The notes below the pieces were generated by a model that saw only the letters and a list, made by a program, of their open reading frames with translations, ran no database searches and was not told the origin of the DNA. From an uncultured Ulvibacter sp. (GTDB taxonomy: Bacteria; Bacteroidota; Bacteroidia; Flavobacteriales; Flavobacteriaceae), in assembly GCA_943789105.1 (NCBI GenBank), contig CALSSW010000001.1:434001-498000 (forward strand): a stretch of DNA of 64,000 nt, given 5' to 3'. Shown here in pieces: positions 1-64,000 of the stretch (the first letter of the stretch is position 1; each line of letters begins with the position of its first letter). Both the position numbers and the translations under genes were made by a program.

Positions 1-531
1 AATGGTCAGGAAAAAATAGTTACAAATAGGGGAGAGGATCCCAAAATTGATGGCACATTGCTTGGCGTTGAAACAAGCGTTATACAAAAAGGCTATGAGC
101 CACCTATTCATGATTTTAGTATAGAGCGTGATGGAGTAGATTATACCACCCAAATGCTGGAGGAGGAACACCTTTTGGTTGTAATAGCCTACAACCTTGA
201 TATAGCCCAAAAAGAGGGCTTTATTGCCATTAAAGAGGCTACAGATACCGCTACTAAAAAAGGGTATACTGTCATTGGTATCTCTGCCTCATCTACCCCA
301 GAGACAGAAAAACTCACAGCCAAATACGATCTTGATTTTCCCTTCTATTTTTGTGACATGACTGCTTTAAAAACCATAATTAGAAGCAACCCGAGTATCA
401 TGAGGCTGGAAAGAGGAACCATTTTACAAAAATTACATTTTAATGATGTAGATCAATTGAGGCTGAAAACAATAAAAAAAACTCCATTGCGTCCAGATAC
501 TCCTGTTGTAAAACTAGATAGTATAAACTAA
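1..531 (+). CDS. C-terminal part of a BT_3928-like (DoxX-related) protein, 5' end outside window
   Basis: The reading frame is open from base 1, so this is the 3' part of a longer gene; an internal ATG-like start near base 58 is not needed. The visible part is a soluble domain with a strand-helix pattern (HLLVVIAYNLD, then a helix, then YTVIGISASS, and DFPFYFCD), which recalls the thioredoxin-like C-terminal domain that follows a DoxX-type four-helix membrane region in the Bacteroidota BT_3928 family. No CxxC redox pair is visible. The stop lies 6 bases before the next permease gene, so the two are probably co-transcribed. The family assignment is from memory of the conserved neighbourhood (BT_3928-like, permease, tpiA, prmA, clpS) and is moderately sure. 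Confidence 0.6.
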   Translation, partial: NGQEKIVTNRGEDPKIDGTLLGVETSVIQKGYEPPIHDFSIERDGVDYTTQMLEEEHLLVVIAYNLDIAQKEGFIAIKEATDTATKKGYTVIGISASSTPETEKLTAKYDLDFPFYFCDMTALKTIIRSNPSIMRLERGTILQKLHFNDVDQLRLKTIKKTPLRPDTPVVKLDSIN

Positions 532-537
532 TACCCA

Positions 538-1611
538 GTGATAGAATATACATTAAAAAAAATAGGATATGCCACTCTCACCCTCTTTGGTGTAGTTACG
601 GTTATTTTTATGTTATTCAATATGCTCCCTGATGACCCAGCCAAAATGATGCTAGGTCAAAATCAAAGCAAAGAGCAGATTGCTGCAGTACAAAAAAAGT
701 ACGGCCTTGATAAACCAATATTTACTCAATATTTATTATACATCAATGATCTTTCTCCTATATCATATCATAGCAATAAGGCCTCAGGTTACACCTTTTT
801 AGCCCCCAAAAAATACACTGCTTTAACCGTTTTTGCTATAGGTGGCGGGAGTGTTGTAGTAAAGTTTCCATATTTAAGAGAATCTTTTCAAAAAAGCGGA
901 AAAAAAGTGAGTGCCGTTATTGCGCAAACCTTGCCCAATACTATAGTGTTGGCTGTAAGTTCTATAGTAATAGCAATGTTGTTAGGAGTATTTTTAGGCA
1001 TTGTATCGGTGCTTTATAAAGATCGTTGGCTAGACAAAGCTATTCAACTAATAAGTACCCTAGGGATGAGTGTTCCTTCTTTTTTTAGTGCTATTTTATT
1101 TGCCTGGGTATTTGGCTTTGTGCTGCACAGATACACGGGGCTTCAAATGACAGGTAGTTTGTATGAAGTAGATGATTTTGGAAATGGCACCTACATACAA
1201 TGGAAAAACTTAGTATTGCCTGCTATTGTTTTAGGTATTAGACCTCTTGCGGTGGTTAGTCAATTAATGCGAAATTCTTTACTAGAGGTTTTAAATCAAG
1301 ATTATATTACCACTGCCAAAGCAAAAGGGCTCTCCCAAAGAGCAGTAATTGGTAGGCATGCTTTGAAAAATTCTTTAAACCCCGTTGTAACAGCTATTTC
1401 TGGGTGGTTTGCCTCCATGCTTGCCGGTGCTGTTTTTGTAGAGTTTATTTTTGGCTGGAATGGTATAGGCAAAGAAATAGTAGACGCCTTAAATAAAAGC
1501 GATCTTCCTGTTATTATGGGAACGGTTATTGTTATTGCAAGTTTGTTTATAGTAATCAATATCTTTGTAGATATTCTATACGGATGGCTAGACCCAAAAA
1601 TTAGAACTTAA
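538..1611 (+). CDS. ABC transporter permease, DppB/OppB family
   Basis: Inner-membrane permease of the peptide/nickel type, 357 residues, GTG start. A transmembrane segment near residues 10-30 is followed by the family motif around NMLPDDPAKMMLG. A soluble insert follows, then five further hydrophobic segments. The EAA loop that contacts the ATPase is visible as AKAKGLSQRAVIGRHALKNS (about residues 261-280). The protein ends in GWLDPKIRT, typical of DppB. No substrate-binding protein, partner permease or ATPase lies beside it in this window, so the substrate is unknown. The upstream gene ends 6 bases before the GTG. The central insert (SPISYHSNKASG onward) is longer than in E. coli DppB. Confidence 0.85.
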   Translation: MIEYTLKKIGYATLTLFGVVTVIFMLFNMLPDDPAKMMLGQNQSKEQIAAVQKKYGLDKPIFTQYLLYINDLSPISYHSNKASGYTFLAPKKYTALTVFAIGGGSVVVKFPYLRESFQKSGKKVSAVIAQTLPNTIVLAVSSIVIAMLLGVFLGIVSVLYKDRWLDKAIQLISTLGMSVPSFFSAILFAWVFGFVLHRYTGLQMTGSLYEVDDFGNGTYIQWKNLVLPAIVLGIRPLAVVSQLMRNSLLEVLNQDYITTAKAKGLSQRAVIGRHALKNSLNPVVTAISGWFASMLAGAVFVEFIFGWNGIGKEIVDALNKSDLPVIMGTVIVIASLFIVINIFVDILYGWLDPKIRT

Positions 1612-1692
1612 AACGTAAATAAATACAATTTACTGGCAGTAATATATAATTTGAGCATATTAAAAAACAATTAGTAAAACAAACACCGAATT

Positions 1693-2445
1693 ATGAGAAG
1701 AAATATAGTAGCAGGAAACTGGAAGATGAATTGTGATATCTCGCAAACCTATGCCCTTTTAGATGCTTTAAAAGAACAAAATTTAACAGATGATGTATCT
1801 GTAATTGTAGCGCCACCTTTTACAAATTTACAAAGTGCAAATCAAGCCCTTTTGGATACTGAGGTTTTAGTAGCAGCCCAAAACATGCATCAAGAGTCTA
1901 CGGGGGCATATACAGGAGAGGTTTCTGCGGCTATGCTCAAGAGTGTTGGCGTTGAGCTTGTTATTTTAGGACACAGTGAACGTCGTGCTATTTTTGGTGA
2001 AACCAATGCGCTTCTTGTAGCCAAAGTAAACACTGCTTTAGAAAATGAAATGACTATTATCTTTTGTTTTGGTGAAGAATTATCTGACAGAAAAGCAGGA
2101 AAACATTTTGATGTGGTTAGACAACAATTACAAGAAGGAATTTTTCATATAGAAAAAGAAAACTGGAACAATGTAATTCTTGCCTATGAGCCTGTGTGGG
2201 CTATCGGAACTGGAGAAACGGCCAGCCCAGAACAGGCTCAAGAAATGCATCACTTTATAAGAAACACGCTAACTGAGGTGTTTGATACAGATGTCTCTCA
2301 AGATGTTTCTATACTCTATGGCGGTAGTGTTAAGCCAGGTAATGCCAAAGAAATATTTAGCAAAGAAGATGTTGACGGAGGCCTTATAGGAGGCGCGGCG
2401 CTAAATGCTACAGATTTTACGGCTATTATTAATGCCTTTGAGTAG
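1693..2445 (+). CDS. tpiA: Triosephosphate isomerase
   Basis: Cytoplasmic glycolytic enzyme that interconverts dihydroxyacetone phosphate and glyceraldehyde 3-phosphate. The 250-residue length is normal. All catalytic parts are visible: N9 and K11 in GNWKMN, H94 in LGHSERR, E166 in AYEPVWAIGTG, with the flexible loop following, and the phosphate-binding GGSVKPGNA near residues 210-218. It starts at ATG 1693 after an 80-base gap from the permease gene and is followed 26 bases later by prmA on the same strand, so tpiA-prmA-clpS may form one transcript. Nothing is abnormal. Confidence 0.97.
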   Translation: MRRNIVAGNWKMNCDISQTYALLDALKEQNLTDDVSVIVAPPFTNLQSANQALLDTEVLVAAQNMHQESTGAYTGEVSAAMLKSVGVELVILGHSERRAIFGETNALLVAKVNTALENEMTIIFCFGEELSDRKAGKHFDVVRQQLQEGIFHIEKENWNNVILAYEPVWAIGTGETASPEQAQEMHHFIRNTLTEVFDTDVSQDVSILYGGSVKPGNAKEIFSKEDVDGGLIGGAALNATDFTAIINAFE

Positions 2446-2471
2446 GTTTAAAAAGATCCAAATTTTAAAGT

Positions 2472-3302
2472 ATGTCTATCTATATAGAGTATCATTTTAA
2501 AGTGTCTCCCTTGCAACCAGGCACAGAAATTTTAATTGCTCAGCTTGGTTATGTGGGTTTTGAGAGTTTTGTTGAAGATCAAACGGGGGTTTTGGCGTAT
2601 ATTCAAAAACAGGAGTATAGCCCGGCAATATTAGAAGATATTCAAGTATTAAACTCTCCAGAATTTGAAATAACATTTCAAAGAAAAGAGATTGCACAAA
2701 TAAATTGGAATGCAGCTTGGGAACAAAATTTTGATCCTATTATTGTAGACCAGACCTGCGCAGTTCGTGCGCCTTTTCATGCTCCCTTTAACTACGCCTA
2801 TGAAATAATTATAGAGCCCAAAATGTCTTTTGGGACAGGGCATCATGAAACTACCTTTATGATGATGCAGCACATTCTTGAAAATGATTTTCAAGGAAAA
2901 ACTGTTTTGGATATGGGCTGTGGTACAGCAGTGCTGGCTATACTTGCTGAAAAAAGAGGTGCAACCAAGCTAGATGCCATAGATATTGATCCTTGGTGTG
3001 TAGAAAATAGCCAAGAGAATGTCTATAGAAACAACTGTAATTTTATTACTGTTTCTTTAGGGGATGCCTCAAAAATACCCAAAGATAAATACCACACTGT
3101 AATAGCCAATATTAATAGAAATATACTACTTAATGATATGGGAGTTTATAAGGAGAGTTTGCTTGCTGGTGGCACTTTGTTTTTGAGTGGGTTTTACACT
3201 CAAGATTTACCTATTATAAAACAGGCCTGCAGTAAATTGGGTTTCACATTTGTTGGAAACAAAGAGCGTAACAATTGGGTAGGGGCAAAGTTTACCCTTT
3301 AA
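2472..3302 (+). CDS. prmA: Ribosomal protein L11 methyltransferase
   Basis: SAM-dependent methyltransferase that methylates ribosomal protein L11 at several amino groups. The 276 residues hold an N-terminal substrate-recognition domain and a Rossmann methyltransferase domain. The SAM-binding glycine motif is VLDMGCGTAVLAI (about 145-157) and is preceded by the characteristic MSFGTGHHETT (118-128). IANINRNILL (about 212-221) occupies the position of motif IV, with NIN in place of the more common NIL/NPP. The L11 gene rplK lies far away at 35.7 kb. The gene sits between tpiA and clpS. Confidence 0.95.
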   Translation: MSIYIEYHFKVSPLQPGTEILIAQLGYVGFESFVEDQTGVLAYIQKQEYSPAILEDIQVLNSPEFEITFQRKEIAQINWNAAWEQNFDPIIVDQTCAVRAPFHAPFNYAYEIIIEPKMSFGTGHHETTFMMMQHILENDFQGKTVLDMGCGTAVLAILAEKRGATKLDAIDIDPWCVENSQENVYRNNCNFITVSLGDASKIPKDKYHTVIANINRNILLNDMGVYKESLLAGGTLFLSGFYTQDLPIIKQACSKLGFTFVGNKERNNWVGAKFTL

Positions 3303-3337
3303 GGTTTGATTGTATTATTTGAAATAACTTTTTAATT

Positions 3338-3616
3338 GTGATAAATACCAAAGAAAAAACACAGGAATCTTCTCAAGTGCTAGAGCAAGAAGCTACTGAG
3401 CATCAAATTATCTTGTTTAACGATGAGGTAAACACCTTTGATCATGTTATTGAGATGCTTATATATGCCTGTGACCATACTCCAGAGCAGGCAGAGCAGT
3501 GCTCTTTGATTGTTCATTACAAAGGCAAGTGTGGTGTTAAAACAGGTCCTTATAAAGAGCTAACAAAGCCCTGCAATATATTACTTGATGCTGGCCTTAG
3601 TGCAGAAATTCAGTAA
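3338..3616 (+). CDS. clpS: ATP-dependent Clp protease adaptor ClpS
   Basis: Small cytosolic adaptor that binds the N-terminal domain of ClpA/ClpC and delivers N-degron substrates. The 92-residue protein has an acidic flexible N-terminus followed by the core: IILFNDEVNTFDHVIEML (about 25-42), matching the conserved NDxxTxxxxV substrate-pocket motif. It then has VHYKGKCGVKTGPY, where most ClpS proteins have a V.x.G.A.v...y pattern. The start is GTG at 3338; no ATG lies upstream in frame. It is the last gene of the tpiA-prmA run and ends 140 bases before the tRNA-Arg promoter. Confidence 0.92.
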   Translation: MINTKEKTQESSQVLEQEATEHQIILFNDEVNTFDHVIEMLIYACDHTPEQAEQCSLIVHYKGKCGVKTGPYKELTKPCNILLDAGLSAEIQ

Positions 3617-3754
3617 AATATATAAACGTATTTTGTTTATTTTACTCACCCTTGGTGTTTTTCGATCCTAGATAATTAAAAGCATAATAGTATAGGGTTT
3701 TAACTAGTGTATAATAAATGGCAAAGGGTCATTTTTTTATATAAAATACTAGCA

Positions 3755-3781
3755 TTGGTTTATTCTATTTTTCTATATTTG
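3755..3781 (+). promoter_or_regulatory. Bacteroidota-type promoter of tRNA-Arg
   Basis: TTG at 3755-3757 and TATATTTG at 3774-3781 match the Bacteroidota housekeeping promoter (-33 TTG, -7 TAnnTTTG) with 16 bases between them. Predicted transcription starts a few bases downstream, about 30 bases before the mature tRNA-Arg 5' end. The match is seen in the sequence; promoter activity is inferred. Confidence 0.7.
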
Positions 3782-3815
3782 CACCCCGAAACAAATGTAT
3801 TTAATGTTTCAAAAC

Positions 3816-3889
3816 GGCCTCGTGGCGCAACTGAATAGCGCACTTGATTACGGCTCAAGAGGTTACAAGTTTGAATCTTGTCGAGGTCA
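3816..3889 (+). tRNA. tRNA-Arg (anticodon ACG)
   Basis: A 74-base cloverleaf. The acceptor stem GGCCTCG pairs with CGAGGTC (one G-U pair), the D stem is GCGC, the anticodon stem CTTGA/TCAAG holds loop TTACGGC with anticodon ACG at 3850-3852, and the T stem is ACAAG/CTTGT. CCA is not encoded. It has its own promoter and a strong terminator, so it is a single-gene unit. The repeat-bearing gene array starts about 80 bases downstream, but I found no second copy of the tRNA 3' end that would mark a classic tRNA-integrated island. Confidence 0.93.
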
Positions 3890-3900
3890 CTACTATTTAC

Positions 3901-3932
3901 AAGGGAACTGGAGAAATCTAGTTCCCTTTTTT
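3901..3932 (+). terminator. Terminator after tRNA-Arg
   Basis: The nine-base stem AAGGGAACT pairs with AGTTCCCTT around a ten-base loop and runs into a T tract (TTTTTT). It lies 11 bases after the tRNA and is a typical Rho-independent terminator. Confidence 0.85.
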
Positions 3933-3972
3933 ATTTTATGTACACTTTAATTGTCTTTTTTAGGGTATTTAA

Positions 3973-4032
3973 GCCTATTTACGTGGTTTAGAAATAGCTG
4001 AACTGAAGGAGGAAGATATGCCTATGGTTTAG
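3973..4032 (+). repeat. Array repeat R1 (coding-like 3' tail, long type)
   Basis: On the + strand this copy reads A-YLRGLEIAELKEEDMPMV and then TAG at 4030-4032, with an in-frame stop directly upstream, so only the last 19 codons of a gene are left. It matches R2 with four synonymous codon differences (CGT/AGA, CTG/TTG, AAG/AAA, GAA/GAG) and one replacement (A/T). Similarity to other copies ends at the stop codon. On the - strand its complement supplies the last codons and stop (KP, TAG) of the 58-residue gene to its right. Confidence 0.85.
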
Positions 4033-4198
4033 TTGTTACTTTATTTAGTTGTATTATTGAAAATACGAGAATAATGATACTTCCAAGTGTTCTTGACAAA
4101 AACTCTAATTGAGACATTGGCTCACCTTGATAGCCAAAAGTATATAAGAAGTTTAATGAAGCTATTATAATTACTATAATCAGTAGTAGTTTTTTCAT
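4022..4198 (-). CDS. Small two-helix membrane protein (array unit 1)
   Basis: A 58-residue protein with two hydrophobic segments, LLLIIVIIIASLNFLY near the N-terminus and LGSIIILVFSIIQL near the C-terminus, joined by a short polar loop. The ATG at 4198 is preferred to a TTG two codons upstream. No family is recognised. The last two codons and the stop are read from the complement of repeat R1, and repeat R2 lies about 20 bases before the start, so the gene fills one repeat-to-repeat interval. Function is unknown; it is one of three such tiny membrane proteins in the array. Confidence 0.6.
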   Translation of the reverse strand: MKKLLLIIVIIIASLNFLYTFGYQGEPMSQLEFLSRTLGSIIILVFSIIQLNKVTTKP

Positions 4199-4215
4199 AC
4201 TCAAATATAAGAAAT

Positions 4216-4284
4216 GTAAGTTTAACCTATTTAAGAGGTTTAGAAATAGCTGAATTGAAAGAGGAGGATATGCCTATGGTTTAG
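4216..4284 (+). repeat. Array repeat R2 (coding-like 3' tail, long type)
   Basis: The longest clean copy with R7. In the same + frame as R1 it reads NVSLTYLRGLEIAELKEED, then MPMV and TAG at 4282-4284 (the first N lies just before 4216). The upstream flank aaatgtaag is shared with R7, so the repeat extends at least five codons further left than R1. To the right of the stop codon nothing is shared. Its complement supplies the KP-stop end of the next - strand gene. Confidence 0.85.
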
Positions 4285-4477
4285 GATTTTTTTTCTTTGA
4301 ATTATCTTTTTTCCAAATATATTTTCCAAACATTATAATCAATCCTATTAAAAGAAAAATACTTCCATTTGGATAACCATCAAACACATAATCATTAGAA
4401 ACGTATCCATAAACAATCCAAATTAATCCTATACTTGCTGTTATAACCCCTTCGTTATTTTTAATATATTTTTTCAT
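4274..4477 (-). CDS. Small two-helix membrane protein (array unit 2)
   Basis: A 67-residue protein, ATG at 4477. It has a short charged N-terminus (MKKYIKNNEG), a first hydrophobic segment VITASIGLIWIVYGYVS, a loop YVFDGYPNG, a second segment SIFLLIGLIIMFGKYIW and a basic tail ending KKNPKP. The tail KP-stop is read from the complement of repeat R2. The 28 bases before its start are nearly identical to those before the 480-residue gene at 5978 (ccccaatttacaacatttag), so the unit's 5' flank is shared too. Function unknown. Confidence 0.65.
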   Translation of the reverse strand: MKKYIKNNEGVITASIGLIWIVYGYVSNDYVFDGYPNGSIFLLIGLIIMFGKYIWKKDNSKKKNPKP

Positions 4478-4505
4478 ATCCCCAATTTACAACATTTAGT
4501 TTTTT

Positions 4506-4539
4506 CTTAAACTATCTGAAGAAGATAGCTATGGTTTAG
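4506..4539 (+). repeat. Array repeat R3 (short type)
   Basis: Short-type copy beginning CTTAAACTATCTGAAGAAGA and ending ATGGTTTAG. The + frame reads LKLSEED and then diverges from R4 by a small indel, so this copy is degenerate. Its arms CT(T)AAACTAT and ATGGTTTAG can pair over nine bases with one bulged T and one G-T pair. Bases 4478-4505 to its left are nearly identical to those left of R4. The complement carries the stop of the 480-residue gene. Confidence 0.75.
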
Positions 4540-5978
4540 TCATAGTAAGGCTTACCATTTTTGTCTTGTAAAGACATCATAAGCTCAAAGCAAAGTTGAT
4601 CTATATTGTCTTGAAAGGAATTAAAAGCTGAAACGTTAGATAAAATTACAATGCCTGTTTGGTTTTTAATATCTATTGCCATTGAAGAAGTGTATCCACC
4701 TGTTCCTCCATTATGCCAATGCCATTTATTATCCGATTTTTCTGAGTTTATTATATGCCAACCGAGCCCTAAATCAACCTGATCATTAAGCTTAACTGTT
4801 TTTTTTGTCATTAACATCAAATCCAAATTAGATTTATTAAAATGAGCGATTCCATATTTTGTTAAATCTTCAACATTGGATAAGATTCCCCCTGCACTTG
4901 ATAAAGAAGCTAATTCCCAATTTGATGTATGATTTCCTTCAATATCAAGACCTTTAACAAGTTTTTCATTTACCAAGTTTATATTGAAAGTTGTGTTTTT
5001 CATATTATGTTTTGAGAAAATATATTTCTCATACAGTTCCTCATAATTTAAATTATAAATATTACTTAGTGTGAATCCTAATAATCCCATTCCCAAATTT
5101 GAGTATTCTGAATTTCCAATATTTTTATCATCAATTTCCATAAAATTTATTAGATAATCTTTTAAATATTCATCATTATAATGTTTGTAGGGGTTGTCAG
5201 AAGAATACGCCTCCTGTTCAAAATTTGATGGCATTCTTGGTAATCCTGAGGTATGGTTAGCAAGACTTTTGAAAGAAATTGAAAAGTTATTTTTAAACTT
5301 TATGTCTAAGTAGTCATTAATGTTTTCATTCAGTTTTATCTTATTATCGATTACTGATTTAGCTAATATGTTTGCTGTAAAAACTTTTGTGATTGAACCA
5401 ATCTCAAAAATATCTTTATAGTTAGACAAATAAAAAATTGAGTCATTTTGACGTTTTAACCCGTAATAAGTTACTTTGTCACTGTTGATAAATGCTAACG
5501 AAATTTGAGTGTTATTTGGAAAGTATTTTGACTTTTCAAAAATTAATTCAATTTGTTTATCAGAAATTAAACTGCCATTATTTGATAAACTATTTATAGC
5601 CAAGCCTGAAAGAATCTCATCTCGAAAAGTATCAAAGTAAAAAACTTCAGCTATTTTTTTATCGTCATCAATTGAAAAGCTGTATTGTGAAACCCATTTT
5701 TCAAAAGTCAATTTGTAAATTGAGATATTATTTTCTTCTCTAATAAATTCATTTTCAGAAATTTTACCTGCATTAGAATTTAAATTTTTAAGAAAATCTG
5801 TCAGTTCGTTTATCGGTAATGTTGTTTTCATTTCAGCAGAAAATAATTCAAAAACTGATTGATAATCCTCATTGTTATAAGCTTTAATAAAATCATTAAC
5901 CAATTCCTGTCCTTCAAACTTATCTTCTTGAGCATTCATCAAAAAAGGAATAAATAGTAATAGTATTAGCTTTTTCAT
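4536..5978 (-). CDS. Serine beta-lactamase-like hydrolase with N-terminal DUF3887-like domain (array unit 3)
   Basis: 480 residues. A signal peptide (MKKLILLLFIPFLMNAQ) precedes a domain of about 110 residues resembling the DUF3887/NTF2-like fold (NDFIKAYNNEDYQSVFELF). A class C beta-lactamase/penicillin-binding domain follows. Its catalytic motifs are complete: S195-I-T-K198 (SxxK), Y292-S-N294 (YxN) and H422-N-G-G (in place of KTG). It is therefore probably an active periplasmic serine hydrolase, peptidase or esterase; the true substrate is unknown and antibiotic hydrolysis should not be assumed. It is the largest gene in the repeat array and its stop lies in repeat R3. Confidence 0.85.
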   Translation of the reverse strand: MKKLILLLFIPFLMNAQEDKFEGQELVNDFIKAYNNEDYQSVFELFSAEMKTTLPINELTDFLKNLNSNAGKISENEFIREENNISIYKLTFEKWVSQYSFSIDDDKKIAEVFYFDTFRDEILSGLAINSLSNNGSLISDKQIELIFEKSKYFPNNTQISLAFINSDKVTYYGLKRQNDSIFYLSNYKDIFEIGSITKVFTANILAKSVIDNKIKLNENINDYLDIKFKNNFSISFKSLANHTSGLPRMPSNFEQEAYSSDNPYKHYNDEYLKDYLINFMEIDDKNIGNSEYSNLGMGLLGFTLSNIYNLNYEELYEKYIFSKHNMKNTTFNINLVNEKLVKGLDIEGNHTSNWELASLSSAGGILSNVEDLTKYGIAHFNKSNLDLMLMTKKTVKLNDQVDLGLGWHIINSEKSDNKWHWHNGGTGGYTSSMAIDIKNQTGIVILSNVSAFNSFQDNIDQLCFELMMSLQDKNGKPYYD

Positions 5979-6006
5979 ACCCCCAATTTACAACATTTAG
6001 TTTTTA

Positions 6007-6039
6007 CTTAAACTATCTGAAGATATGCCTATGGTTTAG
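6007..6039 (+). repeat. Array repeat R4 (short type)
   Basis: The + frame reads LKLSEDMPMV and TAG at 6037-6039, the same tail as R1 and R2 but with a different preceding sequence. The region just left (5979-6006) is nearly identical to that left of R3. Arms CT(T)AAACTAT and ATGGTTTAG form a nine-base-pair hairpin with one bulge. Sharing ends at the stop codon. Confidence 0.8.
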
Positions 6040-6155
6040 TTTCTATTCTTTCTGTATATCCTTAAAGCTTCATAAGCACAAGCTAATGCCCCAATTGAAC
6101 AAACTATTATAATAATGTTTTTGTATTCGGGTTCATCAGAGAGAAAATAGCTGAA
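6036..6155 (-). pseudogene. Remnant of a small membrane-protein gene (array unit 4)
   Basis: An open - strand frame of about 39 codons lacks any start codon. Its translation ends with a hydrophobic segment (NIIIIVCSIGALACAYEAL), a basic tail RIYRKNRN and a TAA read from the complement of repeat R4. That is the same arrangement as the intact units 1, 2 and 5, so this is most likely the 3' end of a further small membrane-protein gene that has lost its start. It lies between R4 and R5, which are only about 100 bases apart. Confidence 0.5.
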
Positions 6156-6185
6156 TTAAAAGAAGAGGATATACCTATTTTTTAG
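6141..6185 (+). repeat. Array repeat R5 (diverged long type)
   Basis: The + frame reads EKIAELKEEDIPIF and TAG at 6183-6185, so the reading frame, the core IAELKEED and the stop position are kept while M-P-M-V became I-P-I-F. The left part (YLRGL) is replaced by FIRE. The complement gives the end of the 55-residue gene to the right. Confidence 0.7.
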
Positions 6186-6342
6186 ATTTTAAGCACTCAA
6201 GCCAAACAAGTATAGTAGCTACTATAATACCTGCCCAAATAAACAGCTCAGCTATACTAATATCATAAACTCTCCAAATAATAAATGACAGGGTGCTTAT
6301 TGTCAAGGATGTGATACAAGCAATCTTATATGATTTTATCAT
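6175..6342 (-). CDS. Very small two-helix membrane protein (array unit 5), 55 residues
   Basis: ATG at 6342 and stop TAG at 6177-6175 give a 55-residue protein: MIKSYKIACITSLTISTLSF, a turn WRVYDIS, then a second hydrophobic stretch ELFIWAGIIVATILVWLE and a basic end CLKSKK. It is below the usual 60-residue reporting limit and easily missed. The stop lies in the complement of repeat R5 and R6 begins about 20 bases before its start, so it fills exactly one repeat interval like its neighbours. No homologue is recognised. Confidence 0.55.
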   Translation of the reverse strand: MIKSYKIACITSLTISTLSFIIWRVYDISIAELFIWAGIIVATILVWLECLKSKK

Positions 6343-6362
6343 ATTCTAAACATAGTAATTAA

Positions 6363-6412
6363 TTTACGTGGTTTAAATAGCTGAACTGAAAGAGGAAGAG
6401 TATTCCTACAAA
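6363..6412 (+). repeat. Array repeat R6 (frameshifted long type)
   Basis: Keeps LRGL and, after a two-base deletion, IAELKEEE, then diverges at the 3' end (TATTCCTAC in place of GATATGCCTATGG). It is the most decayed long copy. Its complement still carries the TAG stop of the 113-residue lipoprotein gene. Confidence 0.65.
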
Positions 6413-6747
6413 CCTATTAGTACCCCTAAAAAAACAGCAAAAAGCACAGCAGTTACTACTAATGCTGAACCGGCGAGTAGTCCAGAAGATTTTAAAAGTG
6501 AAAACTTTCTAACTTTCACTTCATAAATTTCATCCACAGAAATTTCTTGTAGTTGCCCATTAGTATCTACAGTCAATGTTTGCTCATTTTTAGAAACTAA
6601 GGTTCCTTTAATATTTATTCCTCCAATCGCTTTTACCTCAACCTTTTGTTTTTTTTCAATTGGAATAATATCATAGTTTACTGTCTTATAACTAAAACAA
6701 CCTTGAAACAAAATTAAAAATGACAGTAATAGATAAAGTTTTTTCAT
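6406..6747 (-). CDS. Small lipoprotein with C-terminal membrane segment (array unit 6)
   Basis: A 113-residue protein with a lipoprotein signal peptide: MKKLYLLLSFLILFQGC, cysteine at 17. The middle is beta-rich (VEVKAIGGINIKGTLVSKNEQ, TLTVDTNG, ISVDEIYEVKVRKF), resembling short SH3-like or LSm-like barrels in Bacteroidota lipoproteins. A long hydrophobic tail from about residue 88 (SSGLLAGSALVVTAVLFAV) runs to the stop. The stop lies in repeat R6. Function is unknown; the envelope location is inferred from the lipobox. Confidence 0.7.
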   Translation of the reverse strand: MKKLYLLLSFLILFQGCFSYKTVNYDIIPIEKKQKVEVKAIGGINIKGTLVSKNEQTLTVDTNGQLQEISVDEIYEVKVRKFSLLKSSGLLAGSALVVTAVLFAVFLGVLIGL

Positions 6748-6820
6748 AATTATGTTAATGTGTTTTAAATTGTAATTTACAATTAATTATGTGTTAATAA
6801 AGAATTGCTCTCATATAAAT

Positions 6821-6890
6821 GTAAGTTTAACCTATTTAAGAGGTTTAGAAATAGCTAAACTGAAAGCAGGAGGATATGCCTGCAGTTTAC
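6821..6890 (+). repeat. Array repeat R7 (long type, altered 3' end)
   Basis: Shares NVSLTYLRGLEIA with R2, including the aaatgtaag flank. It then reads KLKAGGYACSL because one extra base (GCAGGAGG against GAGGAGG) shifts the frame and the TAG is lost. The changed bases create a GCAGG/CCTGC hairpin not found in R1 or R2. R8 has the same extra base. Confidence 0.75.
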
Positions 6891-6943
6891 TTGTTATTTA
6901 AAATTAATATGTATAAATTTATGGCTAACTAATTTATTAAAAT

Positions 6944-7435
6944 ATGAAAAATTTATTTCTATTAATGGCTGTGATATTAGTTACAGCTTGTCAACAAACA
7001 GTTGAACCAACAGTCTCAATCTCTGACGAAGATATTGTTAGTGCTTTAAAAGAAAATGCCGTAAATCTTCAAGAAGCTATTCTCACACAAAACTCAGAAG
7101 AATTCAACAAGTATGTTGATAAGAACATCGCTTTTTCAACTGGAGACTCAAACTTAAGCAAGTTTTACACAATGAGTACTGAAAGTTTTAATACTGCACC
7201 AGTAGCTAAATGGGGAGAGTTTGATTTATATGACATTAATGTAGCTCTTTCACCAGATTCAAGAACTGCTGTACTTACCTTTTACGCCAAAGGAGATTAC
7301 ACAGTAGCAGATGAGGATAAAGTCGATTATAGTACAAGAGCCTCTTCTGTTTGGATTTCAACAGAAAATGGGTGGAAAATAATGCATTCAAGCTGGGCTC
7401 CTTTTGGAGGAGGTAACGGAATACCAAGTAAATAG
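6944..7435 (+). CDS. Lipoprotein with NTF2-like (DUF4440/SnoaL-type) domain (array unit 7, reversed)
   Basis: A 163-residue protein. The signal MKNLFLLMAVILVTAC has a lipobox cysteine at 16. The rest has the helix-then-sheet pattern of the NTF2-like fold: SALKENAVNLQEAILTQN, then VDKNIAFS, VALSPDSRTAVLTFYAKGDY and SSVWISTENGWKIMHSSWAP, the last typical of DUF4440-type proteins. No catalytic residues are evident. It lies between R7 and R8 but, unlike the other array genes, runs on the + strand and has its own terminator, so it does not depend on neighbours for expression. Confidence 0.7.
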   Translation: MKNLFLLMAVILVTACQQTVEPTVSISDEDIVSALKENAVNLQEAILTQNSEEFNKYVDKNIAFSTGDSNLSKFYTMSTESFNTAPVAKWGEFDLYDINVALSPDSRTAVLTFYAKGDYTVADEDKVDYSTRASSVWISTENGWKIMHSSWAPFGGGNGIPSK

Positions 7436-7474
7436 CATGTATTATTAAATATTGAAGCTTATAACTTTTATTAA

Positions 7475-7506
7475 AAAAAGGAGTTACAGTAATGTAATTC
7501 CTTTTT
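7475..7506 (+). terminator. Terminator of the NTF2-like lipoprotein gene
   Basis: AAAAAGGAGTTACA pairs with TGTAATTCCTTTTT (14 pairs, one G-T) around loop GTAA and ends in a T tract. It lies about 40 bases after the stop codon at 7435. The A-rich left arm means it could also work on the - strand. Confidence 0.85.
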
Positions 7507-7534
7507 CTATTTATCAATACATCATTAAGATTTT

Positions 7535-7582
7535 ACTTATACTATCTTAATTAAAGCAGCAGGATATGCCTTTGGTTTAAAC
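7535..7582 (+). repeat. Array repeat R8 (short/mixed type), right end of array
   Basis: Begins acttatactatctt like R3 and R4 (acttaaactatct) and continues AAAGCAGCAGGATATGCCT like R7, ending TTTGGTTTAAAC. The + frame reads LIKAAGYAFGLN and then TAA just beyond. It looks like a hybrid of the two repeat types. No further copy was seen to the right, so it marks the right edge of the array. Confidence 0.7.
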
Positions 7583-7679
7583 TAAGGTTAATGTTATATA
7601 AATAGTTTTCTTCTAATCCAACTTGATTTTGATTTTTTTAGTTGTTATTTGTAATGATTGTATTAATCAATACTGCATT

Positions 7680-8165
7680 ATGAAAAAAATAATTTTATTC
7701 TCTCTGTTCTGTTTTTTGTTTTTTACACCTATCTCTAAAGCCCAAGAATCTACCTCATTCTCAAACACAGTCCCTAGTGATGAGATCACAAAAACTTCTT
7801 TTTTTGAATGGAATTTTGGTATTGCGTTTGTGTCTTTTGCTTCAGACGATTATTTACCATTTCCTGGAGGTTCTGCTCTTTGGGGTACCACATTTATCAA
7901 TCAAGAAAATCTTATTTTTGAGTACGAAGTTGGTTTTGCATTCCCAACCCTTGTTACTGGAAAAATAGGAGTAGGGAAGCGTTTTAATACTACAAATATT
8001 GTTGTAGGGGTAAGACCCTGGCCATTTAATTTATACGCTCAAACTAGTTTTTCTACTACCAAAAATAAATCTTGGATCGCCTCTATTGAGGGGAACCCTT
8101 TAGGAGAAGGCTTTACAATAGGCAATATTAATGTTGGTTACAGGTGGAATATAACATCGAAATAG
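7680..8165 (+). CDS. Secreted or outer-membrane beta-rich protein, unknown function
   Basis: 161 residues from ATG 7680; an in-frame TTG 57 bases upstream gives an unlikely cysteine-containing extension. A cleavable signal peptide is clear (MKKIILFSLFCFLFFTPISKAQ). The mature part alternates short hydrophobic and glycine-rich stretches (FGIAFVSFASDD, LIFEYEVGFAFPTLVTGKIG, NIVVGVRPWPFNLYAQ, FTIGNINVGYRWN) and ends in an aromatic residue followed by a polar tail, which suits a small outer-membrane beta-barrel. No family is recognised. It lies just right of the last repeat and on the opposite strand to most array genes, so membership of the array is uncertain. Confidence 0.6.
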   Translation: MKKIILFSLFCFLFFTPISKAQESTSFSNTVPSDEITKTSFFEWNFGIAFVSFASDDYLPFPGGSALWGTTFINQENLIFEYEVGFAFPTLVTGKIGVGKRFNTTNIVVGVRPWPFNLYAQTSFSTTKNKSWIASIEGNPLGEGFTIGNINVGYRWNITSK

Positions 8166-8207
8166 CTTGCTATAGACATATAGTACCAGGTTTTAATGGG
8201 TAGTTTT

Positions 8208-9014
8208 TTATGATATAAACTCCATATAAAAAATGAAAACCGACATTACCAAGATAAAATACCCAAATCCTTTTTTTAATTTTTTCCCATCAATAAAATT
8301 GCTCGTATAGCTCCCTATCAAAACACCAATAAAGGTAATTGAGGTAAATAAAGCTAGAAACTGCCAATCTATTTCCATTGTCATAGCGTCCCCTAAGAAA
8401 AACCCTAGCAAAGATTTAAAAGCAATTATCATAAGCGAGGTGCCAACGGCAATCTTCATCTCTACATTGGCTAAAATGACAAGTGCTGGAATGATTAAAA
8501 AACCACCACCTGCTCCGATGATACCTGTGACGGCTCCAACCAATAAACCTTCTACCAAAACCAATGGGTAGTTATAGGCTACTTTATCATATTTACTGTG
8601 GTTTTTTTCTTTGCTTTTTTTAAGCATTGAAAAAGCTGCAGGGATCATTAACAGTGCAAAAAGTCCAAACATCCCCATTCTTCTCGTAAACTCAAAATCT
8701 TGAATAACAAATAAAATATCTGGCAAGCTAGGTACTACATAGTGCCTTACAAGGGTGACCCCTACCATTGCTGGTATACCAAACACAAAGGCTGTTTTCC
8801 AGTTTACATACCCTTTTAGATACTGTTTAATTCCTCCAAGTAAAGCACTAGCTCCAACAATAAATAAAGAATATGCCGTAGCTACTTTCTCATTTACAGA
8901 AAACAAATACGCTAAGACCGGGACAGCAAGTATGGATCCACCTCCTCCGATGAGCCCAAGGGTGAACCCTATTAACAAGGCGCTTAGATAACCAAAAATT
9001 TCTAGTAGTTCCAT
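8208..9014 (-). CDS. TauE/SafE family anion exporter (sulfite exporter family)
   Basis: Inner-membrane protein of 268 residues with about seven to eight hydrophobic segments. It shows the family's duplicated glycine-rich motif: LIGFTLGLIGGGGSILAVP near residue 15 and VGAVTGIIGAGGGFLIIPAL near 160. Each half also has a conserved VATAYSLFIVGAS or IAVGTSLMIIA stretch. Family members move organosulfonates or sulfite, or are undefined; the substrate here is unknown. The gene stands alone, convergent with the preceding + strand gene. Confidence 0.88.
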   Translation of the reverse strand: MELLEIFGYLSALLIGFTLGLIGGGGSILAVPVLAYLFSVNEKVATAYSLFIVGASALLGGIKQYLKGYVNWKTAFVFGIPAMVGVTLVRHYVVPSLPDILFVIQDFEFTRRMGMFGLFALLMIPAAFSMLKKSKEKNHSKYDKVAYNYPLVLVEGLLVGAVTGIIGAGGGFLIIPALVILANVEMKIAVGTSLMIIAFKSLLGFFLGDAMTMEIDWQFLALFTSITFIGVLIGSYTSNFIDGKKLKKGFGYFILVMSVFIFYMEFIS

Positions 9015-9219
9015 TTTTTAATACTTAAGTCACAAGCGTGGTAAAAGTATGTAATTTTAATTTTATTGTAAGATGATTACCAACTCTATTGTTTTTCAAT
9101 TACATAAGTTTTCTTTTTTGCTTTTGAATTTTGTTTTAAAATAAAACAAGCTTAAGTTGTTGGGAGTTGCCAAGAATCAATTATTTTTGTTATTCATTAA
9201 TACATTAATATATTATAAT

Positions 9220-9306
9220 ATGGGAGTAGGTGGACTTGTAATTGGAACTGCAGCAGTATGTTTGGTTTTAGCTATTATAGCTATGGTGAGCGAGAGCTTT
9301 AAGTAA
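9220..9306 (+). CDS. Possible 28-residue single-helix membrane peptide
   Basis: ATG 9220 to TAA 9306 encodes MGVGGLVIGTAAVCLVLAII and AMVSESFK. One clean hydrophobic helix is flanked by a small glycine-rich N-terminus and a charged tail, a shape found in real small membrane proteins. The 361-base space between the TauE gene and apt has no other candidate. No strong ribosome binding site is seen, which is normal for this phylum. It could be chance. Confidence 0.35.
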   Translation: MGVGGLVIGTAAVCLVLAIIAMVSESFK

Positions 9307-9375
9307 CAGTTTCTCCATACATTTTTTGTATTTCGGCTTACTTTGGTAAGCCTTTATTGGTTTTACTCAGTACAT

Positions 9376-9891
9376 ATGATACAACTACAAGATTATATAC
9401 GCGATATTAAAGATTTTCCAAAACCGGGAATCGTATTTAAGGATATTACACCTTTGTTGTCAAACCCCCAGGCCTCTAGAGCTTGTCTAGAGCAGTTACT
9501 TAAGCTTGTTGGCGATCAAAAGATTGATAAAGTGGTTGGTGTTGAAGCCCGTGGTTTTTTCTTCGGAAATACGCTAGCACAATCATTAAACGCAGGATTT
9601 GTACCTGTGCGCAAACCAGGCAAGTTACCTCATACAACTATTTCTCAAACCTATGATCTTGAATATGGCACAGACACCCTGCAGATGCACAAAGATGCCA
9701 TTGCTGTTGGAGATCGGGTGTTAATTCATGATGATATACTAGCCACAGGAGGCACTGCAAGGGCTGTGTGTGATATGGTAGAAAATCTAGGAGGAGTTAT
9801 TGTGCAGTGTAACTTTTTAATTGAGTTAGATTTTTTACAAGGAGCCAAAAAAATACATCAATACCCTATTACATCAATACTACAATACTAA
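9376..9891 (+). CDS. apt: Adenine phosphoribosyltransferase
   Basis: Purine salvage enzyme making AMP from adenine and PRPP. 171 residues from ATG 9376 (MIQLQDYIRDIKDFPKPGIV), the normal start and length; the longer frame upstream is not conserved in this family. The family motifs are visible: FPKPGIVFKDITPLL, GVEARGFFFG, the loop RKPGKLPHTT, and the PRPP-binding loop VLIHDDILATGGTARA (the DD.LATGGT signature). It stands alone after the small ORF. Confidence 0.96.
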   Translation: MIQLQDYIRDIKDFPKPGIVFKDITPLLSNPQASRACLEQLLKLVGDQKIDKVVGVEARGFFFGNTLAQSLNAGFVPVRKPGKLPHTTISQTYDLEYGTDTLQMHKDAIAVGDRVLIHDDILATGGTARAVCDMVENLGGVIVQCNFLIELDFLQGAKKIHQYPITSILQY

Positions 9892-10107
9892 TCTAAGGCA
9901 TTTTTTGTAACCCATAATCTATAACCAAAAAGGGCTAGTTGCATTTTTGAAGCTTTTGCTAAATCAAGCCTTTGTTTTGTAAAGCTTGGAAGTATCGCTT
10001 TATTTATTTTGGCTAGGGTTTTAAATAGTACGTTTTTCACGAGTGTAAACATACAAAATAAAAAAAAGCCTACATATCTCTTTTCATCACTTTGTAGCCT
10101 ATATTTT

Positions 10108-10136
10108 AAGATAAATAAACACCGTTTATTTATCTT
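10108..10136. promoter_or_regulatory. Perfect 13-bp inverted repeat upstream of the cation exchanger gene
   Basis: AAGATAAATAAAC at 10108-10120 and GTTTATTTATCTT at 10124-10136 are exact reverse complements separated by ACC. The right arm overlaps TATCTTCG (10131-10138), a near match to the -7 box TAnnTTTG, and the start codon follows at 10156. An operator for a dimeric regulator over the promoter fits best; a stem-loop in the leader RNA is the alternative. There is no T tract in a position to make it a terminator. Confidence 0.6.
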
Positions 10137-10155
10137 CGCAGTATATATTACTTAT

Positions 10156-11106
10156 ATGAGCATACTGTTTATTTTTCTTGGCTTAGGGTTACTGGTTATT
10201 GGTGGAGATTTTTTGGTTAGAGCAGCCGTAGGATTGTCATTAAAACTAAAACTATCTAAGATGATCATAGGGTTAACTGTGGTCTCTTTTGCAACTTCTG
10301 CCCCAGAATTACTAGTAAGTGTTCAAGCCGCCATAGATGGCTTTAGCGACATTTCTTTAGGAAATGTGATTGGGTCTAATATTGCTAATATTGGCTTAGT
10401 ATTAGGGGTTACAGCAATTATAACTCCTCTTTCCATAGACAAATATTTCTACAAGTTTAACTGGCCGGTACTCATGTTACTCTCTTTTGGCCTTTACTTT
10501 ATTTTGAAAAGTGGTAATGAAATTTCTAGCCTAGAAGGTGTTGCTTTGGTGGCTATATTAATTATTTACTTGGTGCTATTAATTAGTAGAGCAAATAATA
10601 ACCCTAATAGTGATGCCTCTCAACAGGTTGATGGACAGTTGGCGGTTGTCTCTAATTTTAAAATTATATTGTGGTTACTCATCGGCGCAATTGCTCTTTA
10701 TTTTGGTAGTATGTGGCTTGTAGATGGTGCTGTAGATTTAGCCAGCACTTTGGGAGTTAGCGAGCGTGTTATATCTATTACCATGATAGCTGTAGGGACA
10801 AGCCTTCCAGAACTTGCTGCCTCTGTCATTGCAGCTTTAAAAAAGGAGAAAGCCTTGTCTTTAGGAAATCTAATTGGCTCTAATATATTTAATATAGCTT
10901 CTGTTTTAGGCATTACTGCTATTATAAAGCCCATCGCTGTAAAAAGTCAAGAACTCTTCACCAATGATATGTGGTGGATGTTAGGCTTTGCAGGAGTGTT
11001 AATACCCTTAGCATTTTTGCCAAATAAGTTTGAAATTGGGCGCATTAAAGGCCTTGTTTTACTTGCCTGTTATTGCGTATTTATTAGTTTGGCTGTATTG
11101 GGCTAG
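10156..11106 (+). CDS. Calcium/sodium antiporter, CaCA superfamily (YrbG-like)
   Basis: Inner-membrane exchanger with two inverted halves, 316 residues from ATG 10156 (MSILFIFLGLGLLVIGGDFL). The longer frame upstream runs through the inverted repeat and is rejected. Both alpha-repeats are complete: VVSFATSAPELLVSV followed by LGNVIGSNIANIGLVLG in the first half, and AVGTSLPELAASV followed by LGNLIGSNIFNIASVLG in the second. The acidic ion-binding glutamates sit in APELL and LPELA. Homologues exchange Ca2+ for Na+ or H+; the ion here is not proven. Confidence 0.92.
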   Translation: MSILFIFLGLGLLVIGGDFLVRAAVGLSLKLKLSKMIIGLTVVSFATSAPELLVSVQAAIDGFSDISLGNVIGSNIANIGLVLGVTAIITPLSIDKYFYKFNWPVLMLLSFGLYFILKSGNEISSLEGVALVAILIIYLVLLISRANNNPNSDASQQVDGQLAVVSNFKIILWLLIGAIALYFGSMWLVDGAVDLASTLGVSERVISITMIAVGTSLPELAASVIAALKKEKALSLGNLIGSNIFNIASVLGITAIIKPIAVKSQELFTNDMWWMLGFAGVLIPLAFLPNKFEIGRIKGLVLLACYCVFISLAVLG

Positions 11107-11127
11107 ACAGATTTTGTCTTATTGCAA

Positions 11128-11814
11128 TTATTTAATTCTAATGTCACTTTCTACCAGGCCATCACGAAGTCTAATTACCCTGTGTGCATGCTGAGCAACC
11201 TCCTCCTCATGTGTTACCACTATAACGGTGTTTCCTTGTGCATGAATAGCATCAAAAAGCGCCATGATTTCCAGAGATGTTTTTGAATCTAGGTTCCCTG
11301 TTGGCTCATCTGCCAATATAATAGAGGGCTTGTTTACTAGCGCTCTACCTACGGCAACTCTTTGTCTTTGTCCACCAGATAGCTGGTTGGGTCTGTGGTC
11401 CATTCTATCTGCCAGGCCAACTTCTGTTAATACTTCTTGAGCGCGTTTTGTTCTTTGGGTTTTTGAAGCCCCTGCATACACCATAGGAAGTGCTACATTA
11501 TCTAGGGCTGTAGTTCTTGGCAACAAGTTAAAGGTTTGAAATACAAAGCCTATTTCTTTATTGCGTATTTCTGCCAACTCATCATCACTCATGTTGCTTA
11601 CGTCATGTCCACTTAAAAGATAAGATCCTGCAGTTGGCGTGTCAAGGCATCCAAGCAAATTCATTAAGGTTGATTTACCAGAACCTGAAGGTCCCATAAG
11701 GGCAACATACTCACCTTTCTCAATTTGAAGATCGATACCTTTTAATACTTTAACAATTTCTTGTCCTAAAGGAAAATCTCTACGTATTGCTTTGATGTCT
11801 ATAACTAAACTCAT
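11128..11814 (-). CDS. ABC transporter ATP-binding protein, LolD/MacB family
   Basis: Cytoplasmic ATPase of 228 residues. Walker [11 protein letters not shown]-loop [18 protein letters not shown], signature [10 protein letters not shown], Walker [13 protein letters not shown] and the H-loop histidine in VVTHEEEVA are all present. The Q-loop and the short length place it in the MacB/LolD/FtsE branch, which powers FtsX-like permeases. No permease is adjacent; the nearest FtsX-like permease is at 22.2 kb, so pairing cannot be decided here. It is convergent with the exchanger gene. Confidence 0.9.
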
Positions 11815-11954
11815 ATTTCTTATTGCTTATGCTATAAATATAGCTGAAATTTTTAATAATTACGGGCACTGCCGTGTTGTCATGTTTGCTTTAAATAACA
11901 ACCATTTTTTACTTGAATTAATCACACTCATAGGTCGCAGGGTAGCCTAGAATG

Positions 11955-12519
11955 TTACAGCCGCAGTGTGAAATGTTGTTTTTCTTGCCCTTTTTTTAAA
12001 AAAACAAGCCCAAAGTAAAACCCGTCAATACTTACTGTTACATCTTGGGAGGCAACCATGTGTTGCCATACTTTAGTGTTTGCGGTATTTGTATAGATGC
12101 CTTCAAAAATAAACACGCAGTTCTTGTGTGCACTGTGGAGCAGTTTTTCAAATATAGATACCAGGTTTATCGCTGCTATTTGTGGTGTTTATATATACCA
12201 AATCAAACTGTTTTTCAGATGTTTGCGTCTCAAAAAAATCTTCCACAGACCTTACACAGCTATTTGGTCTTGCCAAAGAGAGGAGTGAAGCTGCGTTTTT
12301 TAAATTGCCCACCACTAAAATCTCATTAGATTTAAAATAAGAGGCTATTTTATAGGGTATGATTTGCTTTTTTTTAGACATCAAGTGTTTTTTTGTGTCC
12401 TTGTGCTGTTTTTTGTAGATACACTTTGTGAGTAGCGAGTATACAAAAGGAGAGTGCACTCCGTGCTCATTTGTAGATTTCAGTATAAATTTAATGTATG
12501 ATTTTAAAGTGTACAGCAC
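11955..12519 (-). pseudogene. Class I SAM-dependent methyltransferase-like gene broken by a frameshift
   Basis: From GTG 12519 the frame reads MLYTLKSYIKFILKSTNEHG and continues with HSPFVYSLLTKCIYKK, the typical start of a flavobacterial methyltransferase-like family. It runs on to FDLVYINTTNSSDKPGIYI and then stops. In a second frame, from about 12180, it continues seamlessly: IAAINLVSIFEKLLHSAHKN, VFIFEGIYTN, VTVSIDGFYFGLVFLKKG, ending QHFTLRL at 11955. The total of 565 bases is not a multiple of three, so one base is extra or two are missing near 12175-12185. It follows the ABC-F gene by 12 bases. A sequencing error is the alternative to true inactivation. Confidence 0.75.
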
Positions 12520-12531
12520 GCTTGAGTGTGT

Positions 12532-14400
12532 TTATTGTTCCATTTTTTCAGAGAGCTCGAACCAGCGCATTTCTTTTTCAGACAAACCATCAATGATGTC
12601 CTGCAATGTTTTAGATTGCTTATTAATTTGCTCCTGGTCCCAATTTTCTGTGGCAAATTTTTGTTGTAAAGAGTCGCGATCCCTTTCCAGTTTTGCAATG
12701 TCCCTCTCTAGGCGGTTATATTCTTTTTGTTCTTGATACCCTAGTTTGGTTTTTGTGGTAGCTGTTTTCCAATTTTTCTTTTCTGTTTTTGGCGATTCTT
12801 CATCTCTTTTTTCTGAAATTTTACTATCCTCATAGGTTCTATAATCACTATAGTTACCTGGGAAATCTAGTATTTCACCACCTCCCTGAAATACAAAAAG
12901 ATGATCTACGATCTTGTCCATAAAATAACGATCATGACTTACCACAATAAGACATCCGGGAAAATCTAGTAAAAAACTCTCCAATACGTTAAGTGTTACA
13001 ATATCTAAATCATTGGTAGGTTCATCCAAAATAAGAAAATTTGGATTTTGAATAAGCACCGTACACAGGTACAGTCTTTTTCTTTCACCACCACTTAATT
13101 TATCTACAAAGTCATACTGTTTTTTTCTATCAAACAAAAAACGCTCTAATAAACCCTGTGCGCTAATTTGGCGTCCTTTTTTTAATGGGATGTAATCTCC
13201 AAACTCTCTAATAACATCAATTACTTTTTGTCCTTCTTTAATATTAATTCCTCTTTGGGTATAGTATCCAAATTTTACAGTATCGCCAATAACAACTTTT
13301 CCAGAATCTGGCTTTAGTGAGCCCGTTAGTATGTTTAAAAATGTAGATTTTCCAGTACCATTTTTTCCTATAATTCCAATACGTTCTGCTCTTAGAAAAT
13401 TATATTCGAAACCATTAAAAAGGGTGTTGTTATCATAGGTTTTACCTATTTTGTGTATCTCAACTACCTTGGTGCCAAGTCTCTCCATGTTAAGTTCTAA
13501 CTCTACCTGGTGGTCGTTACGTCTTTTATGGGCTTTGTCTTTAATCTCACTAAAGTCATCAATTCTAGATTTACTTTTAGTGGTTCTTGCCTTTGGTTGG
13601 CGGCGCATCCAATCCAACTCTTTTTTATATAATTGTTTTGCTTTGCCTGTCTCTGTAGTTTCAGCCTCTATTCTAGCGTCTCTTTTTTCAAGATAATAGC
13701 TGTAGTTTCCTTTATAACTGTATAGATTACCTTGATCTAATTCTACAATTTCATTACATACACGTTCCAAAAAATACCTGTCATGGGTAACCATAAAAAG
13801 AGTGAGATTTTCTTTTGCAAACAAAGCTTCAAGCCACTCAATCATTTCCAGATCTAGATGGTTTGTGGGCTCATCCATTACCAGTAAATCTGGTTTTGTG
13901 AGAAGTGCATTGGCAAGGGCAAGTCTCTTTTTTTGTCCTCCACTTAAATCACCTACTTTTTTGTTAAGATTTTCTAATTTTAATTTAAATAATATTTGCT
14001 TGTATCTTGTTTCAAAATCCCAGGCATCATGAGCATCCATAGCATCAAAAGCGGCTTGGTAATTTTCTGTTTGTTCTGGATGTAGAATTGCTTTTTCGTA
14101 GGTTTGAATAACCTCCAATACTGGGTTATCGCTAGCTAAAATAGTCTGCTCAATGGTAAGGCTTGTGTTTAGGTTTGGTTCTTGAGAGAGAAAAGCAACG
14201 GTTAGATTTTTTCTATACACCACAGCGCCCTTATCTGGAGTGTCTATCCCAGAAAGGATATTTAAAAGAGACGTTTTACCGGTTCCGTTTTTGGCGACAA
14301 ACCCAATTTTTTGTCCTTGATTGATACCAAAGGAGATATCTTCAAATAAGATACGTTCACCATAAGATTTTGCAACATGTTCAACAGAGAGGTAATTCAC
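12532..14400 (-). CDS. ABC-F family ATPase (Uup-like)
   Basis: A soluble protein with two ABC domains and no membrane segment; the family acts on ribosomes or nucleic-acid processes. The start is taken as GTG 14400 (MNYLSVEHVAKSYGER), which matches the usual family N-terminus; a TTG six codons upstream is possible. The first ABC domain has FVAKNGTGKTSLLN, LSGGQKKRLALA and LLVMDEPTNHLD. The second has GIIGKNGTGKSTFLN, LSGGERKRLYL and FLILDEPTNDLD. Between them is a charged linker (KARTTKSKSR). A C-terminal coiled coil (RLERDIAKLERDRDSLQQKF) is the Uup-type DNA-binding arm. The broken methyltransferase gene lies 12 bases downstream. Confidence 0.92.
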   Translation of the reverse strand: MNYLSVEHVAKSYGERILFEDISFGINQGQKIGFVAKNGTGKTSLLNILSGIDTPDKGAVVYRKNLTVAFLSQEPNLNTSLTIEQTILASDNPVLEVIQTYEKAILHPEQTENYQAAFDAMDAHDAWDFETRYKQILFKLKLENLNKKVGDLSGGQKKRLALANALLTKPDLLVMDEPTNHLDLEMIEWLEALFAKENLTLFMVTHDRYFLERVCNEIVELDQGNLYSYKGNYSYYLEKRDARIEAETTETGKAKQLYKKELDWMRRQPKARTTKSKSRIDDFSEIKDKAHKRRNDHQVELELNMERLGTKVVEIHKIGKTYDNNTLFNGFEYNFLRAERIGIIGKNGTGKSTFLNILTGSLKPDSGKVVIGDTVKFGYYTQRGINIKEGQKVIDVIREFGDYIPLKKGRQISAQGLLERFLFDRKKQYDFVDKLSGGERKRLYLCTVLIQNPNFLILDEPTNDLDIVTLNVLESFLLDFPGCLIVVSHDRYFMDKIVDHLFVFQGGGEILDFPGNYSDYRTYEDSKISEKRDEESPKTEKKNWKTATTKTKLGYQEQKEYNRLERDIAKLERDRDSLQQKFATENWDQEQINKQSKTLQDIIDGLSEKEMRWFELSEKMEQ

Positions 14401-14523
14401 AGTTTGATTTTTATGCAAATTAAGGTGTTTTTGCTTACTTAAATTGTAATATACTTTATAATTATCAGCAAATTCTACAATTATAGATACCTCTATTCAA
14501 AGGGAGTATAAGGCGTGTTTTAA

Positions 14524-15720
14524 TTACCTTTTTAAATTCCTAACTAGATACACATACCTTATAAAAAGTGCTATTACAAGGGGTAGTAGCGCAGGAGCAA
14601 AAACTTGAACACCAGTAAACCAATGCACAACTAGTAGTGTTAAAAGAATAATTAAAAATGACACATAACTTTTTATCCATTTTTTTGGAACTTTTTTACT
14701 CACTAGGGTACAAAAAATAAGATTTAAAGGAAATGCCCAAAGTATATTATAATTAGTAACCGTTGCTGTATGGTCTGTGGCTGTCCACAATACAAGAAGC
14801 AATACTCCTATAATACCGGTTATCAAAAATAGAATACCATCCAACCATCGGCTGCGTTTTTGTTGTTTACTATCCTTAAGGGTTCTATATACAATACCTA
14901 TGGCTAGTATTAAAAAAACAAAAAATGGACTCAGTAAAAAAGCAGCACTTCCAGATCTTGGACTAGCGTTGTTAATGGTAGTTTCTTTTTTTATTAAAGC
15001 AGTTGTCTTGCCGTTTCTAGTAACTGTTGCTGACTTTAAACTTTCCAACACATAATCTGGCAAAAATTGATGCTCCCAAGGGCTTGCAGTTCTATCTATA
15101 ACAGCGCCTAGGGCAATATCAATACCTAGACTACCCCAAGAGTTCCAGTGAAGTCTTTGTTGTATAAGTTCTCTAAAACTATACAAAGAAGGAGCGTACT
15201 GTTTTTCTTGGTAGGAGAGTTTGCTGCCTAAATTTAATGCAATTACATCACGTATTCTTGTGGCGCAGTTATCAAAGAAAAAATCGTACTGGTATTCTCT
15301 GTTGCTGGGTTGAGCATTGTCTAATAAGTACTCAAAAATCGCTATTTTTTCTCCATAGGTAATATCAAGCTTTTGCTGCTTTATCCATCGTTTTTCAGAG
15401 ATGTAATTTCTCAGAAAATCATCATAAGTACTTACAGATAACGCATAAGGAAGCTTTCCTTGACCAAACTTGATATAAAAATTTGGTGTATTAAAATCAA
15501 AGGTTCCGTAATTAAATGCTAAATCTTTGCCGCCACTAGGGTCAGAAACTCTAATGGCATTGTGTCCAAATGAATCATATAACTGTTTTCCCGGACCAAT
15601 GGTGATGATGCTTATTTCTGCATCTTGTGCAAGGGTGTTTATTTGAGTAAGAGCTACAAAGTAACTCAGTAAGAAAATCAAAGTAAGGAAGGGCTTGTGC
15701 ACGCGAGGGTTGTATTTCAA
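14524..15720 (-). CDS. DUF4105 domain membrane protein
   Basis: 398 residues from TTG 15720, or about 392 if GTG 15702 is used; the choice is open. A signal or anchor segment (FLTLIFLLSYFVALTQ) is followed by the periplasmic DUF4105 (Lnb N-terminal-like) domain: ISIITIGPGKQLYDSFGHNA, FNYGTFDF, FGQGKLPYALS, FFFDNCATRIRD. The SFGHNA and DNCATR motifs carry conserved His and Cys residues, suggesting a cysteine-peptidase-like NlpC fold. At least four hydrophobic segments occupy the C-terminal third. The gene begins 4 bases after the PorV-like gene ends, so they are co-transcribed. Biological role unknown. Confidence 0.82.
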   Translation of the reverse strand: MKYNPRVHKPFLTLIFLLSYFVALTQINTLAQDAEISIITIGPGKQLYDSFGHNAIRVSDPSGGKDLAFNYGTFDFNTPNFYIKFGQGKLPYALSVSTYDDFLRNYISEKRWIKQQKLDITYGEKIAIFEYLLDNAQPSNREYQYDFFFDNCATRIRDVIALNLGSKLSYQEKQYAPSLYSFRELIQQRLHWNSWGSLGIDIALGAVIDRTASPWEHQFLPDYVLESLKSATVTRNGKTTALIKKETTINNASPRSGSAAFLLSPFFVFLILAIGIVYRTLKDSKQQKRSRWLDGILFLITGIIGVLLLVLWTATDHTATVTNYNILWAFPLNLIFCTLVSKKVPKKWIKSYVSFLIILLTLLVVHWFTGVQVFAPALLPLVIALFIRYVYLVRNLKR

Positions 15721-15724
15721 AAAA

Positions 15725-16795
15725 TTAATCCTTAAAGATACTTAAATCTAATTTTATTGAAAATACATTACTGTACAAAGCTGCACTTTGATCACCAATA
15801 TCTGTTAAAGCATAATCAATTTGTATTCCTTGATAGGCAAAGCCAACTCCAATGTTTGGTTGAAACCCCGTGCCTTGAGCTCCATCTAGCTGTTGTATGG
15901 TTTGGAAATTACCTACACCACCACGTAAATAAATCATGTCTATATATCCAAATTCAAAACCAAAGGAGGGAGTAATACTCAGTGAAGCTGATGAAATAAG
16001 ATCATTTGTTTGGGTAAAACGCATGTTAAGATCCATCTCTGTTACCAATGTAAAATCATGACGGTATACAAATTTGCGTGCAGCGCCAATCTGTAATTTT
16101 GGGAGGGTAATTTCAGTGGTTTCTGGTAATTCTTGATTTTGCCCAGCTACGGCTCCTTGAATTTCAGAAAACTTTTCCTCATTGATAGACCAGGTATTAA
16201 AACTAGTAGTGATGTCTCTAGCCATCACTCCAAACTGCCATTTTTTTCTATTAAATTGTATTCCGGCATCTAGGCCAAACCCCCAAGAGGAGGCAAAATC
16301 TCCAATAATACGGCGTATCACCTTGGCGTTTATCCCTATATTAAGACCGTCTAGAGGTAGTCTTTTTGCATAACTTACTGTAAAGGCATAATCTGCAGTC
16401 GAGAACAGACTGATGCGGTCATAGTTGATTTGCCCTTGGCTATCAATAAGTTGTGTGGTGTTTAAAATATCATCTACACCAAAGCGTATCATCGATACTG
16501 CCACAGCGCTTTGATTGTCTAGCGGCATTGCAAAACCAGCATAATCATAATTAGCAATATTGGCAAAATAAGAAGCATGCATGAGAGATAGCTCACTGCT
16601 TTCAAGGTTTACTAAACCTGCTGGATTCCAATAACTAGCATTTACATCATTTGTAGAGGCAACAACCGCATTGGCCATCCCAAAGGAACTAGCATCTACA
16701 CCAATGTTTAAAAACTCATTAGAGTATTTAACAACTGTTTGTGCAGAAAGTAAAGCAGATACCAGTAGTATCCCAAAAAACAATGTTTTTTTCAA
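15725..16795 (-). CDS. PorV/PorQ-family outer-membrane beta-barrel protein
   Basis: Likely start TTG 16795, giving MKKTLFFGILLVSALLSAQ as the signal peptide (356 residues). An ATG at 16858 would add a basic extension and is less likely. The mature part begins NEFLNIGVDASSFGMANAVV and has YWNPAGLVN, the hallmark of the PorV/PorQ (UPF0164) family related to FadL. It continues with many amphipathic strands and ends NVFSIKLDLSIFKD. PorV-type proteins belong to the type IX secretion attachment machinery, but paralogues with other roles exist. The DUF4105 gene follows at once. Confidence 0.82.
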   Translation of the reverse strand: MKKTLFFGILLVSALLSAQTVVKYSNEFLNIGVDASSFGMANAVVASTNDVNASYWNPAGLVNLESSELSLMHASYFANIANYDYAGFAMPLDNQSAVAVSMIRFGVDDILNTTQLIDSQGQINYDRISLFSTADYAFTVSYAKRLPLDGLNIGINAKVIRRIIGDFASSWGFGLDAGIQFNRKKWQFGVMARDITTSFNTWSINEEKFSEIQGAVAGQNQELPETTEITLPKLQIGAARKFVYRHDFTLVTEMDLNMRFTQTNDLISSASLSITPSFGFEFGYIDMIYLRGGVGNFQTIQQLDGAQGTGFQPNIGVGFAYQGIQIDYALTDIGDQSAALYSNVFSIKLDLSIFKD

Positions 16796-17066
16796 TGTAT
16801 TTTTTTTATGCAACAATGATTTTTTCTTTACCCTAATAAACTCGTATTTTAGTAACATATTGTACCTATAGGGAGCTAGAGCAAAATAGTTTACTATTTT
16901 TACAAAAGTACCATGTAAATTTACATTCAAGAAACTATTTTAGTAGTATTGAATTTTTCTTTAGGTGTCTTTGTTAGAAAGCTGCCAATAGATCATAAAA
17001 AAATTATAGTATAACAAGACAAGAAGTTTTTTTTGTTGACTAAAAGTACTCTAATACCTTGTATAA

Positions 17067-17810
17067 ATGATTAAACAAATACCAAATATCATCACCTCTT
17101 TAAATCTACTTTGTGGCTGTGTAGCAATAATGTTTGCCGTTTCAGGAGATTTAGTTTCGGCATCCTTTTTTGCTTTTGCTGGCATCTTTTTAGATTTTTT
17201 TGATGGTCTTGCAGCAAGAGTACTCAATGCGCAAAGCCAAGTGGGCCTGCAGCTTGACAGCCTAGCAGATGTTGTAACTAGTGGCGTGCTTCCTGGTATT
17301 GTTATGGTGCAATTACTTAGTGAGGCTCTCACAGGAACTAGTTTAGATATTAGCGCCATATTTAGTGATACGGCAAACAATACCTCTATAGAAAGCTACT
17401 TGCCATTTATAGGCCTTCTTATTGCGGTGGCTTCTGGGTATAGGTTGGCAAAATTTAATGTAGATACAAGGCAAACAACAAGCTTTATTGGTTTGCCAGT
17501 TCCAGCAAATACGCTTTTAATTTTAAGTTTACCTTTAATTATAAGTTTTCAAGCAAGTCAACAAATTACTGAGGTTATACTAACACCCTGGTTCTTGATT
17601 ATAATAACTCTTGTGAGTTGTGTGCTTTTAAATGCTGAGATACCTCTTTTTGGGCTAAAGTTTAAAACCTGGAATTTTAAAGACAATGCAGTACGCTATC
17701 TGTTTTTGATAGCTAGTATCTTGCTTTTGGTAGTGCTTAAATTTATAGCAATACCAATAATTATCTTTTCGTATATTTTGGTTTCTCTTTTTTGGAAGCC
17801 TTTGCAATGA
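17067..17810 (+). CDS. pssA: CDP-diacylglycerol-serine O-phosphatidyltransferase
   Basis: Inner-membrane enzyme joining serine to CDP-diacylglycerol, the first step to phosphatidylethanolamine. 247 residues with about seven hydrophobic segments. The CDP-alcohol phosphotransferase signature is complete: D46-G47, A50-R51, G60, D64 and D68 in FFDGLAARVLNAQ and GLQLDSLAD. The beginning IKQIPNIITSLNLLCGCVAI is typical of the Bacillus-type (type II) enzyme. A phosphatidylserine decarboxylase is not in the window. The gene stands alone. Confidence 0.93.
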   Translation: MIKQIPNIITSLNLLCGCVAIMFAVSGDLVSASFFAFAGIFLDFFDGLAARVLNAQSQVGLQLDSLADVVTSGVLPGIVMVQLLSEALTGTSLDISAIFSDTANNTSIESYLPFIGLLIAVASGYRLAKFNVDTRQTTSFIGLPVPANTLLILSLPLIISFQASQQITEVILTPWFLIIITLVSCVLLNAEIPLFGLKFKTWNFKDNAVRYLFLIASILLLVVLKFIAIPIIIFSYILVSLFWKPLQ

Positions 17811-17962
17811 GTTTATTACTTTTTGTTGGTTTATGTATATACCATATAAAAGTGCTTTTGTTTTAGTGTTGTTAAAAATAGTTTTTTTGGTATGTGATAT
17901 TATTGTGAGTATAAAATCTAGGTTTTTATATAATATAAAGTCATATTGCAAAAAAAAATAGC

Positions 17963-19390
17963 ATGAAAAAATTTACGTCTCTGCTTTTATTGTGTTTTGT
18001 TACCCTTTTATATGGTCAAACTCCTTGCGAGAATGGAATGGCAGGAGTCTATCCATGTAATGGTTATGATCTTCTTTCTGAAATGACAGTTTCAGAATTT
18101 GATTCATCCAATGCCAATGATTCATGGGGCTGGACAGATCCAGATACAGGTTCTGAATATGCATTAATTGGTTTGTACGATGGTACTGCATTTGTAAATA
18201 TTGACGATCCAGTAAACCCTGTATATCTTGGAAAATTAGACACACATACAGATCCAAGTCTCTGGAGAGATGTAAAAACCTATGGTAATTACGCTTTTGT
18301 AGTTAGTGAGGCTTCTGGACATGGAATGCAAGTTTTTGATTTAACTAGATTACGAGATGTATTTAACCCTCCTGTAAGTTTTACAGAAGATGCCCATTAC
18401 AGTGGTTTTGGTAATGCACACAATCTTGTGATCAATGAAGACTCTGGATACGCCTACGGTGTAGGTACCTCAACCTACAACGGAGGCCCCCATTTTGTGG
18501 ATATTTCAAACCCACTGAATCCAACAGCTGCTGGTGGATTTGCTACAGATTCTTACTCTCATGATGGCCAGGTAGTAACTTATAATGGTCCAGACTCAGA
18601 TTACACTTCCAGAGAAATTTATATTGGTAGTAATACCTCATTTGTCTCTATTGTTGATATTACAGATAAATCCAACCCTCAGTCTATTGCAACTGTTACG
18701 TATTCAAATACGGTTTATACCCATCAAGGATGGTTTACCGAGGACCATCGTTATTTTATTTTAGGTGATGAAATTGATGAAATTAATCTTGGTTTTAACA
18801 CCAGAAGTATTGTCTTTGATTTTCAAGATTTAGATAATCCAGAATTACATTTTGAGTATGAAGGCCCAACAGCTGCCACAGATCATAACGGATATGTAAA
18901 AGATGATATTTATTATTTAGCAAACTATACGGCTGGAGTTAGAATGATTGATATAAGCGGTATAGACAATCAAGATTTTCAAGAAACAGGATTCTTTGAT
19001 GTTTATCCCTCAGGTAATAATGCAGGATATAATGGCGCCTGGAATGTATACCCTTATTTTGAGAGTGGTACCCTTTTGGTAACCACTCTTCGATATTCAG
19101 ACGAAAATTTTGTCCCTGGCATGTTACTTATCAGAGACAGTAGTCTTTCAAGTTCAGATATAAATACTATTGAAGTTTCTATGTATCCAAATCCTGCCAG
19201 CGAAATATTAACGATCGAGGCTCCAAACCAAGATGTGTTTAAAATAGCTATCTATGATATGGCCGGAAAGGAGCTTTTTCAAACAAATAAAACAAACGCT
19301 TTAGTTACGATAGATGTGTCATCGTTTTCACAAGGGGTTTATTTTGTGACCCTAAATGATACACATACCAAAAAACTAATAATGCAGTAA
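17963..19390 (+). CDS. Choice-of-anchor B family protein with type IX sorting domain
   Basis: 475 residues. The signal peptide MKKFTSLLLLCFVTLLYGQ is followed by a beta-propeller-like domain with repeated units of the form VNIDDPVNPVYLG, FVDISNPLNPTAAG, VSIVDITDKSNPQSIA and RMIDISGI (LVIVP-type repeats). This matches the choice-of-anchor B domain. The last 75 residues form a Por secretion tail: VSMYPNPASEILTIEA, IAIYDMAGKELFQT and GVYFVTLNDTHTKKLIMQ. It is therefore predicted to be exported by Sec, carried over the outer membrane by T9SS and attached to the surface. Substrate or ligand unknown. Confidence 0.9.
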   Translation: MKKFTSLLLLCFVTLLYGQTPCENGMAGVYPCNGYDLLSEMTVSEFDSSNANDSWGWTDPDTGSEYALIGLYDGTAFVNIDDPVNPVYLGKLDTHTDPSLWRDVKTYGNYAFVVSEASGHGMQVFDLTRLRDVFNPPVSFTEDAHYSGFGNAHNLVINEDSGYAYGVGTSTYNGGPHFVDISNPLNPTAAGGFATDSYSHDGQVVTYNGPDSDYTSREIYIGSNTSFVSIVDITDKSNPQSIATVTYSNTVYTHQGWFTEDHRYFILGDEIDEINLGFNTRSIVFDFQDLDNPELHFEYEGPTAATDHNGYVKDDIYYLANYTAGVRMIDISGIDNQDFQETGFFDVYPSGNNAGYNGAWNVYPYFESGTLLVTTLRYSDENFVPGMLLIRDSSLSSSDINTIEVSMYPNPASEILTIEAPNQDVFKIAIYDMAGKELFQTNKTNALVTIDVSSFSQGVYFVTLNDTHTKKLIMQ

Positions 19391-19435
19391 CCTGCTTAGT
19401 TACTTTTAAAAAACAAACCAAAGTGCCTTAGATTA

Positions 19436-20233
19436 TTAATTCCCTCCTTTTGCTTGCAAATCTTGGATACAGAAATCTGGATCAAAATTTGGTATGTTTT
19501 GTAAGGCTTTTAGGCGTTGCATCTGCCCCTTTAAATTATCTTTTGTGACACTTTGGGCTTCAAAATACATTAAGCAGTCTTCAATAATACAATGTTTTAG
19601 GTGGTCTGGATCTTCGTGTTTATTTCCAGGATGTATATCATCGTTTTGAATATTTACCAATCCAAAAATATGTCCAAACTCATGATGTAATGTAGTTGCC
19701 TCCAACCGTGTTAAATCATCCTGGATATTATTGGTTACCTCTTGCAAGGTTTTTTCATAAATTACTATTGATGTGTTTTGATAGGCCGTCCCTAGGGTTA
19801 CCGTAGTGCTTGTGTCAGAGTTTGCGTTTCCGCTAGCAAAGTAAACATATACCGCAATGTCCTGTTGTTGTGTGTAGATTGTTCTTTGCTCGTTTTCTAT
19901 ATTTCTAATTTGTGAAATAGAGAAAGGGCCATTTTGGTCTGAAATAATAGTTTCAATAAAACTAACGCCATCGGGTTTGTTTACTCTAGCATTAATAAAG
20001 GTCATGAAAGCGTCAAGGGTTTGTTGTGTAGGCCTGTATGCTGGTGAGAACACCATCTCAACTGTCATGCTTTTGTAGCTATCATCACTCAGTAAATCTT
20101 CTGCAGAGCTCCCAAGGGCTTTTCGGTTTTCTGCCCTGCTCTGTTGTATTTGGTTGTCTTGATCTTCTTTACATGAAAATATAACCAAAGCCATTAGAAT
20201 AATAAAAGCGAATTTTTTAATAAAGCAAATCAT
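19436..20233 (-). CDS. Zincin-type metalloprotease lipoprotein
   Basis: 265 residues. The lipoprotein signal MICFIKKFAFIILMALVIFSC has its cysteine at 21. The middle has VYVYFASGNA and TLGTAY, and the zinc motif is HHEFGHIFGLVN, with H184-E185-x-x-H188 and G191 spaced as in metzincins. The usual third histidine after Gly is replaced by N194; a later histidine (H206, H211 or H214 in KHEDPDHLKH) must be the third ligand, before a possible Met-turn C-L-M222-Y. A surface or periplasmic peptidase is likely. It is convergent with the T9SS cargo gene, with 45 bases between. Confidence 0.8.
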   Translation of the reverse strand: MICFIKKFAFIILMALVIFSCKEDQDNQIQQSRAENRKALGSSAEDLLSDDSYKSMTVEMVFSPAYRPTQQTLDAFMTFINARVNKPDGVSFIETIISDQNGPFSISQIRNIENEQRTIYTQQQDIAVYVYFASGNANSDTSTTVTLGTAYQNTSIVIYEKTLQEVTNNIQDDLTRLEATTLHHEFGHIFGLVNIQNDDIHPGNKHEDPDHLKHCIIEDCLMYFEAQSVTKDNLKGQMQRLKALQNIPNFDPDFCIQDLQAKGGN

Positions 20234-20347
20234 TTATCAAATTTGTGTTTTACAAACTTAGGTTTTTAATTAGATTTTTAAAACGATTTTATTTTTTAAC
20301 CATTAAATACTTAAGTCAAAGCCCCTTTATTACGTACTTTTGCTGTT

Positions 20348-20890
20348 ATGGAACACATCTTAACAGCGCTCCCTGAAAAAGCCAAAGACAAGTACAACGA
20401 GCATAAAAAATTCTTCGCTAAAATCAAGAAGAAAACTCCAAAACATCTAGACAATATAATGTCTGAGTTGCATGATGCAGAGTTTAAAAAAACAGATTGT
20501 CTTACCTGCGCTAATTGTTGTAAAACAACCAGTCCTATTTTTACAGAAAAGGATATCCATAGAATTTCTAAGCATTTTAGGATGAAACAGCAGCGCTTTA
20601 TAGAAACCTATTTAGAGGTAGATGAAGATAATTTCCATGTCCTAAAGACCGCTCCTTGTAGTTTTTTAGACCAGCAAGACAACAGCTGTACCATCTACGA
20701 TGTGAGACCAAAAGCATGCCAAGAGTACCCTCATACCAATCGCAGAAATTTTCATAAAATAAGTGAGATTACCCTTGTAAATACCGCCATTTGTCCTGCG
20801 GCATTTAATATTGTAGAGGCGATGCAAAAAGCTATAGATGTTGGTGTAAACCCTAAGGGTAAAAAGTATAAGTTTAATGGAAGAGACTAG
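20348..20890 (+). CDS. YkgJ-family cysteine-cluster protein
   Basis: 180 residues, cytoplasmic. The family's metal-binding cysteine clusters are complete: CLTCANCCKTTSP (CxxCxxCC), then CSFLDQQDNSCTIYDVRPKAC and a fourth part ending ICPAAFN. Family members are thought to hold a zinc or iron-sulfur site; the function is not established. The box TACTTTTG at 20335-20342 ends 5 bases before the ATG, so the mRNA may be leaderless. The gene runs convergent to namZ with only 4 bases between the two stops. Confidence 0.88.
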   Translation: MEHILTALPEKAKDKYNEHKKFFAKIKKKTPKHLDNIMSELHDAEFKKTDCLTCANCCKTTSPIFTEKDIHRISKHFRMKQQRFIETYLEVDEDNFHVLKTAPCSFLDQQDNSCTIYDVRPKACQEYPHTNRRNFHKISEITLVNTAICPAAFNIVEAMQKAIDVGVNPKGKKYKFNGRD

Positions 20891-20894
20891 GGTG

Positions 20895-22217
20895 TTACTT
20901 GTACAATAAATAGTTTTGTCTCATTGCATTGTAGGTTTTTAAGCCTTGTTGCCAGGTAGCTTTAATTTGTTGCTGGTTTAGTCCTTGTTGTATTTGTTCT
21001 TGCAAAAGAGATGTTCCAGATAGTTTACTAAAAAAGGGATTAAAGAATTCTTCTTTGTTTTGTGAAACGCTGTAGGCATCAATTAGCCAGTCGAGGTTTA
21101 TTTCATTAAGTTTTTTTGAAGTACTTAACTCAAGGCCAAAGCATTCTTGTGCTTTAAATTTTGGTTTTTTTGCACCTTCATTTGCTTGCGGGGTAAAACC
21201 ATAGGTGTATATTTCTTGGGGCAGTGTAGGGGCTCCAAACAGTTGAAATTGCTTAGTAGTGCCTCTGCCTGCGCTTATGGGAGTTCCTTCAAAAAAACAA
21301 AGACTAGGGTATAAGTTAATAGCCACATCATTAGGCAAGTTTGGTGAGGGTTTTATGGCAAGAGAATACGCGGTTTGATGTGTATAGTTTTTCATTTTTA
21401 TAACCCTTAGGTCACACGTTACTTTGTTTTTTAACCAGCCTTGGCCATTTATCATTTGAGCGTATTCTCCAATGGTCATACCGTGAACAACCGGTACAGG
21501 ATGCATCCCAACAAAACTTGTGTACTGGGGCTTTAAAATAGGGCCGTCTATGTAGTGGCCATTTGGATTTGGTCTGTCAAGAACCACAAGCTGAATATTA
21601 TTCTCTGCGCAAGCTTCCATAACATAGTGAAGCGTAGAGATGTAGGTGTAAAATCGAGCCCCAACATCTTGGATATCAAAGATCATAATATCAATGTCTT
21701 TTACTTGTTCTTGAGATGGTTTTTTGTTTTTTCCATATAAAGATATAATAGGGATTCCAGTTTTAGAATCCACCCCGTCTTTAATAACCTCTCCCGCATC
21801 TGCTGTGCCTCTAAAACCATGTTCTGGTGCAAATACTTTGCTTATTGTGTTGTCAAACTCATAAATAAAATCTACCAAATGAAAATCTACCACCCGCAAA
21901 GAGTTTTTGTTCTCTAAGGTGTCATTAACCACAGATGTTTGGTTGGCAACAATACCCACGTTTTTACCTTTAAGAAGTTTCATGTAGGCTTGCCATTGGT
22001 TTGCACCCGTAAAAATATGTGTGCTACTTTTCTTAGAAATAGTTCGCCCCACTAAAATTGTATCCCTCACCACTTTATTCAGGACACTTGTGTTTATGGT
22101 ATGATGTAAATTGAGGCTATCTGCAAAACCATCATTTTTTTGCTCATTGGTACTTCCACAAGAAATCAATCCTAAAATCGGTATAAATACTATATTTTTG
22201 AAAAAAGATACTCTCAT
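20895..22217 (-). CDS. DUF1343 protein, NamZ-like exo-beta-N-acetylmuramidase
   Basis: 440 residues. The lipoprotein signal ends ILGLISCGSTN (cysteine about 20). Typical DUF1343 motifs follow: GKNVGIVANQTSVV, FAPEHGFRGTADAGE, ISLYGKNKKP, MIFDIQDVGARFYTYISTLH, VVLDRPNPNGHYIDGP and SAGRGTTKQFQLFGAP. Characterised members cleave terminal N-acetylmuramic acid from peptidoglycan fragments during cell-wall recycling, so a periplasmic recycling role is inferred. The ATG is only 8 bases from the divergent ATG of the next gene. Confidence 0.88.
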   Translation of the reverse strand: MRVSFFKNIVFIPILGLISCGSTNEQKNDGFADSLNLHHTINTSVLNKVVRDTILVGRTISKKSSTHIFTGANQWQAYMKLLKGKNVGIVANQTSVVNDTLENKNSLRVVDFHLVDFIYEFDNTISKVFAPEHGFRGTADAGEVIKDGVDSKTGIPIISLYGKNKKPSQEQVKDIDIMIFDIQDVGARFYTYISTLHYVMEACAENNIQLVVLDRPNPNGHYIDGPILKPQYTSFVGMHPVPVVHGMTIGEYAQMINGQGWLKNKVTCDLRVIKMKNYTHQTAYSLAIKPSPNLPNDVAINLYPSLCFFEGTPISAGRGTTKQFQLFGAPTLPQEIYTYGFTPQANEGAKKPKFKAQECFGLELSTSKKLNEINLDWLIDAYSVSQNKEEFFNPFFSKLSGTSLLQEQIQQGLNQQQIKATWQQGLKTYNAMRQNYLLYK

Positions 22218-22225
22218 AAAACCTA

Positions 22226-23464
22226 ATGAATTTCGAATATTTTATCGCCCGCAGAATTGCAGCTCATAAAGACTATAAAAGTAGTATTTCAGCGCCAATA
22301 ATAAAAATTGCTATTCTGGCAATTTCTTTGGGAATGATAACCATGTTAATTTCTGTTGCTACAAGTGTGGGTCTTCAAAAAAAGATCAAAGAAAAGGTAT
22401 CTGCTTTTAACGGAGATTTAATTATTACCAATTTTGACACCAATAATTCTGATGATTCTCAGGTTCCTATTTCAATGCAACAGGATTTCTATCCTAATTT
22501 TTCTATTTCAGATAATGTTAATCATATTCAAATAACCGCTTCAAAGGGCGCAGTTTTAAGAACTCAAACAGATTTTGAGGGTGTCATTGTAAAAGGTGTT
22601 GGCCCAGATTATAACTGGTCTTATTTTGAAGATTTCTTAACTCAGGGAATGTTGCCTAATTATACTGCGCCACAGATGAGTAATCAGGTGCTAATTTCAG
22701 AATATCTAGCCAATAGACTTGGCCTAACTATTGGAGATAAAGCCCTTGCATATTTTTTTAATAAAAACAGTAGTACTCCACCACGTACCAGAGCCTTTAC
22801 AATATCTGGCCTTTACAATAGTGGTTTCCAGCAATTTGATGCGCAATTTATAATTGGAGACATACGGCACATACAACGTCTCAATAAATGGGAGCCAGAC
22901 CAAATTGGCGCTTTTGAACTTTTTGTAAATGACTTTGATCTTATTGAGCAAACCAACAATGAGGTATATGATGCTATAGGGAGTATGTTGGATACTCAAA
23001 CCATTCGAAATCGATTTTACGCTATTTTTGAGTGGCTGGATTTGTTTGATTTTAACTTAGCGCTCATTATTGTTATGATGATTATTGTGGCAGGTTTTAA
23101 CATGATTACCGCCCTTTTGGTTCTTATCTTAGAACGTACTAAAATGATTGGTATACTAAAGGCACTGGGGAGTGATAACTGGAGCGTGCGTAAAATATTT
23201 ATTTACAATGCCATGTATCTGGTTGGTGTTGGTTTGTTTTGGGGAAATCTAATTGGAATAGGATTGCTTTTGTTGCAGCAACACTTTGATTTATTTGCCC
23301 TTGACCCAGATACTTACTATGTTAGCCAGGTGCCTGTATACTTGCATTGGAGCTATATAGTTGCGCTCAATGTGGGTACCTTGGTGTTGTGTTTTTTAAT
23401 ACTATTAATTCCGAGCTATATTATTTCAAAAATTTCTCCAGTCAAGGCAATTAGGTTTGAGTAA
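22226..23464 (+). CDS. FtsX-like ABC transporter permease (LolC/LolE type)
   Basis: 412 residues with the lipoprotein-releasing layout: one N-terminal membrane segment (IIKIAILAISLGMITMLISV), a large periplasmic domain (about 50-260), then three membrane segments (LALIIVMMIIVAGFNMITAL, YLVGVGLFWGNLIGIGLLLL and the C-terminal one) and the end SPVKAIRFE. The IARRIAAHKDYKS start is typical of Bacteroidota LolCE-like proteins. The partner ATPase is probably LolD-type, perhaps the one at 11.1 kb or one outside the window. The start codon is 8 bases from the namZ start on the other strand. Confidence 0.88.
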   Translation: MNFEYFIARRIAAHKDYKSSISAPIIKIAILAISLGMITMLISVATSVGLQKKIKEKVSAFNGDLIITNFDTNNSDDSQVPISMQQDFYPNFSISDNVNHIQITASKGAVLRTQTDFEGVIVKGVGPDYNWSYFEDFLTQGMLPNYTAPQMSNQVLISEYLANRLGLTIGDKALAYFFNKNSSTPPRTRAFTISGLYNSGFQQFDAQFIIGDIRHIQRLNKWEPDQIGAFELFVNDFDLIEQTNNEVYDAIGSMLDTQTIRNRFYAIFEWLDLFDFNLALIIVMMIIVAGFNMITALLVLILERTKMIGILKALGSDNWSVRKIFIYNAMYLVGVGLFWGNLIGIGLLLLQQHFDLFALDPDTYYVSQVPVYLHWSYIVALNVGTLVLCFLILLIPSYIISKISPVKAIRFE

Positions 23465-23545
23465 GTAACCTAAAATATACCTACTCAAATTCACACTAAG
23501 GCTGTACCTTTGCATTGTAAAATCCCTCATACTTTATTTCACACT

Positions 23546-24526
23546 ATGGACTACGCAGAAAATATATTAGGTACAATTGGTAACACTCCAATGGTAAAGA
23601 TCAACAAGCTTGCTGAGGATATTCCGGGTTTGGTGCTTGCCAAATACGAAACATTTAATCCAGGAAACTCTGTAAAAGACCGTATGGCCTTGCAGATGAT
23701 TGATGATGCAGAGGCAGATGGACGCCTGCAGCCAGGAGCCACTATTATAGAGGGTACCTCTGGTAACACAGGCATGGGCTTAGCCCTAGCTGCTATTGTA
23801 AAAGGGTATAAAATGGTGTGTGTTATTAGTGATAAACAAAGCAAAGAAAAAGTGGATATTCTGCGCGCTGTTGGAAGTGAGGTTGTTGTGTGCCCAACAG
23901 ATGTAGCTCCAGAAGATCCCAGATCTTACTATTCTACATCAAAGCGTTTGGCAGAGCAGACTCCAAATAGTTGGTATGTAAATCAATACGATAACCCATC
24001 AAACTGCAAGGCGCATTTCATGAGTACGGGTCCAGAAATCTGGAAACAAACCGATGGTAAGGTGACTCATTTTGTAGTTGGTGTAGGGACCGGCGGCACC
24101 ATAAGTGGAGTTGGTAGTTACCTTAAAATGAAAAACCCTACTATAAAAATTTGGGGAATTGACACCTATGGAAGTGTATTTAAGAAATACCATGAAACGG
24201 GTATTTTTGATGAAAACGAAATTTACCCCTATGTTACAGAGGGTATTGGAGAAGATATTTTACCTCTTAATGTACGTTTTGAAGTTATAGACGGCTTTAC
24301 CAAAGTAACAGATAAAGACGCAGCCATCTGGACGCAAAAACTGTCAAAAACCGAAGGGATGTTTCTGGGTAATTCTGCGGGAGCAGCCATGAAAGGGTTA
24401 CATCAATTAAAACAGCATTTCTCTCAGGATGATGTGATTGTGGTATTATTTCATGATCATGGTAGTAGGTATGTCGGTAAAATGTACAATGACCAATGGA
24501 TGCAAAAAATGGGATATACAGAGTAA
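23546..24526 (+). CDS. PLP-dependent cysteine synthase / cystathionine beta-synthase family enzyme
   Basis: 326 residues from ATG 23546 (MDYAENILGTIGNTPMV). The PLP lysine is in NPGNSVKDRMA and the phosphate-cup loop is GTSGNTGMGLA, with GVGTGGTISG later and NSAGAAMKGL near the end. The family makes cysteine from O-acetylserine or cystathionine from serine and homocysteine; the length without CBS domains allows either. A TACCTTTG box lies at 23505-23512, 33 bases before the start. The FtsX-like gene ends about 80 bases upstream. Confidence 0.9.
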   Translation: MDYAENILGTIGNTPMVKINKLAEDIPGLVLAKYETFNPGNSVKDRMALQMIDDAEADGRLQPGATIIEGTSGNTGMGLALAAIVKGYKMVCVISDKQSKEKVDILRAVGSEVVVCPTDVAPEDPRSYYSTSKRLAEQTPNSWYVNQYDNPSNCKAHFMSTGPEIWKQTDGKVTHFVVGVGTGGTISGVGSYLKMKNPTIKIWGIDTYGSVFKKYHETGIFDENEIYPYVTEGIGEDILPLNVRFEVIDGFTKVTDKDAAIWTQKLSKTEGMFLGNSAGAAMKGLHQLKQHFSQDDVIVVLFHDHGSRYVGKMYNDQWMQKMGYTE

Positions 24527-24603
24527 AAAAAAGTCCTGTTTTAGACCTTTATTTTTGTGAAATGTCTCTAAGATTTCAGTAAAAAAATACCTAACTTGCA
24601 TAG

Positions 24604-24834
24604 ATGTTACAATGGCTTTACAGCGCGAGGCATTATTTTGAGCGGCATGGATATTATGTTTGTTCACGACTTGCAGACCGCCTTGGTATGCGGGCCAAAA
24701 GTATACGGCTATTTTTTATTTATTTGTCTTTTGCTACCTTAGGTGTGTGGTTTGCTATATACCTTATATTGGGTTTTTGTTTGCGCTTAAAGGATTTAAT
24801 ATACACCAAAAGAACATCTGTGTTTGATTTATGA
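24604..24834 (+). CDS. Short PspC-domain membrane protein
   Basis: 76 residues: LQWLYSARHYFERHGYYVCS, then RLADRLGMRAKSIRLFFIYL and a hydrophobic stretch FATLGVWFAIYLILGFCLRL, ending KDLIYTKRTSVFDL. The CSRLADRLGM..K.IR pattern is the PspC domain, found in phage-shock and envelope-stress proteins. This short form is common in Flavobacteriaceae. Its end overlaps the channel gene by four bases (ATGA), so the two are translationally coupled and probably act together. Confidence 0.82.
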   Translation: MLQWLYSARHYFERHGYYVCSRLADRLGMRAKSIRLFFIYLSFATLGVWFAIYLILGFCLRLKDLIYTKRTSVFDL

Positions 24835-25838
24835 AAAATTTTTTTCAGTCTAAGATATATGTTGCTGTTTTATTGTTGTTGGCTGTTTTTATAGCCGGTG
24901 TGTTTGGCTATAAATTTATTTCAGATTACACTTGGATAGATGCTTTTTACATGACTGTAATTACCATTACTACTGTTGGTTTTGGAGAAGTAGTACCCTT
25001 AGATGATGTAGATAAATTATTTACCTCTATTTTAATACTTTCTAGTATTTTTATTCTAGCCTATGCTATTTCTGTAATTACAGAATACATGCTAAGTAAA
25101 AACAATATTGGTAATTTAAGAGAAAAAAGAATTCATAAAATAATTGATAGTATGAAAGATCACGTTATTGTTTGCGGCTATGGTAGAAACGGAAAACAGG
25201 CTGTTGAAAAATTAATAGCCTACAAAAAACCTTTTGTTATTATTGAGAAAGATCATGAAGTGGTTGACAAATTTGGATCAGCAGCCCTTTTCGTGGAAGG
25301 AAATGCAAGTGATGATGAGGTTTTAAAAGAGGCTGGGGTAAACCGTGCTAACACCTTAATTTGTGCCCTACCAAGTGATGCAGATAATTTGTTTATTGTA
25401 TTAACGGCTAGACAAATGAATCCTAACCTAAGAATTATAAGCCGCGCTACCGAAGAGACTAGTTACAAGAAATTAAAACTTGCCGGGGCAGATAATGTAA
25501 TACTTCCAGAGAAAATAGGTGGAGACCATATGGCCTCTCTTGTGGTGGTGCCAGATTTGGTGGAGTTTTTAGATAATCTCTCTGTCTCTGGGGAGAAGGA
25601 CAGTATAAATGTGAAACAAATTCCGTATGAGAAAATTTGTTTTCAAGACCAATCTCAGGCGATTAAAGATTTAGATATTCGAAAAAAAACAGGCTGTTCT
25701 GTAATAGGGTACAAGTCTCCAATTGGAGAGTATATTGTAAACCCAGAACCGTCCATGATTTTAGAAAAAGATTCTGTATTAATTCTTATTGGGCGTCCCG
25801 ATCAAATAGAAAGTCTCAAACAGTTGTACAATGTTTGA
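24831..25838 (+). CDS. Potassium channel with RCK (TrkA-N/TrkA-C) domain
   Basis: 335 residues. Two membrane segments surround a pore loop with the K+ selectivity filter TTVGFG (47-52). A cytoplasmic RCK domain follows with the Rossmann motif VIVCGYGRNGKQA (glycines about 116-121) and FVIIEKDHEVV. A TrkA-C domain closes the protein (CSVIGYKSPIGEYIVNPEP, SVLILIGRPDQIESL). It is a complete two-helix ligand-gated K+ channel subunit. The overlap with the PspC gene suggests a shared role in membrane-potential or stress response (inferred). Confidence 0.92.
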   Translation: MKNFFQSKIYVAVLLLLAVFIAGVFGYKFISDYTWIDAFYMTVITITTVGFGEVVPLDDVDKLFTSILILSSIFILAYAISVITEYMLSKNNIGNLREKRIHKIIDSMKDHVIVCGYGRNGKQAVEKLIAYKKPFVIIEKDHEVVDKFGSAALFVEGNASDDEVLKEAGVNRANTLICALPSDADNLFIVLTARQMNPNLRIISRATEETSYKKLKLAGADNVILPEKIGGDHMASLVVVPDLVEFLDNLSVSGEKDSINVKQIPYEKICFQDQSQAIKDLDIRKKTGCSVIGYKSPIGEYIVNPEPSMILEKDSVLILIGRPDQIESLKQLYNV

Positions 25839-25934
25839 TATCTCCTATAGAATTTAATGACTATTTACTTGAATTTGGGCTAATTTTTTAGCATCTTGCT
25901 TTTCTTAAATTCTAAACTAAACCAAACTCTTATT

Positions 25935-27509
25935 ATGAAGAAATTTCTTCTCTCTTTATTTACAATACTAGCACCTGTTTTTTTGTTTGCACAACAAGCG
26001 CAACAAGAGGGTATTGACCAAGTAATCAACGAAAAATTCGGTAATGCTACCGGCTGGTTTGTGGAATTAATTTTCGCACAAATCCCAATTACAGATGAGG
26101 TAGGAATTCCATGGGTAGTTATTATGCTTCTTGGTTTTGCGACTTTTTTCACTGTATACTTTAAGTTTATCAATATTAGCGGTTTCTCTACGGCCTTAAA
26201 TGTTGTGAGAGGAAAATATGATGATTTAGATCATCCACAGGCTGGTGTTTTGCATGGTGATTTAACACCTGGTGATGATATACCAGAGACCATAAGAGTA
26301 GAGGGTGAAGAAGGTGAGGTTTCTCATTTTCAAGCATTAACTGCAGCACTTTCTGGAACCGTTGGTTTAGGAAATATAGCAGGAGTTGCCATAGCAATCA
26401 CCATTGGTGGTCCTGGAGCAACACTTTGGATGATTATTGCCGGTCTTCTAGGAATGACATCAAAATTTGCTGAATGTACTTTGGGTGTTAAATACAGAGA
26501 TGTTGGAGAAGACGGAACTGTATTTGGTGGCCCTATGTACTATCTAAAAAAGGGATTGAGCGAGAGAGGAGCTGCAGGTCTTGGTAAAGTACTTGCTGTA
26601 TTGTTTGCTATCTTTTGTATTGGTGGATCCTTTGGAGGTGGAAACATGTTTCAGTCTAACCAAGCTGCTATTATTTTTAACAGTACAGCTGGTTTTACAG
26701 GAGGTGCTGCTGGATTAATATTTGGTATAGTAATGGCTATTTTTGTAGGTTTTGTTATCATTGGTGGTCTTAAAAGAATTGCCGCTGTAACAGAAAAAGT
26801 AGTTCCATTTATGGTAGGGATATATCTATTAGCCGCTTTGGTTGTAATTGGTATGAATTTCACAGAAATAATCCCAGCTTTTGGTAAAATCTGGAATGGT
26901 GCTTTTGCTCCTATGGGAGTTGCTGGTGGATTTATTGGAGTGCTTGTACAAGGATTTAGACGAGCTGCATTCTCAAATGAAGCGGGTGTTGGTTCTGCTG
27001 CCATTGCGCACTCTGCTGTTAAAACAAAATATCCTGCCAGTGAAGGTATTGTTTCTCTATTAGAGCCTTTTATTGATACTGTAGTGGTGTGTACTATTAC
27101 AGCTCTGGTAATTGTTATTACCGGAAATTATTTAGACCCTGGTGCTGCAAGTGGAGTACAATTAACAAGCGATGCCTTTGCCTCGGCAATACCATGGTTT
27201 CCATATGTGCTTACCGGTGCTGTAATTTTATTTGCATTCTCTACCATGATTTCTTGGTCTTATTACGGGCTTCAGTCTTGGTTGTTTCTTTTTGGAAGAT
27301 CAGAGAGAAATGTAATGACCTACAAAATTGTATTTTGTTTATTCACTGTTTTAGGAGCTTCAATAAGCCTTGGAGCGGTAACAGATTTCTCTGATGCTAT
27401 GATCTTTGCAATGGCAATTCCCAATTTAATTGGTGTATCATTATTATTACCTAAAGTAAAAGAAGAATTAGTAAAATATATAGATGCAATCAAGGCCAGT
27501 AAAAGCTAA
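25935..27509 (+). CDS. Alanine/sodium symporter, AGCS family
   Basis: 524 residues from ATG 25935; an upstream in-frame TTG is not used. It begins with a signal-peptide-like segment (MKKFLLSLFTILAPVFLFAQ), unusual compared with E. coli relatives. About ten membrane helices follow. Family motifs include ALTAALSGTVGLGNIAGVAI, PGATLWMIIAGLLGMTSKFA, TLGVKYR, GGPMYYLKKGL, GFRRAAFSNEAGVGSAAIAH and STMISWSYYGLQSWLFLFG. An acidic loop (GDDIPETIRVEGEEGE) precedes the first motif. It imports small neutral amino acids with Na+. Confidence 0.93.
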   Translation: MKKFLLSLFTILAPVFLFAQQAQQEGIDQVINEKFGNATGWFVELIFAQIPITDEVGIPWVVIMLLGFATFFTVYFKFINISGFSTALNVVRGKYDDLDHPQAGVLHGDLTPGDDIPETIRVEGEEGEVSHFQALTAALSGTVGLGNIAGVAIAITIGGPGATLWMIIAGLLGMTSKFAECTLGVKYRDVGEDGTVFGGPMYYLKKGLSERGAAGLGKVLAVLFAIFCIGGSFGGGNMFQSNQAAIIFNSTAGFTGGAAGLIFGIVMAIFVGFVIIGGLKRIAAVTEKVVPFMVGIYLLAALVVIGMNFTEIIPAFGKIWNGAFAPMGVAGGFIGVLVQGFRRAAFSNEAGVGSAAIAHSAVKTKYPASEGIVSLLEPFIDTVVVCTITALVIVITGNYLDPGAASGVQLTSDAFASAIPWFPYVLTGAVILFAFSTMISWSYYGLQSWLFLFGRSERNVMTYKIVFCLFTVLGASISLGAVTDFSDAMIFAMAIPNLIGVSLLLPKVKEELVKYIDAIKASKS

Positions 27510-27560
27510 TTTATAACACATATAAACGCATAACTCCCCAGTTAAAAATTTAAGGAGAGT

Positions 27561-28433
27561 ATGCCAAATTTTAAATCCCATTTCGAGTTTGACAACCAAC
27601 AACGAAGTGGGATTTTGCTATTGTGTTTTCTCATCGTTGGGCTGTTTTGTGTCTTATATTTTTATAAACCTTCCCCTGTTTTGTTGCTTGATATTTCTTC
27701 ACCAGAGATTGTAAAACAACAAGCATACATAGATTCTTTACACCAAGAAGCCTTGGAGAAGAAAAAGCCCAAACGCTACCCTTTTAATCCTAATTTTATC
27801 TCAGATTATAAAGCATATACTCTGGGTCTCTCTGCCGAGCAGTTTTATAGGCTTTCCCGCTACAGAAGTAAAAACATGTGGATAAACAGCATTAAAGATT
27901 TTAAGAGGGTGACTAAGGCCTCAGATAGCCTTATGACGCAATTAGGGCCGTTGTTTAAATTTCCAGACTGGGTCGTACAATCAAAAGCTGCTAAAGCTCA
28001 AAAAAACTCAACTCTCGCATTGTCTTATAAAGATAAAATAGATTTAAACATTGCCACCCAAACACAACTACAAGAGGTGCCGGGTATAGGTCCTGCCTTG
28101 AGTGCAAGAATTATCTCATACAGATCAAAGCTAGGGGGATTCTCTGTAGACCAACAATTGCTAAGTGTCTGGGGTTTGAGTGAGAGTTTGGTTGCCAATG
28201 TTTTGGGTAGCTTTACGGTCAAGACACCAAAAGAAATAAAGCAGATTGCTGTAAACACTGCATCTGCCTCAGATATTGCCACGATTTCTGGAATATCCTA
28301 TGACCTTGCTAAGCAGATTTGGGAATTTAGGGTCTTACGCCAAAAAATAACATCTCTATCTGAGCTCCAAAAAATAGAGGGAATGACCACAAGTAAATAT
28401 GCCTTAATTGAGTTATATTTGTATGTAGAATAA
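27561..28433 (+). CDS. Helix-hairpin-helix (ComEA-like) membrane-anchored protein
   Basis: 290 residues. One N-terminal membrane anchor (GILLLCFLIVGLFCVLYFYK) is followed by three related HhH segments: FISDYKAYTLGLSAEQFYRL, then IDLNIATQTQLQEVPGIGPA followed by LSARIISYRSKLGGFS, and VNTASASDIATISGISYDLA. The NIATQTQLQEVPGIGP motif is the ComEA-type DNA-binding hairpin. The orientation suggests a periplasmic helical domain, as in competence DNA receptors. No other competence gene is adjacent, so uptake of DNA is only a possibility. Confidence 0.82.
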   Translation: MPNFKSHFEFDNQQRSGILLLCFLIVGLFCVLYFYKPSPVLLLDISSPEIVKQQAYIDSLHQEALEKKKPKRYPFNPNFISDYKAYTLGLSAEQFYRLSRYRSKNMWINSIKDFKRVTKASDSLMTQLGPLFKFPDWVVQSKAAKAQKNSTLALSYKDKIDLNIATQTQLQEVPGIGPALSARIISYRSKLGGFSVDQQLLSVWGLSESLVANVLGSFTVKTPKEIKQIAVNTASASDIATISGISYDLAKQIWEFRVLRQKITSLSELQKIEGMTTSKYALIELYLYVE

Positions 28434-28509
28434 CAAACAAAAAAAGCTTTTTTTTAAGTTATTTTAATCATTATAGTAGTTATCAATATTAAATAGTTAG
28501 CCTTATAGT

Positions 28510-29673
28510 ATGAGTTTATATTTTACAGAAGAGCATGAGTTTTTTAGAAAGAGTTTTCAAGACTTCTTGAAAAAAGAGGTGGTTCCTCACATTGACACCT
28601 GGGAGCAAACAGGCACTATAGATCGTTTTATCTGGGAAAAATTTGGAGAGATGGGTTATTTTGGCCTTGCAACTCCTGAGGCTTATGGTGGGATGGACTT
28701 AGATATTTTTTATACGATTATTTTTATTGAAGAACTACAAAAAATAAACAGTGGTGGTTTTGCTGCTGCTATATGGGCGCACGAGTATTTGGCTATGACT
28801 CACCTTAATAAGGAGGCCAACGAGGCTCAAAAACAAAAATATTTAGTTCCTAGTGTTACTGGAGAAAAAATAGGTTGTTTGTGTATAACAGAACCCTTTG
28901 GTGGCAGTGATGTTGGAGGCATGAGAACAACAGCTGTAAAAAAAGGCGGTACCTATGTAATTAACGGATCCAAAACCTTTATTACAAATGGTGTGTACAG
29001 CGATTATTTAATAGTAGCTGCCAAGACTGCACCAGAATTAGGAAATAAAGGAATTAGCATTTTTGTTATGGATAGAGATCTTCCTGGTATTAGTGCCACC
29101 AAACTTGATAAATTAGGTTGGAGAGCAAGTGATACTGCAGAGATAGCTTTTGACAATGTTGTAATTCCTGCACAAAACTTAATGGGAGAGGAAAATCTTG
29201 GCTTCCCATACATCATGCAACACTTCGCTCTTGAGAGATTAATCATGGGTGTAAATGCGCATGCAAGAAGTGAGTGGGCCCTAGAATATACTATTGGGTA
29301 CATGAAAGAACGTACTGCTTTTGGAAAACCTATTTCAAAGTTTCAAGCTCTGCGTCATAAAGTTGCAGATTTAGCAAGTGAGGTAGAAATGGTTAAAACC
29401 TTTAACTATGTTACTGCAAAACGCCTAGATGATGGTGAGTATGTAGTTAAGGAAGCAACCATGTCTAAACTATTATCAACAAAAATTGCAGATCAAGTTG
29501 CCTATGATTGTGTGCAGCTTCTTGGAGGATACGGTTATATGGAGGAGTATCCACTAGCAAGAAATCTAAGAGATAGTAGGTTAGGACCTATTGGAGGAGG
29601 TACCTCAGAGATTCTAAGAGAGATCATTTCTAAAATGGTAATTGATGGCGTTAATTATAAGCCAGCAACATAA
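28510..29673 (+). CDS. Acyl-CoA dehydrogenase
   Basis: 387 residues, FAD-dependent oxidation of an acyl-CoA. Visible motifs are CLCITEPFGGSDVGGMRTTA (FAD and substrate), TFITNG, LGWRASDTAEIAFDNV and QLLGGYGYMEEYPLARNLRD followed by GPIGGGTSEILRE. The usual C-terminal catalytic Glu position (before GTS) is Gly here, while E242 in HFALERLIMG sits where isovaleryl-CoA and long-chain dehydrogenases carry their base. It therefore belongs to that branch. The chain length is unknown. Confidence 0.9.
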   Translation: MSLYFTEEHEFFRKSFQDFLKKEVVPHIDTWEQTGTIDRFIWEKFGEMGYFGLATPEAYGGMDLDIFYTIIFIEELQKINSGGFAAAIWAHEYLAMTHLNKEANEAQKQKYLVPSVTGEKIGCLCITEPFGGSDVGGMRTTAVKKGGTYVINGSKTFITNGVYSDYLIVAAKTAPELGNKGISIFVMDRDLPGISATKLDKLGWRASDTAEIAFDNVVIPAQNLMGEENLGFPYIMQHFALERLIMGVNAHARSEWALEYTIGYMKERTAFGKPISKFQALRHKVADLASEVEMVKTFNYVTAKRLDDGEYVVKEATMSKLLSTKIADQVAYDCVQLLGGYGYMEEYPLARNLRDSRLGPIGGGTSEILREIISKMVIDGVNYKPAT

Positions 29674-29769
29674 ATTAAATACAATATAAACTAAATCCAG
29701 GTGTTATAAATAGTAGCCCCTAGATGTTACATTTTGTAGAATCTTATTGTTTTTAAAACTCAATAGCCC

Positions 29770-31203
29770 ATGCCCAAAAATAGAAACCTGCTACGGTATT
29801 ATATGCTCGTTTTATTATGCTTAGTTTCTCTAAGCATGATTTCTCAAATAGAGATTAAAAATAAAATTGTAGATTTTGCCACCTTTGCTCCATTAAAGAG
29901 CGCTAGTGTATATGTTAAAAATACTACCATTGGTACTATTACAAATACAGACGGTAGGTTTTTGTTAAGTATTCCAAAAAGGTATGCCAATGACACCTTG
30001 GTTATTTCTTCTATAGGATATAAGAGTTTTAAATCTTTGGTGAGCGAATTTGATAACACGATGGATATCTTCCTAGAGGAGGATATTGCATCTTTAGATG
30101 AAATTCTCTTAATAGCAGAAACAAGGCCCAAAACTGGAAATGATATTGTGCTTCGGGCCATTGAAGAGTTACCCCAAACTCTCCCAGATAGTGCGTATAT
30201 TCAAAAAGGTTTTTTAAGACATAAAGAGCGTAATTCTAGTGAGTATAAATGGCTTGTAGAGAGTGCCATTACTTTGTATGACTCTAGTTATGATGCTGGA
30301 TCAAAAAACGCGCTGCGCCTTAACGTAGACCAAACACGAAAGAGTTATGATTTAAGAGATGTTGACAGTCTTTTTGCATACACCTCTTACCTTAAAAAAA
30401 GAACAAAAAACAAAACCCTTCGAAAAAACAATCTTAGGCGAGATACTATTTCTACGGCAGCACTTGTTGAGGCTATTCGCTGGAATGACCAGCGAGTAAA
30501 TGGACTAGACAAGCTCTTTAGAGGGAAAATAAATATTGTTAGAAATGCCAATGCCGCAAGCGCGCTTTTTGGGGAAGATATTTTAGCTCGCCATGAGTTT
30601 AGACTAGATACTGTACTGGTTGAAAATGAGAAAAAATTATACAAAATTGAAATATTAAAAGGAGTAGACTTTGTGGGTTTAAATACCCCAGATATTTACA
30701 ATGAAGGTTTTCAGGCCAAAGGATGGATCTATATAGATTGGGACTCATGGGCTATTAAAAAGGTAATGTATGAGTTGGTGGCTAGCTCAGAGAATCAAGT
30801 TAAACGCAGTAAAAGTTTATTTGGCACTCTTTTAAACCACAAACTTGTGATGACTTACATGGAGTATCAAGGAAAGATGTACCCTAAGTATTTATATTAT
30901 GAGACCCCTAAGCTTGTAAATGCTGGAGATCGTTCTTCAGATCAATTAGACAAAGAAGGAAGCCCTACCCAAGACAAGGCAGATTTTTATTACAATACAG
31001 TGCAAGAAATTGTTTTTACTCAAATCATCAGAGACCCAGAGCTTATTAAGATGGAACGATCAAAACCCTGGACCGAAGATATTTTTTCTCCTCAGGAGTA
31101 TCGTCCAGAGTTCTGGGAGAACTATAATGTGCTTTTAGAGAGTAAACAAGAAGAGAAGCTCATAAAGGATCTTACCATTAGAGCTGGTTTGTTTAAGCAA
31201 TAG
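29770..31203 (+). CDS. Carboxypeptidase-regulatory-like domain protein, exported
   Basis: 477 residues. After a signal segment (LVLLCLVSLSMISQIEIKNK) comes a CarboxypepD_reg-like domain: ASVYVKNTTIGTITNTDGRF, LVISSIGYKSF and DIFLEEDIASLDEILLIAE, as at the front of TonB-dependent receptors. The remaining 350 residues are a soluble beta-rich region with no plug or barrel. This is a common Bacteroidota pattern of unknown function, probably periplasmic or outer-membrane associated. An uncharacterised protein of this kind often stands alone, as it does here. Confidence 0.75.
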   Translation: MPKNRNLLRYYMLVLLCLVSLSMISQIEIKNKIVDFATFAPLKSASVYVKNTTIGTITNTDGRFLLSIPKRYANDTLVISSIGYKSFKSLVSEFDNTMDIFLEEDIASLDEILLIAETRPKTGNDIVLRAIEELPQTLPDSAYIQKGFLRHKERNSSEYKWLVESAITLYDSSYDAGSKNALRLNVDQTRKSYDLRDVDSLFAYTSYLKKRTKNKTLRKNNLRRDTISTAALVEAIRWNDQRVNGLDKLFRGKINIVRNANAASALFGEDILARHEFRLDTVLVENEKKLYKIEILKGVDFVGLNTPDIYNEGFQAKGWIYIDWDSWAIKKVMYELVASSENQVKRSKSLFGTLLNHKLVMTYMEYQGKMYPKYLYYETPKLVNAGDRSSDQLDKEGSPTQDKADFYYNTVQEIVFTQIIRDPELIKMERSKPWTEDIFSPQEYRPEFWENYNVLLESKQEEKLIKDLTIRAGLFKQ

Positions 31204-31259
31204 CCTTTTTTTGTGTTGCTGAATTAAATATTATGATACATTTTGTCAAAAAAAATAAA

Positions 31260-31317
31260 ATTCATAATTCATAATTCATAATTTGTTTCTACTTTTGCCC
31301 TCCAATAGAGAGGAGGT
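31260..31317 (+). promoter_or_regulatory. rpsU leader: heptamer repeats, -7 box and strong Shine-Dalgarno
   Basis: Three copies of ATTCATA (31260-31280) precede TACTTTTG (31290-31297), a perfect TAnnTTTG box. The leader then has AGGAGGT at 31311-31317, 9-10 bases before the rpsU ATG. Strong Shine-Dalgarno sites are rare in this phylum, but rpsU is the known exception: in Flavobacterium, bS21 helps hide the anti-Shine-Dalgarno, and its own mRNA keeps a strong site for feedback control. A clear -33 TTG is not visible; the heptamers fill that region. Confidence 0.7.
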
Positions 31318-31326
31318 TATGGAACT

Positions 31327-31521
31327 ATGTTAATTATACCAATAAAAGACGGAGAAAATATAGACAGAGCACTTAAGCGTTTTAAGCGTAAGTTTGACCG
31401 TACAGGAACAATGCGCCAACTACGTGCACGTCAGGCATTCTCAAAGCCATCGGTTGTGAGAAGAAAAGAAGTGCAAAAGGCACAGTATATTCAAGGACTA
31501 AGAGACGCAGAAGAAATTTAG
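31327..31521 (+). CDS. rpsU: 30S ribosomal protein bS21
   Basis: 64 residues, basic: LIIPIKDGENIDRALKRFKR followed by KFDRTGTMRQLRARQAFSKP, the standard bS21 pattern with the C-terminal extension usual in Bacteroidota. A strong AGGAGGT site lies before the ATG. A tiny overlapping frame, ATG at 31319 with stop at 31331-31333, crosses the start codon. A terminator follows, separating it from xerC. Confidence 0.95.
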   Translation: MLIIPIKDGENIDRALKRFKRKFDRTGTMRQLRARQAFSKPSVVRRKEVQKAQYIQGLRDAEEI

Positions 31522-31541
31522 TATTCTGCTAATCATATATC

Positions 31542-31575
31542 AAAAAACCGCTACACATTTGTAAGCGGTTTTTTT
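31542..31575 (+). terminator. Terminator after rpsU
   Basis: AAAAAACCGCT-ACA pairs with TGT-A-AGCGGTTTTTT around loop CATT, with one bulged A, and ends in a T tract. It lies 20 bases after the rpsU stop. The xerC start follows 30 bases later, so some read-through or a separate promoter is needed for xerC. Confidence 0.85.
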
Positions 31576-31605
31576 ATTGCCTACATTTATTTTTTAATTC
31601 AAAAA

Positions 31606-32496
31606 ATGCCCTTCAAGCCCTTCAAAGATTATCTACTACTAGAGAAAAAATATTCTCCGCATACCCTTGCGGCATACACAAAAGATCTAGAACGTTTTTT
31701 TGATTTTGTAACAAAACAATATGATCTGGATTCATTACTTGCAGTAAATTATAGTATGGTGCGCAGCTGGATTGTACATCTTGTAGATACAGGCATTTCA
31801 AACAGTAGTATTAATAGAAAGATATCTTCTTTGAAAACCTATTATAAATTTCTTTTAAAAACCGGTCAGATATCTGAAACCCCACTGGCAACACACAGAG
31901 CTTTAAAGGTTGCTACAAAAGTACAAATTCCTTTTTCACAAACCGAGGTGGAAGATGTCCTGGAGTTGTTTGACCACGCCAATGATTTTGAGACGCTTCG
32001 AGATAAATTAATCGTTGAGCTTTTTTATAGTACTGGAATTAGAAGAGCAGAGCTTATAGGGCTAAGGCTTTCTGATGTTTCTGAAATTCAAAAAACCATT
32101 AAGGTATTGGGTAAAAGAAACAAAGAGCGAATCATCCCTCTGTTACCCTCTGTACTAGGTACAATTGCTAAATATAAAATCTTCAGAGAAGCCTTACCTG
32201 ATTTGGGCGCCTCCAAGACATTGCTTGTAACCTCAAAAGGGAATGCTATATATGAAACCTTAGTGTATCGTGTTATTACCCGTTATTTTTCTGAAATTTC
32301 ATTAAAAGTTAAAAAGAGTCCTCATATTCTGCGTCATTCTTTTGCGACTCATTTATTAAACCAAGGAGCCGAACTTAATGCCGTGAAGGAGTTGTTGGGC
32401 CATGCCTCTTTAGCCTCTACCCAAGTATATACCCACAATAGTATAGATACTCTAAAAAAGGTGTATAAAAATACCCACCCAAGAAATTCAAAATGA
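31606..32496 (+). CDS. xerC: Tyrosine recombinase XerC
   Basis: 296 residues, site-specific recombinase that resolves chromosome dimers with XerD. The N-terminal SAM-like domain is residues 1-90. All catalytic residues are present: R146 in STGIRRAEL, K170 in VLGKRNKER, H240-x-x-R243 in PHILRHSFATHL, H266 in LLGHASL and Y275 in STQVYTH. The position after rpsU is the normal flavobacterial locus. It has no integron-type insertion between motifs, so it is not an IntI. Confidence 0.92.
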   Translation: MPFKPFKDYLLLEKKYSPHTLAAYTKDLERFFDFVTKQYDLDSLLAVNYSMVRSWIVHLVDTGISNSSINRKISSLKTYYKFLLKTGQISETPLATHRALKVATKVQIPFSQTEVEDVLELFDHANDFETLRDKLIVELFYSTGIRRAELIGLRLSDVSEIQKTIKVLGKRNKERIIPLLPSVLGTIAKYKIFREALPDLGASKTLLVTSKGNAIYETLVYRVITRYFSEISLKVKKSPHILRHSFATHLLNQGAELNAVKELLGHASLASTQVYTHNSIDTLKKVYKNTHPRNSK

Positions 32497-32546
32497 GGGT
32501 GTTGTTGGGGGCTTTTATACCTTCTAAAATAATTTCAAAAAAAGCT

Positions 32547-32576
32547 TTGCGTATCTATATGATTTGAATATTTTTG
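32547..32576 (+). promoter_or_regulatory. Promoter P1 upstream of the tRNA-tuf cluster
   Basis: TTG at 32547-32549 and TATTTTTG at 32569-32576 are 19 bases apart, a full match to the Bacteroidota promoter form. It lies about 50 bases after xerC and about 140 bases before tRNA-Thr(TGT). Confidence 0.65.
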
Positions 32577-32624
32577 CCGCCGGAATTATTGTAAAGCTTT
32601 AAAGAAATTTTCCAACAATTTGTT

Positions 32625-32653
32625 TTGTAGAAAAAATTAAATCTTTACATTTG
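32625..32653 (+). promoter_or_regulatory. Promoter P2 of the tRNA-tuf cluster
   Basis: TTG at 32625-32627 and TACATTTG at 32646-32653 are 18 bases apart. This gives a second complete match, about 60 bases before the first tRNA. Tandem promoters suit a heavily transcribed tRNA and tuf unit. Confidence 0.7.
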
Positions 32654-32715
32654 CAATCCGTTAGAAATAGCGTGGTTCTTTATGTAGGTTTATTCAGCAT
32701 AAAAAAACATAAAAA

Positions 32716-32789
32716 GCCGATGTAGCTCAGCTGGCTAGAGCAGCTGATTTGTAATCAGCAGGTCGTGGGTTCGAGTCCCTCCATCGGCT
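32716..32789 (+). tRNA. tRNA-Thr (anticodon TGT)
   Basis: 74 bases. The acceptor GCCGATG pairs with CATCGGC, the anticodon stem GCTGA/TCAGC holds loop TTTGTAA with TGT, and the T arm is GTGGG TTCGAGT CCCTC. CCA is not encoded. It is the first of four tRNAs before tuf. Confidence 0.96.
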
Positions 32790-32916
32790 CATTAAATTTT
32801 GAAAAGTTCGGTTTCTTTTTTGTAGTTAGAAACACTTATATACAGAGGTCTTTTTAAATGTTAGTTCTTTAAAATATTGATTTTCAAATTTGAATAATAC
32901 ATTCAAAGTAAAAATA

Positions 32917-32998
<82 letters not shown>

Positions 32999-33103
32999 CA
33001 AACTTTTTTACTCTTTAATGGCTGTAAGCGTTACTATTATTATATTGCGCTTGTGGTTTTTTGAAATTGAAAGCTAGAGAAATCATCGTATTTCTCTTTA
33101 AAA

Positions 33104-33176
33104 GCGGGAGTAGCTCAGTTGGTAGAGCGTCAGCCTTCCAAGCTGAATGTCGCCAGTTCGAACCTGGTCTCCCGCT
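33104..33176 (+). tRNA. tRNA-Gly (anticodon TCC)
   Basis: 73 bases. The acceptor GCGGGAG pairs with CTCCCGC, and the anticodon stem TCAGC/GCTGA holds loop CTTCCAA with TCC. Confidence 0.96.
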
Positions 33177-33305
33177 CTATTTTCATCCTTGCAGTTTTGT
33201 GAGGATATTGTTGTTTACAGGCATTTGGTCTGTAAACAACAAGCAGCTCTTTTGAGTTTTGATTTGATTTTTAATGAAATCAAACGTGAGACCAGCAAGT
33301 AAAAA

Positions 33306-33377
33306 GCCGGTGTAGCTCAGGGGTAGAGCGTTTCCTTGGTAAGGAAGAGGTCACGAGTTCAATTCTCGTCATTGGCT
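33306..33377 (+). tRNA. tRNA-Thr (anticodon GGT)
   Basis: 72 bases. The acceptor GCCGGTG pairs with CATTGGC through two G-T pairs, and the anticodon loop TTGGTAA carries GGT. It is 64 bases before tuf, with which it is probably co-transcribed. Confidence 0.95.
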
Positions 33378-33441
33378 CAAAAAGAAATAAGTATAAATAC
33401 AATTGAACACTAATATATAACTAAGTTAAACTAAATACAAA

Positions 33442-34629
33442 ATGGCAAAGGCAACATATGATCGTTCGAAACCACACCTTAATGTAGGTACTATTGGACA
33501 CGTAGATCACGGTAAAACAACATTAACAGCTGCGATTACTAAGGTACTATCGGATGCTGGATTCTCAGAAGCATCAGCTTTTGATCAAATTGACAACGCT
33601 CCAGAAGAAAAAGAGCGTGGTATAACAATTAATTCTTCGCACGTTGAGTACGCGACGGCTAACCGTCACTACGCACACGTTGACTGTCCAGGTCACGCCG
33701 ATTATGTAAAGAACATGGTTACGGGTGCTGCACAAATGGATGGAGCAATACTAGTTGTTGCTGCAACTGATGGACCAATGCCACAAACACGTGAGCATAT
33801 CCTTTTAGGACGTCAGGTAGGTATTCCACGTATCGTTGTATTTATGAACAAAGTAGATATGGTTGATGATGAGGAATTACTTGAGCTAGTAGAGATGGAG
33901 ATCAGAGATCTTTTATCTTTCTATGAGTATGATGGTGATAATGGACCCGTAATCGCTGGTTCTGCCCTTGGTGCACTAAACGGTGAGCAAAAATGGGTTG
34001 ATACTGTTATCGAACTAATGGCAGCTGTAGATACTTGGATCGAAGAGCCGTTAAGAGAGGTAGATAAGCCTTTCTTGATGCCTATCGAGGATGTATTCTC
34101 TATTACTGGTCGTGGAACAGTAGCTACAGGTCGTATCGAAACTGGTATCGCAAATACTGGAGATCCAGTTGAAATCATCGGAATGGGAGCTGAGAAATTA
34201 ACTTCTACAATTACTGGTATTGAAATGTTCCGTCAAATCCTCGATAGAGGAGAGGCTGGAGATAATGCGGGTATTCTTTTAAGAGGTATTGAAAAATCAA
34301 TGATTTCTAGAGGAATGGTAATCGTTAAGCCAGGATCTGTAACACCACATGCTAAGTTTAAAGCTGAGGTATACGTGCTTAAAAAAGAAGAAGGTGGACG
34401 TCACACTCCATTCCATAATAACTACAGACCACAGTTTTACGTTCGTACAACTGATGTAACAGGTAACATCTCTCTTCCTGATGGAGTTGAAATGGTAATG
34501 CCTGGAGATAACTTAACTATTAATGTTGAGTTGATTTCTGCAATTGCAATGAGCATTGGTTTACGTTTTGCTATCCGTGAAGGTGGTAGAACTGTAGGAG
34601 CAGGTCAGGTAACTGAAATTTTAGACTAA
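33442..34629 (+). CDS. tuf: Elongation factor Tu
   Basis: 395 residues; GTPase that brings aminoacyl-tRNA to the ribosome. All G motifs are visible: GHVDHGKTT (G1), [12 protein letters not shown] (G2), DCPGHADY (G3), [10 protein letters not shown] (G4) and GSALGAL (G5). The beta-barrel domains 2 and 3 follow and the protein ends [10 protein letters not shown]. Codon use is visibly more regular than in the neighbouring metabolic genes, as expected for high expression. The tRNA cluster lies upstream and tRNA-Trp downstream, the standard flavobacterial order. Confidence 0.98.
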
Positions 34630-34682
34630 AAATTAGTCTATAGTATATAGAGTAAAGGTGTTCCGTTTTTTCGGGACGCCTT
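34622..34682 (+). promoter_or_regulatory. Two stem-loops between tuf and tRNA-Trp
   Basis: The first, TAGACTAA-AAA-TTAGTCTA (34622-34640), includes the tuf stop codon. The second, AAGGTGTTCCG-TTTTTT-CGGGACGCCTT (34655-34682), has 11 base pairs (two G-T) and an all-T loop. Only a weak T run follows, so partial termination or RNA processing between tuf and trpT is more likely than full termination. Confidence 0.6.
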
Positions 34683-34726
34683 GACTTTTATAACGGGTTT
34701 AGCTCTTTTTGAGCAGAATAATCCAT

Positions 34727-34799
34727 ACGGGATTAGCTCAGTTGGTAGAGCACTGGTCTCCAAAACCAGGTGTCGTGAGTTCGAGTCTCCCATCCCGTG
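34727..34799 (+). tRNA. tRNA-Trp (anticodon CCA)
   Basis: 73 bases. The acceptor ACGGGAT pairs with ATCCCGT, and the anticodon stem CTGGT/ACCAG holds loop CTCCAAA with CCA. It lies between tuf and secE, the usual place in this family. Confidence 0.96.
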
Positions 34800-34854
34800 C
34801 ATAGTTACTGAAGTTTTATTATTTCAGTAGTAGAAAAAATAAATACCCTCAACG

Positions 34855-35040
34855 ATGGTGAACTATATTAAAGAGTCTTATAACGAATTAAAAAATCACG
34901 TAACGTGGACGCCTTGGTCTGAAGCGCAACGTCTTACTGTTATTGTTGCTGCATTTTCTGTAGTATTGGCATTGGTAGTATGGGGAGTTGATACTGTTTT
35001 TAGCGGCGTTATATCTTATTACTTTGAGCTAATTAAATAA
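34855..35040 (+). CDS. secE: Preprotein translocase subunit SecE
   Basis: 61 residues with a single membrane helix (LTVIVAAFSVVLALVVWGVD), preceded by the amphipathic SYNELKNHVTWTPWSEAQR, the conserved SecE surface helix. It is part of SecYEG. Five bases separate it from nusG. Confidence 0.95.
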   Translation: MVNYIKESYNELKNHVTWTPWSEAQRLTVIVAAFSVVLALVVWGVDTVFSGVISYYFELIK

Positions 35041-35045
35041 TAAGC

Positions 35046-35600
35046 ATGGCCGAAACAAAAAGTACAAAAAAGTGGTATGTTGTCCGTTCAGTAAGTGGAC
35101 AGGAAAACAAAATCAAATCTTATATTGAGTCTGAAATCACACGTTTGAACCTTCAGGACTATATAGAAAATATTTTGGTTCCTACCGAAAAGGTAATACA
35201 GATACGTAACGGAAAAAAAACAAACAAAGAGCGCGTTTATTTTCCAGGGTATATTATGGTGCAAGCAAGTCTTGCCGGTGAAATACCTCATATTATAAGA
35301 TCTATTAATGGAGTGATTGGTTTTCTAGGAGAAGTTAAAGGAGGAGAGCCAGTACCACTTAGACAAAGTGAAGTAAATAGGTTATTAGGGAAAGTAGATG
35401 AGCTTTCTGTAAAGGATGAGAATGTAAATATTCCATTCACTATTGGTGAAACGATAAAGGTTGTTGATGGACCTTTCAACGGTTTTAACGGAACTGTTGA
35501 GAACATCAATGAAGAAAAACGCAAGCTAGAGGTAATGGTTAAGATTTTCGGAAGAAAAACACCATTAGAGCTAAGCTACATGCAAGTAGAGAAAGTATAA
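35046..35600 (+). CDS. nusG: Transcription termination/antitermination factor NusG
   Basis: 184 residues. The NGN domain (KKWYVVRSVSGQENKIKSYI ... VYFPGYIMVQ) binds RNA polymerase. The KOW domain (VVDGPFNGFNGTVENINEEK) can bind Rho or ribosomal protein S10. It forms an operon with secE upstream and the L11/L1 genes downstream. Confidence 0.97.
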   Translation: MAETKSTKKWYVVRSVSGQENKIKSYIESEITRLNLQDYIENILVPTEKVIQIRNGKKTNKERVYFPGYIMVQASLAGEIPHIIRSINGVIGFLGEVKGGEPVPLRQSEVNRLLGKVDELSVKDENVNIPFTIGETIKVVDGPFNGFNGTVENINEEKRKLEVMVKIFGRKTPLELSYMQVEKV

Positions 35601-35680
35601 AAATTGTTACACGCTATATTATAGGTTTTATTTAAAGCTTCCACTTTAAATTAAATCGACAAATTTTTTAAAAACAGAAA

Positions 35681-36118
35681 ATGGCAAAAGAAGTCAGTAA
35701 AGTAGTAAAATTGCAAGTTCGTGGAGGTGCGGCTAACCCCTCGCCACCAGTTGGACCCGCTTTAGGTGCTGCCGGTGTGAATATCATGGAGTTCTGTAAG
35801 CAGTTTAACGCTAGAACACAAGATAAGCAAGGAAAAGTATTGCCAGTTGCGATTACAGTATATAAAGACAAGTCTTTTGATTTTGTTATTAAAACTCCTC
35901 CAGCTGCTGTACAAATTCTTGAGGCAATCAAGGTCAAAAAAGGATCTAGTGAGCCACACGTTAAGAAGGTAGGAACTATTTCTTGGGATCAAATTAGAGT
36001 CATTGCAGAAGACAAAATGCCCGATTTAAATGCTTTTAGTATTGAGTCTGCTATGAAAATGGTAGCCGGTACTGCACGTTCAATGGGAATTAAAACAAAA
36101 GGTACTGCACCTTCATAA
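35681..36118 (+). CDS. rplK: 50S ribosomal protein uL11
   Basis: 145 residues. [20 protein letters not shown] and [14 protein letters not shown] are the conserved N-terminal domain, and the RNA-binding C-terminal domain ends [12 protein letters not shown]. It is the substrate of PrmA (gene at 2.5 kb). Confidence 0.98.
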
Positions 36119-36136
36119 TAAAAAAGAATCTATAGA

Positions 36137-36832
36137 ATGGCAAGATTAACTAAAAAGCAAAAAGTGAATACTGCGAAAGTGGAGGCTAAAACCTACACTC
36201 TTTCAGAAGCTTCAGCTTTAATAAAAGAAATCTCCAACACAAACTTTGATCCATCCGTGGACCTTGCTGTGCGTCTTAATGTAGACCCACGCAAAGCAAA
36301 CCAAATGGTTAGAGGCGTTGTTACCTTACCTCACGGTACAGGTAAAGATGTGAAGGTGTTAGCCTTAGTTACTCCAGATAAGGAAGCTGAAGCTACAGCT
36401 GCCGGAGCAGACTTTGTTGGATTAGATGAGTACCTCGATAAGATTAAAGGAGGTTGGACAGATGTTGACGTAATTGTAACTATGCCAAGTGTAATGGGTA
36501 AATTAGGCCCATTAGGGCGTGTTTTAGGACCTCGTGGTCTTATGCCAAACCCAAAGACTGGTACAGTTACCATGGACGTTGCTAAAGCGGTTAAAGACGT
36601 GAAAGGTGGTAAGATTGACTTTAAAGTTGAGAAGACTGGTATTATTCATGCAGCAATAGGAAAAGCATCTTTTGATGCAGTAAATATTGCAGGAAACGCA
36701 AGAGAATTATTAACTACGTTGGTAAAACTGAAGCCTCAAGCGGCTAAGGGTGTTTATATTAAAAGTATATTCATGTCCAGCACAATGAGCCCAAGTATCG
36801 AGATTGATGCCAAAGGATTCACTGAGCAGTAA
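36137..36832 (+). CDS. rplA: 50S ribosomal protein uL1
   Basis: 231 residues. Typical uL1 motifs are [20 protein letters not shown] and [20 protein letters not shown]. It binds 23S rRNA at the L1 stalk and, in many bacteria, its own mRNA. It follows rplK after 18 bases. Confidence 0.98.
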
Positions 36833-36843
36833 AACACAGACTT

Positions 36844-37365
36844 ATGACTAGACAAGAAAAATCACAAGTAATTGAAACGTTAACTGCACAGCTTACAGAT
36901 AATACTACTATTTATTTAGCAGATATTTCTGGCTTGGATGCTGGTAAAACATCAAACTTGCGTCGTGCTTGCTATAAAGCAGGTGTGAAGTTGGCAGTAG
37001 TTAAAAACACATTGCTTGCAAAAGCAATGGAGAGTTCTGATAAAGATTTTGGCGATTTGCCACAAACCTTAAAAGGGAACACTTCTTTATTATTTTCAGA
37101 AACAGGAAATGCACCTGCTAAGATCATAAAGGAATTTAGAAAAAAATCTGAAAAACCTTTACTTAAAGGAGCATATATCGAAGAGGCTATCTATATTGGA
37201 GATGATCAACTAGACAATCTAGTAAACATCAAATCTAAAGAAGAGGTTATTGGAGATATTATCACCTTATTACAATCACCTGCTAAAAATGTTATTTCTG
37301 CTCTTAAGAGTAGTGGAAATACACTTTCAGGTATTGTTAAAACACTTTCTGAAAGAGAAGGATAA
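36844..37365 (+). CDS. rplJ: 50S ribosomal protein uL10
   Basis: 173 residues. TIYLADISGLDAGKTSNLRR and VKLAVVKNTLLAKAM are the rRNA-binding part, and the C-terminal helix binds L7/L12 dimers. It is 11 bases after rplA. Confidence 0.97.
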   Translation: MTRQEKSQVIETLTAQLTDNTTIYLADISGLDAGKTSNLRRACYKAGVKLAVVKNTLLAKAMESSDKDFGDLPQTLKGNTSLLFSETGNAPAKIIKEFRKKSEKPLLKGAYIEEAIYIGDDQLDNLVNIKSKEEVIGDIITLLQSPAKNVISALKSSGNTLSGIVKTLSEREG

Positions 37366-37426
37366 TCAATACAATACACTAATTAAATTACAAACAATAA
37401 ATTACAATTTTTAAAAACGATAGAAA

Positions 37427-37801
37427 ATGGCAGATTTAAAAGATTTCGCAGAACAATTAGTTAACTTAACCGTAAAAGAGGTTAATGAATTAGCTACTAT
37501 ATTAAAAGATGAGTACGGTATCGAGCCTGCTGCTGCAGCTGTTGCTGTTGCTGGCGGTGCAGCTGGTGGCGCAGAAGCTGCTGATGAGCAAACTGAGTTT
37601 GACGTAATTCTTACGGCAGCCGGTGGAGCAAAATTAGCGGTAGTAAAACTAGTTAAAGAATTAACTGGTGCTGGTCTTAAAGACGCAAAAGGATTAGTTG
37701 ATAATGCACCATCTCCAATTAAAGAGGGTGTGTCTAAAGACGAAGCTGAAGCGCTTAAAGCTCAATTAGAAGAAGCTGGAGCAGAGGTTGAGCTTAAGTA
37801 A
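37427..37801 (+). CDS. rplL: 50S ribosomal protein bL12
   Basis: 124 residues. The N-terminal dimerisation domain is [20 protein letters not shown], followed by an alanine-glycine hinge ([18 protein letters not shown]). The C-terminal domain with [20 protein letters not shown] contacts the translational GTPases. Confidence 0.98.
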
Positions 37802-37824
37802 GCTTTCCTAACTCCAAACCTTAA

Positions 37825-37862
37825 GGTTTAGGTCTTCCGTTTACCGCGGAAAGACCTAAACC
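37825..37862 (+). terminator. Attenuator-like hairpin between rplL and rpoB
   Basis: GGTTTAGGTCTTCCG (37825-37839) pairs with CGGAAAGACCTAAACC (37847-37862), 15 pairs with one bulged A, around a seven-base loop. Only a short run CTTTTG follows. In many bacteria the rplL-rpoB space partly stops or processes transcripts so that ribosomal proteins exceed RNA polymerase; the same role is inferred here. Confidence 0.75.
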
Positions 37863-37937
37863 CTTTTGTGTATATAAAGGTTGCTATTTTTTTGAGTATA
37901 CACCAACATAACTTGTTTAACTAAATTCCGTCCATAG

Positions 37938-40900
37938 ATGTCAGCAATGTTAACTGAAAGATTGAATTTTTCTTCTGTTCAAAATAAGCCCGATTACCCG
38001 GACTTTTTGGACATCCAGATCAAATCCTTCCAGGATTTTTTCCAGTTGGAAACCAAATCAGAAGAAAGAGGCCAAGAAGGATTGTACAAAACCTTTTTGG
38101 AGAATTTCCCAATTACAGATACTCGTAACCAGTTCGTGTTAGAGTTTTTAGATTATTTTGTAGATCCACCAAGATATTCAATTCAAGAGTGTATTGAGCG
38201 TGGTCTTACCTACAGTGTGCCATTAAAAGCGCGTTTAAAACTGTATTGTACAGATCCAGAACACGAAGACTTTGAAACAATTGTTCAGGATGTATACCTA
38301 GGTACTATTCCTTACATGACTCCTTCAGGTACTTTTTGTATCAATGGAGCGGAGCGTATTGTGGTTTCTCAACTACACCGTTCTCCAGGGGTATTCTTTG
38401 GACAATCATTCCATGCCAATGGAACAAAGCTATATTCGGCCAGAGTAATTCCTTTTAAAGGTTCTTGGATCGAATTTGCTACAGATATCAACAGCGTTAT
38501 GTACGCTTATATCGATAGAAAGAAAAAATTACCAGTTACAACCCTCTTTAGAGCTATTGGTTTTGAGAGAGATAAAGATATTCTTGAAATATTTGATCTT
38601 GCAGAAGAGGTTAAAGCTACCAAAACTGGATTAAAAAAATACTTAGGTCGTAAGTTAGCAGCACGTGTGCTGAAAACTTGGCATGAAGATTTTGTAGATG
38701 AAGATACTGGTGAAGTTGTATCTATTGAGCGTAATGAAATTATCTTAGATCGTGATACTGTTCTTGAAAAAGAGCATATCGAAGAAATCATAGACTCTGG
38801 TTCTAAAACCATTTTATTACACAAAGAGGATAATCATCTTGCAGATTATGCAATTATCCACAACACGCTTCAAAAAGATCCTACGAATTCTGAAAAGGAA
38901 GCCGTAGAGCATATATATAGGCAATTGCGTAACGCTGAACCGCCAGATGAGGAGACCGCTCGTGGTATCATCAACAAGTTGTTTTTCTCTGACCAGAGAT
39001 ACAACCTAGGTGAGGTAGGACGTTACCGTATGAATAAAAAACTGGGTCTTGATATTGCAATGGACAAGCAAGTGCTTACCAAAGAAGATATCATAACTAT
39101 TGTTAAATACTTAATAGAGCTTATTAATTCTAAAGCAGAGATTGATGATATTGATCACCTGTCTAACCGTCGTGTACGTACCGTAGGTGAACAGTTATCT
39201 TCTCAGTTTGGTGTTGGTCTTGCTCGTATGGCTCGTACCATTCGTGAAAGAATGAATGTGCGTGATAATGAGGTATTTACACCAATTGATTTAATTAATG
39301 CCAAGACCTTGTCTTCTGTGATTAATTCTTTTTTCGGAACGAATCAGTTATCACAGTTTATGGATCAAACAAACCCACTAGCAGAGATTACCCACAAACG
39401 TAGGTTATCTGCACTTGGGCCAGGTGGTCTCTCTAGAGAAAGAGCAGGATTTGAGGTACGTGATGTACATTACACTCACTACGGAAGATTATGTCCTATT
39501 GAAACTCCTGAAGGGCCAAACATTGGGCTTATTTCATCTTTGGCTGTTTATGCCAAGGTGAATAATCTAGGATTTATTGAAACACCCTACCGTAAGGTAA
39601 CAGACGGTGTTATTGATCTTAAGACAACTCCACAATACCTTTCTGCTGAAGAAGAAGAAGGACAGATGATTGCTCAGGCAAACATTCCTTTAAAAGCCAG
39701 CGGGAAAATTGACACAGAAAGAGTTATTGCCCGTGAAGAAGGTGACTTCCCTGTGGTAGAACCAACTCAGATTAATTATGCTGATGTTGCACCAAATCAA
39801 ATTGCATCAATTTCTGCATCATTGATTCCATTTTTGGAACATGATGATGCCAACCGTGCTTTGATGGGGTCTAACATGATGCGTCAAGCCGTGCCGTTAT
39901 TAATTGCAGATTCACCAATTGTAGGTACTGGTTTAGAGCGTCAAGTAGCTTCAGATTCTCGTGTACTTATCAATGCAGAGGGAGATGGAACTGTTGAGTA
40001 TGTTGATGCAAATAAAGTTACTATAAAGTATGACCGTTCTCAAAAAGAGGGTATGGTAAGCTTTGATAGCGACAGCAAAACATACCAATTAATTAAGTTT
40101 AGAAAAACAAATCAAGGTACATCTATTAACCTAAAGCCTATTGTTAGACAAGGGGATAGAGTATTAAAAGGTCAAGTGCTATGTCAAGGGTACGCTACAG
40201 AAAAAGGGGAGCTTGCACTAGGACGTAACATGAAGGTTGCCTTTATGCCTTGGAAAGGATATAACTTTGAGGATGCCATTGTAATTTCAGAAAGAGTAGT
40301 ACGTGAAGATATCTTTACCTCTATTCATATCGATGAGTATTCATTAGAAGTTAGAGACACGAAACTAGGAAACGAAGAACTAACAAATGATATTCCTAAC
40401 GTTTCAGAAGAGGCCACTAAAGACCTTGATGAAAACGGAATGATTAGAATTGGTGCAGAAGTAAAACCTGGTGATATTCTTATTGGTAAGATTACTCCAA
40501 AAGGAGAAAGCGATCCTACCCCTGAAGAAAAATTATTACGCGCCATCTTTGGTGATAAAGCCGGTGATGTAAAAGATGCTTCTTTAAAAGCCTCTCCATC
40601 ATTACATGGTGTTGTTATCAATAAAAAGTTGTTTGCACGTGCGGTAAAAGACAAACGTAAAAGAGCTAAAGATAAGGAAGACATTGCTGCACTTGAGGTG
40701 AAGTATGACGGAAAATTTGACTCTCTTAAAGAGGTGTTGGTAGAAAAACTATTTACAATTGTTGGAGGTAAAACTGCTCAAGGCGTTACAAACGATCTTG
40801 GTGAAGTTGTCTTTCCAAAAGGTAAAAAGTATACACTCAAGATGTTAAATGCAGTAGATGACTACACGCATTTGGTTGGAGGAGTTTGGGCAACAGATAA

Positions 40901-41750
40901 TCAAACCAATGAAATGGTTGCAGATCTCATGCACAACTACCGTATCAAAGAAAATGACCTGCAAGGTAACTTGCGTCGTGAGAAGTTCACTATCTCTGTT
41001 GGAGATGAACTTCCTGCAGGAATCTTGAAACTTGCTAAAATTTATGTTGCTAAAAAACGTAAATTAAAAGTGGGTGATAAGATGGCAGGACGTCACGGTA
41101 ACAAAGGTATTGTGGCTCGTATTGTAAGAGATGAGGATATGCCATTTTTAGAAGATGGATCTCCGGTGGATATTGTTTTAAATCCACTTGGTGTACCCTC
41201 TCGTATGAATATTGGTCAAATCTATGAAACTGTTTTAGGATGGGCTGGTCAAAAATTAGGACGCAAGTATGCAACTCCAATTTTTGATGGTGCAACCATA
41301 GATCAAATCAACGAGTTAACCGATGAGGCTGGAATTCCAAGATTTGGACATACCTACCTTTATGACGGTGGAACTGGACAACGTTTTGATCAACCAGCAA
41401 CTGTAGGTGTGATTTACATGTTGAAACTAGGACATATGGTTGATGACAAGATGCATGCCCGTTCTATAGGGCCATACTCACTAATTACACAACAACCATT
41501 GGGTGGTAAAGCTCAGTTCGGGGGTCAGCGTTTTGGAGAGATGGAAGTATGGGCACTTGAAGCATATGGAGCATCAAGTACTTTACGTGAAATATTGACA
41601 GTGAAGTCTGATGATGTGATTGGTAGAGCTAAAACTTACGAAAGTATCGTTAAGGGTGAGGCAATGCCAGAACCGGGTCTTCCAGAGTCTTTTAACGTGT
41701 TAATGCACGAGCTTAAAGGCCTTGGATTAGACATCAGGCTAGAAGAATAA
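37938..41750 (+). CDS. rpoB: DNA-directed RNA polymerase subunit beta
   Basis: 1270 residues; ATG 37938 or ATG 37947 ([10 protein letters not shown]) could start it. Expected regions are seen in order: the rifampicin pocket around [20 protein letters not shown] and [12 protein letters not shown], the [16 protein letters not shown] motif, [27 protein letters not shown] and the C-terminal [20 protein letters not shown]. The insert after [14 protein letters not shown] (residues about 880-990) is the Bacteroidota-type lineage insertion. The core Rif-pocket residues D, H, R and S look wild type. Confidence 0.98.
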
Positions 41751-41758
41751 ATTATACT

Positions 41759-41776
41759 CCCGCGCCATGGCGCGGG
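41759..41776. promoter_or_regulatory. GC-rich perfect palindrome between rpoB and rpoC
   Basis: CCCGCGCCATGGCGCGGG is its own reverse complement, so the RNA folds as a seven-pair GC stem with loop CATG. It starts 8 bases after the rpoB stop and lies about 70 bases before rpoC. It stands out in AT-rich surroundings. No T tract follows, so processing, mRNA protection or a protein site is more likely than termination. Confidence 0.7.
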
Positions 41777-41846
41777 AAAACAATTCGTTTTTCTTCGGAA
41801 ACAGTCGTTTCCAAATCAATAGTTTTAAATTTTATTTTACAGCATT

Positions 41847-44800
41847 ATGGCAAGAAATAATAAAGAACAAGCAGCACCAAAATTCAATAAGATTTCTATT
41901 GGACTGGCTTCACCAGAGGCTATCCTTGGAGAGTCTAGAGGTGAGGTGTTGAAACCAGAAACAATTAACTACCGCACCCACAAACCAGAGCGTGACGGTT
42001 TATTTTGTGAGCGTATTTTTGGACCTGTAAAGGACTACGAATGTGCTTGTGGAAAATATAAAAGAATTCGCTACAAAGGAATCGTTTGTGATCGTTGTGG
42101 TGTAGAGGTAACAGAAAAGAAAGTACGTAGAGATAGAGTAGGACACATCAATTTGGTGGTGCCTGTTGCTCATATTTGGTATTTCCGTAGTTTACCAAAC
42201 AAAATAGGATATCTTCTTGGTTTACCATCAAAGAAGTTGGATATGATTATTTACTATGAGCGTTACGTAGTTATCCAACCTGGTATTGCCAAAAACGAAG
42301 AGGGAGAATCTGTTCAGAAATTAGATTTCTTAACGGAAGAAGAGTATCTCACTATTTTAGAGACCATTCCTCAGGAGAATCAATACTTAGAGGATTCAGA
42401 TCCAAACAAATTCATCGCTAAGATGGGAGCAGAGTGTTTGATTGATTTATTGAATTTAATTGATCTTCACGCATTGTCTTTCGAGTTGCGTCATAAAGCA
42501 AACAACGAAACCTCTAAGCAACGTAAAACAGAAGCTCTAAAAAGACTTCAAGTTGTAGAGGCCCTTCGTGATGCAAACAAAACTCGTGAGAATAAAGCCT
42601 CTTGGATGATCATGAAGGTTATTCCAATTATACCGCCAGAATTGCGTCCACTAGTACCACTAGATGGAGGTCGTTTTGCAACCTCAGATTTAAATGATTT
42701 ATACCGCCGTGTAATTATCCGTAACAACCGTTTAAAGCGTTTGATGGAGATTAAAGCACCTGAGGTAATTCTACGTAATGAAAAACGTATGTTGCAAGAA
42801 TCTGTAGATTCATTGTTTGACAATACACGTAAATCATCTGCAGTAAAAACAGATAGTAACCGACCCTTAAAATCTCTTTCAGATTCATTGAAAGGAAAGC
42901 AAGGACGTTTCCGTCAAAACCTGTTAGGAAAGCGTGTTGATTATTCTGCACGTTCTGTAATTGTTGTAGGACCAGAATTAAAATTATTTGAATGTGGATT
43001 GCCAAAAGGTATGGCCGCAGAATTATACAAGCCTTTCGTTATACGTAAGTTGATTGAAAGAGGTATTGTTAAGACTGTAAAATCTGCAAAGAAAATTATA
43101 GAGAAAAAGGAGCCTGTTGTTTGGGATATTTTGGAGAATGTCTTAAAAGGACATCCAGTATTGCTAAACCGTGCCCCTACGCTTCACCGTCTAGGTATTC
43201 AAGCGTTTCAGCCAAAATTAATCGAAGGAAAAGCAATCCAGTTGCACCCATTAGTATGTACGGCCTTTAACGCCGATTTTGATGGAGATCAAATGGCAGT
43301 TCACCTTCCCCTTGGGCCAGAGGCGATATTGGAAGCACAACTATTGATGTTGGCTTCACACAATATACTGAATCCTGCAAATGGCGCTCCAGTTGCAGTA
43401 CCTTCTCAAGATATGGTATTGGGTCTTTATTACATGACCAAATTACGCCTATCAACAAAAGAGGTGAAGGTAAAAGGAGAAGGATTAACTTTCTACTCAG
43501 CAGAAGAAGCAGTGATTGCTTACAATGAGAAGATGGTTGATTTAAATGCTCAAATCAAGATTAGAACTAAAGATTTCAATGAAGCTGGAGAGCTTGTGTA
43601 TCAAATTATTGAAACTACACTAGGTAGAGTAATCTTTAATCAAAACGTACCTGAAGCAGCTGGTTATATTAATGAGGTATTAACCAAAAAATCTCTTAGA
43701 GATATTATTGGTGGTATTTTAGCTAAAACCAGTGTGCCTGCAACTGCAGATTTCTTGGATGCCATTAAGACTCTAGGATATAAGTTTGCATTTGAAGGTG
43801 GATTATCATTCTCACTAGGAGATATTATTATTCCAGCAGAAAAGTACACAATGATTGATCAGGCCAATGAAAAAGTAGATGCTATTAGAGCAAACTACAA
43901 CATGGGTCTTATTACTCAAAACGAACGTTACAACCAAGTTATTGATATTTGGACAGCTACCAATGCAGGATTAACCGAGTTATCTATGAAGCGTATACGC
44001 GAAGATCAACAAGGATTTAACTCTGTATATATGATGCTTGATTCTGGAGCACGTGGATCTAAAGAACAGATTCGCCAGTTAACTGGTATGCGTGGTTTGA
44101 TGGCTAAACCTAAAAAATCGAACAGTGGAGGAGGAGAAATTATTGAAAATCCAATTCTTTCTAATTTTAAGGAAGGCCTTTCAATTTTAGAATACTTTAT
44201 CTCTACTCACGGTGCACGTAAAGGACTTGCAGATACGGCCCTTAAAACGGCAGATGCAGGATACCTAACACGTAGACTAGTAGATGTTTCTCAAGATGTT
44301 ATTGTAAATACAGTAGATTGTGGTACACTAAGAGGTATTGAGGTCAAGGCATTAAAGAAAAACGAAGAAGTTGTCGAAGACTTAAAAGCAAGAATTGTTG
44401 GACGTACCTCACTCAATGATGTGATACATCCATTAACAAAGCAAGTGCTGGTTTCAAGCGGACAACACATTGATGAGGTTGTTGCTCAAGCAATTGAGGA
44501 TTCTCCTTTAGATGCTGTTGAAGTTAGATCTGCATTAACATGTGAGGCTAAAAGAGGTATTTGTGCACAATGTTACGGAAGAAACCTAGCTACCAATAAA
44601 ATGGTACAAAGAGGTGAAGCTGTTGGTGTTGTTGCTGCGCAGTCCATTGGTGAGCCAGGAACACAGCTTACATTGCGTACCTTCCACGTGGGTGGTATTG
44701 CAGGTAACATTTCAGAAGAAAACAAACTCAAAGTGAAATTTGATGGTATTGCTGAAATTGAAGATCTAAAAACTGTTAAAGGTCAAGATGCTGATGGTAA

Positions 44801-46148
44801 TGATATTGATATTGTAATTTCTCGTACTTCGGAGTTGAAATTAACAGACAAAAAGACGGGTATTACCTTATCCACAAATAACATCCAATACGGATCTACC
44901 ATCTTTGTAAAAGATGGTGATACTCTAAAGAAAGGTGATGTTGTTTCTACTTGGGATCCATACAACGGTGTAATTATTTCAGAATTTGCAGGTAAAATCA
45001 AGTACGAGAATATCGAACAGGGTGTTACATATACTGTAGAGATTGATGAGCAAACCGGTTTCCAAGAAAAGGTAATTACAGAGTCTAGAGATAAGAAGAA
45101 GATACCAACGCTTCAAATTATAGGGAAAGGTGACCAAGTAATTCGTAGCTATAACCTACCACTAGGAGCCTTGATTCAGGTTGATGACAACGAGAAAATC
45201 AAGATTGGTAAAATTTTGGTAAAGATTCCACGTAAATCTGCAAAAGCAGGTGATATTACTGGAGGACTTCCAAGAGTAACCGAACTTTTTGAGGCACGTA
45301 ACCCTTCAAATCCTGCTGTAGTAAGTGAGATTGATGGTGTTGTTTCTTTCGGGAAAATCAAGCGTGGTAATCGTGAAATCATTGTAGAGTCTAAACTAGG
45401 CGAAGTAATGAAATACTTGGTAAAATTAAGTAACCAGATTCTAGTGCAAGAAAACGATTACGTAAGAGCAGGTATGCCCCTTAGTGATGGTTCTACCACA
45501 CCAGAAGATATTCTTAGAATTAAAGGACCATCTGCAGTACAACAATACCTTGTGAACGAAGTTCAGGAAGTATACCGTCTGCAAGGTGTGAAGATTAATG
45601 ATAAGCATTTTGAGGTTGTAGTACGCCAGATGATGCGTAAAGTTAAGATTGTAGATAGTGGAGACACTAGCTTTTTGGAAAACCAATTGGCTCATAAGGA
45701 TGACTTTATCGAAGAAAACGATAAGATATTTGGAATGAAGGTAATCGAAAACGCAGGTGATTCTGAAAACTTAAAAGAAGGTCAAATTGTTTCGGCACGT
45801 AAGCTGAGAGATGAAAATTCTATTTTAAGAAGAGCTGATAAAACATTGGTAGAAGGCCGTGATGCGGTAAATGCAACAGCAACACCAATACTGCAAGGTA
45901 TAACAAGAGCGTCTTTACAGACTAAATCTTTTATCTCTGCAGCATCTTTCCAAGAAACAACTAAAGTGTTAAACGAGGCAGCAGTAGCTGGTAAGGTAGA
46001 TACTCTAGAGGGTCTTAAAGAGAATGTAATTGTAGGACATAAAATACCTGCCGGAACTGGTATGCGTAATTATGATACTATAATTGTAGGCTCTAAGGAA
46101 GAGTTAGCACAAAGAACTCAAGAAAAGCAAGAGGTTAATTACAATTAA
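41847..46148 (+). CDS. rpoC: DNA-directed RNA polymerase subunit beta'
   Basis: 1433 residues. The N-terminal zinc site is [20 protein letters not shown], the catalytic magnesium motif is [19 protein letters not shown], and the second zinc site is in CGTLRG ... [16 protein letters not shown]. The trigger loop and bridge helix regions ([28 protein letters not shown]) are intact. It forms one operon with rpoB. Confidence 0.98.
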
Positions 46149-46172
46149 TCTTTTACCTTTTAATAGTAACGC

Positions 46173-46210
46173 AAAATCCCGTGACAGTAGTTTCGGGATT
46201 TTGTTTTTTT
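46173..46210 (+). terminator. Terminator after rpoC
   Basis: AAAATCCCG pairs with CGGGATTTT around a 12-base loop and is followed by GTTTTTTT. It lies 25 bases after the rpoC stop and ends the nusG/ribosomal/rpo transcription unit. Confidence 0.9.
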
Positions 46211-46283
46211 AATGAATATATAATGGTAGTTTTATAAGCTAGTGCTGGCAAAGTAGTACTCTAGAATTTTAAAGACTTAAAAA

Positions 46284-46604
46284 ATGGCAGATCAAAAAAA
46301 TAACAATCCAAAAAAACCAAGTTTAAATATAGAGCTAGATGCAGATGTAGCGCAAGGTATCTATAGTAATTTGGCTATAATTAACCATTCTCAATCTGAG
46401 TTTGTGGTAGATTTTGTAAGTATAATGCCTGGTGTACCTAAAAGTAAGGTGAAATCTAGAATTGTATTAACACCGCAGCATGCCAAGCGTTTTTTAAAAG
46501 CATTAAACGAGAACGTTTCTAGATTTGAAAAACAAAACGGAACGATTCAAGACAATAACCAGCCACAAATACCTATTAGTTTTGGCCCTACTGGAGAGGC
46601 ATAA
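46284..46604 (+). CDS. DUF3467 family protein
   Basis: 106 residues, soluble. The core SLNIELDADVAQGIYSNLAI, then HSQSEFVVDFVSIMPGVPKS and RIVLTPQHAKRFLKALNENV is the DUF3467 pattern. The family is widespread and of unknown function. It is regularly found just after rpoC in Bacteroidota, so a link with transcription is possible but unproven. Confidence 0.88.
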   Translation: MADQKNNNPKKPSLNIELDADVAQGIYSNLAIINHSQSEFVVDFVSIMPGVPKSKVKSRIVLTPQHAKRFLKALNENVSRFEKQNGTIQDNNQPQIPISFGPTGEA

Positions 46605-46646
46605 GTATTGTAGGAGTTTTTTAGTATAATAATTGAAATGTAAATT

Positions 46647-47018
46647 ATGGATTGGTATTTAAAAGCTTTAAATCAATACGCAGATTTTAATGGTAGGGCA
46701 AGAAGAAAAGAGTACTGGATGTTTTTTCTGTTTAATATGGTTTTTGCAGCTTTAGCTTCACTTATTGATATAGCAGCTGGTACAGCAAACTTTGTGTCAG
46801 GCTCTGGTCTTTTTCAAAATATTTACTCTCTTGTAGTTTTAATTCCAGGACTGGCAATAGGGGTTAGAAGGCTTCATGATGTAGGTAAAAGCGGTTGGAT
46901 GCTTTTACTTGCATTAATACCGCTTATTGGTGCTATATGGCTACTAGTATTATTTGCAACAAATAGTAAAGAAGGAACTAACAAATGGGGCCAAAACCCT
47001 AAAGGTGTTACGGAGTAA
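46647..47018 (+). CDS. DUF805 family membrane protein
   Basis: 123 residues. It begins DWYLKALNQYADFNGRARRK with EYWMFFLFN, the family signature. Three membrane segments and VRRLHDVGKSGWMLLLALIP follow, the last also conserved. Function unknown. It is 42 bases after DUF3467. Confidence 0.9.
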   Translation: MDWYLKALNQYADFNGRARRKEYWMFFLFNMVFAALASLIDIAAGTANFVSGSGLFQNIYSLVVLIPGLAIGVRRLHDVGKSGWMLLLALIPLIGAIWLLVLFATNSKEGTNKWGQNPKGVTE

Positions 47019-47105
47019 TTAAACTACAATCAGGTCGCGAATATGAATATATTTGAGACACTCATAGAAACAAATACTTTATAATTAAAGTACATTTAAA
47101 GAAAA

Positions 47106-48707
47106 TTATTCTTTCTGGCTTTCAAACTCGCTAACTAGATGTAGCTTTATATTTGGATATTTACTTTGTGTCATCTGCAAGGTAAAGGCAGAATCTGCAA
47201 AGAAGACCAATTGACCACGTTTATCTTTGGCTAAAAACTTAGATTTTACACGTTTAAAATCTTTAAACTCATCACTCTTTTCATCTTGAGGATCTACCCA
47301 GCAGGCCTTGTGTACATTAAGGTTTTCATACCTACAACTAGCGCCATATTCATGCTCTAATCTGTATTGTATTACCTCAAATTGAAGGGCTCCAACTGTT
47401 CCAATTACTTTACGCCCGTTTAGCTCTAGAGTGAACAATTGTGCAACACCCTCGTCCATTAATTGATCAATTCCTTTTTCAAGTTGTTTGCTTTTTAAGG
47501 GATCTGCGTTATTAATGTATTTAAAGAATTCTGGAGAGAAACTTGGAATTCCTTTGTAGTGCATTTGCTCTCCCTGTGTGAGTGTGTCTCCAATTTTAAA
47601 ACTCCCCGTATCATGCAGTCCAACAATATCTCCAGGGTAGGAGGTATCTACAATTTGTTTTTTTTCTGCAAAGAATGCGTTTGGACTTGAAAATTTCATT
47701 TTCTTTCCATTGCGAACATGCACATAATTTGTATTTCTTTGAAAAACACCAGACACAATTTTTATAAAAGCCAAACGGTCTCTGTGTTTGGGATCCATGT
47801 TTGCATGTATTTTAAACACAAAGCCAGAAAATTCATTTTCCTCGGGTCTTACAAGTCTTGTATCACTATATTTTGGTTGTGGTTTTGGTGCAATTTCTAC
47901 AAAACAATCTAACAGCTCACGCACACCAAAATTATTTAAAGCAGACCCAAAAAACACTGGTTGTAACCCTCCTTGGAGATACTCTTCTCTATTAAACTTT
48001 GGATACACCTGGTCTATAAGTTCTAGCTCCTCTCTTATATTATCAGCAGGCTTTTGGCCTATAAGCTCCTCCAGATCAGTAGAAGAAATGTCTTCAATTT
48101 CAATGGTTTCTTCTATATTTTTACGGCTATCACCACTAAACAAGTTGATGTTTTTCTCCCAAAGATTATAGATACCCTTAAAGTCATACCCCATACCAAT
48201 TGGGAAGGAGAGAGGTGTTACTCTTAGTTTTAATTTTTGCTCAACCTCGTCCAACAGCTCAAATGCATCTTTACCTTCTCTATCTAGTTTGTTTATAAAC
48301 ACAATCATCGGGATGTTGCGCATGCGGCAAACCTCCACTAGTTTTTCTGTTTGTTCTTCAACTCCTTTTGCAACATCTATTACAACAATTACGCTATCTA
48401 CTGCTGTTAGTGTTCTAAAGGTGTCTTCAGCAAAATCTTTGTGACCAGGGGTGTCAAGGATATTTATTTTAATGCCACCATATTCAAAAGCTAACACAGA
48501 GGTAGCTACAGAGATACCACGCTGTCTCTCAATTTCCATAAAGTCACTGGTGGCCCCTTTTTTTATTTTATTACTTTTTACAGCACCCGCCTCTTGGATA
48601 GCGCCACCAAAGAGTAGGAGTTTTTCAGTCAAGGTGGTTTTTCCGGCATCTGGGTGAGATATAATGCCAAATGTTTTTCTTCTGTCTATTTCTTTTTGTA
48701 ATGACAT
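47106..48707 (-). CDS. prfC: Peptide chain release factor 3
   Basis: 533 residues, GTPase that removes RF1/RF2 from the ribosome. The motifs are SHPDAGKTTLTEKLL (G1), RGISVATSV (G2), DTPGHKDF (G3) and NKLDREGKD (G4), and the C-terminal half is complete, with LEHEYGASCRYENLNVHKAC. The order and the SNKIKKGATSDFMEIERQRG stretch separate it from EF-G. It runs convergent to DUF805. Confidence 0.96.
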   Translation of the reverse strand: MSLQKEIDRRKTFGIISHPDAGKTTLTEKLLLFGGAIQEAGAVKSNKIKKGATSDFMEIERQRGISVATSVLAFEYGGIKINILDTPGHKDFAEDTFRTLTAVDSVIVVIDVAKGVEEQTEKLVEVCRMRNIPMIVFINKLDREGKDAFELLDEVEQKLKLRVTPLSFPIGMGYDFKGIYNLWEKNINLFSGDSRKNIEETIEIEDISSTDLEELIGQKPADNIREELELIDQVYPKFNREEYLQGGLQPVFFGSALNNFGVRELLDCFVEIAPKPQPKYSDTRLVRPEENEFSGFVFKIHANMDPKHRDRLAFIKIVSGVFQRNTNYVHVRNGKKMKFSSPNAFFAEKKQIVDTSYPGDIVGLHDTGSFKIGDTLTQGEQMHYKGIPSFSPEFFKYINNADPLKSKQLEKGIDQLMDEGVAQLFTLELNGRKVIGTVGALQFEVIQYRLEHEYGASCRYENLNVHKACWVDPQDEKSDEFKDFKRVKSKFLAKDKRGQLVFFADSAFTLQMTQSKYPNIKLHLVSEFESQKE

Positions 48708-48854
48708 TTATAAAAATTTTTGAACAAAGATACACCTAGTTTTTAGTTTAGAATATAATATTAAAAAACCTCTTGGATTGTAGGGTGAATTTCTGTTTTA
48801 CTGTTTTTATTTTATTGATTGAATTTCTTTTACCTTTGCTGTATAATTTATAGC

Positions 48855-49628
48855 ATGGAATTACAACTTACCAAACCTATTTGCTTTTTTGATTTAGAAA
48901 CTACAGGTATCAATATAGCTACAGACAGAATTGTAGAAATCTCTATTTTAAAAGTATTTCCAAACGGAAATAAACAGAGTCATACTTGGAGGGTAAACCC
49001 TACGGTTCCCATACCGCCAGAAACCACAGCAGTGCATGGCATTACAGACCAGATGGTTGTCAATGAGCCTGTTTTTAAAGACCTCTCCAAGCAAGTTCAT
49101 GAGTTAATTAAAGATAGTGATCTTGGGGGCTTTAACAGCAACCGTTTTGATATTCCACTTCTGGCAGAAGAATTATTAAGAGCAGGCGTAGATTTTGACA
49201 TGAAGAAAAACCTTGCCGTAGATGTGCAAACTATTTTTCATAAAAAAGAAAAAAGAACCCTTGAGGCGGCCTACCAATTTTATTGTGGTAAAACACTTTT
49301 AGATGCTCACAGCGCAGCTGCAGACACCAATGCAACGTATGAGGTTTTAAAGGCTCAATTATCTAGATATGATGATTTAGATAATAATATCTCGAGCTTG
49401 GCTGAGTATAGTGTGCATAAGAAATTTGCAGATTTTGCAGGATACATAGGCTATGATAAAGAGGGTAGAGAAGTATTTAGCTTCGGAAAACACAAGGGTG
49501 CACTAGTGCTGGATATCTTAGAAAAAGAGCCTGGTTATTTTGGGTGGTTGTTAAATGCAGATTTCCCTTTATACACCAAAAAGGTATTAACTAAAATCAA
49601 GTTAAGTAAATTAAATACTAAGTTTTAA
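48855..49628 (+). CDS. DnaQ-like 3'-5' exonuclease
   Basis: 257 residues from ATG 48855; the longer frame from a TTG upstream would translate through the -7 box and is rejected. DEDDh exonuclease motifs are visible: CFFDLETTGI (D13, E15), LGGFNSNRFDIPLLAEEL and DAHSAAADTNATYEVL. The C-terminal EVFSFGKHKGALVLDILEKE is a DNA-binding-type extension shared by a group of such exonucleases. TACCTTTG at 48831-48838 is the likely promoter box. It is the first gene of a tight run of four to cinA. Confidence 0.87.
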   Translation: MELQLTKPICFFDLETTGINIATDRIVEISILKVFPNGNKQSHTWRVNPTVPIPPETTAVHGITDQMVVNEPVFKDLSKQVHELIKDSDLGGFNSNRFDIPLLAEELLRAGVDFDMKKNLAVDVQTIFHKKEKRTLEAAYQFYCGKTLLDAHSAAADTNATYEVLKAQLSRYDDLDNNISSLAEYSVHKKFADFAGYIGYDKEGREVFSFGKHKGALVLDILEKEPGYFGWLLNADFPLYTKKVLTKIKLSKLNTKF

Positions 49629-49646
49629 TATCCAATTTCAGCAATT

Positions 49647-50258
49647 ATGAAGATTATTTGTATTGGTAGAAATTACGCAGATCACATCACAGAGCTTAAA
49701 AATGAAAAGCCCTTAGAGCCCATCGTTTTTTTAAAACCTGACACTTCAATACTGCTTAAAAAGCACCCTTTTTTTATACCAGAATTTAGTAATGAAGTTC
49801 AGCACGAGGTTGAGTTACTGGTTAAAATAACAAAGGTTGGAAAGCATATAGATAAAAAATTTGCACATAAATACTACGATGAAATAGGCCTTGGCATCGA
49901 TTTCACAGCGCGTGATTTACAGCAACAATTAAAACAAAAAGGTCTTCCTTGGGAAAAAGCAAAGGCTTTTGATGGAGCTGCTGTGATTGGTAAATTTGTA
50001 CCCAAGAGTAGGTTTGAAGCCTTAGATAATATTTCTTTTTCACTAAAAAAAAATGGGCAAATAGTGCAAAGGGGAAACTCTTCTCATATGCTATGGCAAT
50101 TTGATGAATTAATAGAATATGTGTCAAAATATTTCACTTTAAAGATAGGAGATGTTATATTTACCGGTACACCTGCAGGAGTGGCTAAAGTAAACCCAGA
50201 TGATGAAGTAGCAGGATTTATAGCAGATGAAGAGTTTTTTAAAATAAAAATCAAATAA
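49647..50258 (+). CDS. Fumarylacetoacetate hydrolase family protein
   Basis: 203 residues. The FAH fold motifs are MKIICIGRNYADHITELKNE, FLKPDTSILLK, HEVELLVKI (metal-binding Glu residues), IGLGIDFTARDLQQQLKQKG, PWEKAKAFDGAAVIG, GDVIFTGTPAGV. Such enzymes act on acylpyruvates or 2-keto-4-enoates; the exact substrate is not evident. It is 18 bases from the exonuclease gene. Confidence 0.92.
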   Translation: MKIICIGRNYADHITELKNEKPLEPIVFLKPDTSILLKKHPFFIPEFSNEVQHEVELLVKITKVGKHIDKKFAHKYYDEIGLGIDFTARDLQQQLKQKGLPWEKAKAFDGAAVIGKFVPKSRFEALDNISFSLKKNGQIVQRGNSSHMLWQFDELIEYVSKYFTLKIGDVIFTGTPAGVAKVNPDDEVAGFIADEEFFKIKIK

Positions 50259-50266
50259 ATAATTTC

Positions 50267-50608
50267 ATGGACACACATTATTCTAAAGCTAGTTTAAATG
50301 TAATTGCTGATGGTGATCAGGACTTTATGTCTATAGTGGCGCAAACTTTTTTAGAGGAAATCCCTCCAGATCTTGAGGGGCTAACTGAGGCTATAAAGAC
50401 TAACAATAAAGAGTTAGCTTATCAGTTTGCACACAAAATGAAACCAAATTTTGAAATGTTGGGTATTGCGGTGCAAAAAGATGTTAAGAGCATAGAATCT
50501 TGGACCAAATCATCAAGAAGTGAGGCTACCGTTCAAGAAAATATTGACACGTTAAACCGTGTACTTTCTCATGTTTTTGAAGAATTAAAAACAGACTTCC
50601 CTACCTAG
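50267..50608 (+). CDS. Histidine phosphotransfer (Hpt) domain protein
   Basis: 113 residues, all-helical. The phospho-accepting site is in LAYQFAHKMKPNFEMLGI, with the H-x-x-K pattern in place of the usual HxLKGS. It is probably an intermediate in a multi-step phosphorelay, but no kinase or response regulator lies in the window. Its TAG stop is directly followed by the cinA ATG (no gap), suggesting coupled translation. Confidence 0.82.
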   Translation: MDTHYSKASLNVIADGDQDFMSIVAQTFLEEIPPDLEGLTEAIKTNNKELAYQFAHKMKPNFEMLGIAVQKDVKSIESWTKSSRSEATVQENIDTLNRVLSHVFEELKTDFPT

Positions 50609-51856
50609 ATGCTAGCAGAAATAATCACCATTGGTGATGAAATACTAATTGGTCAAATCACAGACACTAATTCTGTATTCATAGCCAAAGAGTTAAACAA
50701 AATAGGAGTACAGGTATACCAAATAACCTCTGTACAAGACCATGGGCAACACATTTTAAAAGCACTTGAAGATGCAAAAAATAGAGTAGATATTGTTCTT
50801 TTAACGGGAGGGTTGGGTCCAACAAAAGATGATATCACCAAAAAAACCTTTTTAGAATATTTTCAGGACACCCTGGTAGAAAACCCAGCTGTGCTGCAAA
50901 ATATAAAAGACATATTTTCCAAATATTTACAGAAAGCTCCCCTGCCCTCAAATCTAGAACAGGCCATGGTTCCCTCAAAAGCCATAGTGCTTCAAAACCC
51001 TATAGGTACCGCACCAGGGATGTGGCTTGAAAAAGACGACACGGTTTTTGTGTCTATGCCCGGTGTGCCAATTGAGATGAGAAAACTCATCACAGATTAT
51101 GTGTTGCCTAGAATAAAAACACAGTTTGACAGGCCTTTTATTTATCATAAAACCTTGCTTACTTATGGTAAAGGTGAGAGTGAAATACAAGAAATTATAA
51201 CCCCTTGGGAAGACCAGTTGCCTATAGATATTAAATTAGCTTATTTACCCTCTTTAGGAAGGGTTAGACTTCGCTTGTCTTCTTCTGGTAGCAATGAACA
51301 GATTTTAAAAGACGATGTAGATGCTCAGATGAGTGTTCTTAATGAATTATTGAGTGATATTTCCATAGGGTATGAAGACCAAACTAGCATTCAAGATCAA
51401 ATAAATATAAAACTTCAAGAGCAGCACTGTTTTTTAAGTGTTGTAGAAAGTTGTACCGGTGGCGCTATTGCTGGAGAAATTACAATTTTGCAGGGCGCCT
51501 CATCCTACTACAAAGGTGGTATGATAGCCTACGCAACCCAGATAAAAACAGATATTCTTGGGGTTGATGCTATGCTTATTGAAAAGCATTCGGTGGTTAG
51601 CCTTCCCGTGGCAGAGGCTATGGCGGTTCAAAGCAACATTGTTTTTGATACTCAGTACGCAATTGCAACTACGGGTGTGGCAGGACCTAAAACCACAGAC
51701 TCATCTGCAAGCGTGGGTACGGTGTGTATAGCTGTTGCTAGCCCTAGAGGTGTTTTTTCTCAAGAATTTAACTTCGGAAATTCTAGAGAACGCGTCATTA
51801 AAAAGGCAACAAATAAAGCTTTTGAGATGCTTTTAAAAGAAATATCAAAAAACTGA
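50609..51856 (+). CDS. cinA: CinA: competence/damage-inducible protein, NMN amidohydrolase
   Basis: 415 residues. The N-terminal MoCF-like domain is LAEIITIGDEILIGQITDTN with LLTGGLGPTKDDITKKT. The C-terminal PncC domain is CFLSVVESCTGGAIAGEIT and ATTGVAGP. The C-terminal domain removes the amide from nicotinamide mononucleotide. The ATG follows the Hpt stop codon at once. Confidence 0.95.
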   Translation: MLAEIITIGDEILIGQITDTNSVFIAKELNKIGVQVYQITSVQDHGQHILKALEDAKNRVDIVLLTGGLGPTKDDITKKTFLEYFQDTLVENPAVLQNIKDIFSKYLQKAPLPSNLEQAMVPSKAIVLQNPIGTAPGMWLEKDDTVFVSMPGVPIEMRKLITDYVLPRIKTQFDRPFIYHKTLLTYGKGESEIQEIITPWEDQLPIDIKLAYLPSLGRVRLRLSSSGSNEQILKDDVDAQMSVLNELLSDISIGYEDQTSIQDQINIKLQEQHCFLSVVESCTGGAIAGEITILQGASSYYKGGMIAYATQIKTDILGVDAMLIEKHSVVSLPVAEAMAVQSNIVFDTQYAIATTGVAGPKTTDSSASVGTVCIAVASPRGVFSQEFNFGNSRERVIKKATNKAFEMLLKEISKN

Positions 51857-51866
51857 AATCCTTTTG

Positions 51867-51897
51867 TTGTGCAAACCAATAATATTAATTAAATTTG
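51867..51897 (+). promoter_or_regulatory. Promoter of rpmB-rpmG-DUF4295
   Basis: TTG at 51867-51869 and TAAATTTG at 51890-51897 lie 20 bases apart, a full Bacteroidota-type match starting just after cinA. Transcription would start about 25 bases before the rpmB ATG. Confidence 0.65.
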
Positions 51898-51930
51898 CAC
51901 CCTGATTAAAAATAACTAAATTTTATACAA

Positions 51931-52170
51931 ATGTCTAGAGTTTGTGAGCTTACCGGAAAGAGATCAATGGTTGGAAACAACGTTTCTCACGCGATGAATA
52001 AAACAAAGCGCAAGTTTAATGTAAACTTAAAGAAAAAGCGTTTTTACATACCAGAAGAAGACCAGTGGATTACTCTTAAGGTATCTACATCGGCTTTAAA
52101 AAATATAAATAAGAGAGGAATCTCTGCAGTTGTTAAAGAAGCTCGCGAAAAAGGTTTTTTAAACAAATAA
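51931..52170 (+). CDS. rpmB: 50S ribosomal protein bL28
   Basis: 79 residues: SRVCELTGKRSMVGNNVSHA followed by MNKTKRKFNVNLKKKRFYIP, the usual bL28 pattern. Zinc cysteines are absent (a C- form, only one cysteine). It is the first gene of a three-gene ribosomal unit. Confidence 0.97.
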   Translation: MSRVCELTGKRSMVGNNVSHAMNKTKRKFNVNLKKKRFYIPEEDQWITLKVSTSALKNINKRGISAVVKEAREKGFLNK

Positions 52171-52196
52171 TTGCATAACGCTTAACGTCAATTACA

Positions 52197-52379
52197 ATGG
52201 CTAGAAAAGGAAATAGAGTACAGGTTATATTAGAATGTACAGAGCACAAAGAATCAGGGCAACCTGGGACTTCTCGTTACATTACTACAAAAAACAAAAA
52301 GAACACACCAGATAGAATGGAGTTGAAGAAATTCAATCCTGTGCTAAAGAAAATGACTGTTCATAAAGAAATCAAATAA
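52197..52379 (+). CDS. rpmG: 50S ribosomal protein bL33
   Basis: 60 residues: [40 protein letters not shown]. The zinc-binding CxxC pairs are absent apart from one cysteine, so it is the zinc-free form. Translation may be coupled with rpmB. Confidence 0.96.
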
Positions 52380-52419
52380 TTATTATTTTTATATTTTAAA
52401 AAGATAAAAACTATACGTT

Positions 52420-52572
52420 ATGGCAAAGAAATCAGTTGCATCGTTACAAACAGGATCAAAGCGTTTAACCAAAGCTATCAAGATGGTTAAATCTGAAAAA
52501 ACAGGTGCTTATATCTTTACAGAGGCTATTATGGCTCCAGACCAGGTAAATGGTTGGTTGAGTAAGAAATAA
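52420..52572 (+). CDS. DUF4295 protein, 50 residues, ribosome-associated candidate
   Basis: MAKKSVASLQTGSKRLTKAI followed by KMVKSEKTGAYIFTEAIMAP and DQVNGWLSKK is the complete DUF4295 family, found only in Bacteroidota after rpmG. It is basic and small, like a ribosomal protein. It is below the common 60-residue limit. A terminator follows, so rpmB, rpmG and this gene form one unit. A ribosomal role is inferred from position and charge. Confidence 0.92.
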   Translation: MAKKSVASLQTGSKRLTKAIKMVKSEKTGAYIFTEAIMAPDQVNGWLSKK

Positions 52573-52592
52573 ATAATACCTTCTAGAAATTT

Positions 52593-52623
52593 AAAAAAAA
52601 GCCACTTTATAAAGTGGCTTTTT
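52593..52623 (+). terminator. Terminator after DUF4295
   Basis: The perfect palindrome GCCACTTTATAAAGTGGC with A-tract and T-tract flanks (AAAAA ... TTTTT) forms a classical terminator usable on both strands. Confidence 0.9.
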
Positions 52624-52718
52624 GTATATCATAAGGTTTGTAATACAAACATCTTGTATATCAACCAAAGTAGCGCTATTTTTGGTATAGAAATTTGCTA
52701 GCAATAAGAAAACAGATC

Positions 52719-53675
52719 ATGAGCTTTTTAAAAAAAATATTCAGTAAAGAAAAAAAGGAAACCCTAGACAAAGGTCTTGAGAAGTCCAAGTCTTCTTTTT
52801 TTGATAAATTAAACAAAGCCGTTGCAGGAAAAAGTAGCGTAGATGATGATGTGCTTGATATGCTAGAGGAAGTTCTTGTCTCTAGTGATGTTGGGGTAAC
52901 TACAACCCTTAAAGTAATAGCGCGTATAGAGGCCCGTGTAGCTAAAGATAAATATGTAGGTACTAATGAGCTTAATGCAATACTTCGTGAGGAAATCGCA
53001 GGGCTTTTAAGCGAAATTGATGGCGGCAATGCTACAGATTTTGAGGTTCCTAAGCATGATAGCGGTTCTCATGTAATTATGGTAGTAGGGGTTAATGGTG
53101 TTGGTAAAACTACCACCATAGGTAAGTTAGCAAATCAATTCAAAAATCAAGGCTTACATGTAGTTTTAGGCGCTGCAGATACTTTTAGAGCTGCAGCCAT
53201 TGACCAATTACAGATCTGGGCAGATCGCACAGATGTTCCTCTCATTAGGCAAGATATGGGGAGTGATCCTGCTAGTGTTGCTTTTGATACTTTGCAAAGC
53301 GGTGTTCAGCAAAAAGCAGATGTCATTATAATTGATACTGCAGGACGTTTGCACAACAAGGTAAACCTTATGAATGAGCTTACTAAAATAAAGCGCGTAA
53401 TGCAAAAAGTAATTATAGATGCCCCACATGATGTGCTTTTGGTCTTAGATGGTTCAACAGGTCAAAACGCTTTTGAGCAGGCCAAACAATTTACTGCAGC
53501 CACTGAGGTTTCCTCTCTTGCGGTCACTAAGCTTGATGGTACTGCAAAAGGTGGCGTGGTGATAGGGATTAGTGATCAGTTTCAAATTCCAGTAAAATAT
53601 ATTGGAGTAGGAGAAGGTATTGATGATCTGCAAGTATTTAATAAATTTGAATTTGTTGATTCATTTTTCAAATAG
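52719..53675 (+). CDS. ftsY: Signal recognition particle receptor FtsY
   Basis: 318 residues from ATG 52719 (MSFLKKIFSKEKKE); an upstream frame beginning at 52695 is not supported. The acidic N-terminal part is short, then the N domain and the GTPase G domain: VVGVNGVGKTTTIGKLA, DTFRAAAIDQL, DTAGRLHNKVNLM and TKLDGTAKGG with GVGEGIDDL. It receives ribosome-SRP complexes at the inner membrane. Confidence 0.97.
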   Translation: MSFLKKIFSKEKKETLDKGLEKSKSSFFDKLNKAVAGKSSVDDDVLDMLEEVLVSSDVGVTTTLKVIARIEARVAKDKYVGTNELNAILREEIAGLLSEIDGGNATDFEVPKHDSGSHVIMVVGVNGVGKTTTIGKLANQFKNQGLHVVLGAADTFRAAAIDQLQIWADRTDVPLIRQDMGSDPASVAFDTLQSGVQQKADVIIIDTAGRLHNKVNLMNELTKIKRVMQKVIIDAPHDVLLVLDGSTGQNAFEQAKQFTAATEVSSLAVTKLDGTAKGGVVIGISDQFQIPVKYIGVGEGIDDLQVFNKFEFVDSFFK

Positions 53676-53844
53676 AGCAACTCCATTACCACCGCAGCAA
53701 AAACATTTTATATAAAAAGTACTTTATGTAACGCTTTATATCTGCTAAATAGCAGTTTGAAAGGTTTACTTCCCCTAAGAAAAACAACTATCTTTGCAAA
53801 CTAATAATTCGATATTCAAAAACCGTATATAGTAACCCACAATC

Positions 53845-55149
53845 ATGCGTACAAAAACACTTAAGAAAAATAAAATTAATGTAGTAACCTTGGGTTGCTC
53901 CAAAAATGTGTACGATAGTGAAGTGCTCATGGGCCAACTTCGTGCCAATAACAAAGAAGTGGTGCATGAGAAAGAAGGAAATGTAGTGGTCATTAATACC
54001 TGTGGGTTTATTGCCAATGCAAAAGAGGAGAGTGTAAATACAATCCTTGAGTTTGTTCAAAAAAAGAAAGAGGGCCTTGTAGACAAGGTTTTTGTTACGG
54101 GTTGTTTAAGTGAGCGTTACAAACCAGACCTTCAAAAAGAAATTCAAGATGTAGACCAATATTTTGGTACTACAGAATTGCCTGGCCTTTTAAAAGCATT
54201 AGGCGCAGATTATAAGCATGAACTAATAGGGGAGCGTTTAACGACAACCCCAAAAAACTACGCCTACCTTAAAATTGCTGAAGGGTGTGATAGACCTTGC
54301 TCTTTTTGCGCCATACCTATTATGCGCGGAAAACATAAATCTACTCCTATGGAGGATTTGGTAACAGAGGCAGAAAAATTAGCAGCAACCGGTGTAAAGG
54401 AACTTATATTAATTGCTCAGGATTTAACCTACTATGGTTTGGATCTTTATAAAAAAAGAAACTTAGCAGAGCTACTAGAAAAATTGGTAGCTGTATCTGG
54501 GATAGAGTGGATACGTTTGCATTATGCTTTTCCAACAGGGTTTCCTATGGATGTTCTTGATTTGATGAACAAAGAGCCTAAAATTTGTAATTACATTGAT
54601 ATACCCTTGCAGCACATTGCAGATCCAATATTAAAATCAATGCGCCGAGGAACTACCAAAGCTAAGACTACAAAATTACTGAAAGATTTTAGAGCTGCAG
54701 TTCCAAATATGGCTATTAGAACTACTCTTATTGTTGGTTATCCAGGAGAAACTCAAGAAGATTTTGAAACCCTAAGAGATTGGGTTCAAGAAATGCGTTT
54801 TGAGAGACTTGGTTGTTTTACCTATTCTCATGAAGAAAACACACACGCCTTTACTCTTGAAGATGATGTTCCACAAGATGTTAAGATGGAGCGGGCCAAT
54901 GCTATTATGGAAATTCAATCTCACATTTCTTGGGAGTTGAACCAACAAAAAATAGGGCAAGAGTTTTCTGTTATTATAGACCGCAAAGAAGGTGGGTACT
55001 ATGTAGGAAGAACCGAGTTTGATAGCCCAGATGTTGACAATGAAGTATTGATTAACGCAGAAGAAGGCTACCTGAGAACCGGAGAATTTTTTACTGTAAA
55101 AATTACGGGCGCTGAAGATTTCGACTTATATGCTGAGGTTGTGAAATAA
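53845..55149 (+). CDS. rimO: Ribosomal protein S12 methylthiotransferase RimO
   Basis: 434 residues, radical-SAM enzyme that thiomethylates an aspartate of S12. The N-terminal cluster cysteines are C18, C53 and C87 (VVTLGCSKN, NTCGF, VTGCLSE), the radical-SAM cysteines C148, C152 and C155 in GCDRPCSFCAIP, and a TRAM domain ends the protein. A TATCTTTG box lies at 53789-53796. Confidence 0.97.
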   Translation: MRTKTLKKNKINVVTLGCSKNVYDSEVLMGQLRANNKEVVHEKEGNVVVINTCGFIANAKEESVNTILEFVQKKKEGLVDKVFVTGCLSERYKPDLQKEIQDVDQYFGTTELPGLLKALGADYKHELIGERLTTTPKNYAYLKIAEGCDRPCSFCAIPIMRGKHKSTPMEDLVTEAEKLAATGVKELILIAQDLTYYGLDLYKKRNLAELLEKLVAVSGIEWIRLHYAFPTGFPMDVLDLMNKEPKICNYIDIPLQHIADPILKSMRRGTTKAKTTKLLKDFRAAVPNMAIRTTLIVGYPGETQEDFETLRDWVQEMRFERLGCFTYSHEENTHAFTLEDDVPQDVKMERANAIMEIQSHISWELNQQKIGQEFSVIIDRKEGGYYVGRTEFDSPDVDNEVLINAEEGYLRTGEFFTVKITGAEDFDLYAEVVK

Positions 55150-55204
55150 TATGGTTTAAGTGTTTTTTCTAAAGCATTTCAAATCTATTTTGTACTTTCG
55201 GTTT

Positions 55205-56473
55205 ATGAAAAAACGGGTACTATTTATTGGCTTATTTTCTTTTGTTTTTATTCAATGCAATGATGCTGCTAGCAGTAAAAGCAAAAAGTTAGATTCTCAA
55301 AACACTGTAGTAGTCTCTTTGGCTAATCCTACAAAAACAGATAGCCAAACCCCAAGACTCTATAGTAATGCATCTACCTTATACATGTCATGGGTTACTT
55401 TTAAAGATGATATAGATTACCTGCATTACTCGAGTTACACTGGTGATACTTGGTCTACACCAGAGGTTATTGCCTCCGGCAATAATTGGTTTACCAACTG
55501 GGCAGACTTTCCTGCCATTGCCCAAAACAATGGAAGCCTGCTAACGAGTTATCTGCAAAAGTCTGACAAAGCCGCTTACAGCTATGATGTAAAACTGAAC
55601 TACAAAAATAGAGATAGCACTTCTTGGAAAAAGAATTTCCTTTTACATACAGATGGTACTAAAACAGAGCATGGTTTTGTGTCTATGATTGCTGCCAACA
55701 ACCAAGATGAGTTTTTTGTAACCTGGCTTGATGGCCGAAATACTATAGAAAGCAACCCTACAGATCATGAAAATGGTGGTCATTCTAGCCGTGGTGCAAT
55801 GACCCTGCGAGGTGCTATGGTGGATACTCAAGGCAATGTAATTAACTCAAAAGAGCTGGACCATCGTATTTGTGATTGCTGCCAAACAAGCACTGCCATG
55901 ACTCTTAATGGTCCTGTTGTAGTCTATAGAGACAGAACACATCAGGAAATTAGAGATATATCTATAGTAAGATGGCAAGCTGATAATACCTGGTCTGCCC
56001 CAAAAACAATTCATACAGATAATTGGCAGATAGCTGGTTGCCCAGTTAACGGTCCCGCTGTAGCTGCTTTTGAAAAAAATTTAGCTGTTGCCTGGTTTAC
56101 AGCTGCCAATGAAACCCCTAAAGTACAAGTAGTTTTTTCCAGTGATAACGCAGAAACATTTGGCAAACCAGTGCACATTAATACACAAGAAACATTAGGA
56201 AGAGTAGACATAGTTGCACTTAACAATACAGAGGCTGTGGTTTGTTGGATGGAGCGAGATACCAATGATGTTGCTTATGTGCAAATAGCTAAAGTAACAA
56301 AATCTGGAGAAAAAGGGCCAACCATAACCCTTACTAAAACAAATGCGGGGCGAGCTAGTGGTTTTCCTCAAATTGAACTGTTAAACGGCAGTATATATGC
56401 CGCTATGACCCTTTTGGATGAGACCAATGCGCCGAGCATCAAAACCATGCGCGTTCGTGTAGAAGATCTTTAA
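55205..56473 (+). CDS. Exported lipoprotein with sialidase-like beta-propeller
   Basis: 422 residues from ATG 55205. The lipobox is VLFIGLFSFVFIQC (cysteine about 18). The rest has repeated units with YMSWVTFKDD, LLTSYLQKSD, FFVTWLDGRN, AVAWFTAANETPKVQVVFSS and AVVCWMERD, the pattern of a BNR/sialidase-type propeller. The catalytic arginine triad of true sialidases could not be assigned. A CDCC cluster (HRICDCCQTS) is unusual for a propeller. TACTTTCG ends only 4 bases before the ATG. Confidence 0.7.
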   Translation: MKKRVLFIGLFSFVFIQCNDAASSKSKKLDSQNTVVVSLANPTKTDSQTPRLYSNASTLYMSWVTFKDDIDYLHYSSYTGDTWSTPEVIASGNNWFTNWADFPAIAQNNGSLLTSYLQKSDKAAYSYDVKLNYKNRDSTSWKKNFLLHTDGTKTEHGFVSMIAANNQDEFFVTWLDGRNTIESNPTDHENGGHSSRGAMTLRGAMVDTQGNVINSKELDHRICDCCQTSTAMTLNGPVVVYRDRTHQEIRDISIVRWQADNTWSAPKTIHTDNWQIAGCPVNGPAVAAFEKNLAVAWFTAANETPKVQVVFSSDNAETFGKPVHINTQETLGRVDIVALNNTEAVVCWMERDTNDVAYVQIAKVTKSGEKGPTITLTKTNAGRASGFPQIELLNGSIYAAMTLLDETNAPSIKTMRVRVEDL

Positions 56474-56512
56474 GTAATCTGCCGCTTACCCGCGCAATAA
56501 AAACACACAGTC

Positions 56513-57739
56513 TTGAATAGCTTACTTATAATTGGTCAAACATTTCCAGAGCCCACCACAACAGCAGCGGGCGTTAGGATGTTGCAACTTATAGAGATGT
56601 TTACAAGTCATGGGTATGGTATTACGTTTGCAAGTAGCGCAAGTAGCTCAGAGAAAAGCTTTCATCTAAATTCAATTGGAGTTGCTACCCAACAAATCGC
56701 AATAAACGACTCCTCTTTTGATGATTTTGTAAGGCAATTAAATCCAACACTCGTTTTATTTGATCGGTTTATTACAGAAGAACAGTTTGCTTGGCGAGTG
56801 ACCCATAGTTGCCCAAAAGCCTTAAAAATACTAGACACAGAAGATCTTCATTTTTTAAGAAAAGCAAGGCAGCAGGCCCTTAAAGACGCAACAGATGTTA
56901 AAGACGCAAACCTCTTTACAGAGACTGCAAAAAGAGAAATTGCGAGTATTTTAAGGTGTGATCTTTCTTTGATAATTTCTGAATTTGAAATGGAGCTTCT
57001 CACCGGTACCTTCGCTGTTTCCAAAGAGATACTTTACTACCTTCCTTTTATGATTTCGGAATTGCCTGTTTCAGGTAATCTTCCTGGGTATAAGCAAAGA
57101 GCTAATTTTATGACTATTGGTAATTTTCTTCATGAGCCTAATGTAGATAGCGTGTTGTATTTAAAAAATGAGATTTGGCCCCTGATAAAAAAACAGTTGC
57201 CCCAGGCCCAGTTACATATTTATGGAAATTATGCGCCCCAACATATTTTAGAACTGCACAACCAAAAGCAAGGTTTTTACTTAATGGGTTGGGCAGATTC
57301 TGTAGCACATGTAATACAAAAAGCCAGAGTTTGCATAGCACCTTTACGTTTTGGTGCTGGATTAAAAGGAAAATTGATTGATGCCATGTTATATGGAACC
57401 CCCTGGGTGACAACCTCAATAGGAGCTGAGGGGATGTATCCAGATTCCATAAACCCAGATAGTATTGCAGATACTCCAGAGGGCTTTGCAAAGCTTTCTG
57501 TAGCAATATATAACGATAAAATAAAGTGGCAACAAAACGCTCAAATGGGTATTGAGATTATAAAAGAGCGCTTCAATGGCAAGGCTATCGCTAAGGATTT
57601 TATGACCCGCTTAGATGCTTTGAAGATAAATTTAAAACTACACAGGCAGGCACATTTTATAGGACAAATTCTTCAACACCAGAGTTTACAAGCCTCAAAA
57701 TACCTCAGTAAATGGATTGAAGAAAAAAACAAAGTGTAA
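56513..57739 (+). CDS. Glycosyltransferase, GT-B type
   Basis: 408 residues from TTG 56513 (MNSLLIIGQTFPEPTTTAAG). The GT-B layout has an N-terminal Rossmann-like half and a C-terminal half with NFLHEPNVDSVLYLKNEIWP, LMGWADSVAHVIQKARVCIA and PLRFGAGLKGKLIDAMLYGT, the GT4-type nucleotide-sugar-binding region, then PWVTTSIGAEGM. The extended C-terminal tail is helical. Acceptor and sugar are unknown; a role in surface or capsular sugars is possible. It is 39 bases after the lipoprotein gene. Confidence 0.85.
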   Translation: MNSLLIIGQTFPEPTTTAAGVRMLQLIEMFTSHGYGITFASSASSSEKSFHLNSIGVATQQIAINDSSFDDFVRQLNPTLVLFDRFITEEQFAWRVTHSCPKALKILDTEDLHFLRKARQQALKDATDVKDANLFTETAKREIASILRCDLSLIISEFEMELLTGTFAVSKEILYYLPFMISELPVSGNLPGYKQRANFMTIGNFLHEPNVDSVLYLKNEIWPLIKKQLPQAQLHIYGNYAPQHILELHNQKQGFYLMGWADSVAHVIQKARVCIAPLRFGAGLKGKLIDAMLYGTPWVTTSIGAEGMYPDSINPDSIADTPEGFAKLSVAIYNDKIKWQQNAQMGIEIIKERFNGKAIAKDFMTRLDALKINLKLHRQAHFIGQILQHQSLQASKYLSKWIEEKNKV

Positions 57740-57773
57740 TTTAACCCAGTAAAACAGTTAATTTTCTAGAGTA

Positions 57774-60251
57774 TTAAAGTGTAAATTTATTGTTGTTCAC
57801 AAAAAATAGTGCATTTGCAAAAAATAGTTTTCCTTGCTCCCAGAAAGACCTAAACAGCACATCATCTACTAGATATACAACACTTCCAGAGCCCATTCTA
57901 GCTTCTCCAAAAACCATCGAGTTTTTTAATTTTGCTTTGGCATTTTCTCCAGAAAAACCGGAAACACTTTTTGCGTCTCCATCAATATACCCCACATTGT
58001 ACCCTTTTTGCATAAACTGGTAAGAGGTACTTCCTTGTTTTAGTGAAAAATAAGTATCTCCATATCCATAGGCTAGAGGATGAGAAGCATCTAGTGTAAT
58101 TTTATAAATACTACCTGTTATAAAATTAGTCACACTCTCAGCCTCGCGCTGATCATATGGAGTTAAGTTTGCTGTACTTTGGTTTTGTTCTAAATCTTCA
58201 TGTTCATTGTTTTTTAAATCAAATCCTTTTTTATCTAAAAAGCTTCTTGCTGCACTGCCAATGGCAATTATTTTTCCGCCACTACGTATCCATTTTTTTA
58301 ATTCTTTGATTTGCTCTTCGCCTAGTAATTTGCTATAGCTTCCCTCTGGTAATACCAAGACATTATATCTGGCTAGTCTAGAGAAAGACATGCTTTGTGT
58401 TTCTATGTGTGTTACAGGGTATTGTAATTGTTTCTCAAAGAAATGCCAGGCGGCTCCATAGCTTAAAGATGATACTCCATCACCTTTTAAAAGGGCAATT
58501 TTTGGGGCGTTGATCATTTTTATATCTGGAGATCCCATGTCTGTCCTGGTATCACCAAAAGTGGTATTTGACGCAAATAATGTACGGCCATGATTGTTTG
58601 CAATTTCATTTAATTTTTGATAAAAGTTAGGGTTATCTTTATTGTCACTTTTTGTGATAACTAAACTGCCTCTTTCAAAATTTTCTCCACCAAAGCGTAG
58701 TTTTTTCTCCGTAAAACGCACGCTAATATTTTGCTGTAAAAGCGCCGCTAAAAAATGAGCATCTTTCATGGTATCCCAAGAGGCTATAAACCCTGCAGCT
58801 GTTGTATTTGTATTTTCTTTGCTACTACTTGCTTTGGCCTGTTTTGCAGCCACCAATGTTTTTGAAGCAATTGCCTCCAGTCCATAAGCATACGGTATGC
58901 TCCATGCAGTGATGTCATAGGTTAAGGGCTCCTCTAGCCTTGCATCTGGTTCAAACAAAACTTTAATCATTTTTCCTTTTGCTTGATTGGTGCTTACAAC
59001 CAACGCGCCATTTGTATCCATGGAGCCTTTACTAGCGGTAGTGTAATGATATCCAGAAACACTGCCTTTCCCTGTATATCCATAGGCAATCTCGTGTTTG
59101 TCAAGTAATTGTGTAAGTAGTGCTATTTTGTCTGGATGGCCTTGCAACACATAACTTTTGTATACAAGAGCATCGTTGATAAAGAATTTTTTAAACTCTG
59201 AGTTTAACCCTACAGCATTTTTACTTCCCATTTCAACGGTAGATAACCCAGTTGTGGTATGGTGTGCCACGCGGTCTACAAGGGTGAGTTCGTATCCTTC
59301 GTCTGTGTTAATTCCTAAACCTGCGCGGCCATGACCAGCCTGTTCATAGGTCATACCAATGGCGCCCATAAAGGTTGGGTAGGTGTCTCCATAACTTGGG
59401 TATAATAAATCAAAACGCTCTCGGGTAAAAAACAACCATCCTTCTTGGTCAAAATACCTAGCATGATTTTTACCAATTTGTGTCTGAAAATCTCGTTGGA
59501 AGTCGCTTATAATTTCATGAAATGGCTCTGCGGCTGGCGCAAAATAATAAGGTTCATTGATGCCCTGTTCATGGAAATCAACATGAATGTGTGGCATCCA
59601 TTTATTATAGATTTTTAAACGTTCCTGAGTTTCAATTTGTGTTGCCCAAGCCCAATCTCTATTGAGGTCAAATAGATAGTGGTTAGGTCTTCCTCCTGGC
59701 CAAGGCTCATTGTGCTCATCTGCATCTTGCCCAGCATTATAAGGTGTAGATTTTACTTGATTGTACCAATTTGCATACCTGTCTCGTCCATCTGGGTTTA
59801 CGCATGGGTCTATGATAACAATTGTGTTTTCTAGCCAAGCTTGTTTTTGTGTGATTAACTCATAGAGGGTTTTCATGGCAGCTTCTGTACTAGAGGCCTC
59901 ATTTCCATGTACATTATAACTCAGCCAAACAATTGCTTTTGAAGGTGCTGCCGCTCCTTTTATAATGCCAGCGTTTTTTAAGTTGTCTTGGCGTATTTGT
60001 TCTGCGTTTTCTATGTTTTGTGCACTAGATACTACTGCATATGTTAAGCTGCGTCTTTCATTGGTTTTCCCATATGCTTTATAACGTACCATATCACTAT
60101 GTAAAGCAACATGCTCAAAATAGTCTACCACATCTGCATGACGTGTAAATTGGGTCCCAATGGTATAGCCTAAAAATTCGCTTGGAGATTGAAGTTGGCC
60201 ATATCCAATAGCATTTACAAAAAGTACAAGGGCAATGATTACGTTTTTCAT
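57774..60251 (-). CDS. M14 family zinc carboxypeptidase-like peptidase
   Basis: 825 residues, secreted (MKNVIIALVLFVNAIGYGQ). The zinc ligands are H115 and E118 in VHGNEAS and H227 in HVDFHEQG; NPDGRDRY lies at 152-159. The remaining 500 residues hold a class-I-amidotransferase-like fold region (PEGSYSKLLGEEQIKELKKW) of uncertain role. The family digests peptides in the periplasm or outside. It is convergent with the glycosyltransferase gene. Confidence 0.9.
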   Translation of the reverse strand: MKNVIIALVLFVNAIGYGQLQSPSEFLGYTIGTQFTRHADVVDYFEHVALHSDMVRYKAYGKTNERRSLTYAVVSSAQNIENAEQIRQDNLKNAGIIKGAAAPSKAIVWLSYNVHGNEASSTEAAMKTLYELITQKQAWLENTIVIIDPCVNPDGRDRYANWYNQVKSTPYNAGQDADEHNEPWPGGRPNHYLFDLNRDWAWATQIETQERLKIYNKWMPHIHVDFHEQGINEPYYFAPAAEPFHEIISDFQRDFQTQIGKNHARYFDQEGWLFFTRERFDLLYPSYGDTYPTFMGAIGMTYEQAGHGRAGLGINTDEGYELTLVDRVAHHTTTGLSTVEMGSKNAVGLNSEFKKFFINDALVYKSYVLQGHPDKIALLTQLLDKHEIAYGYTGKGSVSGYHYTTASKGSMDTNGALVVSTNQAKGKMIKVLFEPDARLEEPLTYDITAWSIPYAYGLEAIASKTLVAAKQAKASSSKENTNTTAAGFIASWDTMKDAHFLAALLQQNISVRFTEKKLRFGGENFERGSLVITKSDNKDNPNFYQKLNEIANNHGRTLFASNTTFGDTRTDMGSPDIKMINAPKIALLKGDGVSSLSYGAAWHFFEKQLQYPVTHIETQSMSFSRLARYNVLVLPEGSYSKLLGEEQIKELKKWIRSGGKIIAIGSAARSFLDKKGFDLKNNEHEDLEQNQSTANLTPYDQREAESVTNFITGSIYKITLDASHPLAYGYGDTYFSLKQGSTSYQFMQKGYNVGYIDGDAKSVSGFSGENAKAKLKNSMVFGEARMGSGSVVYLVDDVLFRSFWEQGKLFFANALFFVNNNKFTL

Positions 60252-60418
60252 AGTCTTTATTTGATGTAATAATTTTAAATGCTAATATACTTTGAAATTT
60301 AATAAAACAGGTGCTTATCAAAATATTTAGTCTATATGAGAGGGGTGTTTCTTTGTTTATTATTTTAAAAATTTCTTTTCAGAAATGATAGTTATTAATT
60401 AAAGGGTATTTTTGTTTT

Positions 60419-62014
60419 ATGTCATCAACCTCTATTTCGTATTCTAAGACAGGTTATTTTTCAAAGACCATGCGGGATTATCTTAAGCAAGATACATCTC
60501 TGGGTTCTTTCTACGGAAATTTTCCAACCATAGAGGGTATTAAAGAGCAATTAAAAGAAAAGCAAAATACTTTTACTAGTGAAGCCAGAAGTATTTTAGT
60601 GTCTCAAGTACAAGAACAATATGCAGGTGTTGCTATAACACAAGCTACCCAGGATAATATTAGTGCTTTGTCAAAAGACACAGCATTTACCATTACTACA
60701 GGTCATCAGCTCAATTTGTTTTCTGGGCCAATGTATTATATATACAAAATACTTTCTGTTATTAACCTTACCGAACAACTCACCACAAAATACCCAGAAA
60801 ATAGTTTTGTGCCTGTATTTTGGATGGCCACAGAAGACCATGATTTTCAAGAAATTGATGGGTTTAATTTTAAAGGAAAAAAGATAAAATGGGAAGCCAA
60901 TCAAAGTGGTCCTGTAGGTAGATTTTCTACCAAGGTCTTAAAAGAACTTGTTACTGTTTTAAAATCAGAATTTGGACATACGGTTAATGGTGAGTATTTG
61001 CTAGCTCTTTTTGAGAGGGCTTACTCTAGCAACGACACTTTAACCCAGGCTACTCGTGTTATTACCAACGAGCTGTTTGGCAGCTATGGTATTGTTGTTT
61101 TGGACGGTGATGATCAAGAGTTAAAAAATCAATTTACTTCTTATATAGAAAAGGAGCTATTTACTAAAAAAGGCTTTAAAGAAATCACCAAAACAAGCCA
61201 GAGGTTAATCTCTGCTGGGTATGGCCAGCAGGTACATCCGCGAGAAATTAATTTATTTTACATACAAGATGGATTAAGAGAGCGTATTATAGAGAAAGAC
61301 GGAATATTTTTAATTAACAATACATCTTTGGTCTTTTCTAAAGCCCAGATGCAAGAACAAGTAACTAAGTATCCCCAGCGGTTTTCTCCAAATGCTTTAC
61401 TGCGTCCTTTGTATCAGGAAGTTATTTTGCCAAACCTTTGCTATGTTGGCGGTGGTGGTGAACTAGCGTACTGGTTTCAGTTAAAAGATTATTTTGAATC
61501 TGTTGGGGTTGCATTTCCTGTTTTATTGATGCGTAACAGTGCCGTTTTAGTCAATAGTAAACAACAACGTACTCTAAAAAAGCTTGATATTTCTCTCCAA
61601 GATATTTTTAAAAAAGATGCCGCTCTTACCACCTGGTTTGTCCATAAAGTTTCACAGATTACTATTGATTTATCGGCACAGCGGTTGCATCTTGAAAAAC
61701 AGTTTGAGGAGCTGCACACTTTAGCCGCTCAAACCGACGCCTCCTTTCTAGGGGCTGTTGCGGCTCAACAAAAAAAGCAAACCAATGGTTTGAACCATTT
61801 AGAGAAGCGTCTTTTAAAAGCACAAAAAAGAAAACATGTAGCTCAGATAGAAAGATTGATTGCCCTGCGCGGCGAGTTGTTTCCTGATGGGAATCTGCAA
61901 GAAAGAACATCAAATTTCTCCGAATTTTATCTAGAATATGGAACTGGCTTGATACCTACAATTAAGGAGAATTTAAAACCTCTTGAGGGAAAGTTTACTA
62001 TAATTTATTTTTAA
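60419..62014 (+). CDS. bshC: Bacillithiol synthesis cysteine-adding enzyme BshC
   Basis: 531 residues, full length. It adds cysteine to glucosaminyl-malate in the last step of bacillithiol synthesis. Typical stretches are AFTITTGHQLNLFSGPMYYI, VFWMATEDHDFQEI, LLRPLYQEVILPNLCYVGGG and GELAYWFQLKDYF, and it ends with a coiled-coil domain. Its start reads M-S-S-T-S at 60420; TATTTTTG ends at 60414, so the mRNA may be leaderless. Other bsh genes are not in the window. Confidence 0.93.
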   Translation: MSSTSISYSKTGYFSKTMRDYLKQDTSLGSFYGNFPTIEGIKEQLKEKQNTFTSEARSILVSQVQEQYAGVAITQATQDNISALSKDTAFTITTGHQLNLFSGPMYYIYKILSVINLTEQLTTKYPENSFVPVFWMATEDHDFQEIDGFNFKGKKIKWEANQSGPVGRFSTKVLKELVTVLKSEFGHTVNGEYLLALFERAYSSNDTLTQATRVITNELFGSYGIVVLDGDDQELKNQFTSYIEKELFTKKGFKEITKTSQRLISAGYGQQVHPREINLFYIQDGLRERIIEKDGIFLINNTSLVFSKAQMQEQVTKYPQRFSPNALLRPLYQEVILPNLCYVGGGGELAYWFQLKDYFESVGVAFPVLLMRNSAVLVNSKQQRTLKKLDISLQDIFKKDAALTTWFVHKVSQITIDLSAQRLHLEKQFEELHTLAAQTDASFLGAVAAQQKKQTNGLNHLEKRLLKAQKRKHVAQIERLIALRGELFPDGNLQERTSNFSEFYLEYGTGLIPTIKENLKPLEGKFTIIYF

Positions 62015-62104
62015 TAAACAACCTTGTTTACATCTTTGTTAAAATTTGCAATAAATTCTTTTGACAAGCCCTAGCAAAATTACTTTTTTGAAGTATTTTT
62101 GCTT

Positions 62105-63634
62105 ATGCAAAATAACGTCCTCATTCTTGATTTTGGATCTCAATACACACAGCTCATTGCTAGACGTGTTAGAGAATTAAACATCTATTGCGAAATACAT
62201 CCTTTCAACAAACTACCTCAAGATTTATCAACTTTCAAAGCCGTTATTTTGTCTGGGAGCCCTTCCTCGGTTCGTTCAGATGATGCTCCAGCTCTAGATC
62301 TTTCAAATATTAAAGGAATCTTACCTCTGTTAGGGGTTTGTTATGGTGCCCAATATTTAGCCCACTTTTTTGGTGGAAAAGTATCTCCTTCAAACATCAG
62401 AGAGTATGGACGTGCTAACTTAACCACCATACATGATCATGCTGGTTTGTTTGCAGGTATTTCAGAAGACACGCAAGTATGGATGAGCCACAGTGACACC
62501 ATTAGCGAATTGCCTGAGGGAGGAGTTCGTTTAGCAAGTACCAATGATGTTGCCAATGCAGCCTATAGAATTGAAGGCGAAGACACCTATGCCATACAAT
62601 TTCATCCAGAGGTATATCACACACAGGATGGTAAACAACTGTTAGATAATTTCTTAATTGAAATTGCAGGGGTAGATCCTAGCTGGACACCTGCTGCTTT
62701 TGTAGATACTACTGTCTCACAGTTAAAAGAAAAAATTGGTGATGATAAAGTTGTACTAGGGTTAAGTGGTGGTGTAGACTCTACCGTTGCGGCTATTTTA
62801 TTGCATAAAGCAATTGGACAAAACCTCTATTGTATTTTTGTAAATAATGGACTTCTGCGCAAAGATGAGTTTTCTAGCGTATTAAAACAATACAAAGGAA
62901 TGGGCCTCAATGTAAAGGGTGTTGACGCCTCAGATCTGTTTATAAGCGCCCTGAAAGATAAGTCTGACCCAGAAGAAAAACGTAAAGCAATTGGAGGAGC
63001 TTTTATTGATGTATTTGATCAACAGGCCACTGCAATTAAAGATGTGGTATACCTAGCTCAAGGAACAATATATCCAGATGTAATAGAGAGCGTTTCTGTT
63101 AACGGCCCTTCTGTTACTATTAAATCGCACCACAATGTTGGCGGGTTGCCTGATTACATGAAATTAAAGATTGTAGAGCCTCTGCGTATGTTATTTAAAG
63201 ATGAGGTGCGTCGTGTTGGTGCACAAATGGGTATTGATTCAAAATTATTAGGGCGTCACCCATTTCCAGGTCCTGGTTTAGCCATTCGTATTTTAGGAGA
63301 TGTCACACCAGAGAAAGTACGTATTTTGCAAGAGGTAGACCATATCTTTATTCAAGGCCTAAGAAAGTGGGATTTGTATGATAAAGTATGGCAGGCTGGT
63401 GCTATGTTGTTGCCCGTAAATAGTGTTGGGGTAATGGGTGATGAGAGAACCTATGAAAAAGTAGTAGCCCTTCGTGCTGTAGAGAGCACAGATGGTATGA
63501 CTGCAGACTGGGTAGATTTACCTTACAAATTTTTGCAAGAGACTAGCAATAATATTATAAATAGAGTTAAGGGAGTTAATCGAGTGGTGTACGATATTAG
63601 TAGTAAGCCACCTGCAACGATAGAGTGGGAGTAG
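62105..63634 (+). CDS. guaA: GMP synthase (glutamine-hydrolysing)
   Basis: 509 residues from ATG 62105 ([20 protein letters not shown]); an in-frame TTG two codons upstream is not needed. The glutamine amidotransferase triad is C79 (LGVCYGAQ), H167 and E169 (FHPEVYH). The ATP-pyrophosphatase P-loop is [12 protein letters not shown] (221-227), and the C-terminal dimerisation domain with HHNVGGLP and a final PPATIEWE is complete. TATTTTTG at 62094-62101 sits just before the ATG. Confidence 0.98.
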
Positions 63635-63801
63635 TACCTTCAAAGGTGTTGGTTTAATTTTTTGACAGCTATTGTTTTCTTGGCACTAGTTTTGTAATAT
63701 TATTTACAAAACGTTTTTAGGTTGTTTTAATAGTACTTACATTGATTGTTTATTGCGATTTTTTATTTTTAAATTTCAGAAGCATTCATAAAATCTCAAA
63801 C

Positions 63802-64000
63802 ATGAAGTATTTTATTTCTCTTTGTATGGTTTGTATTTTTTTTGTTAGTAGCTTGGCTATTGCGCAAGAAGAGTATAAAACTCATAGGGTTCAAAAAAAC
63901 CAAACCCTATATCAAATTGCTACATTATATGGGGTTTCTCAGACCACGATAAAAAAAAGAAATCCAGAGATTGAAAATGAGTTAACAGTAGGTACTTTGC
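63802..64000 (+). CDS. Start of a LysM-domain secreted protein (3' end outside window)
   Basis: Translation begins MKYFISLCMVCIFFVSSLAI with signal cleavage after AQ, then EEYKTHRVQKNQTLYQIATL and YGVSQTTIKKRNPEI, one full LysM peptidoglycan-binding repeat at residues 24-65. The rest is cut off. Such proteins often continue as periplasmic-binding-protein-like or amidase proteins in Flavobacteriaceae, so the full function cannot be given. Confidence 0.8.
   Translation, partial: MKYFISLCMVCIFFVSSLAIAQEEYKTHRVQKNQTLYQIATLYGVSQTTIKKRNPEIENELTVGTL

Follow-up and report, generated by a model that had tools for sequence, protein, structure and literature searches.

Sequence comparison points to a block of repeats and small genes in an uncultured Ulvibacter sp. 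as, probably, an integron-like cassette array at a locus without a recombinase, in which the recurring site is the end of a recombinase gene. The block lies within the 64,000-nt stretch of DNA that was analysed, here called the window. The repeated site corresponds to the last 45–72 nt of a tyrosine recombinase gene, and we infer from this a role in recombination.

An earlier note on the window had described eight repeat copies, R1 to R8, and all of them were confirmed at those places, spanning 3972–7580. The note had also confined them to one 3.6-kb block. A site model run on the 64 kb agreed, returning seven copies, all within 3961–7579 (it misses R3, which the repeat finder detects), whereas a short motif scan, with 6 matches in total against 0.08 expected, placed one match outside the block, at 18447 with 3 mismatches. 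All copies are on the + strand. The long-form site R1 (3972–4032) reads YLRGLEIAELKEEDMPMV followed by a stop, and the long-form site R2 (4212–4284) encodes the same residues in different codons. Between 3976–4032 of R1 and 4228–4284 of R2, 5 of 57 nt differ and, as had been claimed, all five differences are silent (P = 0.0004 that five random changes would all be silent). R4 (a short form, 6004–6039; SEDMPMV-stop) and R5 (6145–6185; IAELKEEDIPIF-stop) also retain the frame through the stop, as the note says, and the divergent R8 (7546–7580) does so at its very end (KQQDMPLV-stop). The remaining copies are frame-shifted or degenerate: R3 (4503–4539) is a short form with a broken frame, R6 (6362–6408) is degenerate and has no stop, and R7 (6815–6890) is a long form that carries an insertion, has no stop and marks an array end common with genome G005. 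Similarity between copies ends at the stop codon, as the note had it, and the left side of R3, R4 and R8 is unrelated to the tail.

The array is anchored by a tRNA-Arg(acg) gene upstream of it (3816–3890, + strand), which adjoins clpS in all 10 genomes whose loci were scanned, its own genome included. The left flank of the first site, GTCTTTTTTAGGGTATTT (3953–3970, + strand), is identical or near-identical in genomes G000, G004, G005 and G009. Most of the genes between the sites are on the − strand. That at 4022–4204 encodes 60 aa from the first possible start (58 aa if translation begins with the ATG at 4198) and has its stop codon within R1; its N-terminus is hydrophobic by eye, and its unit has DNA relatives at loci L092 and L122 (80–81% over 65–79% of the unit). 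Next to it on the same strand, TATATTTG (4202–4209) matches what we take to be the Bacteroidota −7 promoter motif. Further cassette genes comprise a 67-aa ORF (4274–4477), a 480-aa gene for a DUF3887 and beta-lactamase-fold serine hydrolase (PF00144) protein (4536–5978), a 55-aa gene with a DNA match at L117 (6175–6342; 87% over 78% of the unit) and a 113-aa gene matching DUF6897 slightly under its cut-off (6406–6747). The description of one gene between copies needs two corrections. The R4–R5 unit contains only a remnant without a start (6040–6140, − strand), by eye a relative of a 63-aa cassette gene of G005 (L049:4897–5088). Between R7 and R8, the DUF4440/SnoaL-like gene (6944–7435, + strand) is reversed with respect to the cassettes and has close orthologues in the relatives G004 and G005. 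No recombinase gene adjoins the window array.

The parent gene, which the earlier note had supposed lost, is present: two intact genes of the same genome end in the tail, one of them with one extra residue at the tail. Both encode tyrosine recombinases (PF00589, 53 and 50 bits; cut-off 27) and sit in tRNA-inserted islands, and a protein family does carry the tail. Because the tail is the end of a recombinase gene, the repeat is probably a recombination site rather than a passive scar. Residues R207, K235, R298, H321 and Y330 are invariant in 39 of 39 recombinases, all of which have Tyr295 in place of the usual first His; presumably these six positions are the tyrosine recombinase catalytic set (R, K, H, R, H/W, Y). 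The C-terminus is a standard MPxx-stop in 58 of 71 recombinases and extends past it in 13. In a structure model (mean pLDDT 85, pTM 0.58), the tyrosine-bearing stretch 322–337 falls below 50 pLDDT and the last residues have a mean of 84. Sequence comparison with the PDB gave a single match at E ≤ 0.001, the XerC-like recombinase 4a8e. Eight recombinase islands, selected for having two tRNA copies in view, have a direct tRNA repeat at both ends and the recombinase beside one. Since several recombinases lie in tRNA islands, their main substrate may be tRNA sites. No tRNA at all was found at 32 of 73 recombinase loci, the window array itself is not of the tRNA-island form, and no clear likeness was found between array sites and tRNA sites. 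A phage origin was not borne out: an IMG/VR pattern scan matched 12 stretches, none of which was confirmed; PHROG integrase models do match.

Arrays recur at related loci. Further copies of the recombinase's own 3′ end (E ≤ 1e-3) were found nearby in 39 of 77 loci; they mostly form arrays in which each unit carries a single gene, oriented antisense to the recombinase. At E ≤ 1e-6, the 3′ end was repeated for 27 of 61 recombinases, as compared with 12 of the 629 other ORFs that are 150 aa or longer. Searches with sequence profiles yielded 188 sites in 88 sequences, recombinase ends counted, and none in the same sequences reversed; 45 of the 88 had a single site and 3 had none. Many recombinases thus have no array in view and, for some, the contig end is the cause. 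When 93 array sites were compared with 76 recombinases, they were most similar to the one at their own locus (mean fractional rank 0.153; rank below 0.5 in 35 of 38 loci). Of 95 segments, 3 lacked an ORF of 30 aa; in the other 92, the longest ORF was antisense to the recombinase in 76 and in the opposite orientation in 16. The stop of 20 of the 76 antisense ORFs overlaps the site end by 4 nt. Longer segments contain more than one gene. The cargo falls into 41 Pfam families among 69 cassette proteins, these being 68 of 89 listed ORFs (short doubtful ORFs and duplicates dropped) and one window gene. Anti-phage cargo was not borne out, with one weak PADLOC match among the 69. In one genus, the tail occurs in 17 of 22 genomes and 1 of 45 matches lies in an open frame of more than 100 aa, a count that could miss recombinases with diverged tails; in that genus, the frame is thus retained where no recombinase is seen.

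The sites bear the marks of coding and of a conserved core. Long sites measure ∼72 bp, with identities of up to 100%; several arrays have ∼30-bp sites only. The frame is open to the stop in 74 of 101 sites, against 40.6 ± 4.4 expected. Differences by codon position were 101/63/236 in codons 7–15, as compared with 191/104/167 in codons 1–6, and the rotation P was 10/6561 over 8 sense codons. Asp codons are GAT:GAC 77:1 in the last 12 codons and 479:311 in the body, and GATATGCC is near-invariant across sites, its silent position included. Hairpin (attC-like) folding gave no signal (mean z of 0.03 on one strand and 0.04 on the other; n = 111); z was below −2 for 4 of the 111 sites per strand, and one of the eight window copies has z −2.6.

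In the clearest cases, single units are common to different genomes at 81–99% identity, in another order or with other neighbours. Cassettes are shared and reordered among L088, L084 and L068, and the order A-B of L090 is B-X-A in L092. The comparison with relatives proposed in the earlier note had a clear outcome: at the same chromosomal spot behind the tRNA-Arg, the genome studied has six units (one a remnant), one relative has two and another none. Together with the tail family, this bears out that note's proposal of insertion at a gene 3′ end; its account of a coded 3′ end with a coding history stands as well, and the loss of the gene falls away. In L127 and L114, the one clean case of tail transfer, the recombinase bodies are 92.8% identical, the last 33 nt match at 32 of 33 and the next 200 nt are 100% identical. 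In L043 and L046, the bodies are 99.5% identical and the next 200 nt 79%. These pairs suggest that the recombinase end is an exchange point. In shared cassettes, breakpoints lie near both repeat edges and the middle is exchanged. The central ∼40 bp of long sites go with neither neighbour, so one fixed crossover does not explain the pattern, and no single crossover point was found that accounts for both junctions of shared cassettes.

The main rival explanation is that recombinase 3′ ends were scattered by old island insertions and that homologous recombination shuffles the genes, the recombinase being inactive on the repeats. The length and identity of the long sites and the paired breakpoints are what general recombination would give. 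However, ∼30 bp is short for RecA exchange, and homologous recombination predicts neither the pairing of each repeat with a single, preferentially antisense gene, nor a near-invariant GAT at a silent position, nor arrays joined to the recombinase's own 3′ end; we consider it unlikely. An immobile block made by local tandem duplication of a gene end, with decay, would fit the clustering of the window copies and the degeneracy of some. It is contradicted by the recurrence of units in other genomes in different order; the units moreover contain unrelated genes, and the corresponding spot in relatives holds different units or is empty, which leaves this explanation scarcely credible. A divergent true integron (IntI and attC cassettes) with its integrase elsewhere would account for the single gene at each site, the preferred orientation, the shuffling, the varied cargo and the arrays that lack an integrase, and the integron integrase model TIGR02249 weakly matches 34 of 39 recombinases (best E 2e-8). 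Against this, TIGR02249 scored four recombinases at 23–26 bits with a cut-off of 265, XerA and XerC models score as well or better, the sites lack folding and the attachment site lies within the coding end of the recombinase. A true integron is thus very improbable.

Under the cassette-array reading, a tyrosine recombinase from tRNA-inserted islands elsewhere would recombine at a home site formed by the terminal part of its own gene. A cassette would typically consist of one gene antisense to the recombinase and one site copy at the gene's 3′ side and, in circular form, would enter at any copy of the site, that in the recombinase 3′ end included. The incoming site would then provide the recombinase's last codons and stop, so cassettes would have to encode the recombinase tail and their sites would be held to two codes: strand exchange would call for a DNA core around GATATGCC, and a working recombinase for the frame ELKEEDMPMV-stop. 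The recombinase as mover, the circular form and the exact crossover point are what we infer from sequence patterns. Weighing against this reading are the lack of a recombinase next to the window array, the many recombinases with no array in view, the behaviour of the middle of long sites, the tRNA-island setting of several recombinases, the frame retained in a genus where recombinases are seldom seen with the tail, the 16 segments of the other orientation and the restriction of clean tail transfer to one pair. We lean towards a bacterial platform for gene capture with an origin separate from that of integrons. In it, the recombination site would coincide with the end of the frame that encodes the recombinase, each cassette would be a recombinase spare part, insertion would rewrite the C-terminus and tail-breaking cassettes would end further capture.

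To our knowledge, no bacterial system other than the integron is well known for capturing single genes and changing their order. A second system without relation to integrons, if true, would mean that this strategy evolved more than once, with a recombinase whose site is read as both DNA and protein, and a cassette pool and enzyme locked together by the genetic code. The hosts are mostly uncultured flavobacteria with small genomes, many apparently marine according to record titles, and the tail would offer a route to cassettes that are likely to escape a search based on IntI and hairpin attC sites.

No title or abstract opening among the open PMC matches listed describes such a system, and a prior description elsewhere may exist. 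As in tRNA-inserted islands and tycheposons, the recombinases here often lie beside tRNA copies in small genomes; the matches listed mention no array of cassettes where the recombinase gene itself ends. Mycobacteriophage integrases whose attP lies in the 3′ end of int offer a parallel, in that integration alters the integrase C-terminus, but there it is one prophage and one event, and no array of tail-bearing cassettes is known. Archaeal suicidal integrases (SSV1, pTN3, pT26-2) have the site inside the recombinase gene, and insertion splits the gene, according to the matched passages of PMC8371274. The putative recombination site here is likewise within the gene but at its very end, such that the gene stays whole and its last codons are apparently replaced. 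With integrons (IntI, attI, attC) and clusters of attC sites lacking an integrase (CALIN), as characterized in the matched passages of PMC9024848, the arrays share units of a single gene and one site in a preferred orientation, shuffling between arrays and arrays without an integrase. In contrast to integrons, the recombinase here is not IntI by the curated cut-off, the site is the recombinase's own 3′ coding end without the hairpin signal of attC, 19 of 55 cassette genes have a promoter-like motif upstream, and the array follows the recombinase gene at its 3′ end, pointing back towards that gene.

The eight repeat copies that the earlier note placed in one block of the window are real and lie at 3972–7580. 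A site model run over the whole 64 kb matched seven, all within 3961–7579, and the eighth, R3, was seen with a repeat finder. Five bases distinguish R1 from R2, and each of these differences is silent, an outcome that chance yielded in 0.04% of trials. R3, R4 and R8 share only their right-hand part with the other copies; their left side is another sequence, and that of R3 and R4 precedes two cassette genes. On either side of the block, at 3955–3970 and 7634–7649, are imperfect direct repeats (TTTTTTAG...TATT), and the right-hand one also occurs in the empty spot of a relative, G008. It is possible that the block arrived whole, as one piece.

The window's own genome (2.1 Mb, five contigs, 83% complete) was searched with 18 residues of the encoded tail. 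Two long ORFs matched, one of 347 aa ending exactly in the tail and one of 349 aa ending one residue later; beyond these, the 18 residues matched only places in the window's array across the five contigs. Both ORFs are tyrosine recombinases (PF00589, 53 and 50 bits), in which the tail begins at the tyrosine of ...MGHSSINVSLTYLRGLE..., which we take to be the catalytic position. Both lie in islands adjoining partial tRNA gene copies, with the intact copy at the opposite end. Their loci, L022 (C5) and L023 (C2), are 89.7% identical in DNA over 1723 bp, from mid-gene through the downstream genes, and the first halves of the two genes have no DNA likeness. Judging from this alignment, the DNA-binding half was probably swapped. 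A 96-aa protein (MNTTGKKFGGRQKGTPNK..., copies identical by eye; weak family matches only) was found repeatedly beside recombinase ends, at L022:8247–8537, L023:10399–10689, L043:8589–8879 and L043:12668–12958. In L022, L043 and L156, recombinases or sites have long, repeat-rich surface-type proteins nearby, in which DVSNVTDM recurs many times.

A scan of GTDB species genomes gave 79 loci with a recombinase relative (best 80 of 145 confirmed). Going by record titles, most come from uncultured Flavobacteriaceae or from other Bacteroidota; the labels of L077 (Nitrospirae) and L099 (Rhodobacteraceae) may reflect binning errors. L086 and L087 are part of a genome of the window's genus, G007. At least one further copy of the gene's own last 75 nt, in some cases short, lies near 39 of 77 recombinases from these best 80 of 145, all 77 of which reach their stop codon (E ≤ 1e-3). 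At E ≤ 1e-6, own-end copies were found for 27/61 recombinases versus 12/629 other ORFs of 150 aa or more from these loci, and at least three of those 12 end in a site themselves, by position. A 44-bp profile located 188 sites, counting recombinase ends, and none once the sequences were reversed. The 88 sequences scanned were 77 loci (all 79 except L086 and L087), 10 loci from the genus and the window's first 14 kb. At least two sites were present in 40 sequences, one in 45 and none in three, and arrays are undercounted because many loci stop at a contig end.

Within the genus, the tail is present in 5/11 genomes at E ≤ 0.01, and a degenerate site lies 3' of tRNA-Arg in a sixth genome, G009. 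Matches occurred in five of 120 genomes of the family sample (own included; all five 1.7–2.2 Mb) and eight of 395 of the class sample. In the genus of G014 (G014, G130–G150), which has small genomes, 17 of 22 match, and one of 45 matches falls within an open frame longer than 100 aa. Sites there occupy many chromosomal places, and a full-length recombinase is almost absent among the tail matches.

The sites appear to keep a protein code and a DNA code at once. We compared 101 ungapped array sites with recombinase ends, excluding any that had gaps or over 20 mismatches; the C2 recombinase was the reference for the window and for genus loci L044 and L047–L050, which are without a recombinase. 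Differences by codon position were 101/63/236 in codons 7–15 and 191/104/167 in codons 1–6. The frame is open to the stop in 74 of the 101 sites (40.6 ± 4.4 expected). GATATGCC is almost invariant; in the last 12 codons, Asp is encoded by GAT:GAC at 77:1, versus 479:311 in the body, indicating a DNA constraint on the site. The D, M and P of the tail are invariant in 39 recombinases, and the frame continues beyond the usual end in 13/71. On the simplest account, cassette insertion at the recombinase 3' end swaps the enzyme's last codons for the cassette's.

Among 95 inter-site segments, 92 contain an ORF of 40 aa or more; the longest one runs antisense to the recombinase in 76 segments and in the sense direction in 16. 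For 20 of the 76 antisense ORFs, the stop overlaps the site end by exactly four bases, so that one sequence terminates both genes. TAnnTTTG, presumably the Bacteroidota −7 box, precedes 19 of 55 antisense genes whose start lies no more than 150 nt from the following block; base-shuffled sequence would give 4.2, and the other strand has one. The cargo is diverse, with 41 Pfam families among 69 proteins and the commonest matched by three.

Units are shared between loci and reordered. In L088, unit 4 matches an L084 unit at 96.5% over its full length, unit 3 an L068 unit at 96.4%, and unit 2 an L084 unit at 81% over 87%. The order A-B in L090 is B-X-A in L092, whose last unit is cut by the contig end. 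In junction alignments, identity of shared cassettes begins at about GATATGCC or slightly before on the stop side and, on the start side, stops at about GTTAGT or slightly beyond it; the intervening ~40 bp are like neither neighbour. L145:1274–1571 holds two successive sites, each followed by the same cassette start, which also opens L088 unit 3 and one L068 unit; this cassette was probably duplicated in tandem. At the chromosomal spot 3' of tRNA-Arg(acg) (window 3816–3890), six units, including a remnant, are present in the window's genome; in G005 two units are followed by the same DUF4440 gene as in the window; G004 and G009 show a first site, then the contig end; in G008 there is no array, and the conserved gene that comes next follows after just a short spacer; and G007 has a different gene.

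Among all pairs of 75 recombinases, four cleared the threshold for similarity downstream of the stop. The L127 and L114 recombinases are 92.8% identical in their bodies, match at 32/33 of the last 33 nt and are 100% identical over the next 200 nt; those of L043 and L046, in one genome, are 99.5% identical in their bodies and 79% beyond. The other two pairs have no sharp change at the recombinase end. We infer that the recombinase is the acting enzyme: it would catalyse strand exchange, either of its own gene's 3' end with the matching site of a circular cassette or of two array sites with each other. The main rival is homologous recombination between long repeats, which may contribute to the shuffling as well.

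No description of such a system was found among the open-access papers searched. The system built from these recombinase genes, sites and cassettes works like an integron, yet it lacks two defining features of integrons for which it was tested. The nearest published idea found is that of archaeal suicidal integrases, in which insertion splits the integrase gene.
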